Source: Bradyrhizobium sp. CB1015
GTDB taxonomy: Bacteria > Pseudomonadota > Alphaproteobacteria > Rhizobiales > Xanthobacteraceae
Length of the DNA: 64,000 nucleotides
Direction of reading: 5' to 3'
Assembly: GCF_025200925.1 (NCBI RefSeq)
Contig: NZ_CP104174.1
Coordinates: 1,984,001 to 2,048,000, forward strand
The notes under the pieces were generated by a model. The model saw only the letters and a list, made by a program, of their open reading frames with translations. It made no database searches and was not told the origin of the DNA. This document shows, piece by piece, positions 1 to 64,000 of the stretch; positions within the stretch are counted from its first letter, which is position 1, and every line of letters starts with the position of its first letter. The position numbers were made by a program, and so were the translations under genes.

Positions 1-134
1 TTCTCTTCGGTCGATTCCACGCCGATGGCGTCGAAACGCTTCTTGATGGTGCCGGAGGATTCGTCGGCGGCAAGGATGCCCTTGCCTAATACGACCATGG
101 CGGTCGCGATCCTGTTGAGCTCAGTCAGATTCAT
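1..134 (-). CDS. Class I fructose-bisphosphate aldolase, N-terminal part
   Basis: This is the first 44 codons of a gene that runs off the left edge. The translation begins [15 protein letters not shown] and contains [10 protein letters not shown] followed by SGTIKKRF, the N-terminal signature of class I (Schiff-base) fructose-1,6-bisphosphate aldolases. These cleave fructose bisphosphate to two triose phosphates. The active-site lysine lies outside the window. A strong ribosome site (GGGAGGA) stands about 8 nt before the ATG, which fixes the start. The gene follows a class II aldolase on the same strand, so two unrelated aldolase classes sit side by side. Whether they share a transcript is unclear, because about 290 bp of hairpin repeats lie between them. 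Confidence 0.85.
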
Positions 135-257
135 CGAGAGGTCCTCCCAAAACGATTCTGCCCTTGCCCGTGAAAATAGACCGTTCTCGGGCAATTGCCG
201 AGTTAACGTTCGTCGCAGGGTAGGGGGGCGGGAGGTCGCTGGGTAAATGGCTGGGCG

Positions 258-410
258 ACCCTTCACCTCGCCCCGCTTGCGGGGAGAGGTCGGATTTTAC
301 GCAACGCGTAAAATCCGGGTGAGGGGGTACAGGTCTCTCGATAGGGCACAACTCGCGGAGAGAGCCCCTCACCCCGCCCTCTCCCCGCGAAGAGCGGGGC
401 GAGGGAGACG
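258..410. repeat. Paired hairpin repeat between two aldolase genes
   Basis: The stretch between the two aldolase genes is built of GC-rich inverted repeats. CCTCGCCCCGC/GCGGGGAGAGG comes first, then GGATTTTACGC/GCGTAAAATCC around an AAC loop, and a second CTCTCCCCGC/GCGGGGCGAG hairpin lies nearer the class II gene. I recognise this as a common intergenic repeat type in Bradyrhizobium. It may act as a transcription barrier or 3' stabiliser for the upstream class II aldolase transcript. No coding potential is visible. Confidence 0.6.
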
Positions 411-426
411 ATAGAGCGTGCCGGCC

Positions 427-1494
427 TTACGCCACCTTCGGATCCAACTCGCCCTTGGCGTAGCGCTTGGCCATCTCGGCGGTGGTCAGCACCTTCTTGA
501 TCTTGGAGGCCTGGCCTGCGGTGTTGAACTCCTGCAGGCGCTGCTTGCACAGCTTGGTCATCGCCTCCATCGCCGGCTTCAGGTACTTGCGCGGATCGAA
601 CTCTTCCGGGTTGTCCTTCAGCACTTTGCGGATCTGGCCGGTCATCGCCATGCGGTTGTCGGTGTCGATGTTGATCTTGCGCACGCCGTTCTTGATGCCG
701 CGCTGGATCTCGGCCACCGGCACGCCCCAGGTCGGCTTCATCTTGCCACCATAGGCGTTGATGATGTCCTGGAGGTCCTGCGGCACCGAGGAGGAGCCGT
801 GCATGACGAGGTGCGTGTTCGGCAGCTTGCGGTGGATCTCCTCGATCACGTTCATGGCGAGGATGTCGCCGTCGGGCTTGCGGGTGAACTTGTAGGCGCC
901 GTGGGAGGTGCCCATCGCGATCGCGAGCGCGTCGACCTTGGTCTCCTGCACGAACTTCACGGCCTCGTCCGGATTGGTCAGCAGCTGGTCGTGGCTGAGC
1001 TTGCCTTCGGCGCCGTGGCCGTCTTCCTTGTCGCCCATGCCGGTTTCGAGCGAGCCGAGCACGCCGAGTTCGCCCTCCACCGAGATGCCGCCGAGATGGG
1101 CCATGTCGGTCACGGTCTTGGTGACGCCGACATTGTAGCCCCAGTCGCCGGGGGTCTTGCCGTCGGCCTTGAGCGAGCCGTCCATCATGACGGAGGTGAA
1201 GCCGGCCTGGATCGCGGTCATGCAGGTCGCGGGCTCGTTGCCGTGGTCGAGATGCACGCAGACCGGAATGTGCGGATAGATCTCGGTCACCGCGTCCATC
1301 ATGTGCTTGAGCATGACGTCGTTGGCGTAGGAGCGCGCACCGCGCGAGGCCTGGATGATGACGGGCGCGTCGACCTGGTTGGCCGCGTCCATGATCGCCA
1401 GCGCCTGCTCCATGTTGTTGATGTTGAAGGCCGGTACGCCGTAATCGTTCTCCGCCGCGTGGTCGAGCAGTTGACGTAACGTGATCCGAGCCAT
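427..1494 (-). CDS. fba: Fructose-bisphosphate aldolase class II, Calvin-cycle subtype
   Basis: This is a 355-residue zinc-dependent aldolase that interconverts fructose-1,6-bisphosphate with dihydroxyacetone phosphate and glyceraldehyde-3-phosphate in the cytoplasm; the subtype also makes sedoheptulose bisphosphate. HLDHGN at residues 81-86 contains the catalytic Asp and a zinc His. [20 protein letters not shown] (about 139-144), GTSHGAYK (about 195-202), a late metal-binding His in LVMHGSS and KINIDTDN (273-280) all match the CbbA-type family, as does the length. I chose the start MARITLRQ because the homology begins there; the reading frame continues upstream but is unlike the family. It is the last gene of the tkt-gap-pgk-fba series and follows pgk by 40 nt, so probably in one transcript. 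Confidence 0.95.
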
Positions 1495-1534
1495 CTGTCT
1501 TTGTCTCCCGTTGGGGGCCTGCAAGGCCGCTTGA

Positions 1535-2731
1535 TTACTTGCTACGCAGAACTTCGACGCCGGGCAGGGGCTTGCCTTCCATCCATTCAAGGAACGCGCC
1601 ACCGGCCGTCGACACATAGGTGAAGTCACCGGCCACATGGGCCTGGTTGAGCGCTGCGACGGTGTCGCCGCCGCCCGCGATCGAGATCAGCTTCTTGGCC
1701 TTGGTGCGCTCGGCGGCGTGCTTGGCGGCCGCGACCGTGCCGCGGTCGAACGGCTGCAGCTCGAAGGCCCCGAGCGGTCCGTTCCAGACCAGCGTCGCCG
1801 CATCGTCGATCGCGGCGTGAACGCGCGCGACCGATTGCGGCCCGACGTCGAGGATCATGCCGTCGGCCGGGATCGCATCGAGCCCATAGGCATGTGACGG
1901 CGCGTTGGCGGCGAAATGATAGGCGACGGTGGCGTCGACGGGGAGGATGATCGCGCAATTGGCCGCGTCCGCCTTCTCCATGATGCGCAGCGCGGTCGGG
2001 GCGAGATCCTTCTCGGCCAGCGACTTGCCGACCGCAACGCCTTGCGCGTGCAGGAAGGTGTTGGCCATGCCGCCGCCGATCACGAGCGCGTCGACCTTGG
2101 TCACGAGGTTTTCCAAGAGGTCGATCTTGGTCGAGACCTTGGCGCCGCCGATGATGGCGATGACAGGCTTGGTCGGCGAGCCCAGCGCCTTCTCCAGCGC
2201 GTCCAGCTCGGCCTGCATGGTGCGGCCGGCAAAGGCCGGCAGCTTGTGGCCGAGGCCTTCGGTGGAGGCGTGGGCGCGGTGCGCGGCCGAGAACGCGTCA
2301 TTGACCCAGATGTCGCCGAGCTTTGCCAATTCCGCGACGAAGGCCGGATCGTTCTTTTCCTCCTCCTTGTGGAAGCGGGTGTTTTCCAGGCACAGGATGT
2401 CGCCGTCCTTCAGGTCGGCAACCGCCTTGGCCGCGGGCTCGCCGATGCAATCGTCGGCAAACGCAACGGGCTTCTTCACCACCTTCGCCAGTGCCTCGGC
2501 GACGGGCTTGAGCGAATCCTTGGCGTCGCGGCCCTTCGGCCGGCCGAAATGCGCGAGCAGGATGACCTTGCCGCCCTTGTCCGCGATCTCGGTGATGGTC
2601 GGCGCAACGCGCTCGAGCCGGGTGGCGTCGGTGACGCGCCCGTTCTCCATGGGCACGTTGAGGTCGACGCGCAGCAGCACGCGTTTGCCCTTTACGTCGA
2701 CGTCGTCGAGGGTACGGAATTTGTTGGTCAT
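1535..2731 (-). CDS. pgk: Phosphoglycerate kinase
   Basis: This 398-residue cytoplasmic enzyme transfers a phosphate between 1,3-bisphosphoglycerate and ADP in glycolysis, and in reverse in gluconeogenesis and carbon fixation. RVDLNVP (21-27), [23 protein letters not shown] and [10 protein letters not shown] form the N-terminal substrate half. [30 protein letters not shown] and GGGDT (353-357) form the C-terminal nucleotide half. The length is normal. The start MTNKFRTL is the first codon matching the family. The frame stays open upstream almost to the middle of gap, but that extension is an overlap artefact. gap lies about 150 bp upstream with a 126-bp palindromic repeat between them; fba follows closely. 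Confidence 0.96.
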
Positions 2732-2745
2732 CGGACGGCTCTCTT

Positions 2746-2871
2746 GTCCCGGGCGCTGCGCAGCGCGGAGCGGTGCGCTGCAGAACCGGGACCCACATGA
2801 CAGCGAGTCCCGCGGTTGAATTGGTCCCGGTTCTGCGGAGCAGCGCTTAGGCGCTGCACCGCGCCCGGGAC
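2746..2871. repeat. 126-bp imperfect palindrome, copy 1
   Basis: This long inverted repeat lies in the gap-pgk spacer. The outer arms are GTCCCGGGCGC and GCGCCCGGGAC, and the inner arms end in AACCGGGACC/GGTCCCGGTT. A second copy of exactly the same length lies between yebC and ruvC. It could fold into a long hairpin in the gap-pgk transcript and cause differential expression or act as an RNA-processing site. It contains no reading frame. Confidence 0.75.
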
Positions 2872-2883
2872 ACGAGACCTTGC

Positions 2884-3891
2884 TCAGATCACCTTCGCCA
2901 TCGCGACGGCGGTGTCCGCCATGCGGTTCGAGAAGCCCCACTCGTTGTCGTACCAGGACATCACGCGCACCAGCGTGCCGTTCTGCACCTTGGTCTGGTC
3001 CTCGTGGAAGGTCGAGGAGTGCGGATCGTGGTTGAAGTCGATCGAGACGTTGGGCGCGCTGGTGTAGCCGAGGATGCCCTTGAGCTGCTGCTCGCTGGCG
3101 CGCTTCATCGCCGCGTTGACTTCCTTGGCATCGGTTGAGCGCTTGGCGACGATCTTGAGGTCGACGACCGAGACGTTCGGGGTCGGCACGCGGATCGCGA
3201 CGCCGTCGAGCTTGCCCTTCAACTCGGGCAGCACGAGGCCGATCGCCTTCGCGGCACCGGTCGAGGTCGGGATCATCGACATCGCCGCCGCACGGCCGCG
3301 GTAGAGATCCTTGTGCAGCGTGTCCAGCGTCGGCTGGTCGCCGGTATAGGCGTGGATCGTGGTCATGAAGCCGGTCTCGATGCCGACGAGATCGTTCAGC
3401 ACCTTGGCGACCGGCGCGAGGCAGTTGGTGGTGCAGCTTCCGTTGGAAACGATGAGGTGATCCTTGGTCAGCGTGTCGTGGTTGACGCCGTAGACGATGG
3501 TGGCGTCGGCGCCGTCGGCGGGCGCGGAGACCAGCACGCGCTTTGCGCCGGCGGTCAGGTGCGCGGAGGCCTTGTCCTTCGAGGTGAAGATGCCGGTGCA
3601 TTCCAGCGCGATGTCGACGCCGAGATCCTTCCAGGGCAGCTTCGAGGGATCGCGCTCGGCGGTCACCTTGATCTTGCCGCTGCCGAGGCTGATGGAATCG
3701 CCGTCGACGGTGACGGTGCCGGGGAAGCGGCCATGGACGCTGTCGTAGCGGAGGAGATGGGCGTTGGTCTCGACCGGGCCGAGGTCGTTGATGCCGACGA
3801 CCTCGATATCCTTGCGGCCTGACTCGGCGATAGCCCGCAGGACGTTGCGGCCGATGCGGCCAAAACCGTTAATTCCGACGCGGACTGCCAT
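2884..3891 (-). CDS. gap: Glyceraldehyde-3-phosphate dehydrogenase, type I
   Basis: This 335-residue enzyme oxidises glyceraldehyde-3-phosphate to 1,3-bisphosphoglycerate with NAD(P) and phosphate. The Rossmann motif [10 protein letters not shown] occupies residues 6-15. The catalytic cysteine is Cys153 in [20 protein letters not shown] (about 49-56) and the C-terminal [13 protein letters not shown] are family signatures. The residue after the second strand (INDL, 34-37) is the acidic type usually linked to NAD preference. The start follows a good GGAGAC ribosome site. It lies between tkt and pgk on the same strand, as in rhizobial housekeeping triose-phosphate clusters. Confidence 0.96.
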
Positions 3892-3969
3892 GTTTCGTCT
3901 CCTTCAATGACCGTTGTCATCCCGCACAACGCGCTTTTGCACGCCTGCGAGGGTTTTTTAGGGGCGGGC

Positions 3970-3986
3970 GCCCGGTTCGGCCGGGC
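3970..3986. other. GC hairpin in tkt-gap spacer
   Basis: GCCCGG and CCGGGC flank a TTCGG loop. A run of six T lies on the wrong side for a minus-strand intrinsic terminator, so a terminator role is not supported. It may instead be a leader structure of gap. Otherwise the 150-bp spacer shows nothing recognisable. Confidence 0.3.
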
Positions 3987-4040
3987 GGTGCTTGATCATA
4001 TGGGAGATTAGGTAGTCCTTTTTTGCGGCAAGCTCAACTC

Positions 4041-6053
<2,013 letters not shown>

Positions 6054-6204
6054 CATGATGAAAATCCGTCTGAAATGAGGTGCTTGATGGCCGTGCGCGC
6101 CGCGCGGGATCGCGCCTGGCGGCCACGGGAGATGGGGCTGGATAGCACCTCGGTTCCGGGAGTCCAAGGCAATCAAACGCCATGGCGGCAGTAAAAGTTG
6201 CTTG

Positions 6205-6283
6205 CGGCATCCCGGACCCGAAGGGCCGCGTCAGCGCAAAGTGGCGTCCGGTTTTCCCTCGCGACAAACGCGGAACGCGTTTG
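6205..6283. repeat. Dispersed intergenic repeat with CAAACGCG hairpin
   Basis: This element lies in the 400-bp divergent spacer between tkt and the DUF4164 gene. It ends in a perfect 8-bp stem CAAACGCG/CGCGTTTG with a GAA loop. The preceding GACCCGAAGGGCCGCGTCAGC block is one I know from many Bradyrhizobium intergenic regions. The promoters of the two divergent genes must lie in the same spacer, but I cannot place them. Confidence 0.5.
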
Positions 6284-6458
6284 CACGGGAGGTCCTGCCC
6301 CCGACAAACAGTGCATAGTTTTGCGGCGGCGTTGCGCTTGGCTAGCTTGCCACGTAAATTTCTGCTTCTAACCGCTTGCCGAACCGAGTCTTTTGCCGGA
6401 CGGCAAGCTCCAGGGTAAGGCCACTGGGCAAGGGCCGCCAGGTTCCGCCGCTAGCTGC

Positions 6459-6779
6459 ATGAACGATCGCGTATCCAACAGTTCCGCCATGACGGAATCA
6501 TCCGCCGTCGAGATCGAGATTGCGACCCGCAGACTCATGGCGGCGCTCGACGCGCTCGAAAGTGCGGTGGAGCGGCGGCGCGACGCCGATCGCGACGAGA
6601 ACGAGCTTGCGGCGCGAATCCAGGCGCTCGGCGCGGATCGCTCGCGTCTTGCCGACGAGCTCGACGGCGCGCTGGTGAAGGCACGCAAGCTCGAGCGCAC
6701 CAATCGCGAGATCTCCGACCGGCTGGATTCCGCGATCGTCACGATACGCTCGGTGCTCGATACCGGAGAGGACCGATGA
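6459..6779 (+). CDS. DUF4164 family coiled-coil protein
   Basis: This small charged protein of about 106 residues is predicted to be almost entirely alpha-helical coiled coil (for example LMAALDALESAVERRRDA and LVKARKLERTNREISDRL). It matches the DUF4164 proteins found upstream of zapA in rhizobia. Its stop overlaps the zapA start by 4 nt (ATGA), so the two are translationally coupled. A role linked to ZapA and the Z-ring is an inference from that coupling. The start could instead be MTESSAVE ten codons later; neither has a convincing ribosome site. Confidence 0.8.
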   Translation: MNDRVSNSSAMTESSAVEIEIATRRLMAALDALESAVERRRDADRDENELAARIQALGADRSRLADELDGALVKARKLERTNREISDRLDSAIVTIRSVLDTGEDR

Positions 6780-7159
6780 GCCACATCAACGTCACCATCA
6801 ACGGCCGGCAATACCGCATGGCCTGCGAGGAAGGCCAGGAGGTGCGGCTGCTCAAGCTCGCCGAAACGCTGGAGACTCGCATCCAGTCGCTGCGCGGAAA
6901 ATTCGGCGAGATCGGCGATGCCCGTCTCACCGTGATGGCCGCGCTGACCGTGTGCGACGAGCTGATCGACACCACCAACCGCGTCCGCACCCTGGAGCAG
7001 GAATTGACCGAGCTCAGGGATTTCCGCAACGCCGCCGTCGAGCGCGCCCGCATGACGCAGACCGCCGTGGTCAACGCGCTGAATGCCGCCGCCGAACGCA
7101 TCGAGAAGTCGACCCAGGTCCTGAACCGCACCGTCGGCAACGGCATCGCGATCGGGTAG
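6776..7159 (+). CDS. zapA: Cell division protein ZapA
   Basis: This 127-residue cytoplasmic protein bundles FtsZ filaments at mid-cell. The N-terminal beta segment HINVTINGRQYRMAC is the ZapA signature (INGRxYxxxC-E). A long C-terminal coiled coil follows, from about residue 60 to 115 (VRTLEQELTELRDFRNAAVE). The length fits alphaproteobacterial ZapA. It overlaps the upstream DUF4164 gene by 4 nt. Downstream come intergenic repeats, then the 6S RNA gene and 5-formyl-THF cyclo-ligase, the conserved proteobacterial order zapA-ssrS-fau. Confidence 0.93.
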   Translation: MSHINVTINGRQYRMACEEGQEVRLLKLAETLETRIQSLRGKFGEIGDARLTVMAALTVCDELIDTTNRVRTLEQELTELRDFRNAAVERARMTQTAVVNALNAAAERIEKSTQVLNRTVGNGIAIG

Positions 7160-7165
7160 CTTCTA

Positions 7166-7542
7166 CCCTCCCCTGGAGGGGGAGGTCGATCGCGCGTAGC
7201 GCGAGCGGGGTGGGGTGATCTCTCCACTCGGGCACTGTTGGATGGGGAGAGACTGTCACCCCACCCCGCGCCGCATTTCGCTTCGCTCCATGCGTCACGA
7301 CCCTCCCCCTCCAGGGGAGGGCTATCGCATATGACTTGTGACGTCGGCCTGCGCGCACGCCTCGTCCTTCAAGACGGCGCTGACGCGCCTCCTCAGGATG
7401 AGGCTAATCAGCGTCAGTGCTCGTTGAAACTGCTGCCGCGCACTCCGCCCTCATCCTGAGGAGCCCGCCCAAAGCGAGCGTCTCGAAGGATGGCCGCCGG
7501 GAAAAGCTCTCAAATGCGATAGCCCTGCCCTCCAGGGGAGGG
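7166..7542. repeat. Palindromic repeat X, copy 1 (interrupted)
   Basis: This is a long palindrome with ends CCCTCCCCTGGAGGG and CCCTCCAGGGGAGGG. Internal arms GGTGGGGTGATCTCTC and GAGAGACTGTCACCCCACC surround a short loop. Its right end is interrupted by a 210-bp mobile element (see the next entry); without that insert it is about 157 bp. A second copy lies downstream of the ymdB gene. Copy 1 fills most of the spacer between zapA and the 6S RNA gene. Confidence 0.8.
7318..7527. mobile_element. 210-bp MITE-like element Y, copy 1
   Basis: The terminal inverted repeats are AGGGCTATCGCAT on the left and ATGCGATAGCCCT on the right. The 11-bp sequence CCCTCCAGGGG is directly repeated on both flanks, at 7307-7317 and 7528-7538, as expected of a target-site duplication. 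The interior holds the rhizobial CTCATCCTGAGGAG palindrome and no reading frame. A near-identical copy of the same length lies about 2.1 kb away. The likely explanation is a non-autonomous element mobilised by a transposase elsewhere in the genome. Confidence 0.75.
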
Positions 7543-7602
7543 TAAGAAAGCGCCCGCAGCGCCGCACTGGCGATTCGTCAGTATCGTTGTTACATTGGCT
7601 CC

Positions 7603-7762
7603 GCGAGGCTGCGACGTGCGTCAGGAGCCATATATCCCCGGGGCCTTATCGATCCTTTAGGGAACTGTCCCTGGCCGGGCCCGTGGGCTCGGACATATGG
7701 TGCCCACCTACTTTCGTAGGGAACTCCGGGATCGAGTGCTTCAACGGCGTCCGCGGCTTCGC
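7603..7762 (+). ncRNA. ssrS: 6S RNA
   Basis: This is a roughly 160-nt RNA that mimics an open promoter and binds sigma-70 RNA polymerase in stationary phase. The closing stem is visible: GCGAGGCTGCGACG at the 5' end pairs with CGTCCGCGGCTTCGC at the 3' end. The interior block ATATCCCCGGGGCCTTATCGA is the conserved alphaproteobacterial 6S sequence. Position supports it strongly: 6S RNA lies between zapA and the 5-formyl-THF cyclo-ligase gene in most proteobacteria. Ends are set by the closing stem and could be off by several nt. TACATT, just upstream, may be the -10 element. Confidence 0.9.
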
Positions 7763-7833
7763 ACTGTTTCTTCCTTCTGGTTCGTGCCTGTCGAATTGCG
7801 TCCCCGACCGCTTGCGGTTCAATCACTCTCGGT

Positions 7834-7975
7834 GTCATGCCCCACCTAGTGCGCAATTGCGCACGGGGGCGGGGCATCCAGTACGCCGCGGCGTTGAGGT
7901 TCAAGCACTGGCGTTTCTGGAATACTGGATAGTCCGCCCCAGTGCGCAAGCGCGCACAAGGCGGACGATGATGAC
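7834..7975. repeat. Palindromic repeat with GTGCGCAATTGCGCAC core
   Basis: This is a composite of hairpins between the 6S RNA and the cyclo-ligase gene. It contains GTGCGCAATTGCGCAC, then GCATCCAGTA matched by TACTGGATAG about 50 nt later, then GTGCGCAAGCGCGCAC. I recognise this as one of the abundant Bradyrhizobium intergenic palindromes. Together with the 6S gene it accounts for the spacer before the cyclo-ligase gene. Confidence 0.6.
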
Positions 7976-7997
7976 TTCGCTTCGGGGGAAAGCGCGC

Positions 7998-8594
7998 ATG
8001 TCCAACTCCAAGGCCGAGCTCCGTGCCAAAGCCCTCGCCAAGCGCGATGCGCTCAGCGAGAAGAAACGCACGGCAGCGGCCGCAAAGCTCGCCAAGCGCG
8101 GGCTGCCGTTCAAGCTGCTGCCCGGAAGCATCGTCTCCGGCTATTCGCCGATCCGCAGCGAGATCGATCCGATGCCGCTGTTGAAGAAGCTCGCGGAAGA
8201 GGGCGCCAGGCTCGCGCTGCCCTGCGTCACCGCGCGCGGCCAGTCGCTGATCTTCCGTCTCTTCCATCCGAACGACCGCCTGATGCTCGGCCCGCTCGGC
8301 ATTCCCGAACCTTCACCTGCTGCGGCCGAAGTCATTCCCGACATCATGCTGACGCCGCTCGCTGCCTTCGACCGCCTCGGCCATCGCATCGGCTATGGCG
8401 CGGGCCATTACGATTTCACCTTCGCGCATTTGCGCAAAGCCAAGCACATCGTCGGCATCGGCCTTGCGTTTGCAGTGCAGGAGATCGAGGCGGTTCCGGC
8501 ACTATCCCACGACGTGGCGCTGGATTATGTGCTAACGGAATCGGACGTGTTCGATTTCCGGAGTTCTGAAGTTGCGCATTCTCTTCGTGGGTGA
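7998..8594 (+). CDS. fau: 5-formyltetrahydrofolate cyclo-ligase
   Basis: This 198-residue enzyme converts 5-formyl-THF to 5,10-methenyl-THF with ATP, returning the storage folate to one-carbon metabolism. The N-terminal basic helix (LRAKALAKRDAL), YSPIRSEIDPMPLL, LGIPEP and the ATP/Mg motif RLGHRIGYGAGHYDFTF near the C-terminal third are family hallmarks. I chose the ATG preceded by GGGGGAAA at about 9 nt; an in-frame ATG ten codons earlier is possible. It overlaps the ymdB-type gene by 23 nt, and the linkage to 6S RNA and zapA is conserved in proteobacteria. Confidence 0.93.
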   Translation: MSNSKAELRAKALAKRDALSEKKRTAAAAKLAKRGLPFKLLPGSIVSGYSPIRSEIDPMPLLKKLAEEGARLALPCVTARGQSLIFRLFHPNDRLMLGPLGIPEPSPAAAEVIPDIMLTPLAAFDRLGHRIGYGAGHYDFTFAHLRKAKHIVGIGLAFAVQEIEAVPALSHDVALDYVLTESDVFDFRSSEVAHSLRG

Positions 8595-9396
8595 CGTCGT
8601 CGGCCGCAGCGGGCGCGAGGCCGTCTCCGAATATCTGCCCGGCATGGTCAAGGACTGGTCGCTCGATCTCGTCGTCGTCAACGGCGAGAATTCGGCCGGC
8701 GGCTTCGGCATCACGGAAGCGATCTACCAGGAGTTTCTCGAGGCCGGCGCAGATGCGGTGACGCTCGGCAATCATTCCTGGGACCAGCGCGAGGCACTCG
8801 TCTTCATCGAGCGCGCCGACCGCCTGGTGCGCCCCGCCAACTATCCGCGCGGCACGCCCGGCCGCGGCGCCGCCTTGGTCGAGACCAAGAACGGCAAGCA
8901 CGCGCTCGTTGTCAACGCGCTGGGCCGCGTCTTCATGACCCCGTTCGACGATCCCTTCGCCGCGCTCGAGCGCGAGCTTGGCGCCTGTCCGCTTGGCGTC
9001 GCCGCCGACGCCATCGTGGTCGACTTCCACTGCGAGGCGTCGAGCGAGAAGCAGGGCATCGGCTTCTTCTGCGACGGCCGCGCCAGCCTCGTCGTCGGCA
9101 CGCATACGCATGTGCCGACCGCCGACCATCAGATCCTCTCAGGCGGCACCGCCTACATGACCGACGCCGGCATGACCGGCGACTACGATTCCATCATCGG
9201 CATGCAGAAGGAAGAGCCGCTGCGCCGGTTCACATCGGGGATTCCCTCGAGCCGCTTCGAGCCTGCCGCAGGCGCTGCAACGCTGAGCGGCGTCGCCGTG
9301 GAGACCGACGATGCAACGGGCCTCGCGCTGAAGATTGCCCCGGTGCGTATGGGCGGAAGGCTCGAGCCGGCGACGCCGAAGTTCTGGTTGAGCTGA
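8572..9396 (+). CDS. ymdB: TIGR00282/YmdB family metallophosphoesterase
   Basis: This 274-residue protein belongs to the YmdB family of calcineurin-fold phosphodiesterases, known to act on 2',3'- or 3',5'-cyclic nucleotides. The metal ligands are visible in order: FVGDVVGRSGR (N-terminal), VVNGENSAGGFG, TLGNHSWDQ, VVDFHCEASSEK and VGTHTHVPTAD. MTDAGMTGDYDSIIGM is the usual C-terminal motif. The start is TTG, chosen because MRILFVGDVVGRSG is the conserved N-terminus. It overlaps the cyclo-ligase gene by 23 nt, suggesting coupled translation. The spacer downstream is filled by repeats. Confidence 0.88.
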   Translation: MRILFVGDVVGRSGREAVSEYLPGMVKDWSLDLVVVNGENSAGGFGITEAIYQEFLEAGADAVTLGNHSWDQREALVFIERADRLVRPANYPRGTPGRGAALVETKNGKHALVVNALGRVFMTPFDDPFAALERELGACPLGVAADAIVVDFHCEASSEKQGIGFFCDGRASLVVGTHTHVPTADHQILSGGTAYMTDAGMTGDYDSIIGMQKEEPLRRFTSGIPSSRFEPAAGAATLSGVAVETDDATGLALKIAPVRMGGRLEPATPKFWLS

Positions 9397-9421
9397 ACGG
9401 CGGCGGCGAACGCGGCTGCCA

Positions 9422-9795
9422 CCCTCCCCTGGAGGGCAGGGCTATCGCATATCACTCGTGGCGGCGGCCTGCGCGCACGCCTCGTCCTTCGAGACGGCGC
9501 TTATGCGCCTCCTCAGGATGAGGCTAATCAGCGTCAGTGCTCGTTGAAACTGATGCCGCGCACTCCGCCCTCATCCTGAGGAGCCCGCCCAAAGCGGGCG
9601 TCTCGAAGGATGGCCGCAGGGAAAATTCTCAAATGCGATAGCCCTGCCCTGGAGGGGGGTCGATCGCGCGAAGCGCGAGCGGGGTGGGGTGATCTCTCAA
9701 CACGGACAGTGTTGGATGTGGAGAGACCGTCACCCCACCCCGTCTCACATTTCGCTGCGCTCAATGTGAGCCGACCCTCCCCCTCCAGGGGAGGG
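9422..9795. repeat. Palindromic repeat X, copy 2 (interrupted)
   Basis: This is the second copy of the CCCTCCCCTGGAGGG-ended palindrome. Here the 210-bp element Y has entered the left end rather than the right end. The uninterrupted core shows GGGGTGGGGTGATCTCTC and GAGAGACCGTCACCCCACC as inverted arms. The 210 bp from here to the chemoreceptor stop contain no gene I can recognise. Confidence 0.8.
9437..9646. mobile_element. 210-bp MITE-like element Y, copy 2
   Basis: The perfect 14-bp terminal inverted repeats are CAGGGCTATCGCAT and ATGCGATAGCCCTG. The 10-bp duplication CCCTGGAGGG flanks both sides, at 9427-9436 and 9647-9656. Length and interior match copy 1 with only scattered differences. 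It carries no open reading frame. The interior contains the CTCATCCTGAGGAGCCCGCC / TCTCGAAGGATGG palindrome also seen near 18.9 kb. Confidence 0.78.
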
Positions 9796-10006
9796 TAAGA
9801 GCAGCGACAGCTCATCTAGTCGCCTTGCGCGAGGGACGGAAAAGCGGGAGTCTGAAACTTCGGAATAATAGCATTCTGCCCCTGTTTTGCCCGACGAGTC
9901 AACGCGCTCCACGGTCTGCGGCGCAAGCCATTGATTCCGCACAGCCCGGCTACTGTGCATGGGGTTGTTTTCGAGCTTTTGTTTTGAGGACGCGCTCGCG
10001 TCCTCG

Positions 10007-11431
10007 TCAGCCCTGGCGAAAGCCCATCCGGAAGGCGCCCCAGTGCTTGCCGCGGACCATGATCGGCGAGGACAGGTCCTTCATCAGCACGAACTGTCCG
10101 CCGCCCATGTCGCGGCGATAGGTCTGGAGCAGGAAGGGTTTTGTGCTGGCCGCGACCTTCTTCACCGCGCGGTCGGTGAACAGGCGGCGGTTGCGGCAAT
10201 TGGCGTTGTTCCAGACCGGGTCCTTGCCCTGCGGCAGGCGGTAGTTCGGATTGTGGGTCGGCAGGTATCCGCCTTTGGCCCAGGCGACGCAGAACACGAT
10301 GCGGGAATCGGACGTCTGAATTGGATCCTGGATCGCGGGCAGCACGCGGTCGGTGAACGCGACGTAATTGGTGAGGTGCTGCTTCGGATCGGTGCCTGGG
10401 ATCTCGCGGTAGGTCTCGTCCATGAGCTGGTCGAGCGTGATCTCGCCGCGGTCGATCGCAGCCTCGAACTCCGCCGAGATCCGTTTCGCGGTGTCGACGA
10501 CGATCCGGATCAGCGGCGCGTCCGATGTCTCGACGCCGCTGTCCGCGATCAGCGCGATCAGGCCTTCGGAGGTATCGAGCAGCTTCGCCACCCGCTCGTC
10601 CGCGCTTCGGAGGTCGCGCGAGGAGAGGTCGACGCCCTTGGCGAGCTCGTTGAGCTCGCTGATCACGGTGTCGCAATGGCCGAGATTGGAGGTCGCCGCG
10701 CGCGCGACGCCGTCGATCTCGGCTTCGACCGAGGCGAAGCCCTGCTGGACCCGCGAGATGATGCCGGAGATCGCTTGCGCGCCTTCGCCGGCGGTCTTGG
10801 CGCGCTGCGAGGCGTCGCTGCTCTCCCCGATCAGGCCTTCGATCTGGCCGTCGAGATCGCGCACGGTGTCGGAGATCTCATGCGTGGCCTGGCGCGTGGC
10901 CTCCGCGAGGTTCTTGACCTCGCTTGCGACCACCGCGAAGCCGCGGCCGGCAGTGCCGGCGCGCGCGGCTTCGATGGTGGCGTTGAGCGCGAGCAGGTTG
11001 GTCTGCTTCGCGATCGCCTCGATCGAGCCGGAGACCTTCGCCACCTGCGCCAGCGCCGCGCCGACGGCGGACAGGCGCGCCTCGATCCGCTCCACTGCGG
11101 CCACGAGCTCGGAGATGCGGCTGACCGCGGTGTCGACGGCGCTGCGCGACTGCGCGATCTCGCCGACCGCAACCGACGTCGTGGTTTGCACCGCCTGCGA
11201 GGCGTTGGCGATGTCGTGATTGGCGGAGACCATGGTCTCGGCCGTCTTCTGCAGATGGTGGAACCGTTCCGACTGGCTCGCGACGCGGTTTGCGACGTCC
11301 TGGACGTTGCCGGCGATGTCCGCGAGCTCGACGCCGAGACCGCCGATGCGGTCGGCAAGCTGGTCGATCAGACGTTCGGCCAGCGTCCGGTTGGATGCAG
11401 TGTCCAGTACGGCAAGTTGTGCAAGGGACAT
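10007..11431 (-). CDS. Soluble methyl-accepting chemotaxis protein with C-terminal Cache-like domain
   Basis: This is a 474-residue receptor with no signal peptide or membrane segment. Residues about 60-300 are MCP coiled coil with the kinase-control tip [19 protein letters not shown] (138-156) and [14 protein letters not shown]. The last 150 residues (about 320-474) form a sensor-like domain with [27 protein letters not shown] and [14 protein letters not shown], resembling Cache domains normally found outside the membrane. The order is therefore reversed: signalling part first, sensor last. The start follows GGAGAGAG. A paralogous C-terminal domain ends the next gene on the same strand. The ligand is unknown; the cytoplasmic location is inferred. 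Confidence 0.85.
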
Positions 11432-11534
11432 GTACGGGCTCTCTCCAGTCGGAGCCGTTGATCGGCTCCTCGGCGGCATTCCGATTCCAGGTCCGACCTT
11501 AGAGGATGATTCGCGCCCGGCGTCTTGCCCAGGA

Positions 11535-11574
11535 GTGCAGATGCGTGCAGATGCGCGCAGGTGCGTGCACGCGC
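11535..11574. repeat. Four degenerate 10-bp tandem repeats
   Basis: GTGCAGATGC occurs twice, followed by GCGCAGGTGC and GTGCACGCGC. They sit just downstream of the larger chemoreceptor gene in the 149-bp spacer before its neighbour. They are too short and diverged for a CRISPR and probably arose by slippage. Confidence 0.55.
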
Positions 11575-11580
11575 GGGGTG

Positions 11581-13329
11581 CTACAGCTTGTACGCCGTGC
11601 GGAAGCCGCCCCAGTGCCGGCCTTGCACGCGGATCGGGACGTCGATCTCGCGCATCATCACCGTGTTGCCGTTGCCCATGTCGCGCGCATAGCTCTGGAC
11701 CAGGTACGATCGCAGGTTGCGCGCAGCGGCGAGCCCCGCCGGATCGTTGAAGATGCGCCGGTTGCGGCTGTTGGCCGTGTTCCAGGCGACGTCGCCCGGC
11801 CGCTGCGGATGCGAATAGATCTTGTTGTGCACCGGCAAAAAGCCGTTGCGGTCGACCATGGCGCAGAACGCCATCCGCGGCTCCCGCGCCAGAAAGGCTT
11901 CCTGGAACGGCGGCAGGGTGCGGTCGGCCCAGTCGAGATATTTGGTGCGGTATTGCTGCGGATTGGTGCCCGCAATCTCCACGTAGTCCGTGTCGAAAAG
12001 GTCCTCGATCTTGACCTCGCCGCGCGCAACCGCCTGCTCGAATATCTTCGTCAGCGCATTGCCCGCTTCCATGGCACGGGTGACGAGCTCGGTGCTCTCC
12101 TCATGGATCGACCAGAGCTTGTCCTCGATCTTCTCGTTGAGCGCGGCGGTGGCGCCGACGAATTGCGCGCGGGCGCCGGCCTTGGATTGCTCGACCACGC
12201 GCAGGCGGCAGGCGCCGATGTCCTCCAAGCTGCCCTCGATCGTCGCTTGCGTCGCGAGCCGGCTTGCGTCCGCGCCGCCGATCAGCACGCCCTCCATCGC
12301 GATTTCATAGACCGGCATCGTGCCGCGCGCGGTCTCGAATTTGAGGTGGCAAGGCAGGCGCTCGGTCTTGCGGCGGTCGTCGTGCTCGCTCTGGCGCAGC
12401 AGCACGGCGCAGCGGGATTTCAGCTTCTGGGCGAAGGTGGTGACGGCCTTGCCGGCGCTGGCGACGCTCTCGCCATGGGTCTCGGCCGCCTTGGTCGCCG
12501 CGTCGATCTCGGCTGCGCTCTCGCCGACCGAGATGATGAACTCCGAGGCGCTGGCGGCATTGCCGGAGACTTCGCTGGTCGTGGCATTCTGCTCGGCGAC
12601 CGCGCCGTTGACGGTGTCGAACACCGGGCGGATCGCCTCGATCGCCTGCGAGATGCGGTGCACCGCGTCCGCCGAGCCGGCGGCGTCGCGCTGCAGCGCG
12701 TCGATCTTCTTCGTGATCTCTTCCGTCGCGCTCTGGGTCTGCACCGCGAGCGCCTTGACCTCGGTGGCGACGACGGCAAAGCCTTTTCCCGCGGCGCCCG
12801 CGCGCGCGGCCTCGATGGTCGAGTTGAGCGCGAGCAGCGTGGTCTGCCGCGCGATCTGCGCGATCAGATTGACGACGTTGCCGATGGCGGCGGAGGATTC
12901 GCGCAAGCGGTCGACATTGGCCCGGGCTTCCTGCGCGGCGGCGCTGGCCTCGTCGGCGAGCTTGCCGGCCTCGCGGACCTGTGCGCCGATACCTTGCGCG
13001 GACTGGGTGAACTTGTCGGCGGCATGGGCGAAGGTGGAGGCGGTGGATTGCGCGGCGTTGGTCCGACCGGTCAGGGCATCGGTGCGGTCGCGAATGGCGG
13101 CGAGGGTCGCCGCGGTCGCCTCGGCGCCGCCAGCCACCGAATTGGCGGCGCGCTCGAGCTGGCGGATCATGGCGCCGAGCTCGAGTTCCAGCAATTCCAG
13201 GATTTCCCGGGCCGAATCACTTTCGGCGGCCGAGGCGGGTGCGGCAGGGGCCGCGGGCTGCGCGGCCTCCGGGGCTGAAGCAGGCGCGGCCGTGTCCGGC
13301 AGACGCTTCCGAAATAATCCGAACGCCAT
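11581..13329 (-). CDS. Soluble methyl-accepting chemotaxis protein with PilZ-like and Cache-like domains
   Basis: This 582-residue protein has no transmembrane segment. After a short basic start and an Ala/Pro-rich linker (about 12-38), residues 40-310 form an MCP coiled coil with the tip [20 protein letters not shown] (159-178) and [15 protein letters not shown]. Residues about 318-392 resemble PilZ: RRKTERL supplies the RxxxR motif, and [12 protein letters not shown] stands where the second motif (D/N-x-S-x-x-G) belongs, only its Gly being kept. Residues 405-582 repeat the Cache-like domain of the adjacent receptor ([38 protein letters not shown]). It could link cyclic-di-GMP to chemotaxis, but the altered second motif makes nucleotide binding uncertain. 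Confidence 0.85.
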
Positions 13330-13547
13330 CAGCTCTCTCTTGTCGGGGAACGGTCGGGCGCTATTTTCGCAAGTCGGAATGAAATCAGGGTTAACGGTGC
13401 CCGAGATCTAGGCACCGGCGATTACGGTGACTACCTTTACAGTGCTACCTTAGGGCAGCAGTTCCCTTTGATTCCGGTGGGGTGGCGGCCTATAAGGCCG
13501 CGCTTCCCACGCTCATCTTTGGCTGACGATTCCTCAAGAGACCACGC

Positions 13548-14294
13548 ATGGCCGGACATTCCCAATTCAAGAACATCATGCACCGCAAAGGGCGGCAGGA
13601 TGCCCAGAAGTCGAAGCTGTTCGGCAAGCTGGCGCGGGAAATCACGGTCGCGGCCAAGCTGGGCACGCCCGACCCCGCCATGAACCCGCGCCTGCGCGCC
13701 GCCGTCATCGCGGCGCGCCAGGAGAACATGCCGAAGGACAATATCGAGCGCGCCATCAAGAAGGCACTCGGCAGCGACGGCGAGAACTATGACGAGATCC
13801 GCTACGAGGGTTACGGCCCCGGCGGTGTCGCCGTCATCGTCGAGGCGCTGACCGACAACCGCAACCGCGCCGCCTCCGACATCCGCTCCTTCTTCACCAA
13901 GTCCGGCGGCAATCTCGGCGAAACCGGCTCGGTCTCCTTCATGTTCGACCGCACCGGCATCATCGAATACGACCGCAGCGTCGCCTCCGACGACGCGGTG
14001 CTGGACGCCGCGATCGAGGCCGGCGCAGACGATGTGGTCTCGGGCGAGAGCGGTCACGAGATCTACGCCTCGACCGAAAGCTATCGCGATGTCGCCAAGG
14101 CGCTGGAAGCCAAGTTCGGCGAGCCGCGCAAAGCCGCGCTGATCTGGAAGCCGCAGAACACGGTTGCGGTCGACGACGAGACGGGCGAGAAGCTCTTGAA
14201 GCTGATGGACCTGCTCAACGAGCACGACGACGTCCAGAACGTCTACGCCAATTTCGAGGTGTCGGACGCGCTTGTTGCGAAGATGGGGGGCTAG
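13548..14294 (+). CDS. yebC: YebC/TACO1 family translation factor or transcriptional regulator
   Basis: This 248-residue protein is full length for the family. The N-terminus [20 protein letters not shown] is the YebC signature, where H-S-x-F/W-x-N-I precedes the basic helix. [24 protein letters not shown] and [14 protein letters not shown] are further family blocks, with the acidic C-terminal domain after about residue 130. YebC proteins have been described as DNA-binding regulators, as with ruvC control, and more recently as ribosome factors that relieve stalling. It lies upstream of ruvCAB, the conserved alphaproteobacterial order, separated by a palindromic repeat. Confidence 0.95.
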
Positions 14295-14305
14295 GGCACT
14301 CTCGT

Positions 14306-14431
14306 GTCCCGGACGCGGCGCAGCGCGAAGCGGTGCGACGCAGAGCCGGGACCCACAGCGCCGTTCGCGCTGGAGGCAATATGGGCCCCGGTTCAGCAGC
14401 GCACCGCTTCGTGCTGCGCTGCGCCCGGGGC
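14306..14431. repeat. 126-bp imperfect palindrome, copy 2
   Basis: The outer arms are GTCCCGGACGC and GCGCCCGGGGC; the middle carries AGCCGGGACCCA opposite GGGCCCCGGTT. It has the same length and organisation as the copy in the gap-pgk spacer. It separates yebC from ruvCAB and could form a large hairpin in any read-through transcript. Confidence 0.72.
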
Positions 14432-14506
14432 AAGAGACCCCACTTCCCCTGTTACTTCCGTTCTGTTTCTGTTTCGCATCCCGCGGCCAGCCGCTATCAC
14501 TGGCCC

Positions 14507-15034
14507 ATGACTGCGCTTCCGATTCGTGGCCCCGTTCGCATCATCGGCATCGACCCCGGCCTGCGCCGCACCGGCTGGGGGGTGATCGAGGCCGAGGGCA
14601 ATCGCCTGACCTACGTCGCCTGCGGCTCGGTGGAACCGCCCGACGATTTGCCGCTGGCGAGCCGGCTGCTCGCGATCCATGAAGGGCTCGCGGCCGTTTT
14701 GTCCAATCACCGGCCGGTGGAAGCTGCGGTCGAGCAGACCTTCGTCAACAAGGACGGGGTTGCGACGCTGAAGCTCGGCCAGGCCCGCGGCGTCGCCATG
14801 CTGGCGCCCGCAATGTTCGGCATCTCCGTCGCCGAGTATGCGCCGAACCAGGTCAAGAAGACCGTGGTCGGCGCCGGCCACGCCGACAAGCAACAGATCG
14901 CGATGATGCTGAAGATTTTGCTGCCGAAGGCCGAGCCGCCGTCGGCCGACGCCGCCGACGCGCTCGCCATCGCCATCACCCACGCTCATCACCGCCAGAG
15001 CACCGCGCTCCGGCTGAAGGTGGTGGGGATATGA
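14507..15034 (+). CDS. ruvC: Holliday junction resolvase RuvC
   Basis: This 175-residue endonuclease cuts Holliday junctions made by recombination, working with RuvAB. The four acidic catalytic residues are visible: [14 protein letters not shown] (Asp near residue 16), VEQTFVNKD (Glu), [10 protein letters not shown], and [16 protein letters not shown] with the two C-terminal Asp residues. The start MTALPIRG was chosen by family length; upstream in-frame sequence comes from the palindromic repeat. Its stop overlaps the ruvA start by 4 nt. Confidence 0.96.
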
Positions 15035-15648
15035 TCGGCAAGCTCAAGGGGCTGATCGATTCCTACGGCGAGGATTTCGTCATCCTCGACGTCGGCGGCG
15101 TCGGCTATCAGGTGCATTGTTCCTCGCGCACCTTGCAGCACCTGCCCTCGCCGGGCGAGGCGGCCGTGCTGTCGATCGAGACCTATGTCCGCGAGGACCA
15201 GATAAAACTGTTCGGCTTCCGCACCGACCAGGAGCGCGAATGGTTTCGCCTGCTCCAGACCGTGCAGGGCGTCGGCGCCAAGGTTGCGCTCGCCGTGCTC
15301 GGCACGCTGTCGCCGGCCGATCTCGCCAATGCCATTGCGCTGCGCGACAAGGCCGCGGTGGCGCGCACGCCCGGCGTCGGCCCCAAGGTCGCCGAGCGCA
15401 TCGTTACCGAATTGAAGGACAAGGCGCCGGCCTTTGCCAATGTCGATCCCGCCGTCGTGCATCTTGCCGACGCCGTCGACGACCAGCGCGCCCCGCGCCC
15501 CGTCGCGGATGCGATCTCCGCGCTGGTCAATCTCGGCTATGGCCAGCCGCAAGCCGCCGCGGCGATCGCCTCGGCCTCGCGCAGTGCGGGTGAGGGCGCC
15601 GAGACGGCGCAGCTGATCCGGCTCGGGTTGAAGGAACTCGCGAAGTGA
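15031..15648 (+). CDS. ruvA: Holliday junction branch migration protein RuvA
   Basis: This 205-residue DNA-binding subunit forms tetramers that hold the four-way junction. The N-terminal OB domain begins [31 protein letters not shown]. The helix-hairpin-helix region contains [17 protein letters not shown] and [18 protein letters not shown]. The C-terminal RuvB-contact domain has [16 protein letters not shown]. It overlaps ruvC and ruvB by 4 nt each, so the three genes are one translational unit. Confidence 0.96.
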
Positions 15649-16703
15649 GCGACCCCAAGGCCAGCCGCATGGTCTCGCCCGAGCGCCGCAGCGATGATGT
15701 CGGCGACACCGCGCTGCGCCCGCAATCGCTGTCCGATTTCGTCGGCCAGCAGCAGGCGCGCAAGAATCTCTCGATCTTCATCGAGGCGGCGCGCAAGCGC
15801 GGCGAGGCGCTGGATCACGTGCTCTTCGTAGGCCCGCCCGGCCTCGGCAAGACCACGCTGGCGCAGATCGTGGCGAAAGAGCTCGGCGTCGGCTTTCGCG
15901 CCACGTCGGGTCCTGTCATCGCCAAGGCCGGCGATCTCGCCGCGCTGCTGACCAATCTCGAAGAGCGCGACGTGCTCTTCATCGACGAGATCCATCGCCT
16001 CAGCCCGGCGGTGGAAGAGGTGCTCTATCCCGCGATGGAGGACTTTCAGCTCGACCTCATCATCGGCGAGGGTCCGGCGGCGCGGTCGGTGAAGATCGAG
16101 CTGTCGAAGTTCACCCTGGTCGGCGCCACCACGCGTGCCGGCCTTCTCACCAATCCCTTGCGCGACCGCTTTGGCATTCCGGTCCGGCTCAACTTCTACA
16201 CGATCGAGGAGTTGGAGAGCATCGTCAGCCGCGGCGCGCGTGTGCTCAACGTCGGCATGAGCGCAGACGGCGCCAACGAGATCGCGCGCCGCGCCCGCGG
16301 CACCCCCCGCATCGCCGGGCGTTTGCTCCGCCGTGTGCGCGATTTCGCCTCGGCGGCCGATGCCGACAAGATCGACCGCAAGATCGCCGACCACGCGCTG
16401 AGCGCGCTCGAGGTCGACGCCGCTGGCCTCGACGCCATGGATCGCCGCTATCTCACGACCATCGCGCTCAACTATGGCGGCGGCCCGGTCGGCGTCGAGA
16501 CCATGGCCGCGGCCTTGTCGGAGCCGCGCGATGCCATCGAGGACATCATCGAGCCCTATCTGATCCAGTGCGGCTATCTGCAGCGCACCCCGCGCGGCCG
16601 CCTGCTGACATCGCACGCCTTCCGCCATCTCGGTCTCGCCGAGCCCTCGCGCGATGCGGCGGCGCAGTTCGGCCTGTTCGGCACGGATGACAGCGACGCG
16701 TGA
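15645..16703 (+). CDS. ruvB: Holliday junction branch migration helicase RuvB
   Basis: This 352-residue AAA+ motor drives branch migration with RuvA. Walker A is [11 protein letters not shown], Walker B is LFIDEIHRL, sensor 1 is GATTRAG and the arginine finger lies in LRDRFGI. The C-terminal winged helix carries [15 protein letters not shown] and AFRHLGL. The start is GTG overlapping the ruvA stop (GTGA); the N-terminal extension before [12 protein letters not shown] is normal for rhizobia. Confidence 0.97.
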
Positions 16704-16751
16704 GCTGCTGAGCCGCTCGCGGTTCCGGCTTTGACGAATTTCCGTTAACCT

Positions 16752-16770
16752 CGTGCAGACGATCTGCACG
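16752..16770 (+). terminator. Hairpin downstream of ruvB
   Basis: A perfect 8-bp stem CGTGCAGA/TCTGCACG with a CGA loop lies 48 nt after the ruvB stop and ahead of the metallophosphoesterase gene. There is no T-run, so it is at best a weak intrinsic terminator or RNA-end stabiliser. Confidence 0.4.
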
Positions 16771-16832
16771 AACGTACCCCAATTCCGCTCCAATCGGATA
16801 TCATCAAGACGCCGCATCATCATCGGGCTTCC

Positions 16833-17753
16833 ATGATCACGCGCCGTCATCTCATCCGTTCCATCGGCGGCCTGTCCGCCCTCGGCGTCTCGACCGCAGC
16901 CTATGGCGTCGGCGTCGAGCCGGTGCTGCGGCTCCGCGTCACGCGCTATCATCCGGTGCCGCGGCAGTGGCCGGCGGATTTTTCGCTGAAGATTGCCGCC
17001 ATCGCCGACATCCATGCCTGCGATCCCTGGATGTCGCTGGAGCGCATCGAGGGCATCGTAGACCGGACCAATGCGCTCAACGCCGATCTCATCGTGCTGC
17101 TCGGCGACTATGTCGCCGGCCTTCACCACGTCACGCGCTTCATTCCGTCGAGCGAATGGGCGAGGGTGCTGGCGCGCCTGAAGGCGCCCCTCGGCGTCCA
17201 TGCCGTGATGGGCAATCACGATTATTGGGACGACAGGACCGTGCAGCAGGCCGGGCGCGGGCCGACCATCGCGCATCGTGCGCTGGAGGCGGCCGGCATC
17301 CCCGTCTACGAGAACGATGCCGTGCGCCTTACCAAGAATGGCCGTCCGTTCTGGCTCGCGGGGCTCGGCGACCAATTGGCCTATTATCCCGCCAGGCGCT
17401 TTGGCCGCGCACACAGGCTCGGCGCCGACGATCTCGCGGGCACGCTGGCCAAGATCACCGACGATGCGCCGGTCATCCTGCTCGCGCACGAGCCCAACAT
17501 CGCGCCGCTCGTGCCCGCACGCGTCGCGCTGCAACTGTCCGGCCATACCCATGGCGGCCAGGTTCGCCTGCTCGGCTGGTCGCCGGCCGTCTCGCCGAAG
17601 AACGGCCTGCGGCTCGCCTACGGCCACTTCCGCCTGAAATGCGATCTCATCGTCTCCGGCGGCCTCGGTTGCAGCATCATGCCCGTCCGCGTCGGCGTGC
17701 CGCCCGAGATCGTCGAGGTGACATTGGGGCGGGCAGGGCTGGTTGTGTCCTAA
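16833..17753 (+). CDS. Tat-exported metallophosphoesterase
   Basis: This 306-residue calcineurin-fold hydrolase has all metal motifs in order: IADIHAC (D-x-H), LLGDYV (GD), VMGNHDYW (GNHD), LLAHEPN (H) and LSGHTHGGQV (GHTH). The N-terminus TRRHLIRSIGGLSALG is a twin-arginine-type signal, so the protein probably acts in the periplasm or on the outer face of the inner membrane. YaeI-like enzymes of this group are phosphodiesterases; the substrate here is unknown. It stands alone after ruvCAB, 68 nt before the thioesterase gene. Confidence 0.85.
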   Translation: MITRRHLIRSIGGLSALGVSTAAYGVGVEPVLRLRVTRYHPVPRQWPADFSLKIAAIADIHACDPWMSLERIEGIVDRTNALNADLIVLLGDYVAGLHHVTRFIPSSEWARVLARLKAPLGVHAVMGNHDYWDDRTVQQAGRGPTIAHRALEAAGIPVYENDAVRLTKNGRPFWLAGLGDQLAYYPARRFGRAHRLGADDLAGTLAKITDDAPVILLAHEPNIAPLVPARVALQLSGHTHGGQVRLLGWSPAVSPKNGLRLAYGHFRLKCDLIVSGGLGCSIMPVRVGVPPEIVEVTLGRAGLVVS

Positions 17754-17821
17754 CACGCTTGCGCGTCCGGCTGTTTTTGCGCAAAACGAGCCGGTTACCG
17801 ACAAGCGAAGAGGCTCGCGAC

Positions 17822-18271
17822 GTGACAGCTCATCTCGACGGCGAGATCCGCGACGGCCGCCACCACATGCAGGTCCGCGTCTACTACGAGGACACGGATT
17901 TTTCCGGCATCGTCTATCATGCCAATTACCTGCGCTACATGGAGCGCGGGCGCACCAATCATCTCAGGCTGATGGGCGCCGAGCAGCAGGCGCTGTTCGA
18001 GCAGACCGAGACGGAAGGCGCGGGCTTCGCCTTCGTGGTGCGTTCGATGCATCTGGACTTCTTGAAGCCCGCGCGAATGGATGACGTGCTCGACGTCGTG
18101 ACCTGGCCGGTTGCGGTGAAGGGGGCGTCCATCATGCTGGCGCAGGAGGTGCGGCGCGGTGACGACGTGCTGGTGAAAGCCGAGGTCCGCGTAGCCTTCA
18201 TCAGCGGCGGTCGCGCCCAGCCGATCCCGAAATCGATCCGCCAGTTGATGAAGGCCGATCTGGTTTCGTGA
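17822..18271 (+). CDS. ybgC: Acyl-CoA thioester hydrolase, YbgC family
   Basis: This 149-residue hot-dog-fold thioesterase carries the family motif [18 protein letters not shown] near residue 20, whose Asp (in DTD) is the catalytic residue. [14 protein letters not shown] is typical of the central strand. YbgC cleaves acyl-CoA or acyl-ACP thioesters near the inner membrane. The GTG start keeps the N-terminal [12 protein letters not shown] segment; an internal ATG 15 codons later (MQVRVYYED) is an alternative. ybgC commonly opens the tol-pal operon, but here a SnoaL-like gene follows and no tolQ is in the window. Confidence 0.85.
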
Positions 18272-18350
18272 TCGCTCGATAGCGGATGGCCTATCGACTC
18301 TGCCAATTGCGACGATACATTCGCGGTCCCGATCAACCGATGAGGCCACC

Positions 18351-18818
18351 ATGTCGCGCCCGCCGCTTCCACCCTTCACCCGCGAGACCGCCGCGCAAAA
18401 GGCCCGCATGGCCGAGGACGCCTGGAATTCACGCGATCCGGTGCGGGTCTCGCTCGCCTATACCGAGGACAGCCGCTGGCGTAACCGCTCCGAAGTGTTT
18501 CAGGGCCGCGAGGCCATCGTCGCCTTCCTCACCCGCAAATGGGAGAAGGAGCAGGACTACCGCCTGATCAAGGACCTCTGGGCCTTCGACGAGAACCGCA
18601 TCGCGGTGCGCTTCCAGTACGAATGGCACGATGCAAGCGGCCAGTGGTATCGCTCCTACGGCAACGAGCAGTGGGAGTTCGACGAGCACGGCCTGATGAA
18701 GCGGCGCGAGGCCTCGATCAACGACATCGCCATTGCGGAAAAGGATCGTCGCTTCCACTGGCCCGCGCCGGGCCCGCGGCCGGCCGATGTGCCGGGGTTG
18801 GGGGCGGATCCGTTCTGA
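18351..18818 (+). CDS. DUF1348 / SnoaL-like NTF2-fold protein
   Basis: This 155-residue protein matches the DUF1348 group of NTF2-like proteins. [40 protein letters not shown] and [20 protein letters not shown] are the recognisable blocks. There is no signal peptide. Members are small cytoplasmic proteins of unknown or assorted ligand binding. No operon partner is evident; a palindromic repeat follows. Confidence 0.8.
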
Positions 18819-18840
18819 ACTGCGCAACCAACTCACAATC

Positions 18841-18949
18841 CTCATGGTGAGGAGCCGCGAAGCGGCGTCTCGAACCATGCAGACCCCGCTGATGCATCCG
18901 GCCTTCATCCTTCGAGACGCGCGCGAGAGCGCGCTCCTCAGGATGAGGG
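18841..18949. repeat. Double-hairpin REP-like repeat (CTCATCCTGAGGAG type)
   Basis: Two hairpins lie in tandem. GGTGAGGAGCCGC/GCGGCGTCTCGAACC comes first, then CATCCTTCGAGACGCGCGC with its partner GCGCGCTCCTCAGGATG. The same CTTCGAGACG...CTCCTCAGGATGAGG module lies inside the mobile element Y. The repeat overlaps the 3' end of the glutamine amidotransferase gene and supplies its last codons and its stop. Confidence 0.7.
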
Positions 18950-19657
18950 GAGAGAGTTGCGCGCCAGAAACCGCGTAATCGCCCCGCCCAGCTTCGCGTT
19001 GTCCATCGGCCCGGCCAGTGACGCCCTTGCTATGACAACGACATCCTCCGGCGCTTTCCCGTCGCGCAGATCGCAGCACACTTGCGCAAACCCCACGTCG
19101 AATTCCGGATGCGGCTGCACGGTCAGCGTTGCGCCGTTGGCATAGAGCAGGCCGGCATGCGGGGTGAAGTCGGACGAGAGGATCGTCAGCGCGTCGTTCG
19201 GCGGCTCGATCACCTGGTCCTGATGCGAGGCGGCGATAGCGACCGCTTCGCCGTCGACCACGCCGTTCTCCGGCAGCACCTGATAGACGTGCCGGCCGAT
19301 GCCCCAGCCCTTCTCCGACTTGCGCACGATGCCGCCAAGCGCCTGCGCGATCAGCTGGTGGCCGAAGCAGACGCCGACCATCGGCGTCTTGTTGGCGTAG
19401 GCCGTCCGCACGAAATCCTCCAGCGGCGCGATCCAGTCGAGCCCGTCGTAGACGCCGGCCGCCGCGCCGGTGATCAGGACGGCCTCGAGCTTGCTCGGAT
19501 CGGGAAGCGCATGGCCGTTGGGGATGCTGACGACCTCGATCGTCGCGGCCGGATCTTCGGCGCGGATCATGCGCGCGAACATGTCCGGAAATGAACCGTG
19601 GCGCTCGCGGTATTTTTGCGGGACCTCTCCGGTCTCGATGATGGTGATACGTGCCAT
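18938..19657 (-). CDS. Class I glutamine amidotransferase-like protein
   Basis: This 239-residue protein has the class I glutaminase triad. The nucleophile Cys sits in MVGVCFGHQLIAQALGG (about residue 95) and the His and Glu in VQPHPEFD (about 180). EAVLITGAAAGVYDG holds the oxyanion-loop region. It resembles the stand-alone GMP-synthase-like glutaminases often linked with glutamate amide or polyamine breakdown. The ATG is preceded by GGGAGG. The last three codons and stop lie inside a palindromic repeat. It is co-directional with, and just downstream of, a LysR regulator, 28 nt away. Confidence 0.83.
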   Translation of the reverse strand: MARITIIETGEVPQKYRERHGSFPDMFARMIRAEDPAATIEVVSIPNGHALPDPSKLEAVLITGAAAGVYDGLDWIAPLEDFVRTAYANKTPMVGVCFGHQLIAQALGGIVRKSEKGWGIGRHVYQVLPENGVVDGEAVAIAASHQDQVIEPPNDALTILSSDFTPHAGLLYANGATLTVQPHPEFDVGFAQVCCDLRDGKAPEDVVVIARASLAGPMDNAKLGGAITRFLARNSLPSS

Positions 19658-19684
19658 GGGCCTCCCGGGCAAAAGTTGCGAAGC

Positions 19685-20611
19685 TCAGCCGCTTTCTGCC
19701 CCATGTTGCTGGTGCGGCGCTGTGCGCTCGAGCAGAGCGCTCTCCTTGCGGATCTCGTTGAGAAAGGCCTTGGCCAGACGCGACAGCGGTTCGGCTTCCG
19801 ACCATAGCATATAGGCGACCGCCTGCGTCGTCGGCGTGAACGGACGGACGACGAGGCCGCTGCCGCCGTTCTGCCGCGGCGAGAACGGATCGACCACCGC
19901 CGCTCCGACCCCGGCGGCGGCCAGCACGCAGGCCGTGTTGCAGTAGCGCACCTCGACCGTCGGCTGGAACGGCGCGCCGGCGCGGGCAAAGCTGTCGCGC
20001 ACGGCTTCGCCGAGCCGCGTGCCGCGCTCGAGCCCGATGAAGGGCAGGCCGGAAAGATCAGCGGCCGAGATCACCGGCCTGTCGGCGAGCGGATGCTGCG
20101 GCGGCAGCACGCACACCATCTGGCCGGTGTGCACCACCTCATGCGCGATGCCGGGATGGTGCGTCAGTCCGAGCGCGAAGCCGAGCTCGGCGACGCGGCT
20201 GAGCACACCCTCGATGATGCCCTCATAGCGCCGTACGTCGAAGAACACCCGCGTCTCCGGTCGGCGGCGCAGGAAGCCCGACAGCGCGGACGGAATGATG
20301 CTATAGGCGAGCGGCGGCGTCGCCACGATGGCGAGATGCCCGGAGCGGTTCTCGCGCAGATCGCGCACGCGGTTCTCGAGCTTGGCGTGCAGCGCAAAGA
20401 TCGCCTCGCTCTCCTTGTAGAGCGCCATCGCTTCGGCGGTTGGAAACAGCCGGTTGTTGACGCGCTCGAACAGCGCAAAGCCGGCCTGCGCCTCCATCGT
20501 CTTCAGCGCATTGCTGACCGCGGGCTGCGACAGCGCCAATTCGTCCGCCGCCGCCACCGTGGTGCGGTGGCGGATGACGGCGCGCAGGATTTCGAGCTGA
20601 CGCAGGTTCAT
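19685..20611 (-). CDS. LysR family transcriptional regulator
   Basis: This is a 308-residue regulator. The N-terminal winged helix (MNLRQLEILRAVIRHRTTVA, then LALSQPAVSNALKTMEAQAG) binds DNA; residues about 90-300 form the periplasmic-binding-like effector domain. The start is the Met that opens the conserved HTH, preceded by GGTGG. It is divergent from the N-carbamoyl-amino-acid hydrolase gene across 150 bp, the usual LysR arrangement, so it likely controls the catabolic operon to its right and perhaps the amidotransferase on its own strand. Confidence 0.9.
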   Translation of the reverse strand: MNLRQLEILRAVIRHRTTVAAADELALSQPAVSNALKTMEAQAGFALFERVNNRLFPTAEAMALYKESEAIFALHAKLENRVRDLRENRSGHLAIVATPPLAYSIIPSALSGFLRRRPETRVFFDVRRYEGIIEGVLSRVAELGFALGLTHHPGIAHEVVHTGQMVCVLPPQHPLADRPVISAADLSGLPFIGLERGTRLGEAVRDSFARAGAPFQPTVEVRYCNTACVLAAAGVGAAVVDPFSPRQNGGSGLVVRPFTPTTQAVAYMLWSEAEPLSRLAKAFLNEIRKESALLERTAPHQQHGAESG

Positions 20612-20762
20612 ATCACCACCGATTATAGTCTGGGCCAAAACATCATAGCAAAGCGAATTGATTTTGCAGCCCCGCTTGCCCGTAATGGCAGCGGATTTGC
20701 ACGCCGCATCAAAGGGTTCGCTCGCCCATTGAGGCAGCACTGCGCACAGATTGGAGGCAATC

Positions 20763-21719
20763 TTGGTTCGTGTCCTTCGCGCCGCCGCCGCTCAGATGGG
20801 GCCGACGCAAAAAGCAGATAGCCGCGAGCATACGTTGTCGCGGATGCTCGACATGCTGGAGGAGGCGGCCGGCCGGGGTGCGAGCCTTGTGGTGTTTCCG
20901 GAGCTCGCCTTCACGACCTTCTTCCCGCGCTGGCTGCTCGAGGGCGAGACGCTCGACCGGCATTTCGAGCGCAGCATGCCGAACCCCTCGGTGGCAAAGC
21001 TGTTCGATCGCGCACGTGCGCTGCGCGTCGGCTTCTATGTCGGCTATGCCGAGCTGACGCCGGAGGGGCGGCGCTACAATTGCTCAATCCTTGTCGATCG
21101 CGACGGCGAGGTCCTCGGCCGCTATCGCAAGGTGCATCTGCCGGGCTCGGTCGAGCCGCGTCCGGGCGCGCGCTACCAGCAACTCGAGAAGCGCTATTTC
21201 GACTATGGCGACCTCGGCTTTCCCGCCTTCCGCGCCGGCTCGTCCTGGGCCCACGCCATCATGGGCATGATGATCTGCAACGATCGTCGCTGGCCGGAAT
21301 CCTGGCGCGTGCTCGGTCTGCAAGGCGTCGAGCTCGTCTGCATCGGCTACAATTCGGCGGCTTACGATCCCAATGGCGGCACGACGGAAGACGGAGCCTT
21401 GCGCACCTTCCACTCGACGCTGGTGACGCAGGCCAACGCCTACATGAACGCGACCTGGGCGATCTCGGTGGCGAAGGCGGGCGAGGAGGACGGCTCCGGC
21501 CTGATCGGCGGCTCCTGCATCGTCGATCCCAACGGCCGCATCGTCGCGCAGGCGCAGACGCTGGCCGACGAGGTGATCGTCGCCGACATCGATCTCGACC
21601 TTTGCCGCCAGGGCAAGGACAAGATGTTCAACTTCGCCGCCCACCGGCGGCCCGAGCAATACAGGGTGATCACTGAGCGCGCCGGCGTCATCGAGCCGGC
21701 CGTTCTCGACGCGGATTGA
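20763..21719 (+). CDS. N-carbamoyl-D-amino-acid hydrolase-like nitrilase-superfamily enzyme
   Basis: This 318-residue cytoplasmic carbon-nitrogen hydrolase carries the catalytic triad: Glu47 in VFPELAFTTFFPRW, Lys123 in RYRKVHLPG and Cys172 in MMICNDRRWPESWR. These blocks, plus LEKRYFDYGDLGFP and a late FNFAAHRRPEQY, closely match N-carbamoyl-D-amino acid amidohydrolases, which remove the carbamoyl group to give a D-amino acid, CO2 and ammonia. The start is TTG six nt after GGAGG; an in-frame TTG four codons earlier lacks a site. It heads a seven-gene operon with an ABC transporter. The true substrate may be another ureido acid. Confidence 0.85.
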   Translation: MVRVLRAAAAQMGPTQKADSREHTLSRMLDMLEEAAGRGASLVVFPELAFTTFFPRWLLEGETLDRHFERSMPNPSVAKLFDRARALRVGFYVGYAELTPEGRRYNCSILVDRDGEVLGRYRKVHLPGSVEPRPGARYQQLEKRYFDYGDLGFPAFRAGSSWAHAIMGMMICNDRRWPESWRVLGLQGVELVCIGYNSAAYDPNGGTTEDGALRTFHSTLVTQANAYMNATWAISVAKAGEEDGSGLIGGSCIVDPNGRIVAQAQTLADEVIVADIDLDLCRQGKDKMFNFAAHRRPEQYRVITERAGVIEPAVLDAD

Positions 21720-21755
21720 TCAACGGCCGGTCGCGGCGTTGGCAAAGGAGCTGAC

Positions 21756-22583
21756 ATGACACGCCTCTCGCATTTGCTTGCCTTCGCAGCGTTGGCTGCC
21801 TTGACGTCGGCGCGAGCCGGCGAGCTGCCGGCGGAGATCAAGCAGGCCGGCACGCTGAAGCTCACGGTCAACTCCACCTACGCGCCGATGGAATATCGCG
21901 ATCCCGCAACCAACGAGCTGGTCGGGCTCGACATCGATCTGGCGGGCGAGCTCGCCAAGCGGCTCGGGGGCCTCAAGATCGTCTGGAGCGAGACGCCGTT
22001 CGCCGAGCTGATCCCCTCGCTCCAGACCAAGCGCGCCGACTTCATCATCTCCGGCATCTCCGATCGTGCCTCGCGGCGCGAGACCGCCGATTTCGTCGAC
22101 TACCTTGCGACCGGCCCGCAGTTCTTCGTGATGGCGGAGAGCGCGGCCAAGGATGCGACCGATCTCTGCGGCAAGAAGGTCGGCACCACCCGCAGCACCA
22201 GCTTCCCGGTCGAGATCGAGAAGTGGAGCAAGCAGAATTGCGAGCCGGCCGGCAAGCCGGCGATCCAGTACGTTCCGGGCGAGAATTCCATCGACGTTCG
22301 CAACCAGCTCAAGCAGGGCCGCATCGACGCCGCCGTGCAGGGCAGTGAGACGCTGCCTTATGCGCAGCAACAGGAGCCCGGCAAGTATCGCATCGTCGGC
22401 GAAGGCTTCGCCAAGGGCTATCAGGGCATCATGTTCCGCAAGGACGATGCCGCCTTGCGCGAGGTTGTGACGGAGAAGCTCGCGGCGATGATCGCCGACG
22501 GCTCGTACAAGGCCATTCTCGACAAATGGGGCTTAGGGGCCAATGCGGTCGCCCAGCCCATGCTGAACGCGGCGCCGCAATGA
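21756..22583 (+). CDS. Amino-acid ABC transporter, substrate-binding protein 1
   Basis: This 275-residue family 3 solute-binding protein has a cleavable signal peptide (LLAFAALAALTSARAGE, cut after ARA). LTVNSTYAPMEYRDPATNEL and GLDIDLAGELAKRL are the ligand-domain signatures, followed by FIISGISDRASRR and LCGKKVGTTRSTSF. It delivers a ligand in the periplasm to the permease encoded next, whose start overlaps this stop by 4 nt. A paralogue lies three genes downstream. Confidence 0.9.
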   Translation: MTRLSHLLAFAALAALTSARAGELPAEIKQAGTLKLTVNSTYAPMEYRDPATNELVGLDIDLAGELAKRLGGLKIVWSETPFAELIPSLQTKRADFIISGISDRASRRETADFVDYLATGPQFFVMAESAAKDATDLCGKKVGTTRSTSFPVEIEKWSKQNCEPAGKPAIQYVPGENSIDVRNQLKQGRIDAAVQGSETLPYAQQQEPGKYRIVGEGFAKGYQGIMFRKDDAALREVVTEKLAAMIADGSYKAILDKWGLGANAVAQPMLNAAPQ

Positions 22584-23437
22584 AGCCGGCGCCGGCACTC
22601 GCGCAAGGCTTTCCCGACCTGTCGGGCATGCGGATCGCGCGCGAGCCGCACTGGTTTCGCTGGATCAGCGCGGCCCTGATCGTCCTCGTGCTGGCGGCGA
22701 TCGCGCGCGCCTTCGCGAACGGCCAGATCGAATGGTCCTATGTCAGCCGCTTCCTGACCGCAAAGGTCATCCTCGAAGGCATCGTCAACACCATGGTGAT
22801 GGCGGTGCTGGCGATGATGCTCGGCATCTTTCTTGGCATCGTCGCCGCGATCATGCGGTTGTCGCCCAACCCGGTGCTGAAGTCGGTCGCCGCGGGCTAC
22901 ACCTGGCTGTTCCGCGGCACGCCGCTGATCCTGCAATTGTTGCTGTGGTTCAACCTTGCGCTGGTGTTTCCGACCATCGGCATTCCCGGCCTGTGGTCCG
23001 CGCGCGCCGTCGATGTCATGACGCCGTTCCTCGCCGCGCTGCTTGGGCTCGGCATCAACCAGGGCGCCTACACCTCCGAAGTCATGCGCGCCGGCATGCT
23101 CTCGGTCGATATCGGGCAATATGAGGCAGCGCAGGCGATCGGCATGGGACGGCTGCGCGCGCTGCGGCGGATCGTGCTGCCGCAGGCGATGCGCGTGGTG
23201 ATCCCGCCGCTCGGCAACGAGTTCATCAGCATGGTGAAGGCGACCTCGCTCGCGAGCGTGATCCAGTATCCGGAACTGCTGCACAATGCCGAGAACATCT
23301 ACTACGCCAACTCCCGCGTCATCGAGCTGCTCATTGTCGCGGGGCTGTGGTACCTGCTCGTGGTCTCGATCCTGACGCCGCTCCAGATGCTGCTCGAACG
23401 CCGCTTTGCACGTGGCACATTGCGGCTGGCGCGATGA
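22580..23437 (+). CDS. Amino-acid ABC transporter, permease
   Basis: This is a 285-residue inner-membrane permease of the His/Glu/Gln (HisM) type. Membrane helices are clear at about 35-55, 85-110, 120-150 and near the C-terminus. The EAA loop appears as [23 protein letters not shown]. Only one permease gene is present, so a homodimer is likely. It overlaps both neighbours by 4 nt (ATGA). Confidence 0.92.
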
Positions 23438-24198
23438 CAAAACCCCTCGTCGCGATCCGCTCCGTCAGCAAGAACTTTGGAGAGTTTCAGGCGCTCAAGA
23501 ACGTCTCGCTCGACGTTTGGCCCGGCGAGGTGATGTGCCTGATCGGCGCCTCCGGCTCGGGCAAGACCACGCTGCTCCGCTGCATCAACCAGCTTACCAC
23601 CATCGACGCCGGCGGGATCTGGCTCGACGGCGAGCTGCTGGGCGTGCGCGAGCACGGCGGCAAGCTCCGTCGGCTCAGCGAGCGCGAGATCGGGCGGCAG
23701 CGGCTCAAGACCGGCATGGTGTTCCAGCGCTTCAACCTGTTTCCGCACAAGACCGCGCTGGAAAACATCACGGAAGGTCCGACCCAGGTTCAGGGGCGTA
23801 AAGCCGATGAGGTGCGCGCCGAGGCGACCGAACTGCTTCGTCGCGTCGGGCTGGCGGCCAAGGCGGATTCCTATCCGGCGCAGCTCTCCGGCGGCCAGCA
23901 GCAGCGCGTCGCGATTGCGCGGGCGCTCGCCATGAAGCCGATGCTGATGCTGTTCGACGAACCCACCAGTGCGCTCGATCCCGAGCTGGTCGGCGAGGTG
24001 CTCGCGGTCATGAAGGAGCTGGCGCGAAGCGGCATGACCATGATGGTGGTGACGCACGAGCTCGGCTTCGCCCGCGAGGTCGCCGACCGGGTCGTCTACA
24101 TGGACCAGGGCGCGATCGTCGAGCAGGGCCGCGCCTCCGACGTGTTGGGCGCGCCCCGCGAGGAGCGCACCAAGGCATTTCTTTCGGCAGTGATCTGA
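23434..24198 (+). CDS. Amino-acid ABC transporter, ATP-binding protein
   Basis: This 254-residue ATPase has Walker [15 protein letters not shown]-loop [13 protein letters not shown], signature [15 protein letters not shown], Walker [16 protein letters not shown] and H-loop VTHELGF. It is of the GlnQ/HisP type and powers the permease encoded upstream. It is followed after 17 nt by a second binding-protein gene. Confidence 0.94.
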
Positions 24199-24215
24199 CA
24201 TTGGGGAGCGTGGTG

Positions 24216-25031
24216 ATGAAGAGATTTTTGCTTGCGGCGGCGTTCCTGGGCGCCATCAGCGCGTCGGCGATGGCGGCCGAATTGCCGCCCGACATCGCCA
24301 AGCGCGGCAGCCTCAAGGTGGCGATCGTGCCGAACTATCCGCCGATGGAGTTCCGCGATCCCGCCACCAACGCGCTCTCCGGCTTCGACATCGAGCTCGG
24401 CGAGGCCATCGGCCGCAAGCTCGGCCTCAAGATCGAATGGACCGAGACCAGCTTTGCAGAGTTCATGCCCTCGATCTCGACCGGGCGGGTGGACGCCATC
24501 CTGTCCGGCTTCACCGATTATGCGAGCCGGCACGAGGTCGCGACCTTCGTCGATTATTTGCGCAGCGGTCCGCAGTTCTTCGTGCAACACTCGCGCAAGG
24601 CGGAATTCAAGGACGCGACGTCGCTGTGCGGCAAGAAGGTCGGCTCCAGCCGCCGCACCATGTTCCCGGCCCAGATCGCGGCGTGGAGCGAGAAGAACTG
24701 CGGCAGCAATCCGATCCAGGTCGTCGGCACCGACGGCTCGGCCGACGCGCGCACCCAGCTGAGGCAGGGCCGCATCGATGCCGCCGCCCAGGGCAACGAG
24801 ACGCTGCCCTACATCATGGACCTCGAGCCCAACACCTATGCGACCGTGGGCGAGCCCATCGCACAGCAATTCACCGGTATCGCGCTGCCGGTGAAGGAGA
24901 AGGCATTGCAGCAGGCAATGCTGGAAGCGGTCGACGCGCTGATCGCGGACGGCACCTACAAGACGCTGCTGGCGAAGTGGAAATTGAGCGACAACGCAAT
25001 CGAGAAGGCGACCATCAATGCTGGACAGTAA
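24216..25031 (+). CDS. Amino-acid ABC transporter, substrate-binding protein 2
   Basis: This 271-residue family 3 binding protein has the signal peptide FLLAAAFLGAISASAMAAE. It parallels binding protein 1 block for block (MEFRDPATNALSGFDIELGE, ILSGFTDYASRHEVA, LCGKKVGSSRRTMF), indicating tandem duplication and divergence. Two binding proteins around one permease suggest two related ligands sharing a transporter. ATG is chosen over an upstream TTG because GGGGAG stands 8 nt before it. Its 3' end overlaps the deacetylase gene by 14 nt. Confidence 0.9.
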   Translation: MKRFLLAAAFLGAISASAMAAELPPDIAKRGSLKVAIVPNYPPMEFRDPATNALSGFDIELGEAIGRKLGLKIEWTETSFAEFMPSISTGRVDAILSGFTDYASRHEVATFVDYLRSGPQFFVQHSRKAEFKDATSLCGKKVGSSRRTMFPAQIAAWSEKNCGSNPIQVVGTDGSADARTQLRQGRIDAAAQGNETLPYIMDLEPNTYATVGEPIAQQFTGIALPVKEKALQQAMLEAVDALIADGTYKTLLAKWKLSDNAIEKATINAGQ

Positions 25032-25902
25032 GGCACTCCAGAGCATTCCGCTCGTTCCGGCCAACACCGCGGATCCCGCGCCGGACTATCCCTGGCCGAA
25101 GCCGTATACGTCGGCGATGTTCCTGTCGTTCGACGTGGACGCCGAGAGCGCCTGGACCAGCAAGGACGCGGTGCATGCGCAGCGGCTCATCACCATGAGC
25201 TACGGCGGCTATGAAGCGCGCGTCGGCACGCCGAAGCTCTTGGAGCTGCTCGACCAGCTCGATCTCAAGGCGACGTTCTTCGTCACCGGGTGGTCGGTCG
25301 ACGCGCATCCGGCGATGGCGGAGTCCATCCTCAAGGCCGGTCACGAGATCGGCCATCACGGCTATCACCATCTCTTGCCCGATCCCGGCGATCCCTGGAT
25401 CGAGGACGAGCTGGAGCGCGGCTTCGAGGTGCTGAAGCGCCGGCTCGGCGTCAAGCCGACCGGCTATCGCGCGCCTTACGGCGAGTTCACCGAGGAGCTG
25501 CGCGTCGCGCTGGTGCGGCATGGCATCGTCTACACCTCCTCGTTCCGCGACGACGTCAGGCCTTATCGCCATCGCCTCGCCGATGGCAAGCCCGGCACGA
25601 TCGAGCTGCCGGTGACCGCGAGCTATGACGACTGGATGCACGGTCTCTCCGCGCGTTTTAGCCCGCGCTCGATCTTCCCGAAGGAGCATGTGCTCTCGAT
25701 GTGGAAGGACGAGCTCGACGAAGTTCGCGACTGGGGCGCGATGGTGACGACCGTGCTGCATCCGCAATGCAGCGGCCGCCCGATGCGGCTGCGCCTGCTG
25801 CGCGAGTTTCTGACTTACGCGAAATCGTGTCCCGACGTCTGGATCACCACCGGCGAGAAGATCGCGGAGAACTTCCTGCGCTACGAAGCCGGTAACCGCT
25901 GA
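25018..25902 (+). CDS. Polysaccharide deacetylase / PuuE-type cyclic amidase
   Basis: This is a 294-residue NodB-fold protein without a signal peptide, so cytoplasmic. The metal motif begins LSFDVDAESAWTS (catalytic Asp, about 37-42), continues GHEIGHHGYHHLLPDP (H-x3-H type, about 107-122) and GYRAPYGEFTEEL. The absence of export argues against cell-wall or chitin substrates. Cytoplasmic members such as PuuE allantoinase open cyclic ureides. Placed between transporter genes and an amidohydrolase, a ring-opening role on a cyclic amide is plausible but inferred. Confidence 0.75.
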   Translation: MLDSKALQSIPLVPANTADPAPDYPWPKPYTSAMFLSFDVDAESAWTSKDAVHAQRLITMSYGGYEARVGTPKLLELLDQLDLKATFFVTGWSVDAHPAMAESILKAGHEIGHHGYHHLLPDPGDPWIEDELERGFEVLKRRLGVKPTGYRAPYGEFTEELRVALVRHGIVYTSSFRDDVRPYRHRLADGKPGTIELPVTASYDDWMHGLSARFSPRSIFPKEHVLSMWKDELDEVRDWGAMVTTVLHPQCSGRPMRLRLLREFLTYAKSCPDVWITTGEKIAENFLRYEAGNR

Positions 25903-27485
25903 TGTCCATCTCCCGCCGCTCGCTCCTGAAGGCCGGCGCGGCGCTGCCGGCGTTGTCGCTGCCGGGCATCGTCCGCGCTGAATCCCAGTCCACGCTGCGC
26001 TTCATCCCGGTGATCGATCTCGCCTTCGTCGATCCGATTTATTCGACGGCGCAGGTGTCGCGAAACCACGGCTTCATGGTCTATGACACGCTCTACGGCA
26101 TGAGCTCCTCGCTCCAGGTCTCGCCGCAGATGCTGTCGGGCCATGTCATCTCGGGCGACCAGCTGCAGTGGGACCTCACGCTTCGTGATGGCCTGTTCTG
26201 GCACGACGGCGAGCGCGTGCTGGCGCGCGACTGCGTCGCCAGCATCCGTCGCTGGGCCGCGCGCGACGGCTTTGGCGGCGAGCTGATGGAGGCGACCGCC
26301 GAACTGTCGGCCGCCGACGACCACACCATCCGCTTCCGTCTGAAGCGTCCGTTCCCGCTGCTGCCGCAAGCGCTCGGCAAGGCCGCGATCAATGCCTGCT
26401 TCATGATGCCGGAGCGGCTGGCGAGCCAGGATCCGTTCAAGCCGCTCACCGAAGTCGTCGGCAGCGGTCCGTTCCGTTATCTCGCCGACGAGCGCGTGCA
26501 GGGCGCGCGCAATGCCTATGCCAGGTTCGAGCGCTACCAGCCGCGCACCGACGGCAAGCCGGATTGGACCGCCGGGCCGAAGATCGTGCACTACGATCGC
26601 GTGGTCTGGACCACCACGCCAGATGCCGGCACCGGCGTCGCCGCGCTCCAGACCGGCGAGCAGGATTGGCAGGAGACCACGCCGCACGATCTGCTTCCGG
26701 TGATCAAGGCGGCCGGCGATATCGAGACGCGCGTCCTCGATCCCAGAGGCTACGCCTGCATGCTGCGCCTCAATCACCTGCAGCCGCCGTTCGACAATCC
26801 CGCCATCCGCCGCGCGCTCCTGGGTGCGATCGACCAGTCTGCGTTCATGACCGCTGTTGCCGGCACCGATCCGGCGTTCCAGGTCTCACCGATCGGCTAT
26901 TTCGCACCCGGCACGCCGATGGCAAACGACGTCGGCCTCGACGTGTTCCGCGGGCCGCGCAACTACGACAAGGTCAAGGCTGACCTCAAGGCCGCCGGCT
27001 ATAACGGCGAGAAGATCGTGCTGCTCGTCCCGACCAACTCGCTGGCGCAAAAGCCGCTCGGCGAGATCGCGGTGGACTCGTTGCGCAAGGCCGGCATGAA
27101 CGTCGAATATGCCGGCCTCGATTTCGCCGTCGTGCTGCAGCGCCAGTTGAAGAAGGACCCGATCGGGCAGGGCGGCTGGAGCGCCGCGGTCGGCAATTGG
27201 CAGGGCATCGACTGGCTCAACCCGGCCGGCAACACCAACATTCGCGGCGAAGGCAAGGTCGCCGGCTGGTATGCGAGCACGAAGATGGGCGAGTTGCGCA
27301 GCCCGTGGCTGGCGGCTTCCGAGCTCGCGGAGCAGCAGCGCATCTGCCGCGAGATCCAGGCGGTCGCGTTCGAGGAAATCCCCTATATTCCGATCGGCCT
27401 GTACAAGCAGCCAACGGCCTATCGCAAGGCGATCACCGGCATTCTCGACGGCACCGCCGTGTTCTGGAACGTGCGCCCCGCATGA
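25902..27485 (+). CDS. Dipeptide-type ABC substrate-binding protein (SBP_bac_5)
   Basis: This 527-residue periplasmic protein has a twin-arginine-like signal (SRRSLLKAGAALPALSLPGIVRA). VYDTLYGMSSSLQVSPQML, WDLTLRDGLFWHDGERVLA, GSGPFRYL and the C-terminal EEIPYIPIGLY are DppA/OppA family features. No matching DppBCDF permease lies in the window, so it is an orphan that must borrow a permease or only sense. Its ATG overlaps the deacetylase stop by one base and its stop overlaps the amidohydrolase start. Confidence 0.88.
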   Translation: MSISRRSLLKAGAALPALSLPGIVRAESQSTLRFIPVIDLAFVDPIYSTAQVSRNHGFMVYDTLYGMSSSLQVSPQMLSGHVISGDQLQWDLTLRDGLFWHDGERVLARDCVASIRRWAARDGFGGELMEATAELSAADDHTIRFRLKRPFPLLPQALGKAAINACFMMPERLASQDPFKPLTEVVGSGPFRYLADERVQGARNAYARFERYQPRTDGKPDWTAGPKIVHYDRVVWTTTPDAGTGVAALQTGEQDWQETTPHDLLPVIKAAGDIETRVLDPRGYACMLRLNHLQPPFDNPAIRRALLGAIDQSAFMTAVAGTDPAFQVSPIGYFAPGTPMANDVGLDVFRGPRNYDKVKADLKAAGYNGEKIVLLVPTNSLAQKPLGEIAVDSLRKAGMNVEYAGLDFAVVLQRQLKKDPIGQGGWSAAVGNWQGIDWLNPAGNTNIRGEGKVAGWYASTKMGELRSPWLAASELAEQQRICREIQAVAFEEIPYIPIGLYKQPTAYRKAITGILDGTAVFWNVRPA

Positions 27486-28855
27486 GCACCACAGCAATCT
27501 TCGGCAGCTATGTGCTGTCACGGAAAGACGGCGCGCAGGACGTGCTGCGCGACCATTGGGTTCTGGTCGAAGGCAAGAAGATCGCTGCAATCACGCGCGA
27601 CAAGCCGCACGCCGATCAGGTCTATGATCGCCCAGGGCGCTTCGTGCTGCCGGGCCTCCTGAACCTGCACAATCATTGCTTCTCGGAAGCGGTGGCGCGC
27701 AGCCACACCGAGGACGGCAACGGCCGCAAGAACAACCAGAGCATCGTCTACACGGTGCTGCTGCCGCTGACCAAGCGCGGCGCCGAGATCCTGTCGGCGG
27801 AAGAGCGGCTTGCGGTGGCGCGGCTCGGCATCCTCCAGCTGCTCAAGGGCGGCGCCACCACGGTGATGGAGCCGTTCCGCAACTCGATCCCCGAAATGTT
27901 CGACGCGGCGGAGGAGATGGGCATCCGCTTCTATGGCGCGCCCTATCTGTTCTCGACGTCCGATGCCAAGGCCGGGCCCGACGGTGTGGTCCAATATTCC
28001 GGCGATGATGGCGCTACGGACATGGCGACGTGGGACGCGCTCTATCAGCGCTGGAACAATCGCGGCGAGGGCCGCATCAGCCTCGCCATGAGCCCGCATG
28101 CCACCGACACCTGCGGCCCCGATCTTCTGAAGGCCTGCGCCACGCGGGCGCGCGAGCTCGGCGTGCCAATCACCACGCATATGGCGCAGAGCCGCGCCGA
28201 GGTCGAGACCATCGGCAAGCGCTATGGCGGCCGCACGCCGGCAGAATATCTGGACTGGCTCGGCCTGCTCGCGCCCGATCTGATAGCGGCGCATTGCATG
28301 TTCAGCAGCGACGATGATCTCAAGTTGATGGCTGCGCGCGGCATGACCGTGCTCAACTGCCCGCGCGTGTTCGCGCGTGCCGGCGTCACCGCAGCGTTCA
28401 GCCGCTTCGCCGCGCACGGAGTGCGCACCGTGGTCGGCACCGACGGCTACAACATGGACCTGCTCGGCGAGCTCAATGCGGCGTCGCTGATCTCCAAGAT
28501 CATTTCGGCGCGCCCTGACGTCGCGAACTCGCCCGAGCTGATCGAGGCGAACACGACGGTCGCCGCCGACGTCGTCAAGCGGCCGGATCTCGGCCGCATC
28601 GAGCCAGGCGCAACCGCCGACCTCACGGTGGTCGATCTCACCCATCCGCATCTGCAGCCGCTGTTCGATCCGCGCCGCGCGCTGATCGCACTCGCCAACC
28701 GCGCCAATATCGATCAGGTCGTGGTCGATGGCCGCGTGCTGGTCGATGAAGGACGCTATCGCGGCGCGGATGAAGCTGCGATCATTGCGGCGGGCACCGC
28801 CGCGATCGGCAAGATCTGGGATTTGCCGGAGGCGCAAGCGGCGTTCAACGGCTGA
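27482..28855 (+). CDS. Amidohydrolase (cytosine deaminase / TrzA-AtzA-like)
   Basis: This is a 457-residue metal-dependent TIM-barrel hydrolase. LPGLLNLHNHCFSEA gives the first metal His pair (H-x-H; about 57-71), ITTHMAQSRAEVE the third His, IAAHCMFSSDDDL the fourth, and VVGTDGYNMDLLGE the catalytic Asp. The N- and C-terminal beta segments (LRDHWVLVEGKKIAAI, PGATADLTVVDL) form the usual composite domain. The family deaminates or dechlorinates purines, pyrimidines and triazines, or hydrolyses cyclic amides. It ends the operon that starts with the carbamoylase-like gene. Confidence 0.87.
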   Translation: MSTTAIFGSYVLSRKDGAQDVLRDHWVLVEGKKIAAITRDKPHADQVYDRPGRFVLPGLLNLHNHCFSEAVARSHTEDGNGRKNNQSIVYTVLLPLTKRGAEILSAEERLAVARLGILQLLKGGATTVMEPFRNSIPEMFDAAEEMGIRFYGAPYLFSTSDAKAGPDGVVQYSGDDGATDMATWDALYQRWNNRGEGRISLAMSPHATDTCGPDLLKACATRARELGVPITTHMAQSRAEVETIGKRYGGRTPAEYLDWLGLLAPDLIAAHCMFSSDDDLKLMAARGMTVLNCPRVFARAGVTAAFSRFAAHGVRTVVGTDGYNMDLLGELNAASLISKIISARPDVANSPELIEANTTVAADVVKRPDLGRIEPGATADLTVVDLTHPHLQPLFDPRRALIALANRANIDQVVVDGRVLVDEGRYRGADEAAIIAAGTAAIGKIWDLPEAQAAFNG

Positions 28856-28886
28856 GCGCCGCTGGTGCCACGAAGACGGTGCGCTC

Positions 28887-28908
28887 CCTCTCCCGCAAGC
28901 GGGAGAGG
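28887..28908. terminator. Hairpin between convergent operon ends
   Basis: A perfect 10-bp stem CCTCTCCCGC/GCGGGAGAGG with an AA loop lies between the amidohydrolase stop and the convergent LysR stop. There is no long T-run. Its position between converging genes suggests a bidirectional terminator or transcript-end stabiliser. Confidence 0.5.
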
Positions 28909-28947
28909 TTGCAGCGAGCCTGTAGCCGCACTGTTCGAACCGAAGCT

Positions 28948-29847
28948 CTAATCCTCGAACTCCACCAGCGCCTTGCGCATGGTCTCGACCAGGTCCAGCG
29001 CCACCGGCGAGGGGCTGCGCTGCGCCGGAAAGACCGCGGAGAATTCGAAGTCGATGCGCGGCAGGAAGCGGCGCACGACGATGCCGCGTGTTGCGAATTC
29101 CTGCGCCGTGAAGGGATCGCAGATCGCGACGCCAAGCCCTGACGACACCATGCCGCACATGATTTCCGACAGCGTGGTCTCGACCCTGAGCACGCGGCGG
29201 ACATCGTGGCGGTGGAAGACCTGGTCGACGAGGTGCCGGCTCGACGATCCCGCCGACAGCGAGATGAAGGTCTCGCCCTCGAAATCGCGCGGCTCCAGGA
29301 CTTCCTTCTCCGCGAGGCGATGACCGGTCGGCAGCACTGCAACGCGCGCCGGCGCTGGCAGTCTCTGGCTCGGCAGACCGGAATGCGCGATCGGCACCTC
29401 GGCAAAGCCGACGTCGCATTGATTGTTCAGCACCCAGTCGACCACGATCGGCGAGATGACACCGAAGAAGGCCAGGTTGAGGTTGGGCCGCTCCTTCAGG
29501 AAGTGACCGGTGAGCCGCGGCAGATAGCCGTTCGACAGCGCCGGCAGTGCTGCGATGCGTAGCGAGCCGGTGCGGCGGCCGCGGATTTCTTCTGCTGCCG
29601 CAGTGATGCGTTCGAGGCCGACGAAGGAGCGCTCGACCTCGGTGTAGAGCGCCATCGCCGCGGCGGTCGGCACCAGGCCGGTGCCGCGCCGCTCGAACAG
29701 CTCCATTTTCAGCAGGGCCTGGAGGTCGCGCAGCAACCGGCTGACGGCCGGCTGCGTCACCTTCATTAGCGCCGCCGCCTCGGTCACGCTGCCGGTAAGC
29801 ATCGTCGCCCGGAAGGCCTCCACCTGCCGCGAATTGATCCGGGCCAT
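28948..29847 (-). CDS. LysR family transcriptional regulator
   Basis: This is a 299-residue regulator. The HTH spans about residues 4-62 (MARINSRQVEAFRATM, KVTQPAVSRLLRDLQALLKM) and the effector domain about 90-295. It resembles the nopaline/octopine-type NocR/OccR branch of the family in its start and in ATMLTGSVTEAAALM. It is divergent from the polyamine-type transporter operon across 277 bp, so it most likely regulates that operon in response to the imported substrate. Confidence 0.9.
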   Translation of the reverse strand: MARINSRQVEAFRATMLTGSVTEAAALMKVTQPAVSRLLRDLQALLKMELFERRGTGLVPTAAAMALYTEVERSFVGLERITAAAEEIRGRRTGSLRIAALPALSNGYLPRLTGHFLKERPNLNLAFFGVISPIVVDWVLNNQCDVGFAEVPIAHSGLPSQRLPAPARVAVLPTGHRLAEKEVLEPRDFEGETFISLSAGSSSRHLVDQVFHRHDVRRVLRVETTLSEIMCGMVSSGLGVAICDPFTAQEFATRGIVVRRFLPRIDFEFSAVFPAQRSPSPVALDLVETMRKALVEFED

Positions 29848-29855
29848 ATTTCAGT

Positions 29856-29911
29856 TTCCATCCATAACATTTCGGCATGCAGAGGGTGCCATTATTCATT
29901 GGACGATGGAA
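29856..29911. promoter_or_regulatory. Candidate LysR binding region in divergent spacer
   Basis: TTCCATC and GATGGAA form an inverted pair centred about 37 nt upstream of the LysR start. The intervening sequence is AT-richer than the surroundings (CATTATTCATT). This is the expected place for LysR recognition and activation sites. The motif is short, so the call is tentative. The rest of the spacer up to the binding-protein gene shows nothing recognisable beyond a purine-rich stretch. Confidence 0.35.
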
Positions 29912-30124
29912 GTATAGGTCTGCGATCTTTTTCATCAGGACTGGAGACAGCCCGCTTTTTCGGCAGATTGGAGGGGTTCAAACCTCCAGATCGCGCCAAA
30001 ACCCGCCGAATGGGGGCCGGAGCCCTGATCGGAGAGGGATTCGCGCGGAAGGAGATGCGGAAGGCGCTTCAGCCAGCGAGACTCGTCGGCACGTCACCTC
30101 ATTCCGGTATGGAGATCGGTCCAC

Positions 30125-31159
30125 ATGAAGACTCTTCGCCTTCTGACCGCGGTCAGCATCGCAGCGCTCATTGCCGCCCCCTCAATCGCCTCGGCCCAGC
30201 AGAAAACGCTCTATGTCGCCGGCTACGGCGGCTCGTTCGAGAAGACCATCCGCGACGAGGTGATCCCGGCCTTCGAGAAGGAGAACGGCGTCAAGGTCGA
30301 ATACGTCGCCGGCAATTCCACCGACACGCTGGCCAAGCTCCAGGCGCAGAAGGGTAACCAGCAGATCGACGTCGCCATCGTCGATGACGGCCCGATGTAC
30401 CAGGCGATCCAGCTCGGCTTCTGCGGCAAGCTCGACGGCTTGCCCGCCGATCTCTACGACACTGCGCGCTTCAAGGACGATCGCGCGGTCGCGATCGGCA
30501 TCGTCGCCACCGGCCTGATGTACAACACCAAGGTGTTCAAGGAAAAAGGCTGGGCGCCGCCGACCTCCTGGAACGACCTGAAAGACACGAAATACGCGAA
30601 ACAGCTCGTGATTCCGCCGATCAACAACACCTACGGTCTCGAAGCGCTGGTGATGCTGTCGAAGATGAACGGCGGCGGCGAGACCAACGTCGAGTCCGGC
30701 TTCAAGATCTTCAAGGAACAGATCAATCCGAACGTGCTGGCCTATGAGCCGTCGCCGGGCAAGATGACCGAGCTGTTCCAGTCCGGCCAGGCCGTGATCG
30801 CGGTGTGGGGCACCGGCCGGGTGCAGAGCTTTGCCAATACCGGCTTCCCCGTCGACTTCGTCTATCCCAAGGAAGGCGCGGCGACGCTGCTGACCACGGC
30901 GTGCCCGATCAACAAGCCCAATGCTTCGCCGCTGGCCGCGAGCTTCGTCAAGATGCTGCTCGATCCAAAAATCCAGCTCGTGATGCTGAAGGATTACGGC
31001 TACGGCCCGGTGCTGAAATCGCTGGTGATCCCGCCCGAGCTCGGCAAGATGGCGCCGATCGGCGAGCGCGCGGCCAAGCTCTACAATCCGGACTGGACCG
31101 TCATCAACGAGAAGCGCGAGGAGTGGACCAAGCGCTGGAATCGCGAGGTCGAGCGCTGA
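30125..31159 (+). CDS. Polyamine-type ABC transporter, substrate-binding protein
   Basis: This 344-residue periplasmic binding protein of the PotD/iron-type family has a signal peptide cut after SIASA. LYVAGYGGSFEKTIRDEVIP is the N-terminal strand block; GLMYNTKVFKEKGWAPPTSWNDL and AVWGTGRVQSF are typical. The last third (DWTVINEKREEWTKRWNREV) matches family C-termini. It is the first gene of a transporter-plus-oxidase operon under a divergent LysR gene. Confidence 0.9.
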   Translation: MKTLRLLTAVSIAALIAAPSIASAQQKTLYVAGYGGSFEKTIRDEVIPAFEKENGVKVEYVAGNSTDTLAKLQAQKGNQQIDVAIVDDGPMYQAIQLGFCGKLDGLPADLYDTARFKDDRAVAIGIVATGLMYNTKVFKEKGWAPPTSWNDLKDTKYAKQLVIPPINNTYGLEALVMLSKMNGGGETNVESGFKIFKEQINPNVLAYEPSPGKMTELFQSGQAVIAVWGTGRVQSFANTGFPVDFVYPKEGAATLLTTACPINKPNASPLAASFVKMLLDPKIQLVMLKDYGYGPVLKSLVIPPELGKMAPIGERAAKLYNPDWTVINEKREEWTKRWNREVER

Positions 31160-31182
31160 TCGGGCGCCGCGGAGACAGCGTC

Positions 31183-32223
31183 ATGGCCTATCTCGAGCTT
31201 GACCGCGTCGCAAAGCAGTTCGGCGTGCAGACTGTGGTCGATGACTTCAGTCTGTCGGTCCGGAAGGGGGAGTTCATCTCCTTCCTCGGCCCCTCCGGCT
31301 GCGGCAAGACCACGACGTTGCAGATGATCGCGGGCTTTCTCGACCCGACGCGCGGCGCGATCCGCCTCGAGGGCAAGGACCTGACCGCGATCCATCCGGC
31401 CAAGCGTGGCCTCGGCATCGTGTTCCAGAGCTACGCGCTGTTTCCGCACATGACCGCGGCGGAGAACGTCGCCTTTGGCCTGGAGATGCGTGGCGTGCCG
31501 CGCGCTGAAAGGGCCGAGCGCGTCCGTGCCGCGCTTGCGATGGTAGGCCTCGCCGGATACGAGGACCGCCATCCGCGCCGCATGTCCGGCGGCCAGCAGC
31601 AGCGCGTGGCGCTGGCGCGTGCGCTGGTGATCAAGCCCAGCGTGCTGCTGCTCGACGAGCCGCTGTCGAACCTCGACGCCAAGCTGCGCGAGGAGATGCA
31701 GATCGAGCTGCGCCAGATCCAGCGCACCATCGGCACCACCACCATCCTGGTCACGCACGATCAGAACGAGGCGATGTCGCTGTCCGACCGCATCGTGGTG
31801 ATGAGCCAGGGCAAGATCGAGCAGATCGGCACGCCGCAGGAGACCTATGAGAAGCCGGCCTCGGCCTTCGTCTCGCAATTCCTCGGCAAGACCAACGACT
31901 TTGCCGGAACCATCGACCGGACCGTCGCGCCGACGCTGTTGGTGGCGGGCTCCTGGCGCGCACCGGCGCCGGCCGGGCTCGGCGGTCCCGTCACCGTCAG
32001 CGTTCGCCCGGAGAGAATCGGCTTTGGCGATACAGGACTCAGCGCAAAGATCGTCACGCGCATCTTCCAGGGCAATCACTGGCTGTTCCAGTGCGACAGC
32101 GAATGCGGCCCGGCGATCGTGATCCGCCAGAACGATGGCACGGCCCAACCAGGCGAAGGCGATGCCGTTCGGCTGTCGTGGCGTCCTGAGGACATGAGCG
32201 TGCGCGCGAGGGCCGGCGCATGA
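31183..32223 (+). CDS. Polyamine-type ABC transporter, ATP-binding protein
   Basis: This 346-residue PotA-type ATPase has Walker A GPSGCGKTTTLQM, Q-loop FQSYALFPHMTA, signature [15 protein letters not shown], Walker B VLLLDEPLSNLDAK and H-loop VTHDQNEAM, followed by a C-terminal TOBE regulatory domain (about 270-346) with VSVRPERIGF. The ATG follows GGAGA. It overlaps the first permease gene by 4 nt. Confidence 0.94.
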   Translation: MAYLELDRVAKQFGVQTVVDDFSLSVRKGEFISFLGPSGCGKTTTLQMIAGFLDPTRGAIRLEGKDLTAIHPAKRGLGIVFQSYALFPHMTAAENVAFGLEMRGVPRAERAERVRAALAMVGLAGYEDRHPRRMSGGQQQRVALARALVIKPSVLLLDEPLSNLDAKLREEMQIELRQIQRTIGTTTILVTHDQNEAMSLSDRIVVMSQGKIEQIGTPQETYEKPASAFVSQFLGKTNDFAGTIDRTVAPTLLVAGSWRAPAPAGLGGPVTVSVRPERIGFGDTGLSAKIVTRIFQGNHWLFQCDSECGPAIVIRQNDGTAQPGEGDAVRLSWRPEDMSVRARAGA

Positions 32224-33095
32224 GCGCGGTCGCCGAGGAGCGTAGCCTACGCGCGCCGTGGGCGCTGACCGCGCCCGCCTTGATGCTGTTCGTCGGCGTG
32301 CTGCTGATTCCGCTGGCGATGACGGTGATGCTGTCGTTCCACGATTGGGGCCAGTACAAGGGCATCGAGCCGGTCTTCATCCTCAAGAACTGGCACGAGA
32401 TCGCGACCGATCCCTATTACGCCGAGATGTTCTGGCGGACGTTCCGCATCGCGATCCTGACCACGCTGCTCACCGCGCTGCTCGGCGCGCCCGAAGCCTA
32501 TATCCTCAACCGCATGAGCGGCCGCTGGAAGAGCTTCTTCCTGCTGGTCATTCTCGGGCCGCTCCTCATCTCCGTGGTGGCGCGTACGCTCGGCTGGGCC
32601 CTGCTGTTCGGCGGCAACAACGGTCTCGTCAACAAGCTGCTGATGTCGCTTGGCGCGATCCGTTCGCCGATTCCTTTCATGTTTACCGAGACGGGCATGA
32701 TCATTGCGCTCGCGCATGTGATGATGCCGTTCATGGTGCTGTCGGTGTGGGCGGCGCTGCAGCGGCTCGATCCGCAGATCGAGAATGCCGCGATGTCGCT
32801 CGGCGCGGGTCCCGCGACCATCATCCGCCGCATCATCATGCCGCAGATCATGCCGGGCGTGCTGTCGGGCGCCATCATTGTATTCTCGCTCTCGGCCAGC
32901 GCCTTTGCGACGCCTGCGATCATCGGCGGCCGCCGGCTCAAGGTCGCCGCGACGCTGGCCTATGACGAGTTCCTCAACACCCTGAACTGGCCGCTGGGAG
33001 CTGCCGTCGCGACGCTGCTGCTGGTCGCGCTGGTGCTGATCGTCGTCGGCAGCAATGCGCTGATCGAGCGGCGCTATGCCGAGGTGTTCCGATGA
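32220..33095 (+). CDS. Polyamine-type ABC transporter, permease 1 (PotB-like)
   Basis: This is a 291-residue inner-membrane protein with about six helices (first LTAPALMLFVGVLLIPLAM). The EAA loop reads ENAAMSLGAGPATIIRRIIMPQI. It pairs with the following permease to form the channel; the two genes overlap by 4 nt. Confidence 0.92.
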   Translation: MSAVAEERSLRAPWALTAPALMLFVGVLLIPLAMTVMLSFHDWGQYKGIEPVFILKNWHEIATDPYYAEMFWRTFRIAILTTLLTALLGAPEAYILNRMSGRWKSFFLLVILGPLLISVVARTLGWALLFGGNNGLVNKLLMSLGAIRSPIPFMFTETGMIIALAHVMMPFMVLSVWAALQRLDPQIENAAMSLGAGPATIIRRIIMPQIMPGVLSGAIIVFSLSASAFATPAIIGGRRLKVAATLAYDEFLNTLNWPLGAAVATLLLVALVLIVVGSNALIERRYAEVFR

Positions 33096-33898
33096 GCCGG
33101 AACGGCCCGCTCGCACTGATCTTCCACACCATCTTCGTCAGCGTCATGGTGGCGCCGATCCTCGTGGTCTGCCTCGTCGCCTTCACGCCCGAAGGCTTTC
33201 TGTCGCTGCCGACCAACGGCTTTTCGCTGCGCTGGTTCAAGACCATCGCGAACTATCCCGAATTCATCCACGCGTTCTGGGTCAGCCTCGGCCTTGGCGC
33301 GCTGTCCTCTCTCGTGGCGCTCCTGTTCGCGGTGCCGGCCGCGCTCGCGATCGCGCGCTATCGCTTCCGCGGCCGTGATGCGCTGGCGGCGCTGTTCCTG
33401 TCGCCGCTCATGATCCCGCATGTCGTGCTCGGCATCGCCTTCCTGCGCTTCTTCACCTCGGCAGGGCTCGGCGGCAGCTTTGCCGCGCTGATCATCGCGC
33501 ATGTCATCATCGTGTTTCCCTTCGCGCTGCGGCTGACGCTGGCGGCGGCGACCGGCATGGACCGCACGGTCGAGATGGCGGCGGTCTCGCTCGGCGCCGG
33601 CGGCTGGACGCTGTTCCGCCGCGTGACCTTGCCGCTGATCCTGCCCGGCGTCATCAGCGGCTGGGCGCTCGCCTTCATCCAGTCCTTCGACGATCTCACC
33701 ATGACCGTCTTCCTTGCGGCACCAGGTACCGAGACGCTTCCGGTCCGCATGTTCCTCTACATCCAGGACAACATCGATCCGCTGGTGACGTCGGTTTCGG
33801 CCTGCGTGATCGCTGTGACCATGACCGCCCTCATTCTGCTCGACCGCTTCTACGGGCTCGACCGCGTGCTCGCTGGCAAGGGCGATACGGGACGATAG
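33092..33898 (+). CDS. Polyamine-type ABC transporter, permease 2 (PotC-like)
   Basis: This 268-residue permease has helices at about 9-30, 60-85, 98-125, 130-150 and two more near the C-terminus. The EAA loop is EMAAVSLGAGGWTLFRRVTLPLI. The oxidase gene begins 8 nt after its stop, behind a GGAG ribosome site, so import and oxidation are likely co-transcribed. Confidence 0.92.
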   Translation: MSRNGPLALIFHTIFVSVMVAPILVVCLVAFTPEGFLSLPTNGFSLRWFKTIANYPEFIHAFWVSLGLGALSSLVALLFAVPAALAIARYRFRGRDALAALFLSPLMIPHVVLGIAFLRFFTSAGLGGSFAALIIAHVIIVFPFALRLTLAAATGMDRTVEMAAVSLGAGGWTLFRRVTLPLILPGVISGWALAFIQSFDDLTMTVFLAAPGTETLPVRMFLYIQDNIDPLVTSVSACVIAVTMTALILLDRFYGLDRVLAGKGDTGR

Positions 33899-33906
33899 GA
33901 GAACTC

Positions 33907-35043
33907 ATGTCAGGAGAATACGACGTCGCCGTCGTCGGCGGCGGACTGCTCGGCTCCGCCATTGCCTGGGGCCTCGGCCGCCTCGGCAAGAAGGTCGCCG
34001 TGCTCGACGAGGGCGACATCACCAAGCGCGCCTCGCGCGCGAATTTCGCGCTGGTATGGGTGCAGAGCAAGGGGCTCGGCATGCCCGCCTATACGGTGTG
34101 GACCGTGCAGGCCTCGCAGGCATGGGGCCGGCTTGCTTCCGAGCTGAAGCAGCAGACCGGCCTCGACGTCGCCCTGCAGCAGAATGGCGGCTTTCACCTC
34201 ACCCTCGGCGAGGAGGAATTCGGCCAGCGCACCGAACTCGTCAAGCGCATGCACAACCAGGTCGGCGCGGCCGACTACAAGATGGAGATGCTGCGGCCGT
34301 CCGAGATCAAGAAGGCGCTACCGCTGATCGGCCCCGAGGTGTCCGGCGGCAGCTATTGTCCGCTCGACGGGCATGTCAATTCGCTGCGCACGTTCCGCGC
34401 CTTCCACACCGGCTTCATTGCGTTCGGCATCGACTATTTTCCGGAGCGGCCGGTCTCGGCGATCAGCAAGAGCGGCGGCGAATTTCGCCTGACCACGCCG
34501 AAGGGCGAGCTGCGTGCCGCCAAGATCCTGCTCGCCGCCGGCAATGCCAACCAGACGCTGGCGCCGATGGTCGGCCTCCTTGCGCCGATGGGCCCGACTC
34601 GCGGCCAAGTCGTCGTGACCGAGCGCACCATGCCGTTCCTGCCGCATCCGCTGACCACGATCCGCCAGACCGACGAGGGCACGGTGATGATCGGCGACAG
34701 CAAGGAGGACGAGCTGGACGATCGCACATTTAAGCCGTCGATCAGCGGCGTCATGGCCGATCGTGCGCAGCGGATGTTTCCGCATCTGGCGCGGCTCAAC
34801 GTGGTCAGGAGCTGGTCCGGAATCCGCGTCATGCCGCAGGACGGCTTTCCGATCTACGATCAGTCGGAGACGCATCCCGGCGCCTTCGTGGCCTGCTGCC
34901 ATTCCGGCGTCACGCTGGCTTCCAACCACGCCTTCGAGATCGCGCGCATGGTGGCGCAGGGCGCGCTCGAGCCGGAGCTGGTCGGTGCGTTCTCCGCCAG
35001 CCGTTTTGGTGGCGCAGGTGCTGCTAACAGCAGCGGTTATTGA
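33907..35043 (+). CDS. FAD-dependent amino-acid/opine oxidase subunit (DAO family) 1
   Basis: This 378-residue flavoprotein begins with the dinucleotide fold VAVVGGGLLGSAIAWGLGRLG. C-terminal blocks WSGIRVMPQDGFPIYD and CCHSGVTLASNHAFEIA belong to the DAO superfamily. It resembles the OoxB/NoxB/HcnC subunit, which oxidises amines or amino acids at a carbon-nitrogen bond in opine oxidases and hydroxyproline dehydrogenases. With the 2Fe-2S and second FAD proteins that follow, it should form a membrane-linked dehydrogenase. The substrate is unknown. Confidence 0.85.
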   Translation: MSGEYDVAVVGGGLLGSAIAWGLGRLGKKVAVLDEGDITKRASRANFALVWVQSKGLGMPAYTVWTVQASQAWGRLASELKQQTGLDVALQQNGGFHLTLGEEEFGQRTELVKRMHNQVGAADYKMEMLRPSEIKKALPLIGPEVSGGSYCPLDGHVNSLRTFRAFHTGFIAFGIDYFPERPVSAISKSGGEFRLTTPKGELRAAKILLAAGNANQTLAPMVGLLAPMGPTRGQVVVTERTMPFLPHPLTTIRQTDEGTVMIGDSKEDELDDRTFKPSISGVMADRAQRMFPHLARLNVVRSWSGIRVMPQDGFPIYDQSETHPGAFVACCHSGVTLASNHAFEIARMVAQGALEPELVGAFSASRFGGAGAANSSGY

Positions 35044-35074
35044 AGATTTTGAGAAGGAGCCAAGAGGCATCCCC

Positions 35075-35371
35075 ATGTTCAAGCGATCCGAACAGGACAA
35101 GCGGCCACAGGTGCAGATCTTCGTCGACGGCGTCGCCGTCGCGGCGCGCCAGGGCGACACCGTCTCCGCCGCGCTGCTGGCCTCCGGCGTTGACGCACGG
35201 CGTTCCACCGCAGTCAGCGGCGCGCCGCGTCTGCCTTATTGCATGATGGGCGTCTGCTTCGACTGCCTCGTCACCATCGATGGCGTCGGCAACCGGCAGG
35301 GCTGCCTCGTGTCCGTCGCCGAGGGCATGCAGGTTGAAATCCAGAAGGGCAAGCGGGAGATCGGGAAATGA
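35075..35371 (+). CDS. (2Fe-2S)-binding small subunit of oxidase (HcnA/gamma-like)
   Basis: This 98-residue ferredoxin-like protein has cysteines in PYCMMGVCFDCLVTIDG and a fourth in RQGC: the C-x4-C-x2-C...C pattern of plant-type 2Fe-2S domains. It corresponds to the small iron-sulphur subunit of opine/hydroxyproline/HCN-synthase-type oxidases, passing electrons between flavins. The start follows GGAG, and the stop overlaps the next gene by 4 nt. Confidence 0.87.
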   Translation: MFKRSEQDKRPQVQIFVDGVAVAARQGDTVSAALLASGVDARRSTAVSGAPRLPYCMMGVCFDCLVTIDGVGNRQGCLVSVAEGMQVEIQKGKREIGK

Positions 35372-36786
35372 CTGTAGCTCCCAAGCGCGAAGACTACGAC
35401 GTCGTGGTGATCGGCGCCGGGCCGGCGGGTCTTGCTGCCGCGGCGACCTCCGCCGAAGCCGGCCTGTCGACACTGCTGCTCGACGAGAATATCGGCCCCG
35501 GCGGCCAGGTGTTCCGCGCCATCGCATCGACGCCGGTCACCGAGCGCAATCAGCTCGGCGCCGATTATTGGGCCGGGGCCGATCTCGTCCAGTCGCTGCG
35601 CGCAAGCAACGCGGAGGTGATCCAGCGTGCCACGGTCTGGAGCCTCGACCGCAATCTCGACATCGCCGTCTCGGTCGGCGGCGCGTCCGCTTTCGTCAAG
35701 GCAAAGCGCGTGATTCTCGCGACCGGCGCGCTGGAGCGGCCATTCCCGATTCCCGGCTGGACGCTGCCGGGCGTGATGACCGCGGGCGCCGGGCAGACCA
35801 TGTTGAAGTCCTCGGCCCTGGTGCCCGACGGACGCACGGTGATCGCAGGGCAAGGGCCGCTGCTCTGGCTGCTCGCCGCCCAGATTTTGCGGCTTGGCGG
35901 CCGCATCGATCGCATTCTCGACACCACCGAACGCGGCAATTATTTCGCTGCGCTGCCGCACGCTTTCGCCTTCCTGACCTCGCCCTACTTCGCCAAGGGC
36001 CTGTCGATGATGCGCGAGGTGAAGGCGAAGGTGCAGGTCGTCTCTGGCGTCACCGAGCTCTCGGCGGCCGGTGACGGCCAGCTCGCCATTGTGAGCTACG
36101 TCGCGGGCACCAAGCGCGAGACCATTCCTGCCGATCTGTTGCTGCTGCATCAGGGCGTCGTGCCCAACGTCAATCTGGCGATGTCCGCCGGCATCGAGCA
36201 TCGCTGGGATGACCTGCAATTGTGCTGGTCGCCCGTGCTGGACGTGAGCGGCAATTCGTCAGTTGCCGGCATCGCCATCGCCGGTGACGGTGCAGGCATC
36301 GGCGGTGCCAATGCCGCCGTTGTGCGCGGTCGCATTGCCGCGCGCGCCGCGGTCGAAGCACTGGCGCCCGCTTCTGCCGCAAAACTTCCCGCAATGGCGA
36401 CGCTCCGTTCCGATCTCGCCAAGGCTGAGCGCGGTCGTGTCTTCCTGGACACGCTGTTCCGCCCCGCGCCGCATTTCCGCATTCCCTCGGGCGACACCAT
36501 CGTCTGCCGCTGCGAGGAAGTGACGGCCAAGGACGTTCTGGATTCCGTCGCGATCGGCGCGACCGGGCCGAACCAGCTCAAGGCCTATCGTCGCACCGGC
36601 ATGGGCCCGTGCCAGGGCCGGCTCTGCGGCCTTACCGTCACCGAGCTGATGGCGCAGGCGCGCGGGAAGACGCCGCAGGAGATCGGCTATTACCGGCTGC
36701 GCGCGCCGGTGAAGCCGATCACGCTGGCCGAGCTTGCCGCCGTTCCGAAGAGCGAGGCCGACGTCAAGGCCGTGGTGCGCGGATGA
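35368..36786 (+). CDS. FAD/NAD(P)-binding oxidase subunit with BFD-like 2Fe-2S domain
   Basis: This is a 472-residue subunit of the OoxA/HcnB type. The N-terminal fold VVIGAGPAGLAAAATSAEAG binds FAD; RVILATGALERPFPIPGW and GRTVIAGQGPLLWLLAAQIL form the second nucleotide domain. Near the C-terminus TIVCRCEEVTAKDV plus GMGPCQGRLCG place four cysteines typical of a BFD-like iron-sulphur domain. It overlaps both neighbours by 4 nt, fixing it within the oxidase complex. Confidence 0.88.
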   Translation: MTVAPKREDYDVVVIGAGPAGLAAAATSAEAGLSTLLLDENIGPGGQVFRAIASTPVTERNQLGADYWAGADLVQSLRASNAEVIQRATVWSLDRNLDIAVSVGGASAFVKAKRVILATGALERPFPIPGWTLPGVMTAGAGQTMLKSSALVPDGRTVIAGQGPLLWLLAAQILRLGGRIDRILDTTERGNYFAALPHAFAFLTSPYFAKGLSMMREVKAKVQVVSGVTELSAAGDGQLAIVSYVAGTKRETIPADLLLLHQGVVPNVNLAMSAGIEHRWDDLQLCWSPVLDVSGNSSVAGIAIAGDGAGIGGANAAVVRGRIAARAAVEALAPASAAKLPAMATLRSDLAKAERGRVFLDTLFRPAPHFRIPSGDTIVCRCEEVTAKDVLDSVAIGATGPNQLKAYRRTGMGPCQGRLCGLTVTELMAQARGKTPQEIGYYRLRAPVKPITLAELAAVPKSEADVKAVVRG

Positions 36787-37904
36787 GCACAAACGTGGAT
36801 GCGATCGTCATCGGCGGCGGCATCCACGGATGCTCGACCACGCTGCATCTGTGTCTCGCCGGCCTGAAGCCGGTGCTGATCGAGAAGGACTATGCCGGCC
36901 GCCACGCCTCGGGCGTCAATGCCGGCGGCGTGCGCCAGCTCGCCCGGCACATCCCCGAGATCCCGCTCTCGATCCGCTCGATGGGCATCTGGGAGAAGAT
37001 CACCGATCTCCTCGACGACGATTGCAGCTTCGAGAGCTACGGTCAGGTGCTGGTTGCCGAGAACGAGGACGAGCTCGCCGCCTGCCGCGCGCGCGTCGCC
37101 GAGCTCAACGCGCTGGGCTTCACCCACGAAGAACTGATCGACGCCGCCGAACTGCGGCGCCTGGTGCCCGCGGTGGCCGAGACCTGTCCCGGTGGCGTTG
37201 TCTCGCGCCGTGATGGCGCGGCCAATCCGGCGCAGACGACGACGGCGTTCCGCCGCAAGGCCGAGCAGCTCGGTGCCATCGTGCGCGAAGGCGTGGCCGC
37301 CGGCAACATCCGGCACCGCGACGGCCTCTGGCACGTCGATGTCGGCTCGCAAAGCTTTGCCGCGCCGGTGCTGGTCAACGCCGCCGGCGCCTGGGCCGGC
37401 AAGATCGCGGCTGATCTCGGCGAACCGGTGCCGGTCGAGACCGTGGCGCCGATGCTGATGATCACCTCGCGCGTGCCCCACTTCATCGACCCCGTCGTGA
37501 TCCTGCGCGGGCGAAAGCTGTCGTTCAAGCAGTTCAAGAACGGCACCGTGCTGATCGGCGGCGGTCATCTGGCGACGCCCTACCAGGACCGCAACGAGAC
37601 GGTGCTGGACTGGAAGAGCCTTGCGACCAGCGCGCAGACCGTGTTCGAGCTGTTTCCGGTGATGCGCAGCGCGACCATCGTTCGCGCCTGGGCCGGCATC
37701 GAGGCCAAGATGAAGGACGACATCCCCGTGTTCGGGCCGAGCTCCCGTCACAAGGGCCTCTATCACCAGTTCGGCTTCTCGTTGCACGGCTTCCAGCTCG
37801 GCCCCGGCGCCGGCGCCGTGATGGCCGAGCTGATCGTCAACGGCGGCACCCAGACCCGCATTGGCGATCTCGGCATCGACCGCTTCCACCCTTCCACGCT
37901 CTAA
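36783..37904 (+). CDS. FAD-dependent amino-acid/opine oxidase subunit (DAO family) 2
   Basis: This 373-residue DAO protein is a second candidate catalytic subunit beside the first. It opens VDAIVIGGGIHGCSTTLHLC (FAD) and has VLVNAAGAWAGKIAADLGEPVPVE in the middle and QFGFSLHGFQLGPGAGAVMAEL at the end, matching glycine/sarcosine/proline-type oxidases. Two different DAO subunits with one shared 2Fe-2S and FAD/NAD partner suggest either a larger complex or alternative catalytic subunits for two substrates. The stop is 14 nt before the RidA gene. Confidence 0.85.
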   Translation: MSTNVDAIVIGGGIHGCSTTLHLCLAGLKPVLIEKDYAGRHASGVNAGGVRQLARHIPEIPLSIRSMGIWEKITDLLDDDCSFESYGQVLVAENEDELAACRARVAELNALGFTHEELIDAAELRRLVPAVAETCPGGVVSRRDGAANPAQTTTAFRRKAEQLGAIVREGVAAGNIRHRDGLWHVDVGSQSFAAPVLVNAAGAWAGKIAADLGEPVPVETVAPMLMITSRVPHFIDPVVILRGRKLSFKQFKNGTVLIGGGHLATPYQDRNETVLDWKSLATSAQTVFELFPVMRSATIVRAWAGIEAKMKDDIPVFGPSSRHKGLYHQFGFSLHGFQLGPGAGAVMAELIVNGGTQTRIGDLGIDRFHPSTL

Positions 37905-37918
37905 AAGAAGAGGACATC

Positions 37919-38266
37919 ATGAGCATTACCCGCAGCATCCGCACGCCCATCATGCACCGCGCCGTCGAAGCCAACGGCTTCGTCTTTCTCGGCGGCACCA
38001 TCGCCGACGACACCTCGGTCTCGATGGGGGACCAGACCCGCAACATCCTCGGCAAGATCGCCGGCTATCTGAAGGAGGCGGGAACCGACAAGTCGCGCGT
38101 TGTCAGCGCTTCGATCTTCGTCACCGATCTCTCGAAGAAGAAGGAGATGGACGCGGCCTGGACCGAATTCTTCGGCGACAACCTGCCGACCCGCGCCACC
38201 GTCGGCGTCGCCGATCTCGGCGGTGGCGCGCTGATCGAGGTGGTGGTGACCGCGCTGAAAGGCTGA
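37919..38266 (+). CDS. RidA family enamine/imine deaminase
   Basis: This 115-residue Rid/YER057c protein carries the signature PTRATVGVADLGGGALIEVVVTA near the C-terminus; the Arg of PTRATV is the conserved substrate-carboxylate contact. RidA hydrolyses reactive imines that flavin amine oxidases release. Its place directly after the oxidase genes fits that job and supports an amino-acid-like substrate for the operon. Confidence 0.9.
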   Translation: MSITRSIRTPIMHRAVEANGFVFLGGTIADDTSVSMGDQTRNILGKIAGYLKEAGTDKSRVVSASIFVTDLSKKKEMDAAWTEFFGDNLPTRATVGVADLGGGALIEVVVTALKG

Positions 38267-38283
38267 TCGCGATCGGCGGGACC

Positions 38284-38307
38284 AAGATCGGGCGATCGCC
38301 CGATCTT
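38284..38307. terminator. Perfect 24-bp palindrome after RidA gene
   Basis: AAGATCGGGCGA and TCGCCCGATCTT are exact complements. It lies 17 nt after the ridA stop at the end of the operon and before the convergent dctA gene. It may serve as a terminator-like hairpin or a protein-binding palindrome; there is no T-run. The remaining 218 bp to the dctA stop contain no recognisable gene. Confidence 0.45.
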
Positions 38308-38525
38308 ACCAACGCATTTCATGAGAGGGAATTTGACCCGCCGCCAGATCGCATGCGGCAATGATTACCAAAAGCCCGACGCCCTGCCCCCAGCGCGTCG
38401 GGCGGAAAGAATGAGTATCAATCCGTGATCCCAACGCCATTGTTGTGACGCGGGCTGCATCAATTTGCTACTCCGGGAAACTACCGCATCGGAACTAGGC
38501 GTCGTCTGCTCACCGACTGCGCGGC

Positions 38526-39860
38526 CTAAGACGCCGCGCCTCCACCCGGCTCCAGCGCCTCGCCGATCTCCAGCGGATGCGCCATGGTCTCGTGCAGTGC
38601 GTCGCGGTCGAGCTCGCCTTCGGAGATGCTGATGACGACGCAGGCGACGCCATTGCCGATCAGGTTGGTGAGCGCGCGGCATTCGCTCATGAACTTGTCG
38701 ATGCCGACCAGGATCGCGATCGACTGGATCGGGATATCAGGCACGATCGACAGCGTCGCGGCGAGCGTGATGAAGCCGGCGCCGGTCACGCCCGAGGCCC
38801 CCTTCGAGGTGATCATGGCGATGCCCAAAATGCCGAGTTCCTGCCAGATGGTCAGATGGGTGTTGGTCGCCTGCGCCAGGAACAGCGTCGCCAGCGTCAT
38901 GTAGATGTTTGTGCCGTCGAGGTTGAAGCTGTAGCCGGTGGGAATGACGAGGCCCACCACCGAGCGTGAGGCGCCGAGATGCTCCATCTTCTGGATCATC
39001 TGCGGCAGCACGGTCTCGGAGGACGAGGTGCCGAGCACGATCAACAGCTCGTCCTTGATGTAGGCGATGAAGCGCAGGATCGAGAAGCCGGCGAGCCGGG
39101 CGATCGAACCCAGCACGATCAGCACGAACAGGATGCTGGTCAGATAGAACGTGCCGATCAGGGCGGCGAGATTGAGCAGCGAGCCGAGGCCGTAGGCGCC
39201 GACGGTGAACGCCATCGCACCGAAGGCGCCGATCGGCGCGACGCGCACGATGATGCGGATGATGCCGAAGAACATCTTCGCCGCCTTGTCGATCGCGTCC
39301 GCAATGGGCTCGCCGGCCTTGCCGAGGAAGGCGATGGCGAAGCCGGACAGGATCGAGATCAGCAGCACCTGCAAGAGGTCGCCGCGCGCAATCGCACCCA
39401 GATAGCTGTCGGGAATGATCGCCATCAGATGGGCGACGATGCCCTCTTCCTTGGCCTTGGTGACGTAGGTCGCCACCGAATTCGGGTCGATCGTGGCCGG
39501 ATCGATATTGAAGCCGTGCCCGGGCTGGAGGATCTCGCCGACCAGAAGGCCGACCGCGAGCGCCACGGTCGAGACCGTCTCGAAATAGATCAGCGACTTC
39601 AGCCCGACCCGGCCGACCCGCTTGAGATCGCCCATCGAGGAGATGCCGTGCACCACGGTGCAGAAGATCACGGGCGCGATCATCATCTTGATCAGTGCGA
39701 TGAAGCCGTCGCCGAGCGGCTTCAAGGCCTTGCCGAGATCGGGATAGACATAGCCGATGAGCACGCCGAGTGCGATCGCGATCAGCACCTGGACGTAGAG
39801 GATCTTGTACCAGGGCTGGTGCCGGCGCTGGATGGCTGACGGAATCGCGATCTGTGTCAT
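38526..39860 (-). CDS. dctA: C4-dicarboxylate transport protein DctA
   Basis: This 444-residue inner-membrane symporter takes up succinate, fumarate and malate with cations and is essential for feeding nitrogen-fixing bacteroids in rhizobia. [20 protein letters not shown] opens the first helix. [16 protein letters not shown], the serine-rich loop [33 protein letters not shown] and [16 protein letters not shown] are the DAACS transport motifs. I chose MTQIAIPS as the start by family length. dctBD regulators are not adjacent, so this may be one of several dctA copies. Confidence 0.94.
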
Positions 39861-39984
39861 AATGCAGGCTCGGGAACGGATTGATCGTGCATGATTTGCA
39901 TCATGTGATGGGCGCCGCAGAAGCGACAATCACATTTTTGTCTGTTGGCACGCCATCGATCGCTGCACCGGAACCGGGGGAAAC

Positions 39985-41298
39985 ATGACGATCGCGACAG
40001 GCTCGGACGAGCAGAGCTATTTTCCACGTTGGAAGCTCAAGACCTCGGGCGTGATCATGCCGGAGGAGCGGCTGTCCTGGGGCCAGACCATCGTCTCGGG
40101 TCTTCAACATTGCGTCGCGATGTCCGGCGCGACGATCATCGCTCCGCTGCTGATGGGGTTCGATCCCAACGTTGCAGTTCTGTTCTCCGGCGTCGGCACA
40201 CTGATCTTCTTCGTCGTCGTTGCCGGGCGCGTGCCGAGCTATCTCGGCTCGAGCTTCGCCTTCATCGCCGTCGTCATCGCCGCCACCGGCTATGCCGGGC
40301 AGGGGCCGAATCCGAACCTGTCGGTTGCCCTCGGTGGCATCGTCGGCGCCGGGGTGCTGTATGGCCTGATTTCGCTGGTCGTGATGTGGTCCGGCGTCGG
40401 CTGGATCGAGCGGCTGCTGCCGCCGGCCGTCACCGGCGCTGTCGTCGCCGCGATCGGCCTCAATCTCGCGCCGGTGGCGGTCAAGGCGGTGAGTGCCAAT
40501 GCGTTCGACACGGGAATCGGGCTCGCCATCGTCTTGATCATCGGCGTGTTGGCCGTTGCAGCCCCGGGCCTGTGGCGCCGACTGCCGATCATCCTCGGCG
40601 CGGTCGGCGGATATCTGCTGTACCTGCTGTTCGCGAACGGCCTCGGCTTCGGCAAGCCGATCGACTTCACGCAGCTGTCGGCCGCGCCGTGGTTTGGGCT
40701 GCCGAACTTCACGGCGCCGAGCTTCCATGCCGATGCGATCTTCCTCATCGCGCCGGTTGCGGTCATTCTCGTTGCCGAGAACCTCGGGCACATCAAGGCC
40801 GTCGGCGCCATGACGGGCCGAAACCTCGATGCCTATCTCGGTCGTGCCCTGTTCGCGGACAGTCTCGCGACCATCGTAGCGGCGTGCGGCGGCGGCACCG
40901 GCGTCACCACCTATGCCGAGAACATCGGCGTGATGGCCGCGACCAGGGTCTATTCGACCCTGCTGTTTGCGTTCGCGGCCTTGGTGTCGATCCTGCTCGG
41001 CTTCTCGCCGAAATTCGGCGCACTCATCTTGTCCATCCCGGGTCCCGTCATCGGGGGGCTTTCGATCGTGTTGTTCGGGCTGATCGCGGCGATGGCCGGA
41101 CGAATCTGGGTCGAGAACAAGGTCGACTTTGCCAATCCTGCGAACCTCATCACGGTCGCGGTAGCGCTGACGGCAGGTGCCGGCGATCTCACGCTCAAAT
41201 TCGGCGCGTTCACGATCGGCGGCATCGGCACCGCGACTTTTGGCGCGATCATCCTCTATCAGATCCTGACCTCGCCGCTCGCGCAGCGAGCCGACTAA
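39985..41298 (+). CDS. Uracil/xanthine permease (NCS2 family)
   Basis: This 437-residue nucleobase:proton symporter has about 14 hydrophobic segments. SGLQHCVAMSGATIIAPLLMG (segment 1), VAENLGHIKAVGAM and GGTGVTTYAENIGVMAATRV (substrate-binding region) match the UraA/RutG branch, pointing to uracil or a related pyrimidine. The stop codon is TAA, made of two bases of the target site and the first base of the insertion sequence that follows; before insertion the flanks would have read TAG. The protein is therefore intact. Confidence 0.9.
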   Translation: MTIATGSDEQSYFPRWKLKTSGVIMPEERLSWGQTIVSGLQHCVAMSGATIIAPLLMGFDPNVAVLFSGVGTLIFFVVVAGRVPSYLGSSFAFIAVVIAATGYAGQGPNPNLSVALGGIVGAGVLYGLISLVVMWSGVGWIERLLPPAVTGAVVAAIGLNLAPVAVKAVSANAFDTGIGLAIVLIIGVLAVAAPGLWRRLPIILGAVGGYLLYLLFANGLGFGKPIDFTQLSAAPWFGLPNFTAPSFHADAIFLIAPVAVILVAENLGHIKAVGAMTGRNLDAYLGRALFADSLATIVAACGGGTGVTTYAENIGVMAATRVYSTLLFAFAALVSILLGFSPKFGALILSIPGPVIGGLSIVLFGLIAAMAGRIWVENKVDFANPANLITVAVALTAGAGDLTLKFGAFTIGGIGTATFGAIILYQILTSPLAQRAD

Positions 41299-41310
41299 AG
41301 CGCGATGGCA

Positions 41311-41934
41311 TTAGGTTCGATAGCCTGAATTTTTGAGGTAGTTGGCGCATTCCTCTGAGGTAAAGGCATCGAGTGCGTGGCCGATTGCAGCGCAGAGGGA
41401 GTCAACGGTTCGCGCGGCAGCTTTGCGGACCAAGTGCTTAAGCTTGGCAAAGACTTGTTCGATGGGGTTCAGGTCTGGCGAGTATTTTGGCAGGAAGAAG
41501 AGTTTGGCGCCGACCGAACGGATGAGCTGGCGAACCGCTTTGCTCCTGTGGCTACCGAGATTATCCAAGACGACGATGTCACCGGGCTGAAGGGTCGGCA
41601 GGAGGACCTTCTCGACATAGGTGCGGAAGCTCACGCCATCGATCGGCCCCTCGATGAACCATGGCGCATCGATCCGGTCATGGCGCAGGGCCGCCAGGAA
41701 GGTCATGGTCTTCCAGCGGCCGTGGGGAACCTTGGCGTGAAGTCTGTGCCCGCGCGGCGCCCATCCTCGCAAGGGGGCCATATCGGTCCGGGTCCAGGTC
41801 TCGTCGATGAAGACCAGCCGTTCAGCTTCGACGCGACTTTGATACTTTGCCCACTGGGCTCGCCGCCGCGCGACGTCGGGACGATCGCGTTCGCCAGCCG
41901 CCACGCTTTTTTTTGAAGCTGAGCTTCTCGGCAT
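41311..41934 (-). CDS. IS630 transposase, catalytic (DDE) part, frame B
   Basis: This 207-residue frame holds the DDE nuclease: LVFIDETWTRTDM (first Asp), DIVVLDNLGSHRSK (second Asp) and LPKYSPDLNPIEQVFAKLK (Glu). It lacks the DNA-binding domain, which is encoded in the overlapping upstream frame. The two frames join at an eight-A run, so a full transposase probably arises by frameshifting or transcript slippage. The stated start is only the first Met of the frame. Confidence 0.88.
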   Translation of the reverse strand: MPRSSASKKSVAAGERDRPDVARRRAQWAKYQSRVEAERLVFIDETWTRTDMAPLRGWAPRGHRLHAKVPHGRWKTMTFLAALRHDRIDAPWFIEGPIDGVSFRTYVEKVLLPTLQPGDIVVLDNLGSHRSKAVRQLIRSVGAKLFFLPKYSPDLNPIEQVFAKLKHLVRKAAARTVDSLCAAIGHALDAFTSEECANYLKNSGYRT

Positions 41935-42250
41935 GTACGAAGTCCCATACCGAGTGATAATCGACTTTCAGGCCGCGCCCGGCGAGCTCAGCAACGAGAC
42001 CGCGGATGGTGAAATCGCCGTCCTTGATCCGCTGCGACAGCCAGACCGCGTGCTCACCCGAAATTGCCTTCGGCTTGTAGCCGCCGATCTGGCTAGGCTC
42101 GACACTGCCGGTCTCATCAACCCGCTTCATCCAGCCGATGGCCGTGCTGATTGCCACCCCAAACTGCTTGGCGGCCTGATTGCGGGACATCCCGCCCTCG
42201 ATCGCGGCCACAACACGTTTGCGAAGATCAAGAGAGTACGGCTTGCCCAT
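41822..42250 (-). CDS. IS630 transposase, DNA-binding part, frame A
   Basis: This 142-residue frame begins MGKPYSLDLRKRVVAAIEGG and contains the helix-turn-helix SRNQAAKQFGVAISTAIGWM that recognises the element ends. Near codon 111 it reaches LSFKKKRGG, encoded by eight consecutive A, where the catalytic frame continues in the other register. Past that point the translation (RTRSSRRRAA) is out-of-frame junk, consistent with a normally frameshifted gene. Confidence 0.85.
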   Translation of the reverse strand: MGKPYSLDLRKRVVAAIEGGMSRNQAAKQFGVAISTAIGWMKRVDETGSVEPSQIGGYKPKAISGEHAVWLSQRIKDGDFTIRGLVAELAGRGLKVDYHSVWDFVHAEKLSFKKKRGGWRTRSSRRRAAASPVGKVSKSRRS

Positions 42251-42413
42251 CCATGCTGGCCTCCGTCCAGCCAGCATGGTGAATCAGAAACCGACTGATT
42301 TGGGAATCCCAAATCGATTCAGTCTAAACCCATCCCGCTTTAGATTCCTGCATCTGCAAGGAATGGAACAAAAGACCGGTTCCATCCATGATGGTGCATC
42401 CCGGAGAGAACAC

Positions 42414-43250
42414 ATGTCGCAAACCGAACGCTCGACCTCGTTTCCCTCGCGCCTCGTCGGCCAATACGCGCTGGTGACCGGCGCCTCGCAAGGCATCGGC
42501 CGCGCCGTCGCCATCCGGCTGGCGCAGGAAGGCGCAACCGTCGCCATCAACTATTTCGATCACGCCGGCAATGCCGAGGAGACCCTTGCCCTTGCACGAA
42601 TTGCATCGAGCGATCGCGGCCACGGCAAGCTCGACCATATCGTCGTCAAGGCCGATATCGGCAATGAGCAGGACATCGCCGCGATGTTCGAGACCGTGCT
42701 GGCGCGCTTCAAGCGCCTCGATTGTCTCGTCAACAATGCCGGCTTCCAGCGGGAATCGCCGAGCGAGGCACTCGACGTCGAAACCTATCGCCGCATCATC
42801 GACGTCAATCTCAACGGCGCCGTGCTGTGCGCGCAGAAGGCGCTGGCGCACTTCGTCGCGCGCGGTGGAGGCGGCAGCATCATCAACTGCTCCAGCGTCC
42901 ATCAGACCATCCCGAAACCCGGCTATCTCGCCTATTCCATCAGCAAGAGCGGTATGGCCGGTCTCACCCGCACGCTGGCGCTCGAATTCGCGCTGCACCG
43001 CATCCGCGTCAATGCGGTCGGTCCCGGCGCGATCGACACGCCGATCAACGCGGCCTGGACCGGCGATCCCGAAAAGCGCGGCGTCGTCACCAGCCACATT
43101 CCGCTCGGCCGCGTCGGCACGCCCGAAGAGATCGCCGCCGTGTTCGCCTTCCTCGCCTCCGACGATGCCAGCTACATCACCGGTCAGACCATCTACGCCT
43201 GCGGAGGCATGACGCTGTTTCCGGAGTTTCGCGAGAACTGGGCGAGCTGA
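42414..43250 (+). CDS. Short-chain dehydrogenase/reductase
   Basis: This is a 278-residue classical SDR. The cofactor motif ALVTGASQGIGRAVA occupies residues 19-33, NNAG follows, and the catalytic Ser-Tyr-Lys are in NCSSVHQTIPKPGYLAYSISK (about 160-180). ALEFALHRIRVNAVGPGAID is the family C-terminal block. It resembles glucose-1-dehydrogenase/3-oxoacyl reductase types. The start follows GGAGAGAA. It may once have been expressed with the permease upstream; the insertion sequence now lies between. Confidence 0.85.
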   Translation: MSQTERSTSFPSRLVGQYALVTGASQGIGRAVAIRLAQEGATVAINYFDHAGNAEETLALARIASSDRGHGKLDHIVVKADIGNEQDIAAMFETVLARFKRLDCLVNNAGFQRESPSEALDVETYRRIIDVNLNGAVLCAQKALAHFVARGGGGSIINCSSVHQTIPKPGYLAYSISKSGMAGLTRTLALEFALHRIRVNAVGPGAIDTPINAAWTGDPEKRGVVTSHIPLGRVGTPEEIAAVFAFLASDDASYITGQTIYACGGMTLFPEFRENWAS

Positions 43251-43308
43251 ACTCGGGCCGCCACGCGGCATCTGGCAGAATCCGCCGGCGCAGACTACAT
43301 CATGCGCC

Positions 43309-44130
43309 ATGACAAGTTCTCCGCTGGCAAATTCCCCGCTCCAGGATTTCGTCGGCCGGCACGAACATCTGTTCGTGCTGACCGGCGCCGGCTGCAGCAC
43401 CAATTCAGGCATTCCCGACTATCGCGACAGCCAGGGCAATTGGAAGCGGACCCAGCCGGTCAATTTCCAGGCCTTCATGTCCGACGAGCCTACGCGCCGG
43501 CGCTATTGGGCGCGCAGCCTGATCGGCTGGCGGCGGTTCGGCCAGGCGAAGCCGAACGATGCGCATCGTGCGCTGGCCCGGCTCGAGGCGAATGGGCGAT
43601 GCGGGATGCTGCTGACGCAGAATGTCGACCGGCTGCATCAGTCGGCCGGCCACCGGCAGGTGATCGACCTGCACGGCCGGCTCGATCTGGTCCGCTGCAT
43701 GGGCTGCGGTCGCAAGACGCCTCGCGACCAGTTTCAGCACGCTCTTGGCCGCGCCAATGCGGCATGGCTGACGCTCGATGCCGCAGATGCACCTGATGGC
43801 GACGCCGATCTCGAGCACGAGGATTTTTCCTCCTTCGAGGTACCTCCTTGCGAAGCCTGCGGCGGCATCCTCAAGCCCGACGTCGTGTTCTTCGGCGAGA
43901 ACGTGCCGCGCGAGGTGGTGGCCACGGCACAGGATCATCTGGCGCAGGCCGATGCCATGCTGATCGTCGGCTCGTCATTGATGGTCTATTCCGGATATCG
44001 CTTCGTGCAGGCCGCCGCGAAACGGCAGATTCCGATCGCCGCCGTCAATCTCGGCCGTACCCGCGCCGACGATCTCCTGACGCTGAAGGTCGAGGAGCGC
44101 TGCGAAGCGGCGCTTGCATTCCTGCTCTGA
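43309..44130 (+). CDS. Sir2-family NAD-dependent protein deacetylase
   Basis: This 273-residue sirtuin has LTGAGCSTNSGIPDYR (24-39) for NAD binding, LTQNVDRLHQSAG, and the catalytic His in DLHGRLDLVRC. The zinc module is CMGCGRK plus CEACGG. GGILKPDVVFFGENVP and LIVGSSLMVYSGY complete the Rossmann fold. It removes acyl groups from protein lysines in the cytoplasm, for instance on acyl-CoA synthetases. It stands alone between the SDR gene and hyuA. Confidence 0.92.
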   Translation: MTSSPLANSPLQDFVGRHEHLFVLTGAGCSTNSGIPDYRDSQGNWKRTQPVNFQAFMSDEPTRRRYWARSLIGWRRFGQAKPNDAHRALARLEANGRCGMLLTQNVDRLHQSAGHRQVIDLHGRLDLVRCMGCGRKTPRDQFQHALGRANAAWLTLDAADAPDGDADLEHEDFSSFEVPPCEACGGILKPDVVFFGENVPREVVATAQDHLAQADAMLIVGSSLMVYSGYRFVQAAAKRQIPIAAVNLGRTRADDLLTLKVEERCEAALAFLL

Positions 44131-44271
44131 TCGCTCAGGCGCGAACACGCCTTGCCTATTGCATAGGTGCCGCGCAAAATAGCCGGGCACAGCGCCGCCG
44201 GCATGCCTCATGGCACAGGAATTGCTGCGCTTTTTGGACCCAGTCTTGACGACCAGCACGGAGAAATTGGA

Positions 44272-46356
44272 ATGCTTGAGGGAGCCGAGGTGCGGCTTGC
44301 CGTCGATATCGGTGGCACGTTCACCGACATCGTGCTGGACGTGGGACAAGATCGAAAAACCCGCAAGGTGCTGACGACGCCGCAGCGCCCCGAGCAGGCG
44401 GTGCTGGACGGCATGCGGCTCATTCTTGCCGATGCGCGCGCCCATATCAGCGATATCGACGTCTTCATCCACGGCACGACGCTCGCGACCAACGCCATCA
44501 TCGAGCGGCGCGGCGCCAAGACGGCGCTGATCGCGACCGAAGGCTTTCGCGACGTGCTCGATATCGGCACCGAGAGCCGCTACGACCAGTACGATCTCAG
44601 CATCGACAAGCCGAAGCCGCTGGCCCCGCGCAGCCTCCGCTTCACCGTGCCGGAGCGTATCGACGCCCATGGCGCCGTCCGCCTCCCGCTCGACGAGACG
44701 GCAGTGCGCGCGCTCGCGCCGAAATTGCGTGAACTCGGCGTCGAGAGCGTCGCGATCGCCTTCCTGCACTCCTACGCCAATCCCGAGCACGAGCGGCGCG
44801 CGGCGGCGATCATCGTGGAAGAGATGCCCGGCATCTCGGTGACTGTGTCGTCGGCGGTGTGTCCCGAGATCCGCGAATATGAGCGCACCTCCACGGCCGT
44901 TGCGAACGCCTATGTGCAACCCCTGATCGACGGTTATCTCGCCCGCATGGCCGATGCCCTGCAGGTCGAGCAGTTTCGCGGCGCGATCTATCTGGTCACG
45001 TCGGGCGGCGGCGTCACCTCGATCGAGACCGCGCGGCGCTTTCCGGTGCGTCTCGTCGAATCCGGTCCTGCGGGCGGCGCGATCTTCGCGGCGCAGATCG
45101 CGGCGCGGCTCGGGGAGAGCAGGGTGCTCTCCTTCGACATGGGCGGCACCACGGCGAAGATCTGCCTGATCGAGAAGTACCAGCCCGAGACCTCACGCGT
45201 GTTCGAGGTCGATCGCGCCGCGCGCTTCCTCAAGGGCTCCGGCCTGCCGGTGCGCATCCCCGTGATCGAGATGGTCGAGATCGGCGCCGGCGGCGGCTCG
45301 ATCGCCCATGTCGACGCGATGAAGCGCGTCACCGTCGGCCCGGAGAGCGCCTCGTCGGAGCCGGGGCCGGCCTGCTATGGCCGCGGCGGTCAGCGTCCGG
45401 CGGTGACGGATGCCGACGTTGCGCTCGGCATGATCGACCCTGACGCCTTTGCGGCCGGCACGATCAAGCTCGATCCGGAGCTGTCGAAACAGGCGCTGCT
45501 GCGCGATGTCGGTGCGGCGCTGGGCCTGTCGGCGGAAACCGCGGCCTATGCCGTGCACGAGGTCGTCTGCGAGAACATGGCGAGCGCGGCGCGCGTGCAT
45601 GCGGTCGAGCGCGGCGCCGTGGTCGGCCAGCACACGCTGATCGCCTTTGGCGGCGCCGCGCCGCTGCATGCGGCGCGTGTCGCCGAGAAGATCGGCGTCT
45701 CCCGAGTGATCGTGCCGTCGAATGCCGGCGTCGGCTCGGCGGTCGGCTTTCTGGCGGCGCCGATCGCCTATGAGTTGGTGCGCAGCCGGCACGTCCGCCT
45801 CGATGATTTCGACACCGAGGCGGTCTCCGATCTCTTGCAGGAGATGGCAACAGAAGCGCGTGCGCTGGTCGAGCCGGGAGCGTCCGGCGCGCCGGTGCGC
45901 GAGCGCCGCGCGGCCTTCATGCGCTATGTCGGCCAGGGCCACGAGATCACCGTCGAGCTGCCGAACAGGCCGCTGACCTCCGCCGATCTCGCCTCCCTGC
46001 GTCAGCAGTTCGAGACCGACTATTCAGCGATGTTCGAGCGGCCGATCCCGGGCGCGGCGATCGAGGTGTTGAGCTGGTCGGTGCTCGCGACCACGGAGGC
46101 GCGCAATCCGCCTGCCGTTGCGGCGGTGGCGCGCAAGGCCGCGGCCAAGGCGTCCGGCAGCCGAAAATTCTTCGACGGCCGGGCCGGAGAAGTGATCGAG
46201 ATCCCGCTCTATCGCCGCGAGGACATGGCGCCGGGGGCGACCATCGCGGGCCCCGCCGTGATCGCGGAAGACGAGACCTCGACCTTCGTCTCCACCAGTT
46301 TCGACGCGCATATCGACGGTGCGGGCAGCATCGTCATGGAACGAAAGGCGGCCTGA
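44272..46356 (+). CDS. hyuA: Hydantoinase/oxoprolinase subunit A
   Basis: This 694-residue ATP-dependent amide-ring hydrolase subunit begins VRLAVDIGGTFTDIVLDVGQ, the ASKHA nucleotide site, followed by HGTTLATNAIIERRGAKTAL and ALIATEGFRDVLDIG. SFDMGGTTAKICLIE and EIGAGGGSIAHVD lie in the second half. With HyuB it hydrolyses N-methylhydantoin, 5-oxoproline or similar rings. ATG is chosen because GGAGAA precedes it; earlier in-frame codons lack homology. hyuB starts 2 nt after the stop. Confidence 0.92.
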   Translation: MLEGAEVRLAVDIGGTFTDIVLDVGQDRKTRKVLTTPQRPEQAVLDGMRLILADARAHISDIDVFIHGTTLATNAIIERRGAKTALIATEGFRDVLDIGTESRYDQYDLSIDKPKPLAPRSLRFTVPERIDAHGAVRLPLDETAVRALAPKLRELGVESVAIAFLHSYANPEHERRAAAIIVEEMPGISVTVSSAVCPEIREYERTSTAVANAYVQPLIDGYLARMADALQVEQFRGAIYLVTSGGGVTSIETARRFPVRLVESGPAGGAIFAAQIAARLGESRVLSFDMGGTTAKICLIEKYQPETSRVFEVDRAARFLKGSGLPVRIPVIEMVEIGAGGGSIAHVDAMKRVTVGPESASSEPGPACYGRGGQRPAVTDADVALGMIDPDAFAAGTIKLDPELSKQALLRDVGAALGLSAETAAYAVHEVVCENMASAARVHAVERGAVVGQHTLIAFGGAAPLHAARVAEKIGVSRVIVPSNAGVGSAVGFLAAPIAYELVRSRHVRLDDFDTEAVSDLLQEMATEARALVEPGASGAPVRERRAAFMRYVGQGHEITVELPNRPLTSADLASLRQQFETDYSAMFERPIPGAAIEVLSWSVLATTEARNPPAVAAVARKAAAKASGSRKFFDGRAGEVIEIPLYRREDMAPGATIAGPAVIAEDETSTFVSTSFDAHIDGAGSIVMERKAA

Positions 46357-46358
46357 TC

Positions 46359-48017
46359 ATGAGCAAGGCAAATGGCGCGAGCCTGATCGATCTTCAGATC
46401 ATGTGGCACCGGCTGATCGCCGTGGTCGAGGAGCAGGCGCAGGTGCTCTTGCGCACGGCCTTCAGCCCGATCGTGCGCGAATGCGGCGACCTCTCGGCCG
46501 GCGTGTTCGACCTGAAGGGGCGGATGCTGGCGCAGGCGGTGACCGGCACGCCCGGCCACGTCAACTCGATGGCGGAATCGGTCAAGCACTTCATCGCTCA
46601 CTTCCCGATCGAGACGATGAAGCAGGGCGATGCCTACATCACCAACGATCCCTGGATGGGGACCGGTCATCTCAACGATTTCGTCGTCACCACGCCCTGC
46701 TTCAAGGACGGCAAGGTCGTCGCGCTGTTCTCCTGCACCAGCCATCTCATGGACATCGGCGGCATCGGCTTCGGGCCCGACGCCACCGACGTGTTCATGG
46801 AGGGGCTCTACATCCCCATGTTGAAGCTGATCGATCAGGGCGTCGTCAACGAGACGCTGATGGCGATGATCCGCACCAACACGCGCCTGCCGATCGATAC
46901 CGAGGGCGATACCTATTCGCTCGCCGGCTGCAACGACGTCGGCTGCGAGCGCCTGGTCGAGATGATGACGGAGTTCGGCATCGACACGCTCGACGAGCTC
47001 GGCGATTACATCTGCGAGCGCTCGCGCGAGGCCGTGCTGGCCGAGATCGCAAAACTGCCGAAGGGCAGCTGGCGCAACACCATGGTGGTCGACGGCTATG
47101 ATGCGCCGGTGACGCTGGCGGCGACGCTGACGATCTCGGACACGGGCATCCACGTCGATTTCGACGGCACATCCGCGGCCTCGAAGTTCGGCATCAACGT
47201 GCCGCTGTCCTACACCACCGCCTACACCGTGTTCGGCCTCGGCTGTGTCGTCGCCTCGCAGATCCCGAACAATGCCGGCTCGCTCTCGCCGCTGACCGTC
47301 TCGGCGCCGGCTGGTGCCATCCTCAATGCCCCGAAGCCGGCGCCCGTGGCGTCGCGTCACGTCATCGGCCAGATGCTGCCTGACGTCGTGTTCGGCTGCC
47401 TGCGTCAGATCATTCCCGAGCGCGTGCCCGCTGAAGGCACATCCTGCCTGTGGAATCTCAACGTGCGCGGCCAGACCCGAAGCGGCGCCGGCGGCAATTA
47501 CGGGTTCTCGATGGCGGTCACCTCCAATGGGGGCACCGGCGCGCGCTTCGGCAAGGACGGGCTGTCGGCGACCGCTTACCCAAGCGGCGTGCGCGGCACG
47601 CCGGTGGAGATCGCGGAAACGCAGACGCCGCTGATCTTCTGGCGCAAGGAGCTGCGTCCGGATTCCGGTGGGGCAGGGCGCACCCGCGGCGGCCTCGGCC
47701 AGATCATCGAGGTCGGCAGCGGCGTCGATGCGCCGTTCGACATTCTCGCCGCGTTCGATCGCATCGATCATCCGCCGCGCGGGCGCGACGGCGGCCGGAA
47801 CGGCGAGGCCGGCTATGTCGGTCTCAAGTCCGGCAAGAAACTGCGCGGCAAAGGCTTTCAGCAGGTGCCGCCGGACGATCGGCTAGTCGTCATGACGCCA
47901 GGCGGTGCCGGCATCGGCGACCCCAGGGAACGCGATCGCGCGGCCGTCAACGACGACGTCGCGAGCGGTCTCGTGTCTTCGGAGAACGCCGTCAAGGTTT
48001 ATGGGTACGCGCGTTGA
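46359..48017 (+). CDS. hyuB: Hydantoinase/oxoprolinase subunit B
   Basis: This 552-residue partner of HyuA has family blocks SLIDLQIMWHRLIAVVEEQA, GDAYITNDPWMGTGHLNDF, TRGGLGQIIEVGSG and the C-terminal MTPGGAGIGDPRERD. It supplies the metal-dependent hydrolytic half of the enzyme. Its stop codon lies inside a perfect 22-bp palindrome that precedes the TRAP transporter genes, suggesting one transcript with a structural element between enzyme and transporter. Confidence 0.92.
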   Translation: MSKANGASLIDLQIMWHRLIAVVEEQAQVLLRTAFSPIVRECGDLSAGVFDLKGRMLAQAVTGTPGHVNSMAESVKHFIAHFPIETMKQGDAYITNDPWMGTGHLNDFVVTTPCFKDGKVVALFSCTSHLMDIGGIGFGPDATDVFMEGLYIPMLKLIDQGVVNETLMAMIRTNTRLPIDTEGDTYSLAGCNDVGCERLVEMMTEFGIDTLDELGDYICERSREAVLAEIAKLPKGSWRNTMVVDGYDAPVTLAATLTISDTGIHVDFDGTSAASKFGINVPLSYTTAYTVFGLGCVVASQIPNNAGSLSPLTVSAPAGAILNAPKPAPVASRHVIGQMLPDVVFGCLRQIIPERVPAEGTSCLWNLNVRGQTRSGAGGNYGFSMAVTSNGGTGARFGKDGLSATAYPSGVRGTPVEIAETQTPLIFWRKELRPDSGGAGRTRGGLGQIIEVGSGVDAPFDILAAFDRIDHPPRGRDGGRNGEAGYVGLKSGKKLRGKGFQQVPPDDRLVVMTPGGAGIGDPRERDRAAVNDDVASGLVSSENAVKVYGYAR

Positions 48018-48030
48018 TGCATCAACGCGC
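48009..48030. promoter_or_regulatory. Perfect 22-bp palindrome at hyuB stop
   Basis: GCGCGTTGATG is followed by its exact complement CATCAACGCGC. It overlaps the hyuB stop and lies just before the GGAGGGGAG ribosome site of the TRAP binding-protein gene. It could be an operator or an RNA hairpin tuning expression of transporter versus enzyme. Confidence 0.5.
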
Positions 48031-48050
48031 TTGGTAAACGGAGGGGAGCA

Positions 48051-49052
48051 ATGATCACGCGACGGAACTTCACTGCGGGCGCAGCAACGCTGCTCGCTGC
48101 CGGCCACATCTCGACCCGCGCCCGTGCGGCGACGGCGAGTTGGGACATGTCGACGGTCTGGCCCGACGGCAATTTCCACACTCAGAATGCGATGGCCTTC
48201 GCCGAGGAGGTGAAGAAGCAGAGTGGCGGTGCGGTGGCCATCACCGTGAAGGCTGGCGGTCAGCTCGGCTTCAAGGGGCCCGAGCACTTGCGCGCCGTGC
48301 GCGACGGCCTCGTGCCGCTCGCCGACGTCCTCAACATCCAGCAGGTCGGCGACGAGCCCTTCATGGGCGTCGAGAGCATCCCCTTCCTCTGCGGCTCCGT
48401 GGAAGAGCTCAAGGTGCTGCACAAATATGTGCGGCCCGAATACGAGAAGATCGCCGCGCGCAACAACCAGAAGATCCTCTACATCGTGCCGTGGCCGACG
48501 CAATATCTGCATCTGAAGTCGAAGGTCGCCGACGTCGAGGGCCTCAAGAACATCAAGATCCGCGTGCCCGACAAGAACGCGGTCGAGATGCTCAACGCCA
48601 TCGGCATGGCGGCGGTGATGATCCCCTGGGGCGAAACCATCCCCGCGCTCGCCTCCGGCGCCGTGGCCGGCGTCTCCACCTCGTCGGTGTCGGGCGTCGA
48701 CGGCAAGTTCTGGGAGTTCCTGAAATACGTCTACCCGACCAACCACGTCTGGTCGTCGCAGATGCTCACCGTCAATCTCGATTCCTGGAAGGCACTCTCC
48801 GCAGATCAGCAGAAGCTGGTTGCGGATATCGCAGCGAAGATGGAGCCGGGCTTCTGGGCCAATTCGCTCAAGGCCGACGTCGACAGCCTCAACCGCCTCA
48901 AGGAAGGCGGCATGGAGGTGGTGCCGGTCTCGGACGCGATGATGGCGGATATCCGGGCCAAGACCGCGCCGCAGCTGGATGCCTTCCTCAAGCGTGTGCC
49001 GGCGGCGGACAAGCCGGTGCGGGCCTATCTCGCCGAAATGAAGCGCGGCTGA
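48051..49052 (+). CDS. dctP: TRAP transporter, periplasmic binding protein DctP
   Basis: This is a 333-residue extracytoplasmic binding protein. The signal begins TRRNFTAGAATLLAAGHIS, with a twin Arg, then cleavage near ARAAT. KIRVPDKNAVEMLNAIGMAAVMIPW contains the Arg that binds the ligand carboxylate in this family, and the late VWSSQMLTVNLDSWKAL is typical. It should deliver an organic acid, perhaps the hydantoin or oxoproline used by HyuAB, to the DctQM channel encoded next. Confidence 0.9.
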   Translation: MITRRNFTAGAATLLAAGHISTRARAATASWDMSTVWPDGNFHTQNAMAFAEEVKKQSGGAVAITVKAGGQLGFKGPEHLRAVRDGLVPLADVLNIQQVGDEPFMGVESIPFLCGSVEELKVLHKYVRPEYEKIAARNNQKILYIVPWPTQYLHLKSKVADVEGLKNIKIRVPDKNAVEMLNAIGMAAVMIPWGETIPALASGAVAGVSTSSVSGVDGKFWEFLKYVYPTNHVWSSQMLTVNLDSWKALSADQQKLVADIAAKMEPGFWANSLKADVDSLNRLKEGGMEVVPVSDAMMADIRAKTAPQLDAFLKRVPAADKPVRAYLAEMKRG

Positions 49053-49061
49053 GGGCGAGGC

Positions 49062-49655
49062 GTGGTGAGCGTTACGCCCGAAGCACCTTCAAGCCTCAAC
49101 GCAGCGGCGCCCGCGCCGCTGCGCATCGTCCTCGACGGCATCGATCGCCTCGGCCGGCTCGACGGCTGGATCGGCGGCTTCTGTCTCTTGATGCTGGCTC
49201 TGTTGATGCTGTGCGAGGTCGCAACCCGCTTCCTGTCGAACTTCCTGCCGTTCTTCCCGCCGACCATCTCGATCGCGTGGGAATACTCGTCCTATCTGAT
49301 GGCGGCGTCCTTCACCTTCGGCGCCGCCATGACGCTGCGCGTCGGCGGCCACATCCGCGTCGTGCTGCTCCTGAAGAACGCGCCAGTGCTGGTGCAGCGC
49401 GCGCTGGAAATCCTCTCGGCGGCGGCCGGCTTCGCCTTCATGGCGTTCTTGACCTCGGCCATGGCGAAGTTCGCCTGGAGCGCCTTCGTCCGCGGCCAGG
49501 TCTCGACCTCGAGCGACACGCCGCTGTGGTTTCCGCAAGCGATCGTCACCTTCGGCATGCTGCTGCTGACGCTGCAGTTCCTGGCGCGCGCGATCCAGGC
49601 CGCGCTCGGCCTGCCGCTGGAGGATCATCGCATGAAGGCCTCGCCCGTCGAATGA
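49062..49655 (+). CDS. dctQ: TRAP transporter, small permease DctQ
   Basis: This 197-residue inner-membrane protein has four hydrophobic segments (LDGWIGGFCLLMLALLMLCE first). WEYSSYLMAASFTFGAAMTL and RVGGHIRVVLLL are the conserved DctQ blocks. The start is one of two adjacent GTG codons. DctQ bridges the binding protein and the large permease encoded 31 nt downstream. Confidence 0.88.
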   Translation: MVSVTPEAPSSLNAAAPAPLRIVLDGIDRLGRLDGWIGGFCLLMLALLMLCEVATRFLSNFLPFFPPTISIAWEYSSYLMAASFTFGAAMTLRVGGHIRVVLLLKNAPVLVQRALEILSAAAGFAFMAFLTSAMAKFAWSAFVRGQVSTSSDTPLWFPQAIVTFGMLLLTLQFLARAIQAALGLPLEDHRMKASPVE

Positions 49656-49686
49656 CCGCCTTGCCCGCATCGAGATTCGAGTTCGC

Positions 49687-50991
49687 ATGACCATCGAAGT
49701 CGTCGCCCTGTTCGCGATCCTGTTTGCGCTGCTGGCCTGCGGCGTCTGGATCGGCCTCACGCTTGCGCTCACCGCGACGCTGCTGCTCGCGATGTTCCGC
49801 TCGATTCCGCTCGACAAGCTGCTGCCGCAATACGCCTGGAACATTCTCACTACGCAGGAGCTGCTGGCGCTGCCGCTCTTCATCCTGATGGGCGAGCTGT
49901 TGTTTCGAACCCGCCTGTCGCGCTCGCTGTTTCAGGGGCTCGCGCCGTGGGCCGGACTGCTGCCCGGGCGCCTGCTGCATGTCAACGTGATCGGCTGCAC
50001 CATCTTCGCGGCGATCTCGGGCTCGTCGGCGGCGACCACGCAGGTCATCGGCCGCATGTCGCTGAACGAGCTGTTGCGCCGCGGCTATTCGCGCGACATT
50101 GCGATCGGCTCGCTCGCCGGCGCCGGCACGCTCGGCTTCCTGATCCCGCCGTCGAACATCATGATCATCTACGGCGTGCTCGGCGACGTCTCGATCCTGA
50201 AGCTGTTCACGGCGGGCGTGCTGCCCGGGCTTCTGCTGGCCGCGACCTTCATGGCCTGGGTGATGCTGCATACGAGCCTCAAGCCCGCCATGGTGCCGGA
50301 GACGGAAGCCAAGCTTTCGCAGGTGCCGTGGGGCGAACGTTTCGCCGCGCTGAAGGACCTCGCGCCGGCGCTGTTTCTGATCGCCTGCGTGCTCGGATCG
50401 ATGTATGGCGGGCTCGCGACGCCGTCCGAGGCCGCTGCCGTCGGCGTGCTCGGCGCGGCTCTGGTTGCCTGGGCGCAGGGCGCTATGTCGCAACAGGTGA
50501 TCCGCGACGTGCTGATCGGCTCGGTCGTCACCTGCTCGATGATCGCGCTGATCGTGCTCGGCGCTTCCATCCTCGGCAATGCCGCGGCGTTCCTCGGCAT
50601 CCCGCAGGCGGTGGCCGCGTTCGTCAAGGGCCTCGGCCTGTCGCCGTTCATGCTGATCGTGGCGCTGATCGTCTTCTATCTCGTGCTCGGCTGCTTCCTC
50701 GACGGCTTCTCGATGATCGTGATGACGCTACCGATCGTGCTGCCGATCGTGAAGGGCGCCGGCTTCGACGAGGTCTGGTTCGGCGTCTTCCTCGTGCTCG
50801 CCGTGGAAATGGCGCAGATTACGCCGCCCGTCGGCTTCAACCTGTTCGTCATCCAGGGCCTCACCGAAGACGGCCTCGGCTACATCGCACGCGTCACGAT
50901 GCCTTATCTGATGATCATGATCGGTTTCGTGCTACTGCTGACGGTGTGGCCGGGCATCGTCACGATCCTGCCGCGAGTGCTGTACGGGTAA
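49687..50991 (+). CDS. dctM: TRAP transporter, large permease DctM
   Basis: This 434-residue sodium-coupled membrane subunit has about twelve helices. LLALPLFILMGELLFRTRLS, GCTIFAAISGSSAATTQVIG, SLAGAGTLGFLIPPSNIMII and MAQITPPVGFNLFVIQG are DctM signatures. Together with DctP and DctQ it forms a complete TRAP importer directly downstream of hyuAB. Confidence 0.93.
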   Translation: MTIEVVALFAILFALLACGVWIGLTLALTATLLLAMFRSIPLDKLLPQYAWNILTTQELLALPLFILMGELLFRTRLSRSLFQGLAPWAGLLPGRLLHVNVIGCTIFAAISGSSAATTQVIGRMSLNELLRRGYSRDIAIGSLAGAGTLGFLIPPSNIMIIYGVLGDVSILKLFTAGVLPGLLLAATFMAWVMLHTSLKPAMVPETEAKLSQVPWGERFAALKDLAPALFLIACVLGSMYGGLATPSEAAAVGVLGAALVAWAQGAMSQQVIRDVLIGSVVTCSMIALIVLGASILGNAAAFLGIPQAVAAFVKGLGLSPFMLIVALIVFYLVLGCFLDGFSMIVMTLPIVLPIVKGAGFDEVWFGVFLVLAVEMAQITPPVGFNLFVIQGLTEDGLGYIARVTMPYLMIMIGFVLLLTVWPGIVTILPRVLYG

Positions 50992-51119
50992 ATTGGTCGA
51001 GAGCGGGTGCCGGCAAGCCGCCGGCCTGAGACCGTCGGCTCTATGGCTTGACTCGTGGATGGCTTGCCTGAGCGTCTCCGAGCGCGGTCTCGAGGTCATC
51101 ACCCCGGAGCTGATGCAGG

Positions 51120-51310
51120 ATTAGGTGTTGCACGCAATCGCTACGAAGGACACCGTGAAAACCATCCGCGCAGGGAAGGCCGGGTTGACCCGGCGTCACC
51201 TGTCGTCCACCCCGTGCGCGCTTCTTTTCGCACACGCGGGACTTCGGGTGCCAGCCGGCGCCCGGCCTTCCCTGCGCCCTTGCTTCAGATAAGGGCGGAA
51301 AAGGATAGCA
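51120..51310. repeat. Structured dispersed repeat in 650-bp gene-free region
   Basis: Perfect 17-bp arms GCGCAGGGAAGGCCGGG (51168-51184) and CCCGGCCTTCCCTGCGC (51261-51277) enclose 76 nt that contain a smaller hairpin GTGCG...CGCAC around a T-rich loop. The preceding GTTGCACGCAATCGCTACGA block belongs to the same unit. I recognise this from many Bradyrhizobium intergenic regions. It may be a structured RNA or a mobile palindrome. The rest of the region between dctM and the PQQ dehydrogenase, up to the ribosome site GGGAGGAAG, shows no gene. Confidence 0.6.
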
Positions 51311-51646
51311 AAGCTCGGGCGAACGACGCCGCGAGGATAAGCATGATCGAAAGCAAAAACGGTCAGCGCCGCTGCCGTTTCAAGTCGCCCTGCATCAAAG
51401 TCGCCTTCAGTGCGCATTCCGTGTTTGCACGTCCTGTGATCCGTCGTACACTGTCACGGCAAGCAGAAGTACAATAGCAACCACTCCGGTGAATGTGGCT
51501 CCTCGGCGCGATGCGCCGAGAGAGGGGACGTCTGTTGACGATTCGGTCCGATGGAGGACGATCGACGCTCACTGAACTGCAAGTAACCCCTCGCGGCGGC
51601 GTTCACGAGACGCAATCAACAAACACAAGAGCGGGAGGAAGTGCAA

Positions 51647-53365
51647 ATGAGGAAACAGTGGCTCAGCTCGGCCTTGCCTGTCGTTGTCGTTGCGACATTT
51701 GCAGCGACGGCGGCATTGGCGCAGTCCGTGGATACGGCCCGTATCGAGGCCGCCGGCCAGAACGATTGGCTCACCTATCACGGTTCGTACAAATCCTATC
51801 ATTACAGCCCGATTGCGCAGATCAATGCGAGCAATGTCGGCAATCTGGGCGTGGCGTGGATGCACATTCCCGGACGCTCGACGCGCGGGCTGCAGTCGAT
51901 GCCGCTCGTAGCCGACGGTGTGCTGTACTATTCGGGCTCTTACAGCCGCGTGTTCGCGCTGAACGGCGCGACCGGCGAGGTCATTTGGTCGTTTTTTCCG
52001 GAGCTGGATGAAGCGCTGATCAGCCGGCAGACCCATTCTCCTTACAACCGCGGCGTCGCTCTCGGCGAAGGCAAGGTCTTCGTCGGCACGATGGATGGCC
52101 GTGTCTTCGGGCTGGACGCCAAGACAGGAAAGGTTCTCTGGGAGTCCAGGCTGATCGACTCGCAGAAGCTGACGGTCGGCTTCACCGGCGCGCCGCTTTA
52201 CGCGAAGGGCAGCGTGATCATCGGCGCGCAAGGCGGCGAATGGCCGGGCCGCGGCCCGATCTTCGCGCTCGATGCCGCGACCGGGAAGAAGAAGTGGGAG
52301 TTCCTCACGGTCGCAGGCACCGACGAGGCCATGAAGACCTGGGGCAACGATTCCTGGCGCACCGGCGGTGGCGGCGGCTGGATGCCGGGCACCTACGATT
52401 CCGAGACCAACACCATCCTGTGGGGCACTGCGAACCCGGCACCGCTCTACGATTGGTCGGGCGCAGACTACAAGACGCAGGGCGCGCGTCCCGGCGACAA
52501 TCTCTACACGAGCTCGGTGATCGGACTCGACATCGACACCGGCAAGCTGAAATTCTACCATCAGGAACTGCCGCACGATGCCTGGGACTTCGACAGCGCC
52601 GTCGGCGAATTCGTAATGCTCGAGCGTGACGGCCAGAAATACGTGGTCCACCCGAACAAGGGCGGCTTCATCTTCGTCTACGACCGCAATCTCAAAGTGA
52701 AGAACGTCTGGCGGTTGGTCGAGAACATCAACTTCGTCAAGGATATCGATCCCAAGACCGGCGCGCTGATCGGCCGTCGCGATTTCCCGGTCGGCAAGGT
52801 CACCGAACCACCGCTGTGTCCGTTCATCGGCGGCGGCATCAGCTGGAACGCCGGCTCGTACAACCCCAAGACCGGTCTCTATTACAAGATCGGACAGGAA
52901 TGGTGCATGACGCTGGATATCCAGAAGACGACACCGGTCACCACGCCGCAGGCCCAGCTCAACATCGGTGCCGATTTCAAGATGGTGCCTCCTCCGGGTG
53001 GCGAGATCTACGGACATCTCGACGCGCGCGATCCGATCACGGGCGCGAAGAAATGGGAGGTTCGCTATCCCGAGCCTCCGCTCGGAAGCGTGCTGTCGAC
53101 CGCGGGCAACCTCGTCTTCGTGCCTGATTCCCGCGGCGTGCTGCACGCCTATGATGCCGAAACCGGCGCCGAGCTGTGGAAGCACAACAACGGCACCGGC
53201 CACCAGGGCGGCATCGTCAGCTACTCCGTCGGCGGCAAGCAATATATCGCGGTGACGGCGGGCTTCGGCGGGATGCTGGCAGACGAATATGGGCCGAACT
53301 TCGGCGGCGTCTACAAGAGCATGCCGCGTGACGACGGCGCCTTGGTCGTCTTCAGCCTGAAATAG
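51647..53365 (+). CDS. PQQ-dependent alcohol-type dehydrogenase with lanthanide-type Asp
   Basis: This 572-residue periplasmic quinoprotein has a signal peptide cut after ALAQ and an eight-bladed propeller with repeated docking motifs (LNGATGEVIW, LDAKTGKVLW, LDAATGKKKW, YDAETGAELW). Inferred metal ligands are Glu198 (GGEWPGRG), Asn263 (GTANPAP) and catalytic Asp314 in PHDAWDFDS. The additional Asp316 two residues on is the mark of lanthanide-dependent enzymes. The adjacent Cys-Cys pair usual before N-R-G is absent: Thr129-His130 stands there. The start ATG follows GGGAGGAAG. It resembles neither a standard XoxF nor MxaF; the substrate is probably an alcohol or sugar. Confidence 0.85.
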   Translation: MRKQWLSSALPVVVVATFAATAALAQSVDTARIEAAGQNDWLTYHGSYKSYHYSPIAQINASNVGNLGVAWMHIPGRSTRGLQSMPLVADGVLYYSGSYSRVFALNGATGEVIWSFFPELDEALISRQTHSPYNRGVALGEGKVFVGTMDGRVFGLDAKTGKVLWESRLIDSQKLTVGFTGAPLYAKGSVIIGAQGGEWPGRGPIFALDAATGKKKWEFLTVAGTDEAMKTWGNDSWRTGGGGGWMPGTYDSETNTILWGTANPAPLYDWSGADYKTQGARPGDNLYTSSVIGLDIDTGKLKFYHQELPHDAWDFDSAVGEFVMLERDGQKYVVHPNKGGFIFVYDRNLKVKNVWRLVENINFVKDIDPKTGALIGRRDFPVGKVTEPPLCPFIGGGISWNAGSYNPKTGLYYKIGQEWCMTLDIQKTTPVTTPQAQLNIGADFKMVPPPGGEIYGHLDARDPITGAKKWEVRYPEPPLGSVLSTAGNLVFVPDSRGVLHAYDAETGAELWKHNNGTGHQGGIVSYSVGGKQYIAVTAGFGGMLADEYGPNFGGVYKSMPRDDGALVVFSLK

Positions 53366-53382
53366 TCTGCCGCAGATGTTCG

Positions 53383-53416
53383 GATCGAGGAGCGGGCGCA
53401 AGCCCACTCCTCGATC
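53383..53416. other. Strong hairpin between PQQ dehydrogenase and cytochrome genes
   Basis: GATCGAGGAG and CTCCTCGATC form a 10-bp outer stem; GGGC/GCCC extends it with a GCAA tetraloop. It sits 17 nt after the dehydrogenase stop. Such a structure can protect the upstream message or reduce read-through, giving more dehydrogenase than cytochrome. Confidence 0.6.
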
Positions 53417-53457
53417 GATGTCGCGGCCGTGCGTGGATCAGGAATGGAGCGTAGCTG

Positions 53458-53796
53458 TTGAGACTGCCTTGCAGAACGATTCCGGCGGGGCTGGGCGCCT
53501 CGTTGCTGTGGGTTGCGATGGCCCAGGCACAATCCGCCACGCCCGTGCCGGAGCACGCGGCGTTCGAGGTCGAGCAGGTGTTCGCGGGGACTTGCGGCTT
53601 CTGTCACTCCGACGGTGGCCGGGCAGCCGGCAAAGGGCCGCAACTGATGAATTCGCCGCGCGACGACGACTTCATTCGCGATCGCATCAAGCACGGCAAG
53701 CAAGGGGCGATGCCGGCCTTCGACGGCGCCTTCACCGATGCCCAGATCGACCAGATCGTCAAATACATCCGCGCCCTGAAACCGCGCGACGGCTGA
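53458..53796 (+). CDS. Class I c-type cytochrome, probable electron acceptor
   Basis: This is a 112-residue periplasmic cytochrome with a signal peptide (cut near AQAQS), haem motif CGFCH at 46-50 and axial Met85 in GAMPAFDG. The C-terminal helix IDQIVKYIRALKP is typical of small class I cytochromes. The start is TTG behind a GGAG site. Its place between a PQQ dehydrogenase and a binding protein mirrors xoxG, the cytochrome that accepts electrons from lanthanide-type dehydrogenases. Confidence 0.88.
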   Translation: MRLPCRTIPAGLGASLLWVAMAQAQSATPVPEHAAFEVEQVFAGTCGFCHSDGGRAAGKGPQLMNSPRDDDFIRDRIKHGKQGAMPAFDGAFTDAQIDQIVKYIRALKPRDG

Positions 53797-53813
53797 CTCG
53801 CAGAGAGCGTGGA

Positions 53814-54581
53814 ATGAAGATCTTTGTCCCGGTCATCGTCGCTGCCGCCATCGTTCTGTCGGGGCAGGCGCAGGCGCGATCCCTGGAGGCGATCCGCTCC
53901 AGCGGCGTGATCGGGCTGTGCGCACATCCCAATTCGCTCCCCTTCGCGCACAAGACCGGCGATCCGCCCGGGTTCCAGGTCGAGCTCGGCCGGGTGCTGG
54001 CGCGCGAGCTCGGTGTCGAGCTGAGGCTGGACTGGATCATCACGCAATACCAGATGCGCAGCGCCGGCTGCGACATTCTTCTGGACGTCATCGCCGATCG
54101 CGAAGCGCAAGGCGAAACCCGCCTGAAGATCTCGAAACCGTATTATCGCACGGGCGTCGCGCTCGCCGTGCCCTCATCCAGCACGCTCACGTCCTTCGCG
54201 AGCCTCAACCAATCGACCAAGGTGGGCGTGCAGGTCGGATCGATCGCAGCCATGATCATCGGCCGGCGGCGCGTGCCGATATCGACCTTCGGCTTCGAGA
54301 GCGACAGCCTGGAGGCCGTGTCGAACCGCGAGATCGATGCCGCCGCGGTCACGCCCACTGCGGCGAGCTATTTCAATCTGACCCATCCGGACAATCCGCT
54401 TCGGATCCTGGATCGCGATGAGAGCACGGCCGATCTGAACTGGAACGTCGGCGTCGGCATGGTCCGCCCGGACGATCCGTTGCGCGAGGCCATCGACGCA
54501 GCGGTGGAACGGCTGCGCAGCGACGGCACGATCGACCGGATCTATCGCCGCTACGGCATCGCGCTGCAGGCGCCGAGATAG
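53814..54581 (+). CDS. XoxJ-like periplasmic solute-binding protein
   Basis: This 255-residue family 3 binding-protein fold has a signal peptide (IVAAAIVLSGQAQARS). GLCAHPNSLPFAHKTGDPPGF and VELGRVLARELGVELRL give the N-terminal lobe and DVIADREAQGETRLKISKPYY the hinge; it ends GTIDRIYRRYGIAL. No ABC permease accompanies it. In xox/mxa clusters a protein of this fold (XoxJ/MxaJ) helps activate the PQQ dehydrogenase, and the order here is the same. Transport function is not excluded. Confidence 0.82.
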   Translation: MKIFVPVIVAAAIVLSGQAQARSLEAIRSSGVIGLCAHPNSLPFAHKTGDPPGFQVELGRVLARELGVELRLDWIITQYQMRSAGCDILLDVIADREAQGETRLKISKPYYRTGVALAVPSSSTLTSFASLNQSTKVGVQVGSIAAMIIGRRRVPISTFGFESDSLEAVSNREIDAAAVTPTAASYFNLTHPDNPLRILDRDESTADLNWNVGVGMVRPDDPLREAIDAAVERLRSDGTIDRIYRRYGIALQAPR

Positions 54582-54596
54582 CGAGCCGCACCACGG

Positions 54597-54633
54597 AGCG
54601 ACGCTGTCCCGACTGAGCCGGGATAGCGTCGCT
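54597..54633. terminator. Bidirectional hairpin between convergent genes
   Basis: A 15-bp stem AGCGACGCTGTCCCG/CGGGATAGCGTCGCT, with one G-T pair and a 7-nt loop, lies 16 nt after the xoxJ-like stop and 29 nt after the convergent GST stop. There is no T-run; function as a terminator is inferred from strength and position. Confidence 0.6.
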
Positions 54634-54662
54634 GACGCGCGCATACGGAGTTCGCGTCCGCC

Positions 54663-55307
54663 TCAGGCGGCCGCCTTCTTCCGCGCGAGCTCGGCCTTGT
54701 ACAGCTCGAACTCCTCGGCGATCGCCCTCGCGAATGACGGCCGTTGACGCAGCCGCTCGTAATACGCCTTCACATTCGGCCATTTCGCAAGCTCGATCGG
54801 CGGCGTCGCCATGGTCCAGTTGATGACCGTGGCGAGATAGGCATCGGCCACGCTGAAATGGTCGAGCAGGAACTCGCGTCCCTTCAGGTAATTGTCGAGA
54901 TAGTCGAGCCGCGACAGGTTCTTCTCCAGGGCATAGGCCTTGGCTTCCTGCGGCGCCTTGCGGTCCAGCACGGGGATGAAGAGACCCTTGTGCAGCTCGG
55001 TGCCGATGAAGCAGAGCCATTGATGCAGCCGGGTGCGTTCGATGCCGGCGCTCGCGCCGAGGCCGGCTTGCGGGAAACGGTCCGCGACATATTGCAGGAT
55101 CGCGGCGTTCTCGGTCAGCACCACGCCGTCGTCGGTTCGCAACGTCGGCACGAGGCCGATCGGATTTACGGCGCGGAAGTCCGAGCCGTCGTTCAAAACC
55201 TTCTTGGTCGGTGGATCGACTTCGAGATAATTCGCCTCGGCGCCGGCTTCATACAGCGCGACGCGTGTCGCCATCGAGCAGGCAAGCGGCGAGAAATAGA
55301 GATCCAT
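54663..55307 (-). CDS. Glutathione S-transferase
   Basis: This 214-residue cytoplasmic GST has the N-terminal thioredoxin fold MDLYFSPLACSMATRVALYE, with Ser/Cys near residue 10-11 as in beta-class enzymes. NPIGLVPTLRTDDGVVLTENAAIL is the cis-Pro and glutathione-binding block. The C-terminal helical domain has FSVADAYLATVINW. It is divergent from a TetR regulator across 106 bp holding a long inverted repeat, so that regulator probably represses it. Confidence 0.92.
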   Translation of the reverse strand: MDLYFSPLACSMATRVALYEAGAEANYLEVDPPTKKVLNDGSDFRAVNPIGLVPTLRTDDGVVLTENAAILQYVADRFPQAGLGASAGIERTRLHQWLCFIGTELHKGLFIPVLDRKAPQEAKAYALEKNLSRLDYLDNYLKGREFLLDHFSVADAYLATVINWTMATPPIELAKWPNVKAYYERLRQRPSFARAIAEEFELYKAELARKKAAA

Positions 55308-55360
55308 CTGTAGCCTCCTTGGGCAATTCCTCTTTGGGTGTCGCTCAACCTGGCCAGATT

Positions 55361-55427
55361 GATTTTTGTACCATCTTGCATAATATGGGTGCGGTCAAGG
55401 ATTATATTGCGAAATGGTACAAAAATC
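55361..55427. promoter_or_regulatory. Long inverted repeat, candidate TetR operator pair
   Basis: GATTTTTGTACCAT (55361-55374) and ATGGTACAAAAATC (55414-55427) are exact complements. Similarity extends inward (CTTGCATAATAT against TTCGCAATATAA on the other strand). The right arm contains the start codon of the TetR gene, and the whole lies between it and the divergent GST. Two opposed sites of about 25 bp would let the regulator repress both directions. Confidence 0.65.
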
Positions 55428-56082
55428 GAAGCCGCCAGCTGCTGCCAATCAGTCCCAACCCCGCGGCGAGCCCAAGCGCCGCGGCCGTCCGCGCGCCTAC
55501 GAGCCAGATATCGCGCTCGGCAAGGCGCTCGATCTGTTCCGCAAGCAGGGTTTCGCGGCCACCTCGCTGGACGATCTCAGCACAGCCACCGGCATGAACC
55601 GGCCGAGCCTCTACGGCGCCTTCGGCGACAAGCGCGAGCTCTACATCAAGAGCTATCAGCGCTATCGCGACGAGGCAGGCGCGGCGATGGTGGCGATTTT
55701 CCGCGAGGAGATGCCGCTGCGCCAGCGGCTGGAGCGCATCTACGCTTCCGCGCTGGATATCTATCTGTCCGGCGACACCGGGCCACGCGGTTGCTTCACG
55801 GTCGTGACTGCGGCCTCCGAGGCGGTCGGCGATCCCGAGATCCGCGCCATGGTGCTGGACGGCCTCACCGGGCTCGACAAGGCGTTTGCCAGTTGCTTCC
55901 GCCGTGCCAAGGAGAAGGGCGAGTTGCCGGAGAGCGCCGATCCGGTCGCGCTGGCGCAGATCGCATCGGCCACCATCCACACCATCGCCATCCGCTCTCG
56001 CGCCCGCGTGCCGCGCAAGGAGCTGGAGGCGATCGTGAAGGGCGCGATCGACGTGATGTTGGGGATCGGGACCAAGGCCTGA
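55414..56082 (+). CDS. TetR/AcrR family transcriptional regulator
   Basis: This is a 222-residue repressor. After a basic tail (PKRRGRPRAYEPD), the HTH spans about residues 33-78 (ALDLFRKQGFAATSLDDLST, ATGMNRPSLYGAFGDKRELY). A variable ligand domain follows with YLSGDTGPRGCFTVVTAASE. The motif set is like that of regulators of drug or aldehyde response. The ATG itself lies inside the inverted repeat proposed as operator, so bound repressor could block translation-start DNA directly. Confidence 0.9.
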   Translation: MVQKSKPPAAANQSQPRGEPKRRGRPRAYEPDIALGKALDLFRKQGFAATSLDDLSTATGMNRPSLYGAFGDKRELYIKSYQRYRDEAGAAMVAIFREEMPLRQRLERIYASALDIYLSGDTGPRGCFTVVTAASEAVGDPEIRAMVLDGLTGLDKAFASCFRRAKEKGELPESADPVALAQIASATIHTIAIRSRARVPRKELEAIVKGAIDVMLGIGTKA

Positions 56083-56083
56083 G

Positions 56084-56170
56084 CTACGCCGCGCGAATCT
56101 GCGCGAGGAAACGATCCACCTCTTCGCGCAGCCGCTGCGATTGCTTGGCAAGCTCGACTTCTCCGCCGGC
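56084..56170 (-). pseudogene. C-terminal remnant of a methyl-accepting chemotaxis protein
   Basis: The minus strand between the TetR stop and the ghrA stop encodes GGEVELAKQSQRLREEVDRF followed by LAQIRAA and a stop. This is the normal C-terminal tail of rhizobial chemoreceptors, and nothing precedes it except the ghrA stop codon, in the same frame. The rest of the receptor gene has been lost, presumably by the rearrangement that placed ghrA here. Confidence 0.65.
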
Positions 56171-57136
56171 TCAATAGCCCCTTGCGCGGTCCACCACGTT
56201 CTCCAGCGCGCCGCCGGCCTCGAACCGCGCGATCTGCTCGGCGACATAGGCCGAGATCGCATCCGCGTCGGTGTCGGCGGCATTGTGCGGCGTCAACACC
56301 ACCTTGGGGTGGGTCCAGAACCGGCTGTCCTTCGGCTGCGGCTCCTGCACGAAGACGTCGAGCGAGGCCGCGCCCAGCGTGCCGTCGTCGAGGCAGGCGA
56401 GAATATCGGCCTCGTTCTGCAGGCCGCCGCGGCCGGCATTGATCAGCACCGGCGCGCCGAGCGGGCTGGTGCGATTGAGCTTTTTGAAGACGTCGCGGTT
56501 GAGGATGCCGTGCGTGTCTGATGTCAGCGGCAGCAGGCTGACCAGGATATCGGTCACGCGCAGGAAGGTGTCCATTCCGGCGGCGCCGTGGAAGCATTCG
56601 ACGCCGTCGATCGTGCGCAGGCTGCGGCTCCAGCCGGCGACGTGGAAGCCGAGCCGCCGCAGCACGCCGGCCGCATCGGCTCCCAACGTGCCCAATCCCA
56701 TGACGCCGACCGTGATCGCGCTCGCCGGCCACTGATATCTGGGCTCCCAGCGCTTCTCGCGCTGCGATTGCCGCAGGTAAAGCTCCTGGCGATGGTGCAT
56801 CAGAACGTGCAGCACGACATATTCGGTCATGCGGTTGGTGAGATCGGGCACGGCGACGCGGACCAGCGGCACCTCGGGCAGGCTCTTGTCGGCCATCAGC
56901 GCGTCGACGCCCGCCCCAAGGTTGAAGATCGCCCGCAGATTTGGGAACGCCCCGAGATCGCCCGGCACCGGCTTCCACACCGCCGCATAATGCACCTCCG
57001 CCGGATCGAGCCCGGCGTCCGGCAGCAGCACCACGCGGCGGTCCCCGCAGACCGCGTCGAAGCGGGCCTTCCAGCGCTCCGGCAGCCAGTTCTGCTGCGT
57101 GCTGTTGATCAGGACGGCCAGTGTGCCCATGGTCAT
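56171..57136 (-). CDS. ghrA: Glyoxylate/hydroxypyruvate reductase A
   Basis: This 321-residue D-2-hydroxyacid dehydrogenase reduces glyoxylate and hydroxypyruvate with NADPH. The nucleotide motif is ITVGVMGLGTLGADAAGVL, and SRSLRTIDGV follows the second strand, with the Arg and Ser fitting NADPH. VLINAGRGGLQNEADI, LDVFVQEPQP and LTPHNAADTDADA carry the catalytic Arg, Glu and His regions. Two starts are possible, MTMGTLAVL or MGTLAVL six nt later. Just after its stop, in the same frame, lies the tail of an old chemoreceptor. Confidence 0.9.
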   Translation of the reverse strand: MTMGTLAVLINSTQQNWLPERWKARFDAVCGDRRVVLLPDAGLDPAEVHYAAVWKPVPGDLGAFPNLRAIFNLGAGVDALMADKSLPEVPLVRVAVPDLTNRMTEYVVLHVLMHHRQELYLRQSQREKRWEPRYQWPASAITVGVMGLGTLGADAAGVLRRLGFHVAGWSRSLRTIDGVECFHGAAGMDTFLRVTDILVSLLPLTSDTHGILNRDVFKKLNRTSPLGAPVLINAGRGGLQNEADILACLDDGTLGAASLDVFVQEPQPKDSRFWTHPKVVLTPHNAADTDADAISAYVAEQIARFEAGGALENVVDRARGY

Positions 57137-57221
57137 TCGAAGTGCCTCTTCAGGTTCCGCTCAAGAAAGCCCTCCTTGGCACGATCTGCCGGATTTTTCT
57201 TGCAAATTTTTTCCGCAGCGC

Positions 57222-57248
57222 TGTCGGCGCGGGGCATATTGGCCCGTC
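57222..57248 (+). promoter_or_regulatory. Candidate ECF42 promoter 1
   Basis: TGTCGG, 17 nt, CGTC. The spacing and both boxes are identical in two other promoters of this neighbourhood. It lies 28 nt before the start of the DGPF-sigma operon, leaving a short leader with GAGGGAAG as ribosome site. ECF42 sigma factors are known to use TGTCGA-like -35 and CG-rich -10 boxes. Confidence 0.7.
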
Positions 57249-57276
57249 TTTAAGACAGACGAGGGAAGTGCCGCCC

Positions 57277-57645
57277 ATGCTTTACGCCATTCTTTGCTAC
57301 CACGATGAGGATTTCGTCGGCTCCTGGAGCAAGGACCAGGACGAGGCCGTGATGAAGAAGCTCGCCGTGGTGCAGGACAGGCTCACCAAGCAAGGCCGGC
57401 TCGGGCCGGTGGCGCGGCTGTTGCCGACGACCGCGGCGGCGACCCTGCGCAAGGAGGATCCGCCGCTGGTGCTCGACGGCCCCTATGCCGAGACCAAGGA
57501 GCAGCTGCTCGGCTTCTACATCGTGGATTGCAAGAACCTCGACGACGCGCTCGACGTCGCACGCGAGCTGGGTGCTGCCAATCCCGGCGGCGCCTACGAG
57601 GTGCGTCCCGTCGGCGTGTTCCGGCCCGGAGGAGACCTGACGTGA
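57277..57645 (+). CDS. DGPF/YCII-domain protein
   Basis: This 122-residue ferredoxin-like fold protein (MLYAILCYHDEDFVGSW) carries the name-giving region as LDGPYAETKEQLLGFY, with Tyr in place of Phe. Such proteins are the standard genomic partners of ECF42 sigma factors; their biochemical role is unknown, though YciI relatives suggest small-molecule chemistry. Its stop overlaps the sigma gene start by 4 nt (GTGA). Confidence 0.88.
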   Translation: MLYAILCYHDEDFVGSWSKDQDEAVMKKLAVVQDRLTKQGRLGPVARLLPTTAAATLRKEDPPLVLDGPYAETKEQLLGFYIVDCKNLDDALDVARELGAANPGGAYEVRPVGVFRPGGDLT

Positions 57646-58928
57646 GCGAGGCCGATACCGCCTGGATCGAGACTGCGCTGACCTCGGCGCGCCCCCAGGC
57701 GGTCGGCGCGCTGCTGCGCTATTTCCGCGATCTCGACACGGCCGAGGAGGCGTTTCAGAACGCGTCCTTGCGCGCGCTCAAGACCTGGCCGCAGAACGGA
57801 CCGCCGCGCGATCCAGCTGCCTGGCTGATCATGGTCGGCCGCAACGTTGCGATCGACGAGGTACGACGCGCGCGCAGGCAACAGCCGCTGCCCGAGGACG
57901 ACCAGGCGATCTCCGATCTCGACGATGCCGAAGGCGCGCTCGCCGAGCGGCTCGACGGCTCGCACTATCGCGACGACATCTTGCGGCTGATGTTCATCTG
58001 CTGCCATCCAGCGCTGCCGGCGACGCAGCAGATCGCGCTGGCGCTGCGCATCGTCTCGGGCCTCACGGTGAAGCAGATTGCACGCGCGTTCCTGGTTTCG
58101 GAAGCGGCGATGGAGCAGCGCATCACGCGCGCCAAGGCAAAGGTCGCCGAGGCCGGCACGCCGTTCGAGGCGCCGGGCGCGGTCGAGCGCTCCGAACGGC
58201 TCGCCGGCGTCGCGGCGATGATCTACCTGATCTTCAACGAAGGCTATTCGGCCAGCGGCGACACCGCCGAAATCAGGAAGCCGCTGTGCGAGGAGGCGAT
58301 CCGGCTGGCGCGGCTGCTGCTGCGGCTGTTTCCGAGCGAGCCGGAGATCATGGGCCTGACCGCGCTGATCCTGTTGCAGCACGCGCGCAGCGCCGCGCGC
58401 TTTGCCGCGGACGGATCGCTGATCCTGCTGGACGATCAGGATCGTTCCTTGTGGAACGGCACCATGATTGCGGAGGGCCTCGCGCTGATCGACAAGGCGA
58501 TGCGCCACCGCCGCAGCGGGCCCTACCAGATCCAGGCGGCGATCGCCGCGCTGCATGCGCGCGCAGCGACGCCCGAGGAGACCGACTGGACGGAGATCGA
58601 CCTGCTCTACGGCGCGCTCGAAATGGTGCAGCCGTCGCCGGTGGTGACGCTCAACCGGGCGGTTGCGGTCTCCAAGGTGCGCGGGCCGCAGGCCGCGCTC
58701 GATCTGATCGAGCCGCTGGCGCCGAAGCTCGCCAATTATTTCCATTTCTATGGCGTACGCGGCGCGTTCCTGATGCAACTCGGCCGCAACGACGACGCCC
58801 GTATCGCCTTCGACCGCGCCATCGCGCTCGCCAACACCTCGGCCGAAGCCGCCCACATCCGCATGCATCTCGATCGCCTGATCCGGGACAGCCAGCCCAA
58901 GGCAAAGGAAAGCGCCAAGGCGAAGTGA
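57642..58928 (+). CDS. ECF42-type RNA polymerase sigma factor with C-terminal extension
   Basis: This is a 428-residue sigma factor. Region 2 spans about residues 25-80 (RYFRDLDTAEEAFQNASLRA, WLIMVGRNVAIDEVRR) and region 4 about 122-168 (LPATQQIALALRIVSGLTVK, MEQRITRAKAK). The remaining 250 residues (LIFNEGYSASGD, IRLARLLLRLFPSEPE, NRAVAVSKVRGPQAALDL) form the helical, TPR-like extension that defines this group and stands in for an anti-sigma factor. No anti-sigma gene is nearby. The GTG start overlaps the DGPF gene. It likely drives its own promoter and two others nearby. Confidence 0.92.
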   Translation: MSEADTAWIETALTSARPQAVGALLRYFRDLDTAEEAFQNASLRALKTWPQNGPPRDPAAWLIMVGRNVAIDEVRRARRQQPLPEDDQAISDLDDAEGALAERLDGSHYRDDILRLMFICCHPALPATQQIALALRIVSGLTVKQIARAFLVSEAAMEQRITRAKAKVAEAGTPFEAPGAVERSERLAGVAAMIYLIFNEGYSASGDTAEIRKPLCEEAIRLARLLLRLFPSEPEIMGLTALILLQHARSAARFAADGSLILLDDQDRSLWNGTMIAEGLALIDKAMRHRRSGPYQIQAAIAALHARAATPEETDWTEIDLLYGALEMVQPSPVVTLNRAVAVSKVRGPQAALDLIEPLAPKLANYFHFYGVRGAFLMQLGRNDDARIAFDRAIALANTSAEAAHIRMHLDRLIRDSQPKAKESAKAK

Positions 58929-58937
58929 GGACTCGTC

Positions 58938-59038
58938 GTCATTCCGGGGCGATGCGAAGCATCGAACTCCGGTGCGCGCTTGCGCACCTGAGAATCTCGA
59001 GATTCCGGGTTCGGTCCTGCGGACCGCCCCGGAATGAC
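58938..59038. repeat. 101-bp palindromic element Z, copy 1
   Basis: The terminal inverted repeats are perfect 14-mers GTCATTCCGGGGCG and CGCCCCGGAATGAC. Inside are three small hairpins: GATGCGAAGCATC, GGTGCGCGCTTGCGCACC and GGTCCTGCGGACC. Another copy of the same length, in the opposite orientation, lies near 63.5 kb. It fills the spacer after the sigma gene. Confidence 0.8.
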
Positions 59039-59059
59039 GATCAAAAACATTCCGTATCT

Positions 59060-59086
59060 TGTCGGCCCCCGCCATCTCCGTTCGTC
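59060..59086 (+). promoter_or_regulatory. Candidate ECF42 promoter 2
   Basis: TGTCGG, 17 nt, CGTC: the same boxes and spacing as upstream of the DGPF-sigma operon. It stands 26 nt before the SRPBCC gene, giving a short leader with AGGGGAG-like ribosome site (CCAGGGGAGCC). Confidence 0.7.
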
Positions 59087-59112
59087 CTTAGCCCGTACCA
59101 GGGGAGCCATTC

Positions 59113-59652
59113 ATGCTGAAAGCCATTGCCGTCATCGCCATCGTTCTCGCCGTCGGCATTGCCGCGGTCCTCGTCTTTGCCCTGACCAAACCCGACACGT
59201 TCCGCGTCGAGCGCTCGCTCGCCGTGAAGGCGCCGGCCGCTGCGATCTATCCGCTGGTTGCCGATTTCCATCGCTGGACGGCCTGGTCGCCCTATGAGAC
59301 CCGCGACCCCGCCATGAGGCGGACGTTCGGCGGAACCGGGGCAGGCAAGGGCGCGACCTATGCCTGGGACGGCAACAACAATGTCGGCGCCGGCCACATG
59401 GAGATCCTGGAGGCGAACGGGCCCTCCAGGCTCCGCATCAAGCTGGATTTCGAGCGGCCGTTCGAAGGACACAACACCGCCGAGTTCACCTTTGTGCCGC
59501 AAGGCGATGCCACACTCGTCACATGGGCGATGTACGGTCCGGCCCCGTTCCTGTCCAAGGTCATGCAGGTGTTCATCAACATGGACAGCATGATCGGCAA
59601 GGATTTCGAGGCGGGCCTCGCCGGCCTGAAGAAGCTCACCGAGAAGCAATAA
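59113..59652 (+). CDS. SRPBCC family protein with N-terminal membrane anchor
   Basis: This is a 179-residue protein. One hydrophobic segment (AIAVIAIVLAVGIAAVLVFAL, residues 4-24) anchors or exports it. The rest is an SRPBCC (START-like) ligand-binding fold: AIYPLVADFHRWTAWSPYE, AGHMEILEANGPSRLRIKLD and the C-terminal helix MIGKDFEAGLAGLKKL. The ligand is unknown. It is followed 29 nt later by a VOC-fold gene; SRPBCC and VOC proteins are frequent members of DGPF/ECF42 neighbourhoods. Confidence 0.87.
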   Translation: MLKAIAVIAIVLAVGIAAVLVFALTKPDTFRVERSLAVKAPAAAIYPLVADFHRWTAWSPYETRDPAMRRTFGGTGAGKGATYAWDGNNNVGAGHMEILEANGPSRLRIKLDFERPFEGHNTAEFTFVPQGDATLVTWAMYGPAPFLSKVMQVFINMDSMIGKDFEAGLAGLKKLTEKQ

Positions 59653-59681
59653 GCGTCACTGCAACGAAGAGGAGAGAAACG

Positions 59682-60095
59682 ATGCTCAATCCCTATCTGT
59701 TCTACCAGGACAATTGCGAAGCGGCGTTCAACTATTACGCCAAGGTTCTCGGCGGCAAGATCGACGCAATGATGCGCGCATCGGATGCACCGCCGGAGAT
59801 GCCGGCTGTGCCCGGCCGCGAGAAGATGATCATGCATGCGCGCATGTCGCTCCCCGACGGCAGCGTGCTGATGGCTTCCGACGCGCCGGCCGAGCACTTT
59901 CACAAGCCGCAGGGCTTCTCGGTCTCGCTCACGGTCAAGGACCCCGCGGATGGCGAGCGCAAGTTCAACGCGCTCGCCGACGGCGGCAGCGTCACCATGC
60001 CTTTCAGCAAGACGTTCTGGGCCAAGGGCTTTGGCATGTGTGTCGACAAGTTCGGCATTCCCTGGATGGTGAATTGCCCGGCCGAAGGCATGTGA
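59682..60095 (+). CDS. VOC/PhnB-like glyoxalase-fold protein
   Basis: This 137-residue protein is of the PhnB/3-demethylubiquinone-methyltransferase-like VOC group. LNPYLFYQDNCEAAFNYYAK, MIMHARMSLPDGSVLMASDA and a C-terminal FGIPWMVNC are hallmarks. The usual metal ligands of glyoxalases are only partly evident, so catalytic activity is uncertain. GGAGAG precedes the ATG. It probably shares the SRPBCC transcript. Confidence 0.87.
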   Translation: MLNPYLFYQDNCEAAFNYYAKVLGGKIDAMMRASDAPPEMPAVPGREKMIMHARMSLPDGSVLMASDAPAEHFHKPQGFSVSLTVKDPADGERKFNALADGGSVTMPFSKTFWAKGFGMCVDKFGIPWMVNCPAEGM

Positions 60096-60126
60096 CGGGC
60101 GCGACCGCGATCCGTCGCGTTGCGAT

Positions 60127-60155
60127 CCCCTCTCTCCAATGCTGCGGGAGAGGGG
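60127..60155. terminator. Hairpin after VOC gene
   Basis: An 8-bp stem CCCCTCTC/GAGAGGGG with a 13-nt loop lies 31 nt after the VOC stop and before a convergent lipoprotein gene. There is no T-run; a terminator role is plausible only. Confidence 0.45.
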
Positions 60156-60199
60156 ACGTACGCTTCGTTACGTTACGCGCCGATCGGCCGTTTCTCCTC

Positions 60200-60550
60200 T
60201 CACCGGATTGATCCGGTGACGTCCTCGCGCGGGGGCGACGATTCCACGCAGCGAGGACAGATCACGAGCTTGGCGCCGAGCTGCCTGTCGTTCTCCGCCT
60301 GTATCTCGTCCTGGACCGCCCACCACGCCTCGGAATATGGGCGCAATGTGCCGAGCACTTTTTCCCGCTCCTGATTCGGATCACTTGCGGCCGGCGCGCC
60401 GGTCGTGACGCGCCGCTTGGCGACATGCGGACGGTTCGGATCCTTGCCGAGACCATCCCATGCGATGGCGCGGCGTTCCTGCGCAGGCGCCTCTGCGCAT
60501 CCGATTAGCGCTGTGCAAAAAGTAAGCACGATCAAGCCGTGTCGAATCAT
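60200..60550 (-). CDS. Small hypothetical lipoprotein
   Basis: This is a 116-residue protein of unknown function. The start MIRHGLIVLTFCTALIGCAE gives a lipoprotein signal, with LIGC as lipobox and the lipidated Cys near residue 18. The mature part is hydrophilic, with CPRC near the C-terminus (a C-x2-C pair) and a conserved-looking EREKVLGTLRPYSEAWWAVQ helix. It is probably anchored in an envelope membrane. An earlier in-frame Met exists but would spoil the signal peptide. Confidence 0.65.
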   Translation of the reverse strand: MIRHGLIVLTFCTALIGCAEAPAQERRAIAWDGLGKDPNRPHVAKRRVTTGAPAASDPNQEREKVLGTLRPYSEAWWAVQDEIQAENDRQLGAKLVICPRCVESSPPREDVTGSIR

Positions 60551-60946
60551 GCTGGGCTTTTGCCTCCATAAGCAGCGCGCAGAATCTGCGAAAGACACGC
60601 GCATCATCGGTTCAATGGAACTCAAGGCAAAACAAGCTTGCCGGCATGGCCGAATATGAGTCGTGCTTTCGCATCACTTTGCGGACGCAGTGAGGCCGCT
60701 TCATGAAGCGAGCTGCATCGCACAACAATTGGCGCAATATTGGGCTGTGATCTGCACGCCAGAATCGCTATTGGTGATTCATAAAAGCTACAAACTGGGA
60801 TGGACGTCACTTGCAAGGGGAGCGACCGATGGCGGCGGCGCTACAGATCAACTTTGCTCTTTGGGGAATGCTCATTTGCGCCAGCGCGAAGCTGGCGCCA
60901 GTGATCCAGACGCTCTTTTGAAAGCGGTTGGCGGCTGCCGGCTGTA
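60551..60946. other. Gene-free spacer with one hairpin
   Basis: About 400 bp between two minus-strand genes. I see no credible reading frame. The only clear feature is a perfect 8-bp stem GCGCCAGC/GCTGGCGC with a GCGAA loop (60878-60898), about 50 nt past the stop of the secreted-protein gene, possibly its transcript end. The promoter of the lipoprotein gene must lie toward the left end. Confidence 0.5.
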
Positions 60947-61384
60947 TCAGCGGCAACGCGGATAGATCGCGGCGAGATCGCGCCCCTTCAACAGCAGCAG
61001 CCGCGAGCTAAGACCGCCACGGCGGCTGATCCAGTCGCGCACCGGGCCGGGATAGGCGGCAAGCACCGCGACCGATGCTTCCGGCTCGGCATAGAAGCGC
61101 CCGCGCCGGTCCACCGATCGCGCGGCGTGGAAGCCGAGCACGGCGCGCTTGGTGACGCAGATGCGCTCGCCCGGCACGATGCTCAGCACCAGCGTGCAGG
61201 CGGACAGGCAGGGGCCGTCGATCACCACGCGCTCGCCGCTCTCGCGCACCTTTTCGAACAGATCGAGGAACGGCCCGACCTGTCCGCCCGGGGACTGGAT
61301 GATGCGGATCTCGGCCGCCGCGGGCGTGACGGCGAGCAGCGCTGATGCAAACATCAAGGCTTTGAGGAAGGTGATGCGTTGCAT
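60947..61384 (-). CDS. Secreted ClpP/crotonase-like hypothetical protein
   Basis: This 145-residue protein has a signal peptide (FLKALMFASALLAVTPAAAE). The mature part reads IIQSPGGQVGPFLDLFEKVR, VVIDGPCLSACTLVLS and RAVLGFHAARS, resembling the small periplasmic ClpP-like proteins of alphaproteobacteria, where a Ser near SPGG or SACT could be a nucleophile. Proteolytic activity has not been shown for the group as far as I know. The start was chosen at the Met beginning the signal peptide. Confidence 0.7.
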   Translation of the reverse strand: MQRITFLKALMFASALLAVTPAAAEIRIIQSPGGQVGPFLDLFEKVRESGERVVIDGPCLSACTLVLSIVPGERICVTKRAVLGFHAARSVDRRGRFYAEPEASVAVLAAYPGPVRDWISRRGGLSSRLLLLKGRDLAAIYPRCR

Positions 61385-61412
61385 GGCACTCTCCACCAAC
61401 TTAGGTTTCGTC

Positions 61413-61463
61413 GGGTGGGTTAGCCTACGGCTGCGCGAAGCGCAGTCCGTTGCGTAACCCACC
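61413..61463. repeat. Hairpin repeat GGTGGGTTA...TAACCCACC
   Basis: The arms GGTGGGTTA and TAACCCACC enclose CTGCGCGAAGCGCAG, itself a hairpin. I know this GGGTGGGTTAGC/GCGTAACCCACC unit as frequent in Bradyrhizobium spacers. Related bits (TCACCCACCCTACAAGG) continue toward the SDR stop, filling the spacer. Confidence 0.65.
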
Positions 61464-61547
61464 ATCTTTCTCGCCGCGTGAAAGGAGGGGGCTACGCCCG
61501 GCGGCCGCGCTTCGCGCTGCCGCAGTGCTCACCCACCCTACAAGGTT

Positions 61548-62336
61548 CTACCCGTTGCGCCGTTGTCCGCGCAGCGTCGGCAGGCCGATACCCGCCGCAT
61601 CGAAGCCGCCGTCCACGGCCAAAATTTGGCCGGTGATGTAGCTCGCGCTGCCCGAGCACAGGAAATAGATCGCCTCCGCGAGCTCCTCTTCCAGGCCGTA
61701 GCGGTTGAGCGGGATGGCGTCGTGATAGTCGGCGCGGATCTCCTTGGTGTGCACCTGCTTGGCCATGGCTGTGTCGACCGGTCCCGGCGCGACCGCGTTG
61801 ACACGGATGTTGAGGGAGGCGAGCTCGACCGCGAGCTGCTTGGTGAGGTGCGCAAGGCCTGCCTTGCTGGTGCCGTAGGCCGAGCGCAGCGTCGAGGCGC
61901 GCACAGCCGAGATCGAGGTGATGTTGACGATGGCGCCGCCATTGCCGTCGCGCATCAAGGGCACGGCTGCCTTGGTGCAGAGAAACGGGCCGGTGAGGTT
62001 GACCTCGAGCACGCGGCGCCAGTCGGCCTCCGACGTCTCCATCAGCGGCGCGAACACTGCGATGCCGGCATTGTTGACCAGCGCATCCAACCGGCCGAAC
62101 CGCCGCTCGATCCCCCTCATCGCATCGCTGACTGCGGCCGCGTCCGAAACGTCGCAGGTCAGCGCCAGCGTCGCCTCGCTCTGGCCGATCTCGGCAACCG
62201 TGCGGCCGAGCAGCTCGCCCTCGATGTCGAGCAGCGCCACGCGCCAGCCTTCTGCGAGGAACTTCTTCGCGGTCGCAAGCCCGATGCCGCGGGCGGCTCC
62301 GGTGACGAGAGCGACTTTTTGCGTGGCTTGCGGCAT
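61548..62336 (-). CDS. Short-chain dehydrogenase/reductase
   Basis: This is a 262-residue classical SDR: VALVTGAARGIGLATAKKFL (8-27), acidic LLDIEGE after strand 2 (suggesting NAD), NNAGIAVFAPLMETSEADW, catalytic Ser in ITSISAVRAS and YGTSKAGLAHL (Y-x3-K), and VNAVAPGPVDTAMA. It resembles 3-ketoacyl/glucose dehydrogenase-type SDRs; the substrate is unknown. It runs opposite to the DGPF genes and has no ECF42-type promoter before it. Confidence 0.88.
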   Translation of the reverse strand: MPQATQKVALVTGAARGIGLATAKKFLAEGWRVALLDIEGELLGRTVAEIGQSEATLALTCDVSDAAAVSDAMRGIERRFGRLDALVNNAGIAVFAPLMETSEADWRRVLEVNLTGPFLCTKAAVPLMRDGNGGAIVNITSISAVRASTLRSAYGTSKAGLAHLTKQLAVELASLNIRVNAVAPGPVDTAMAKQVHTKEIRADYHDAIPLNRYGLEEELAEAIYFLCSGSASYITGQILAVDGGFDAAGIGLPTLRGQRRNG

Positions 62337-62503
62337 TGGCTGATCTGTCCTGTGTTCGGGAGGGGCGTGCGAGAGCGCCGGCCCCTTTTACTGCCCTTTC
62401 GTTTCGGCGTGAAAGGCCTCGCGCCAGGCCGATGGACTCCGGTGCGGCCCAGAATGCGCCAGCCGCGGCTGCATTGCGGCCTCCAAAATAATCCCTGTCC
62501 CGC

Positions 62504-62530
62504 TGTCGGCCCGGCAGAAGGCCGTTCGTC
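62504..62530 (+). promoter_or_regulatory. Candidate ECF42 promoter 3
   Basis: TGTCGG, 17 nt, CGTC, identical to the other two. It lies 76 nt before the second DGPF gene, so the leader is longer than at the other promoters. The spacer between the divergent SDR gene and this promoter shows nothing else recognisable. Confidence 0.68.
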
Positions 62531-62606
62531 TTGGAGGTGAGCGCGGGCCAGCCCTTTTTCCGCCCGCAGGGCATATCGGAATGATTGAGAGCAACAAGGA
62601 ACTACC

Positions 62607-63011
62607 ATGCGATTCATGATGCTGATGATCCCGCTCGGCTACGAGAACGCGCCGCCGGAGCTTCAACTCGATCCCGAGCGCGTTGCCGCGATGATGCGCT
62701 ACAACGAGGCGCTGAAGGACGCGGGCGTGCTGATCACGCTCGATGGGCTGCACCCACCATCGACCGGGGCACGGGTCTCGTTTGCGACCGGCCGGCCCGT
62801 CGTCACCGACGGGCCCTTCGCGGAGGCCAAGGAAGTCCTGGGCGGCTATTGGATGATCGAGGTCGCCTCGCGCGCCGAGGCGATCGCCTGGGCCAAGAAA
62901 TGTCCCGCTTCAGCCAACGAGATCATCGAGGTCCGCCAAGTGCAGGAGATGGCCGATTACTCGCCCGAAGTGCAGGAGATCGTCGCCGGGTTTGACGATC
63001 TGAAGACGTAG
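62607..63011 (+). CDS. DGPF/YCII-domain protein
   Basis: This 134-residue protein (MRFMMLMIPLGYENAP) carries the exact DGPF motif in VVTDGPFAEAKEVLGGYWMI at about residues 67-86. It belongs to the group typically controlled by ECF42 sigma factors. A second YCII-type gene follows 48 nt later. The function is unknown. Confidence 0.88.
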   Translation: MRFMMLMIPLGYENAPPELQLDPERVAAMMRYNEALKDAGVLITLDGLHPPSTGARVSFATGRPVVTDGPFAEAKEVLGGYWMIEVASRAEAIAWAKKCPASANEIIEVRQVQEMADYSPEVQEIVAGFDDLKT

Positions 63012-63059
63012 ACGAGACAGCCGCTGCGCGATGTCCCAATCAACCTGAGGAGAAGACCC

Positions 63060-63425
63060 ATGAGCACCGAACACACATTCCTCGCCATCTATCTCGGCAG
63101 CACGAGCGGATCCAAAATGGCGGCGTGGCGCGCGCTGCCCGAGGCCGAACGGAAGGCGAAGGAGCAGGAGGGCATGGCGGCCTGGCACGGCTGGGTCGAG
63201 AAGCACAAAGCCGTGATCGTCGAGATGGGCGGCCCGCTCGGCAAGACCCGCAGGATCGACCGGAGCGGCATCACCGAGGTCAGCAACGCGCTGACCGGTT
63301 TCACCGTGGTGCGCGCCGCCTCGCAGGAGGACGCTGCCAAGCTGTTCGAGAACCATCCGCATTTTGCGATTTTCCCGGGCGAGGCCATCGAGGTCATGCC
63401 CGTGCTGCCGATTCCGCAGATGTAG
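63060..63425 (+). CDS. YCII-related protein
   Basis: This is a 121-residue protein with the YCII-like ferredoxin fold: TFLAIYLGSTSGSKMAAW at the N-terminus, ALTGFTVVRAASQEDAAKLF and NHPHFAIFPGEAIEVMPVLP at the end. It lacks the DGPF motif itself. The start follows AGGAGAAG. It probably shares the transcript of the preceding DGPF gene. Confidence 0.85.
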   Translation: MSTEHTFLAIYLGSTSGSKMAAWRALPEAERKAKEQEGMAAWHGWVEKHKAVIVEMGGPLGKTRRIDRSGITEVSNALTGFTVVRAASQEDAAKLFENHPHFAIFPGEAIEVMPVLPIPQM

Positions 63426-63449
63426 GTTCAGGGCAGTAATAAGTTGGCC

Positions 63450-63550
63450 GTCATTCCGGGGCGATGCGAAGCATCGAACCCGGAATCTCGAGATTTTCAG
63501 ATGCGCAAGCGCGCACCATAGTTCGGCTCTTTGAGCCGCCCCGGAATGAC
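63450..63550. repeat. 101-bp palindromic element Z, copy 2
   Basis: Same 14-bp ends and same length as copy 1. The interior reads in the opposite direction, and the outer small hairpins differ in sequence but keep pairing (GATGCGAAGCATC; GGCTCTTTGAGCC). It lies between the YCII gene and the TetR gene. Confidence 0.8.
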
Positions 63551-63604
63551 TGCGGAGAATACGGGTTAATCAAACTCGGCCCCCGCTAGTGACCTTCACG
63601 CCCG

Positions 63605-63631
63605 GCTCATGTAAAGGTCGTTCACATGAGC
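63605..63631. promoter_or_regulatory. Palindrome over TetR start codon, candidate operator
   Basis: GCTCATGT and ACATGAGC flank an 11-bp centre. The right arm contains the ATG of the TetR gene. A 27-bp palindrome at this place suits autorepression. Confidence 0.55.
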
Positions 63632-64000
63632 TGGCGCAAGGAGCAGCGCCGCGCCGAGCGCGGCTATCACCACGGCAATCTGAAGGAAGCCCTGTTGCAG
63701 GCGGCCCTTGGGCTGATCGCCGAGAAGGGGGCGGCCGGCTTCACCTTCGCCGATGCCGCACGCATGGCCGGCGTCAGCGCGGCGGCGCCGTACCGGCATT
63801 TCCGCGACCGTGACGAGCTGTTGTCCTCGATCGCCCAGCGCGGCTTCGAGCAGTTCGAGGCGCGCCTGTCCGCGGCCTGGGACGACGGGCGGCCCGACAC
63901 CGTCACCGCCTTCGAGCGCGTCGGCAAGGCCTATCTCGGCTTCGCGCGCGAGGAGCCGGCCTTCTACAATGCGATGTTCGAATCGGGCCTGCCGGTCGAT
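63626..64000 (+). CDS. TetR/AcrR family transcriptional regulator, N-terminal part
   Basis: The first 125 residues are present; the gene runs off the right edge. RGYHHGNLKEALLQAALGLI and GFTFADAARMAGVSAAAPYR followed by HFRDRDELLSSIAQRGF form the HTH domain (about 10-60). EEPAFYNAMFESGLPVD begins the ligand domain and resembles the WHG-type C-terminal domain of one TetR group. A palindrome overlaps the start codon. Confidence 0.88.
   Translation, partial: MSWRKEQRRAERGYHHGNLKEALLQAALGLIAEKGAAGFTFADAARMAGVSAAAPYRHFRDRDELLSSIAQRGFEQFEARLSAAWDDGRPDTVTAFERVGKAYLGFAREEPAFYNAMFESGLPVD

Follow-up and report, generated by a model that had tools for sequence, protein, structure and literature searches.

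Three copies of one promoter motif lie close to the gene for an ECF42-type sigma factor in Bradyrhizobium sp. CB1015, within the window analysed here (the whole stretch of DNA, 64,000 nt). This raises the questions of whether the three sites are genuine promoters, whether this sigma factor reads them, and whether its regulon is confined to the locus, as a first-pass annotation proposed.

Promoters and genes of the sigma factor locus

The motif TGTCGG-N17-CGTC has three exact matches in the window, all on the + strand, and no others. The coordinates, exactness and strand reported by the first-pass annotation are confirmed. Dinucleotide shuffles of the window yielded 0.28 matches on average and none of 100 reached three. 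The extension CGTCYT is common to all three sites; when it was added to the motif and one mismatch was allowed, the search returned the same three sites only, a count reached in 7 of 100 shuffles. Sigma-70-type promoters were absent from 57000-63600 (shuffle mean 0.7). The promoters and the genes that follow them are:

57222..57248, + strand: P1, ECF42-type promoter, TGTCGG-N17-CGTC(TT), exact match, upstream of the YCII-sigma operon
57277..57645, + strand: YCII-family protein, first gene of the sigma operon; PF03795 at 71.5 bits, DGPY replacing DGPF
57642..58928, + strand: ECF42-type sigma factor, 428 aa; PF04542, PF08281 and PF20239 above cut-off
59060..59086, + strand: P2, ECF42-type promoter, TGTCGG-N17-CGTC(CT), exact match, upstream of SRPBCC-VOC
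59113..59652, + strand: SRPBCC (Polyketide_cyc2) protein with a hydrophobic N-terminus; PF10604 at 54.1 bits
59682..60095, + strand: VOC/glyoxalase-fold protein, YjdN-like; PF06983 and PF00903; NF007537 scores 83.8 bits against a cut-off of 122
62504..62530, + strand: P3, ECF42-type promoter, TGTCGG-N17-CGTC(TT), exact match, upstream of the YCII pair
62607..63011, + strand: YCII protein with DGPF; PF03795 at 82.3 bits
63060..63425, + strand: 121-aa protein without a recognised family, probably second in the P3 operon

The motifs end 28, 26 and 76 nt before the start codons at 57277, 59113 and 62607, respectively, in agreement with the 26-76 nt originally claimed. The gene labels needed some revision. 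What had been called a DGPF-sigma operon is indeed a YCII-sigma operon, but its YCII protein, a sequence relative of the solved chain 1s7i_A (PA1349), reads DGPY. Likewise, the proposed DGPF-YCII pair behind P3 retains DGPF in the protein encoded at 62607, while the YCII label for 63060..63425 is unsupported because that protein matches nothing in Pfam or NCBIfam; its spacing from the preceding gene suggests that it probably belongs to the P3 operon.

The sigma factor and its characterized relatives

The sigma factor contains sigma-2 (PF04542) and sigma-4 (PF08281) domains above cut-off, followed by the long C-terminal extension that the first-pass annotation had recognized as ECF42-type. PF20239 (DUF6596) matches this extension at residues 186-287 with 118.9 bits, and it is this family, as a proxy for the ECF group HMMs, that assigns the protein to ECF42. 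Residues 372-398 match TPR_2 at 20.7 bits, under the cut-off of 27, and the TPR part of the extension is therefore weak. Three ECF42 traits are nonetheless present: a PF03795 gene with residues DGPY directly upstream of the sigma gene and overlapping it by 4 nt, an extension of about 200 aa with TPRs (the TPR match being weak), and a promoter of the RpoE10 type, TGTCGG-N17-CGTC. The traits of ECF41 were not observed: no SnoaL domain was detected at E 0.001, and the window sites read TGTCGG, not TGTCAC. No anti-sigma gene was recognized among the nine other window proteins scanned for domains, six of which matched families; those at 60200, 60947 and 63060 matched none.

The closest precedent is RpoE10, the ECF42 sigma factor of Sinorhizobium meliloti, for which the accessible parts of PMC6180224 list promoters at SMc01151-rpoE10, SMc01149-SMc01148 and SMb20475-SMb20474. 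All three fit TGTCGG-N17-CGTC (PMC6180224, Table 1), with TGTCGG at the position for which the first-pass annotation named TGTCGA-like -35 boxes in group ECF42, and P2 has its corresponding promoter in that table. The two loci share a YCII-sigma operon followed by genes for a hydrophobic-ligand protein and a glyoxalase-like protein, the same motif at every listed promoter, and the lack of an identifiable anti-sigma factor. The layout of the locus and two of its promoters are already known from S. meliloti. According to the same source, overexpression of RpoE10 raised two of the three linked operons and left its own unraised, the predicted motif there overlapping the mapped start.

More distant ECF42 sigma factors include Sven_0747, Sven_7131 and Sven_4377 of Streptomyces venezuelae (Liu et al. 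2018, as cited in the sections of PMC8999054 consulted). These share the C-terminal extension of roughly 200 residues with TPRs but, unlike the present protein, are actinobacterial; the comparison covers the proteins. ECF-10 of Pseudomonas putida, also ECF42, has a similar gene context and is described with an oxidative-stress and antibiotic phenotype (PMC8999054, PMC6180224, both in part). Within Bradyrhizobium japonicum, neither TGTCGG nor CGTC occurs in the main-text passages available from the USDA 110 start-site map (PMC4842269), and a term search of the available text of PMC3420878 on ECF factors did not return ECF42. In the available text of PMC3616915, RpoE10 is mentioned a single time, as background.

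Conservation and extent of the regulon

A scan of the whole genome gave 28 matches to the bare motif and 26 to the reversed pattern. The first-pass annotation had proposed a genome scan for enrichment, with a random rate counting against the regulon; the rate found is literally that of chance, although for a pattern of ten fixed bases this is a weak test. Single matches consequently carry little meaning, and conservation is needed to decide. The longer pattern TGTCGN-N17-CGTCYT is found 15 times, versus 4 in the control. CGTCYT continues 13 of the 28 bare matches, including all 10 in promoter position, of which nine precede intact genes and one a frame-disrupted Ku copy.

Upstream of orthologues, P1 is exact at 80/80 YCII-sigma operon loci and P2 at 71/77 SRPBCC-VOC loci, which supports the earlier placement of SRPBCC and VOC genes in the regulon. 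P3 is more variable: among 74 YCII-pair orthologues, 54 have the exact motif, 3 a loose one and 17 none, leaving 20 without an exact match. Two control genes adjoining the promoters have no exact motif upstream (0/80 and 0/76), and the SDR control gene has a loose one in 4/76 regions. These data indicate that the three window promoters are real, evolutionarily preserved signals.

The same promoter is conserved at six further transcription units elsewhere in the genome. In sets of 30 orthologues, each including the source genome's own locus, the exact motif precedes 28 orphan YCII genes, 29 AHSA1 (AHSA1/SRPBCC) genes, all 30 VOC pairs, 24 GST genes (24/26 at >=60% identity), 25 MFS transporter genes and 28 accessory Ku genes. 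Across all nine target groups, the exact motif lies within 150 nt upstream of 369 of the 407 orthologues examined, a total that includes six query loci from the source genome itself; five shuffled-box controls each gave 0/407. Pairwise identity of the spacer ranges from 0.54 to 0.81 across groups. At the YCII-sigma promoter the footprint is weak because conservation is no lower in the flanks than in the spacer (upstream flank 0.84, spacer 0.81), and at the VOC-pair promoter the downstream flank is also conserved (0.86). The regulon can therefore not be called local, since six conserved units lie outside the window. Judged by this conservation, it is wider than the three promoters of S. meliloti (PMC6180224, in part), adding the orphan YCII, AHSA1, VOC pair, GST, MFS and accessory Ku units to reach nine.

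Outside the genus, exact motifs were found at two places, ahead of the YCII-sigma operon and immediately behind the sigma gene, in S. meliloti Ak57, Sinorhizobium K101, R. leguminosarum and two Phyllobacterium strains, the P2 counterpart being present in Ak57. Labrenzia and Roseibium carry TGTCGC variants, and in Mesorhizobium INR15 the motif is absent upstream of the YCII-sigma operon.

Sigma specificity and the accessory Ku promoters

The window sigma factor is very probably the Bradyrhizobium counterpart of RpoE10, reading these promoters for a nine-unit regulon. With core RNA polymerase, the product of 57642-58928 would recognize TGTCGG as the -35 box and, across a 17-nt spacer, CGTCYT as the -10 box; judging from a single S. 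meliloti start, transcription would begin about 9 nt after CGTC. Within the window its targets would be the YCII-sigma operon that encodes it together with SRPBCC-VOC and the YCII pair; elsewhere they would be the orphan YCII, AHSA1/SRPBCC, VOC-pair, GST, MFS and accessory Ku units. As no recognized anti-sigma gene adjoins it, the DUF6596/TPR extension probably controls its activity; the partner of most of the ECF42 extension is listed as unidentified in the portion of the review consulted (PMC8999054).

Alternatively, the promoters may be genuine and another ECF sigma factor, either the second ECF42 paralogue or one of ECF41 type, may read some or all of them. The S. meliloti ECF41 promoter is similar, TGTCAC-N17-CGTC (PMC6180224, Table 1), and the one genome lacking the sigma orthologue (G041, 95% complete) retains the exact site before its MFS gene. 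However, the second ECF42 paralogue has its own promoter, TGTCGT-N17-CGAC, differing in both boxes at 19/19 readable loci, and the genes raised by RpoE10 in S. meliloti follow TGTCGG-N17-CGTC itself (PMC6180224, in part), making this alternative unlikely. The conserved boxes, the fit of the RpoE10 promoters and the paralogue's different promoter argue for one ECF42 sigma factor at all three window sites, as first proposed. Autoregulation, the other half of that proposal, may also apply, although in S. meliloti the operon encoding RpoE10 did not rise when the sigma factor was overexpressed (PMC6180224, in part). The two codes within one genome, TGTCGG/CGTC and TGTCGT/CGAC, provide a natural experiment on sigma specificity. 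With the sigma orthologue present in 59/60 genus genomes and missing from one, its presence or absence is of little use as a test of dependence.

The accessory Ku promoters look like a gene being passed from one sigma regulon to another. EcfG, of the EcfG/RpoE2 general stress regulon, has the consensus GGAAC-N16-17-CGTT, with GGAAC as its -35 core. At Ku loci outside the genus this pattern is strict in 14/26 examined and loose in 15, with TGTCGG-N17-CGTC in 0/26, which suggests that accessory Ku switched to ECF42 in Bradyrhizobium. Within the genus, the 28 exact Ku sites share the sequence TGTCGGAAC, which again contains GGAAC. Both observations would fit modified EcfG promoters rather than ECF42 promoters, but the boxes here differ: the EcfG pattern occurs in 0/30 in-genus upstream regions, on which EcfG control was rejected, and TGTCGG and CGTC are kept at 17-nt spacing in 28/30. 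That these sites are EcfG promoters in modified form is improbable. We consider it somewhat likelier than not that accessory Ku, a non-homologous end-joining gene, moved in Bradyrhizobium from EcfG to a self-contained ECF42 sigma factor, whose -35 box would have formed on the former GGAAC (TGTC+GGAAC, 28/28 exact sites), and that a second Ku clade retained motif-free promoters. End-joining repair would then be co-induced with the YCII, VOC, SRPBCC, GST and MFS detoxification regulon. No ECF42-Ku link appeared in the titles and abstract openings searched, a scope mostly outside the subscription literature that leaves absence unproven.

That the window promoters are real and the Ku, GST, MFS, AHSA1, VOC-pair and orphan YCII sites mere look-alikes is very improbable: the near-equal genome-wide counts would allow it, but the exact motif persists in 24-30 of 30 orthologues per far group and YT follows 93-100% of these exact sites. 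As a nine-unit regulon, the set resembles a system that detoxifies and exports some reactive or foreign compound and couples this to the mending of DNA breaks by end joining, and the Ku link suggests a signal that threatens small-molecule metabolism and DNA alike. The signals that induce ECF42 sigma factors are poorly known, and the genus-wide GST, VOC, MFS and Ku promoters offer readouts for finding the inducer.

Conserved promoters in the window

Three exact matches to TGTCGG-N17-CGTC occur in the window, all on the plus strand and all extending to CGTCYT, against a chance mean of 0.28; none of 100 dinucleotide shuffles reached three. The coordinates, strand and exactness claimed for these sites in the first-pass annotation are thereby confirmed. 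The promoters, located by sequence, and the genes behind them, identified by Pfam search, are as follows.

P1, plus strand, 28 nt before the start codon at 57277: a YCII gene whose last 4 nt are shared with the sigma gene (57642-58928, plus strand; 428 aa; sigma-2, sigma-4 and DUF6596 domains, and a weak match to TPR)
P2, plus strand, 26 nt before the start codon at 59113: an SRPBCC gene, then a VOC gene
P3, plus strand, 76 nt before the start codon at 62607: a YCII (DGPF) gene, then a gene for a 121-aa protein that matches no Pfam family

The DGPF label given earlier to both YCII proteins holds for the 62607 protein; the one 5' of the sigma factor carries DGPY instead. Two intergenic regions (58936-59038 and 63450-63550) contain mutually similar, palindrome-rich stretches (cattccggggcgatgcgaagcatcgaa...gccccggaatgac) that are REP-like by eye, the former ending ~20 nt 5' of P2.

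Genome-wide (8.41 Mb, one contig), the bare motif is no more than chance by frequency alone, and the scan suggested as a check yielded no excess: 28 exact matches vs 26 for the backwards pattern. The extended TGTCGN-N17-CGTCYT has 15 matches vs 4 backwards. Ten of the 28 exact matches lie shortly before a gene (the three window sites, orphan YCII, AHSA1, VOC, GST, MFS, Ku and a frame-disrupted Ku), and all ten continue as CGTCYT; three more TGTCGG sites with this continuation do not precede a recognised gene. The conservation tests drew on the ten gene-proximal matches.

At the level of sequence, it is conservation, not frequency, that decides the motif's reality. At 80 sigma-gene loci (the best 80 of 309 relatives, 85-98% identity; by record title, 79 Bradyrhizobium and one Frankia), we inspected the 150 nt that precede every orthologous gene. 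The exact motif precedes the YCII-sigma operon in 80/80 loci, the SRPBCC gene in 71/77 (five TGTCGA variants and one 18-nt spacer; three of the 80 loci lack the gene), and the YCII pair in 54/74 (three loose, 17 none; six loci lack the gene). Over the same distance, two neighbouring control genes gave 0/80 exact motifs for a 2-hydroxyacid dehydrogenase, and 0/76 for an SDR gene (four loose; four loci lack it). Spacer pairwise identity among exact sites is 0.62 for SRPBCC and 0.59 for the YCII pair. In the YCII-sigma group, conservation runs through the spacer (0.81) and on into the upstream flank (0.84), which makes this group on its own a weak footprint. The record titled Frankia sp. RB7 (L106), whose sigma gene is 94% identical to the query, is probably mislabelled or contaminated.

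A wider regulon and a second promoter code

The regulon had been described as local, which proved too narrow: six units elsewhere in the genome carry the conserved motif. For each, 60 genus genomes were searched and the 30 best matches examined, this genome's own locus included.

Exact motif within 200 nt among the 30 best matches
Accessory Ku (TIGR02772, 303 bits): 28/30
MFS (MFS_1): 25/30; of 18 further loci, 14 carry it exactly, two loosely and two not at all
GST (GST_N): 24/30; six misses all at ≤73% identity
Orphan YCII (YCII): 28/30
AHSA1 (AHSA1): 29/30
VOC pair, site before its first gene (VOC): 30/30

With all nine groups pooled, 369/407 orthologues carry the exact motif no more than 150 nt upstream (≥60% identity and sufficient upstream sequence required; six of the 407 being the queries from this genome), and five shuffled-box controls on the same orthologues each gave 0/407. 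Flank pairwise identity varies across groups (0.30-0.84 upstream, 0.52-0.86 downstream). The bases right after TGTCGG are conserved by group, being AAC in Ku and mostly so in GST, and mostly AT or GT at the AHSA1 and VOC-pair promoters; these bases may tune promoter strength.

Two sigma factors with PF20239 are encoded in this genome. The second (L051, G000:C1:2856800-2858530), 47% identical to the window's and with its own YCII gene, is preceded by TGTCGT-N17-CGAC at all 19 loci from other genus genomes that could be read (a twentieth was cut) and, by eye, in this genome. Given this distinct conserved promoter, the two ECF42 paralogues appear insulated from each other. These data establish conserved promoters, the genes behind them and two distinct promoter codes. 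The proposal that one sigma factor serves the three window promoters is supported in substance, since the motif is conserved at orthologues and the second paralogue's promoter differs. Orthologues of the window's sigma occur in 59/60 genus genomes. Of these, 56 are close to full length (an in-frame stop interrupts one) and two are partial; the last, from a genome assembled as a single contig (G009:C1:6104636-6105921), is broken into two frames, either a sequencing error or a pseudogene. Genome G041 has sigma matches of 47% only, yet an exact motif before MFS; the apparent absence may reflect its 95% complete assembly.

Promoters of the accessory Ku genes

This genome has several Ku genes. Within the accessory clade, the exact motif is found at 6/6 further paralogues from other genomes, and this genome's two other intact copies have near-misses (one changed first base, one 18-nt spacer). 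A frame-disrupted copy (L054, G000:C1:7342000-7343076) retains an exact ECF42-type promoter. The motif is absent from the other Ku clade in 11/11 loci, plus two more. Of 150 genomes sampled across the order, 42 had a Ku match within the limit applied, and 38 of these lie outside the genus. Among the matches listed, 26 non-genus loci, at ~41-50% identity and not necessarily orthologous, have the ECF42 motif in 0/26 and GGAAC-N16-17-CGTT, the EcfG consensus, in 14/26 (15/26 in a looser form). The latter precedes 0/30 in-genus accessory Ku genes, where all 28 exact ECF42 sites read TGTCGGAAC; three permuted-pattern controls gave at most one match in any set. These sequences are most simply read as promoters that switched from EcfG to ECF42 and retained GGAAC.

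Relation to RpoE10 and a proposed mechanism

The kind of system is already known. As described in PMC6180224, S. meliloti RpoE10 belongs to group ECF42, its gene lies downstream of a YCII gene, and among its targets are genes for glyoxalase-like proteins and for a hydrophobic-ligand protein. Table 1 of that paper lists three promoters linked to RpoE10, all of which fit TGTCGG-N17-CGTC, and the SMc01149 start is given by both methods as the ninth base after CGTC (PMC6180224). RpoE10 overexpression is reported there to raise two target operons but not the sigma operon's YCII gene (PMC6180224). The overall interpretation in the first-pass annotation is supported in substance, autoregulation aside.

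We propose that, bound to core enzyme, the window's sigma directs initiation at the conserved sites. Its DUF6596/TPR extension may sense a protein partner, as proposed for the ECF42 group (PMC8999054), and the YCII-sigma operon could provide positive feedback. The YCII, VOC, SRPBCC, GST and MFS proteins would remove a reactive or foreign compound, with DNA-end repair in parallel.

In a plasmid collection, 100 records encode a relative of the window's sigma, and nine of these were examined. S. meliloti Ak57, Sinorhizobium K101, R. leguminosarum and two Phyllobacterium strains have exact motifs in two places, ahead of the YCII-sigma operon and just behind the sigma gene; Shinella has only the one ahead of the operon, Labrenzia and Roseibium have TGTCGC variants, and no motif was found in Mesorhizobium INR15. 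Judged by these relatives and by the RpoE10 system as PMC6180224 describes it, the layout seen in the window is a known arrangement, and so are two of the three promoters. We met no description of the third promoter or the six far units in the literature searched; as far as those searches went, the regulon's size and content are new, above all the accessory Ku. The record titled S. meliloti Ak57 plasmid pSymB (L436) has dnaA and rpsT near its rpoE10-type sigma gene, and is therefore probably chromosome.
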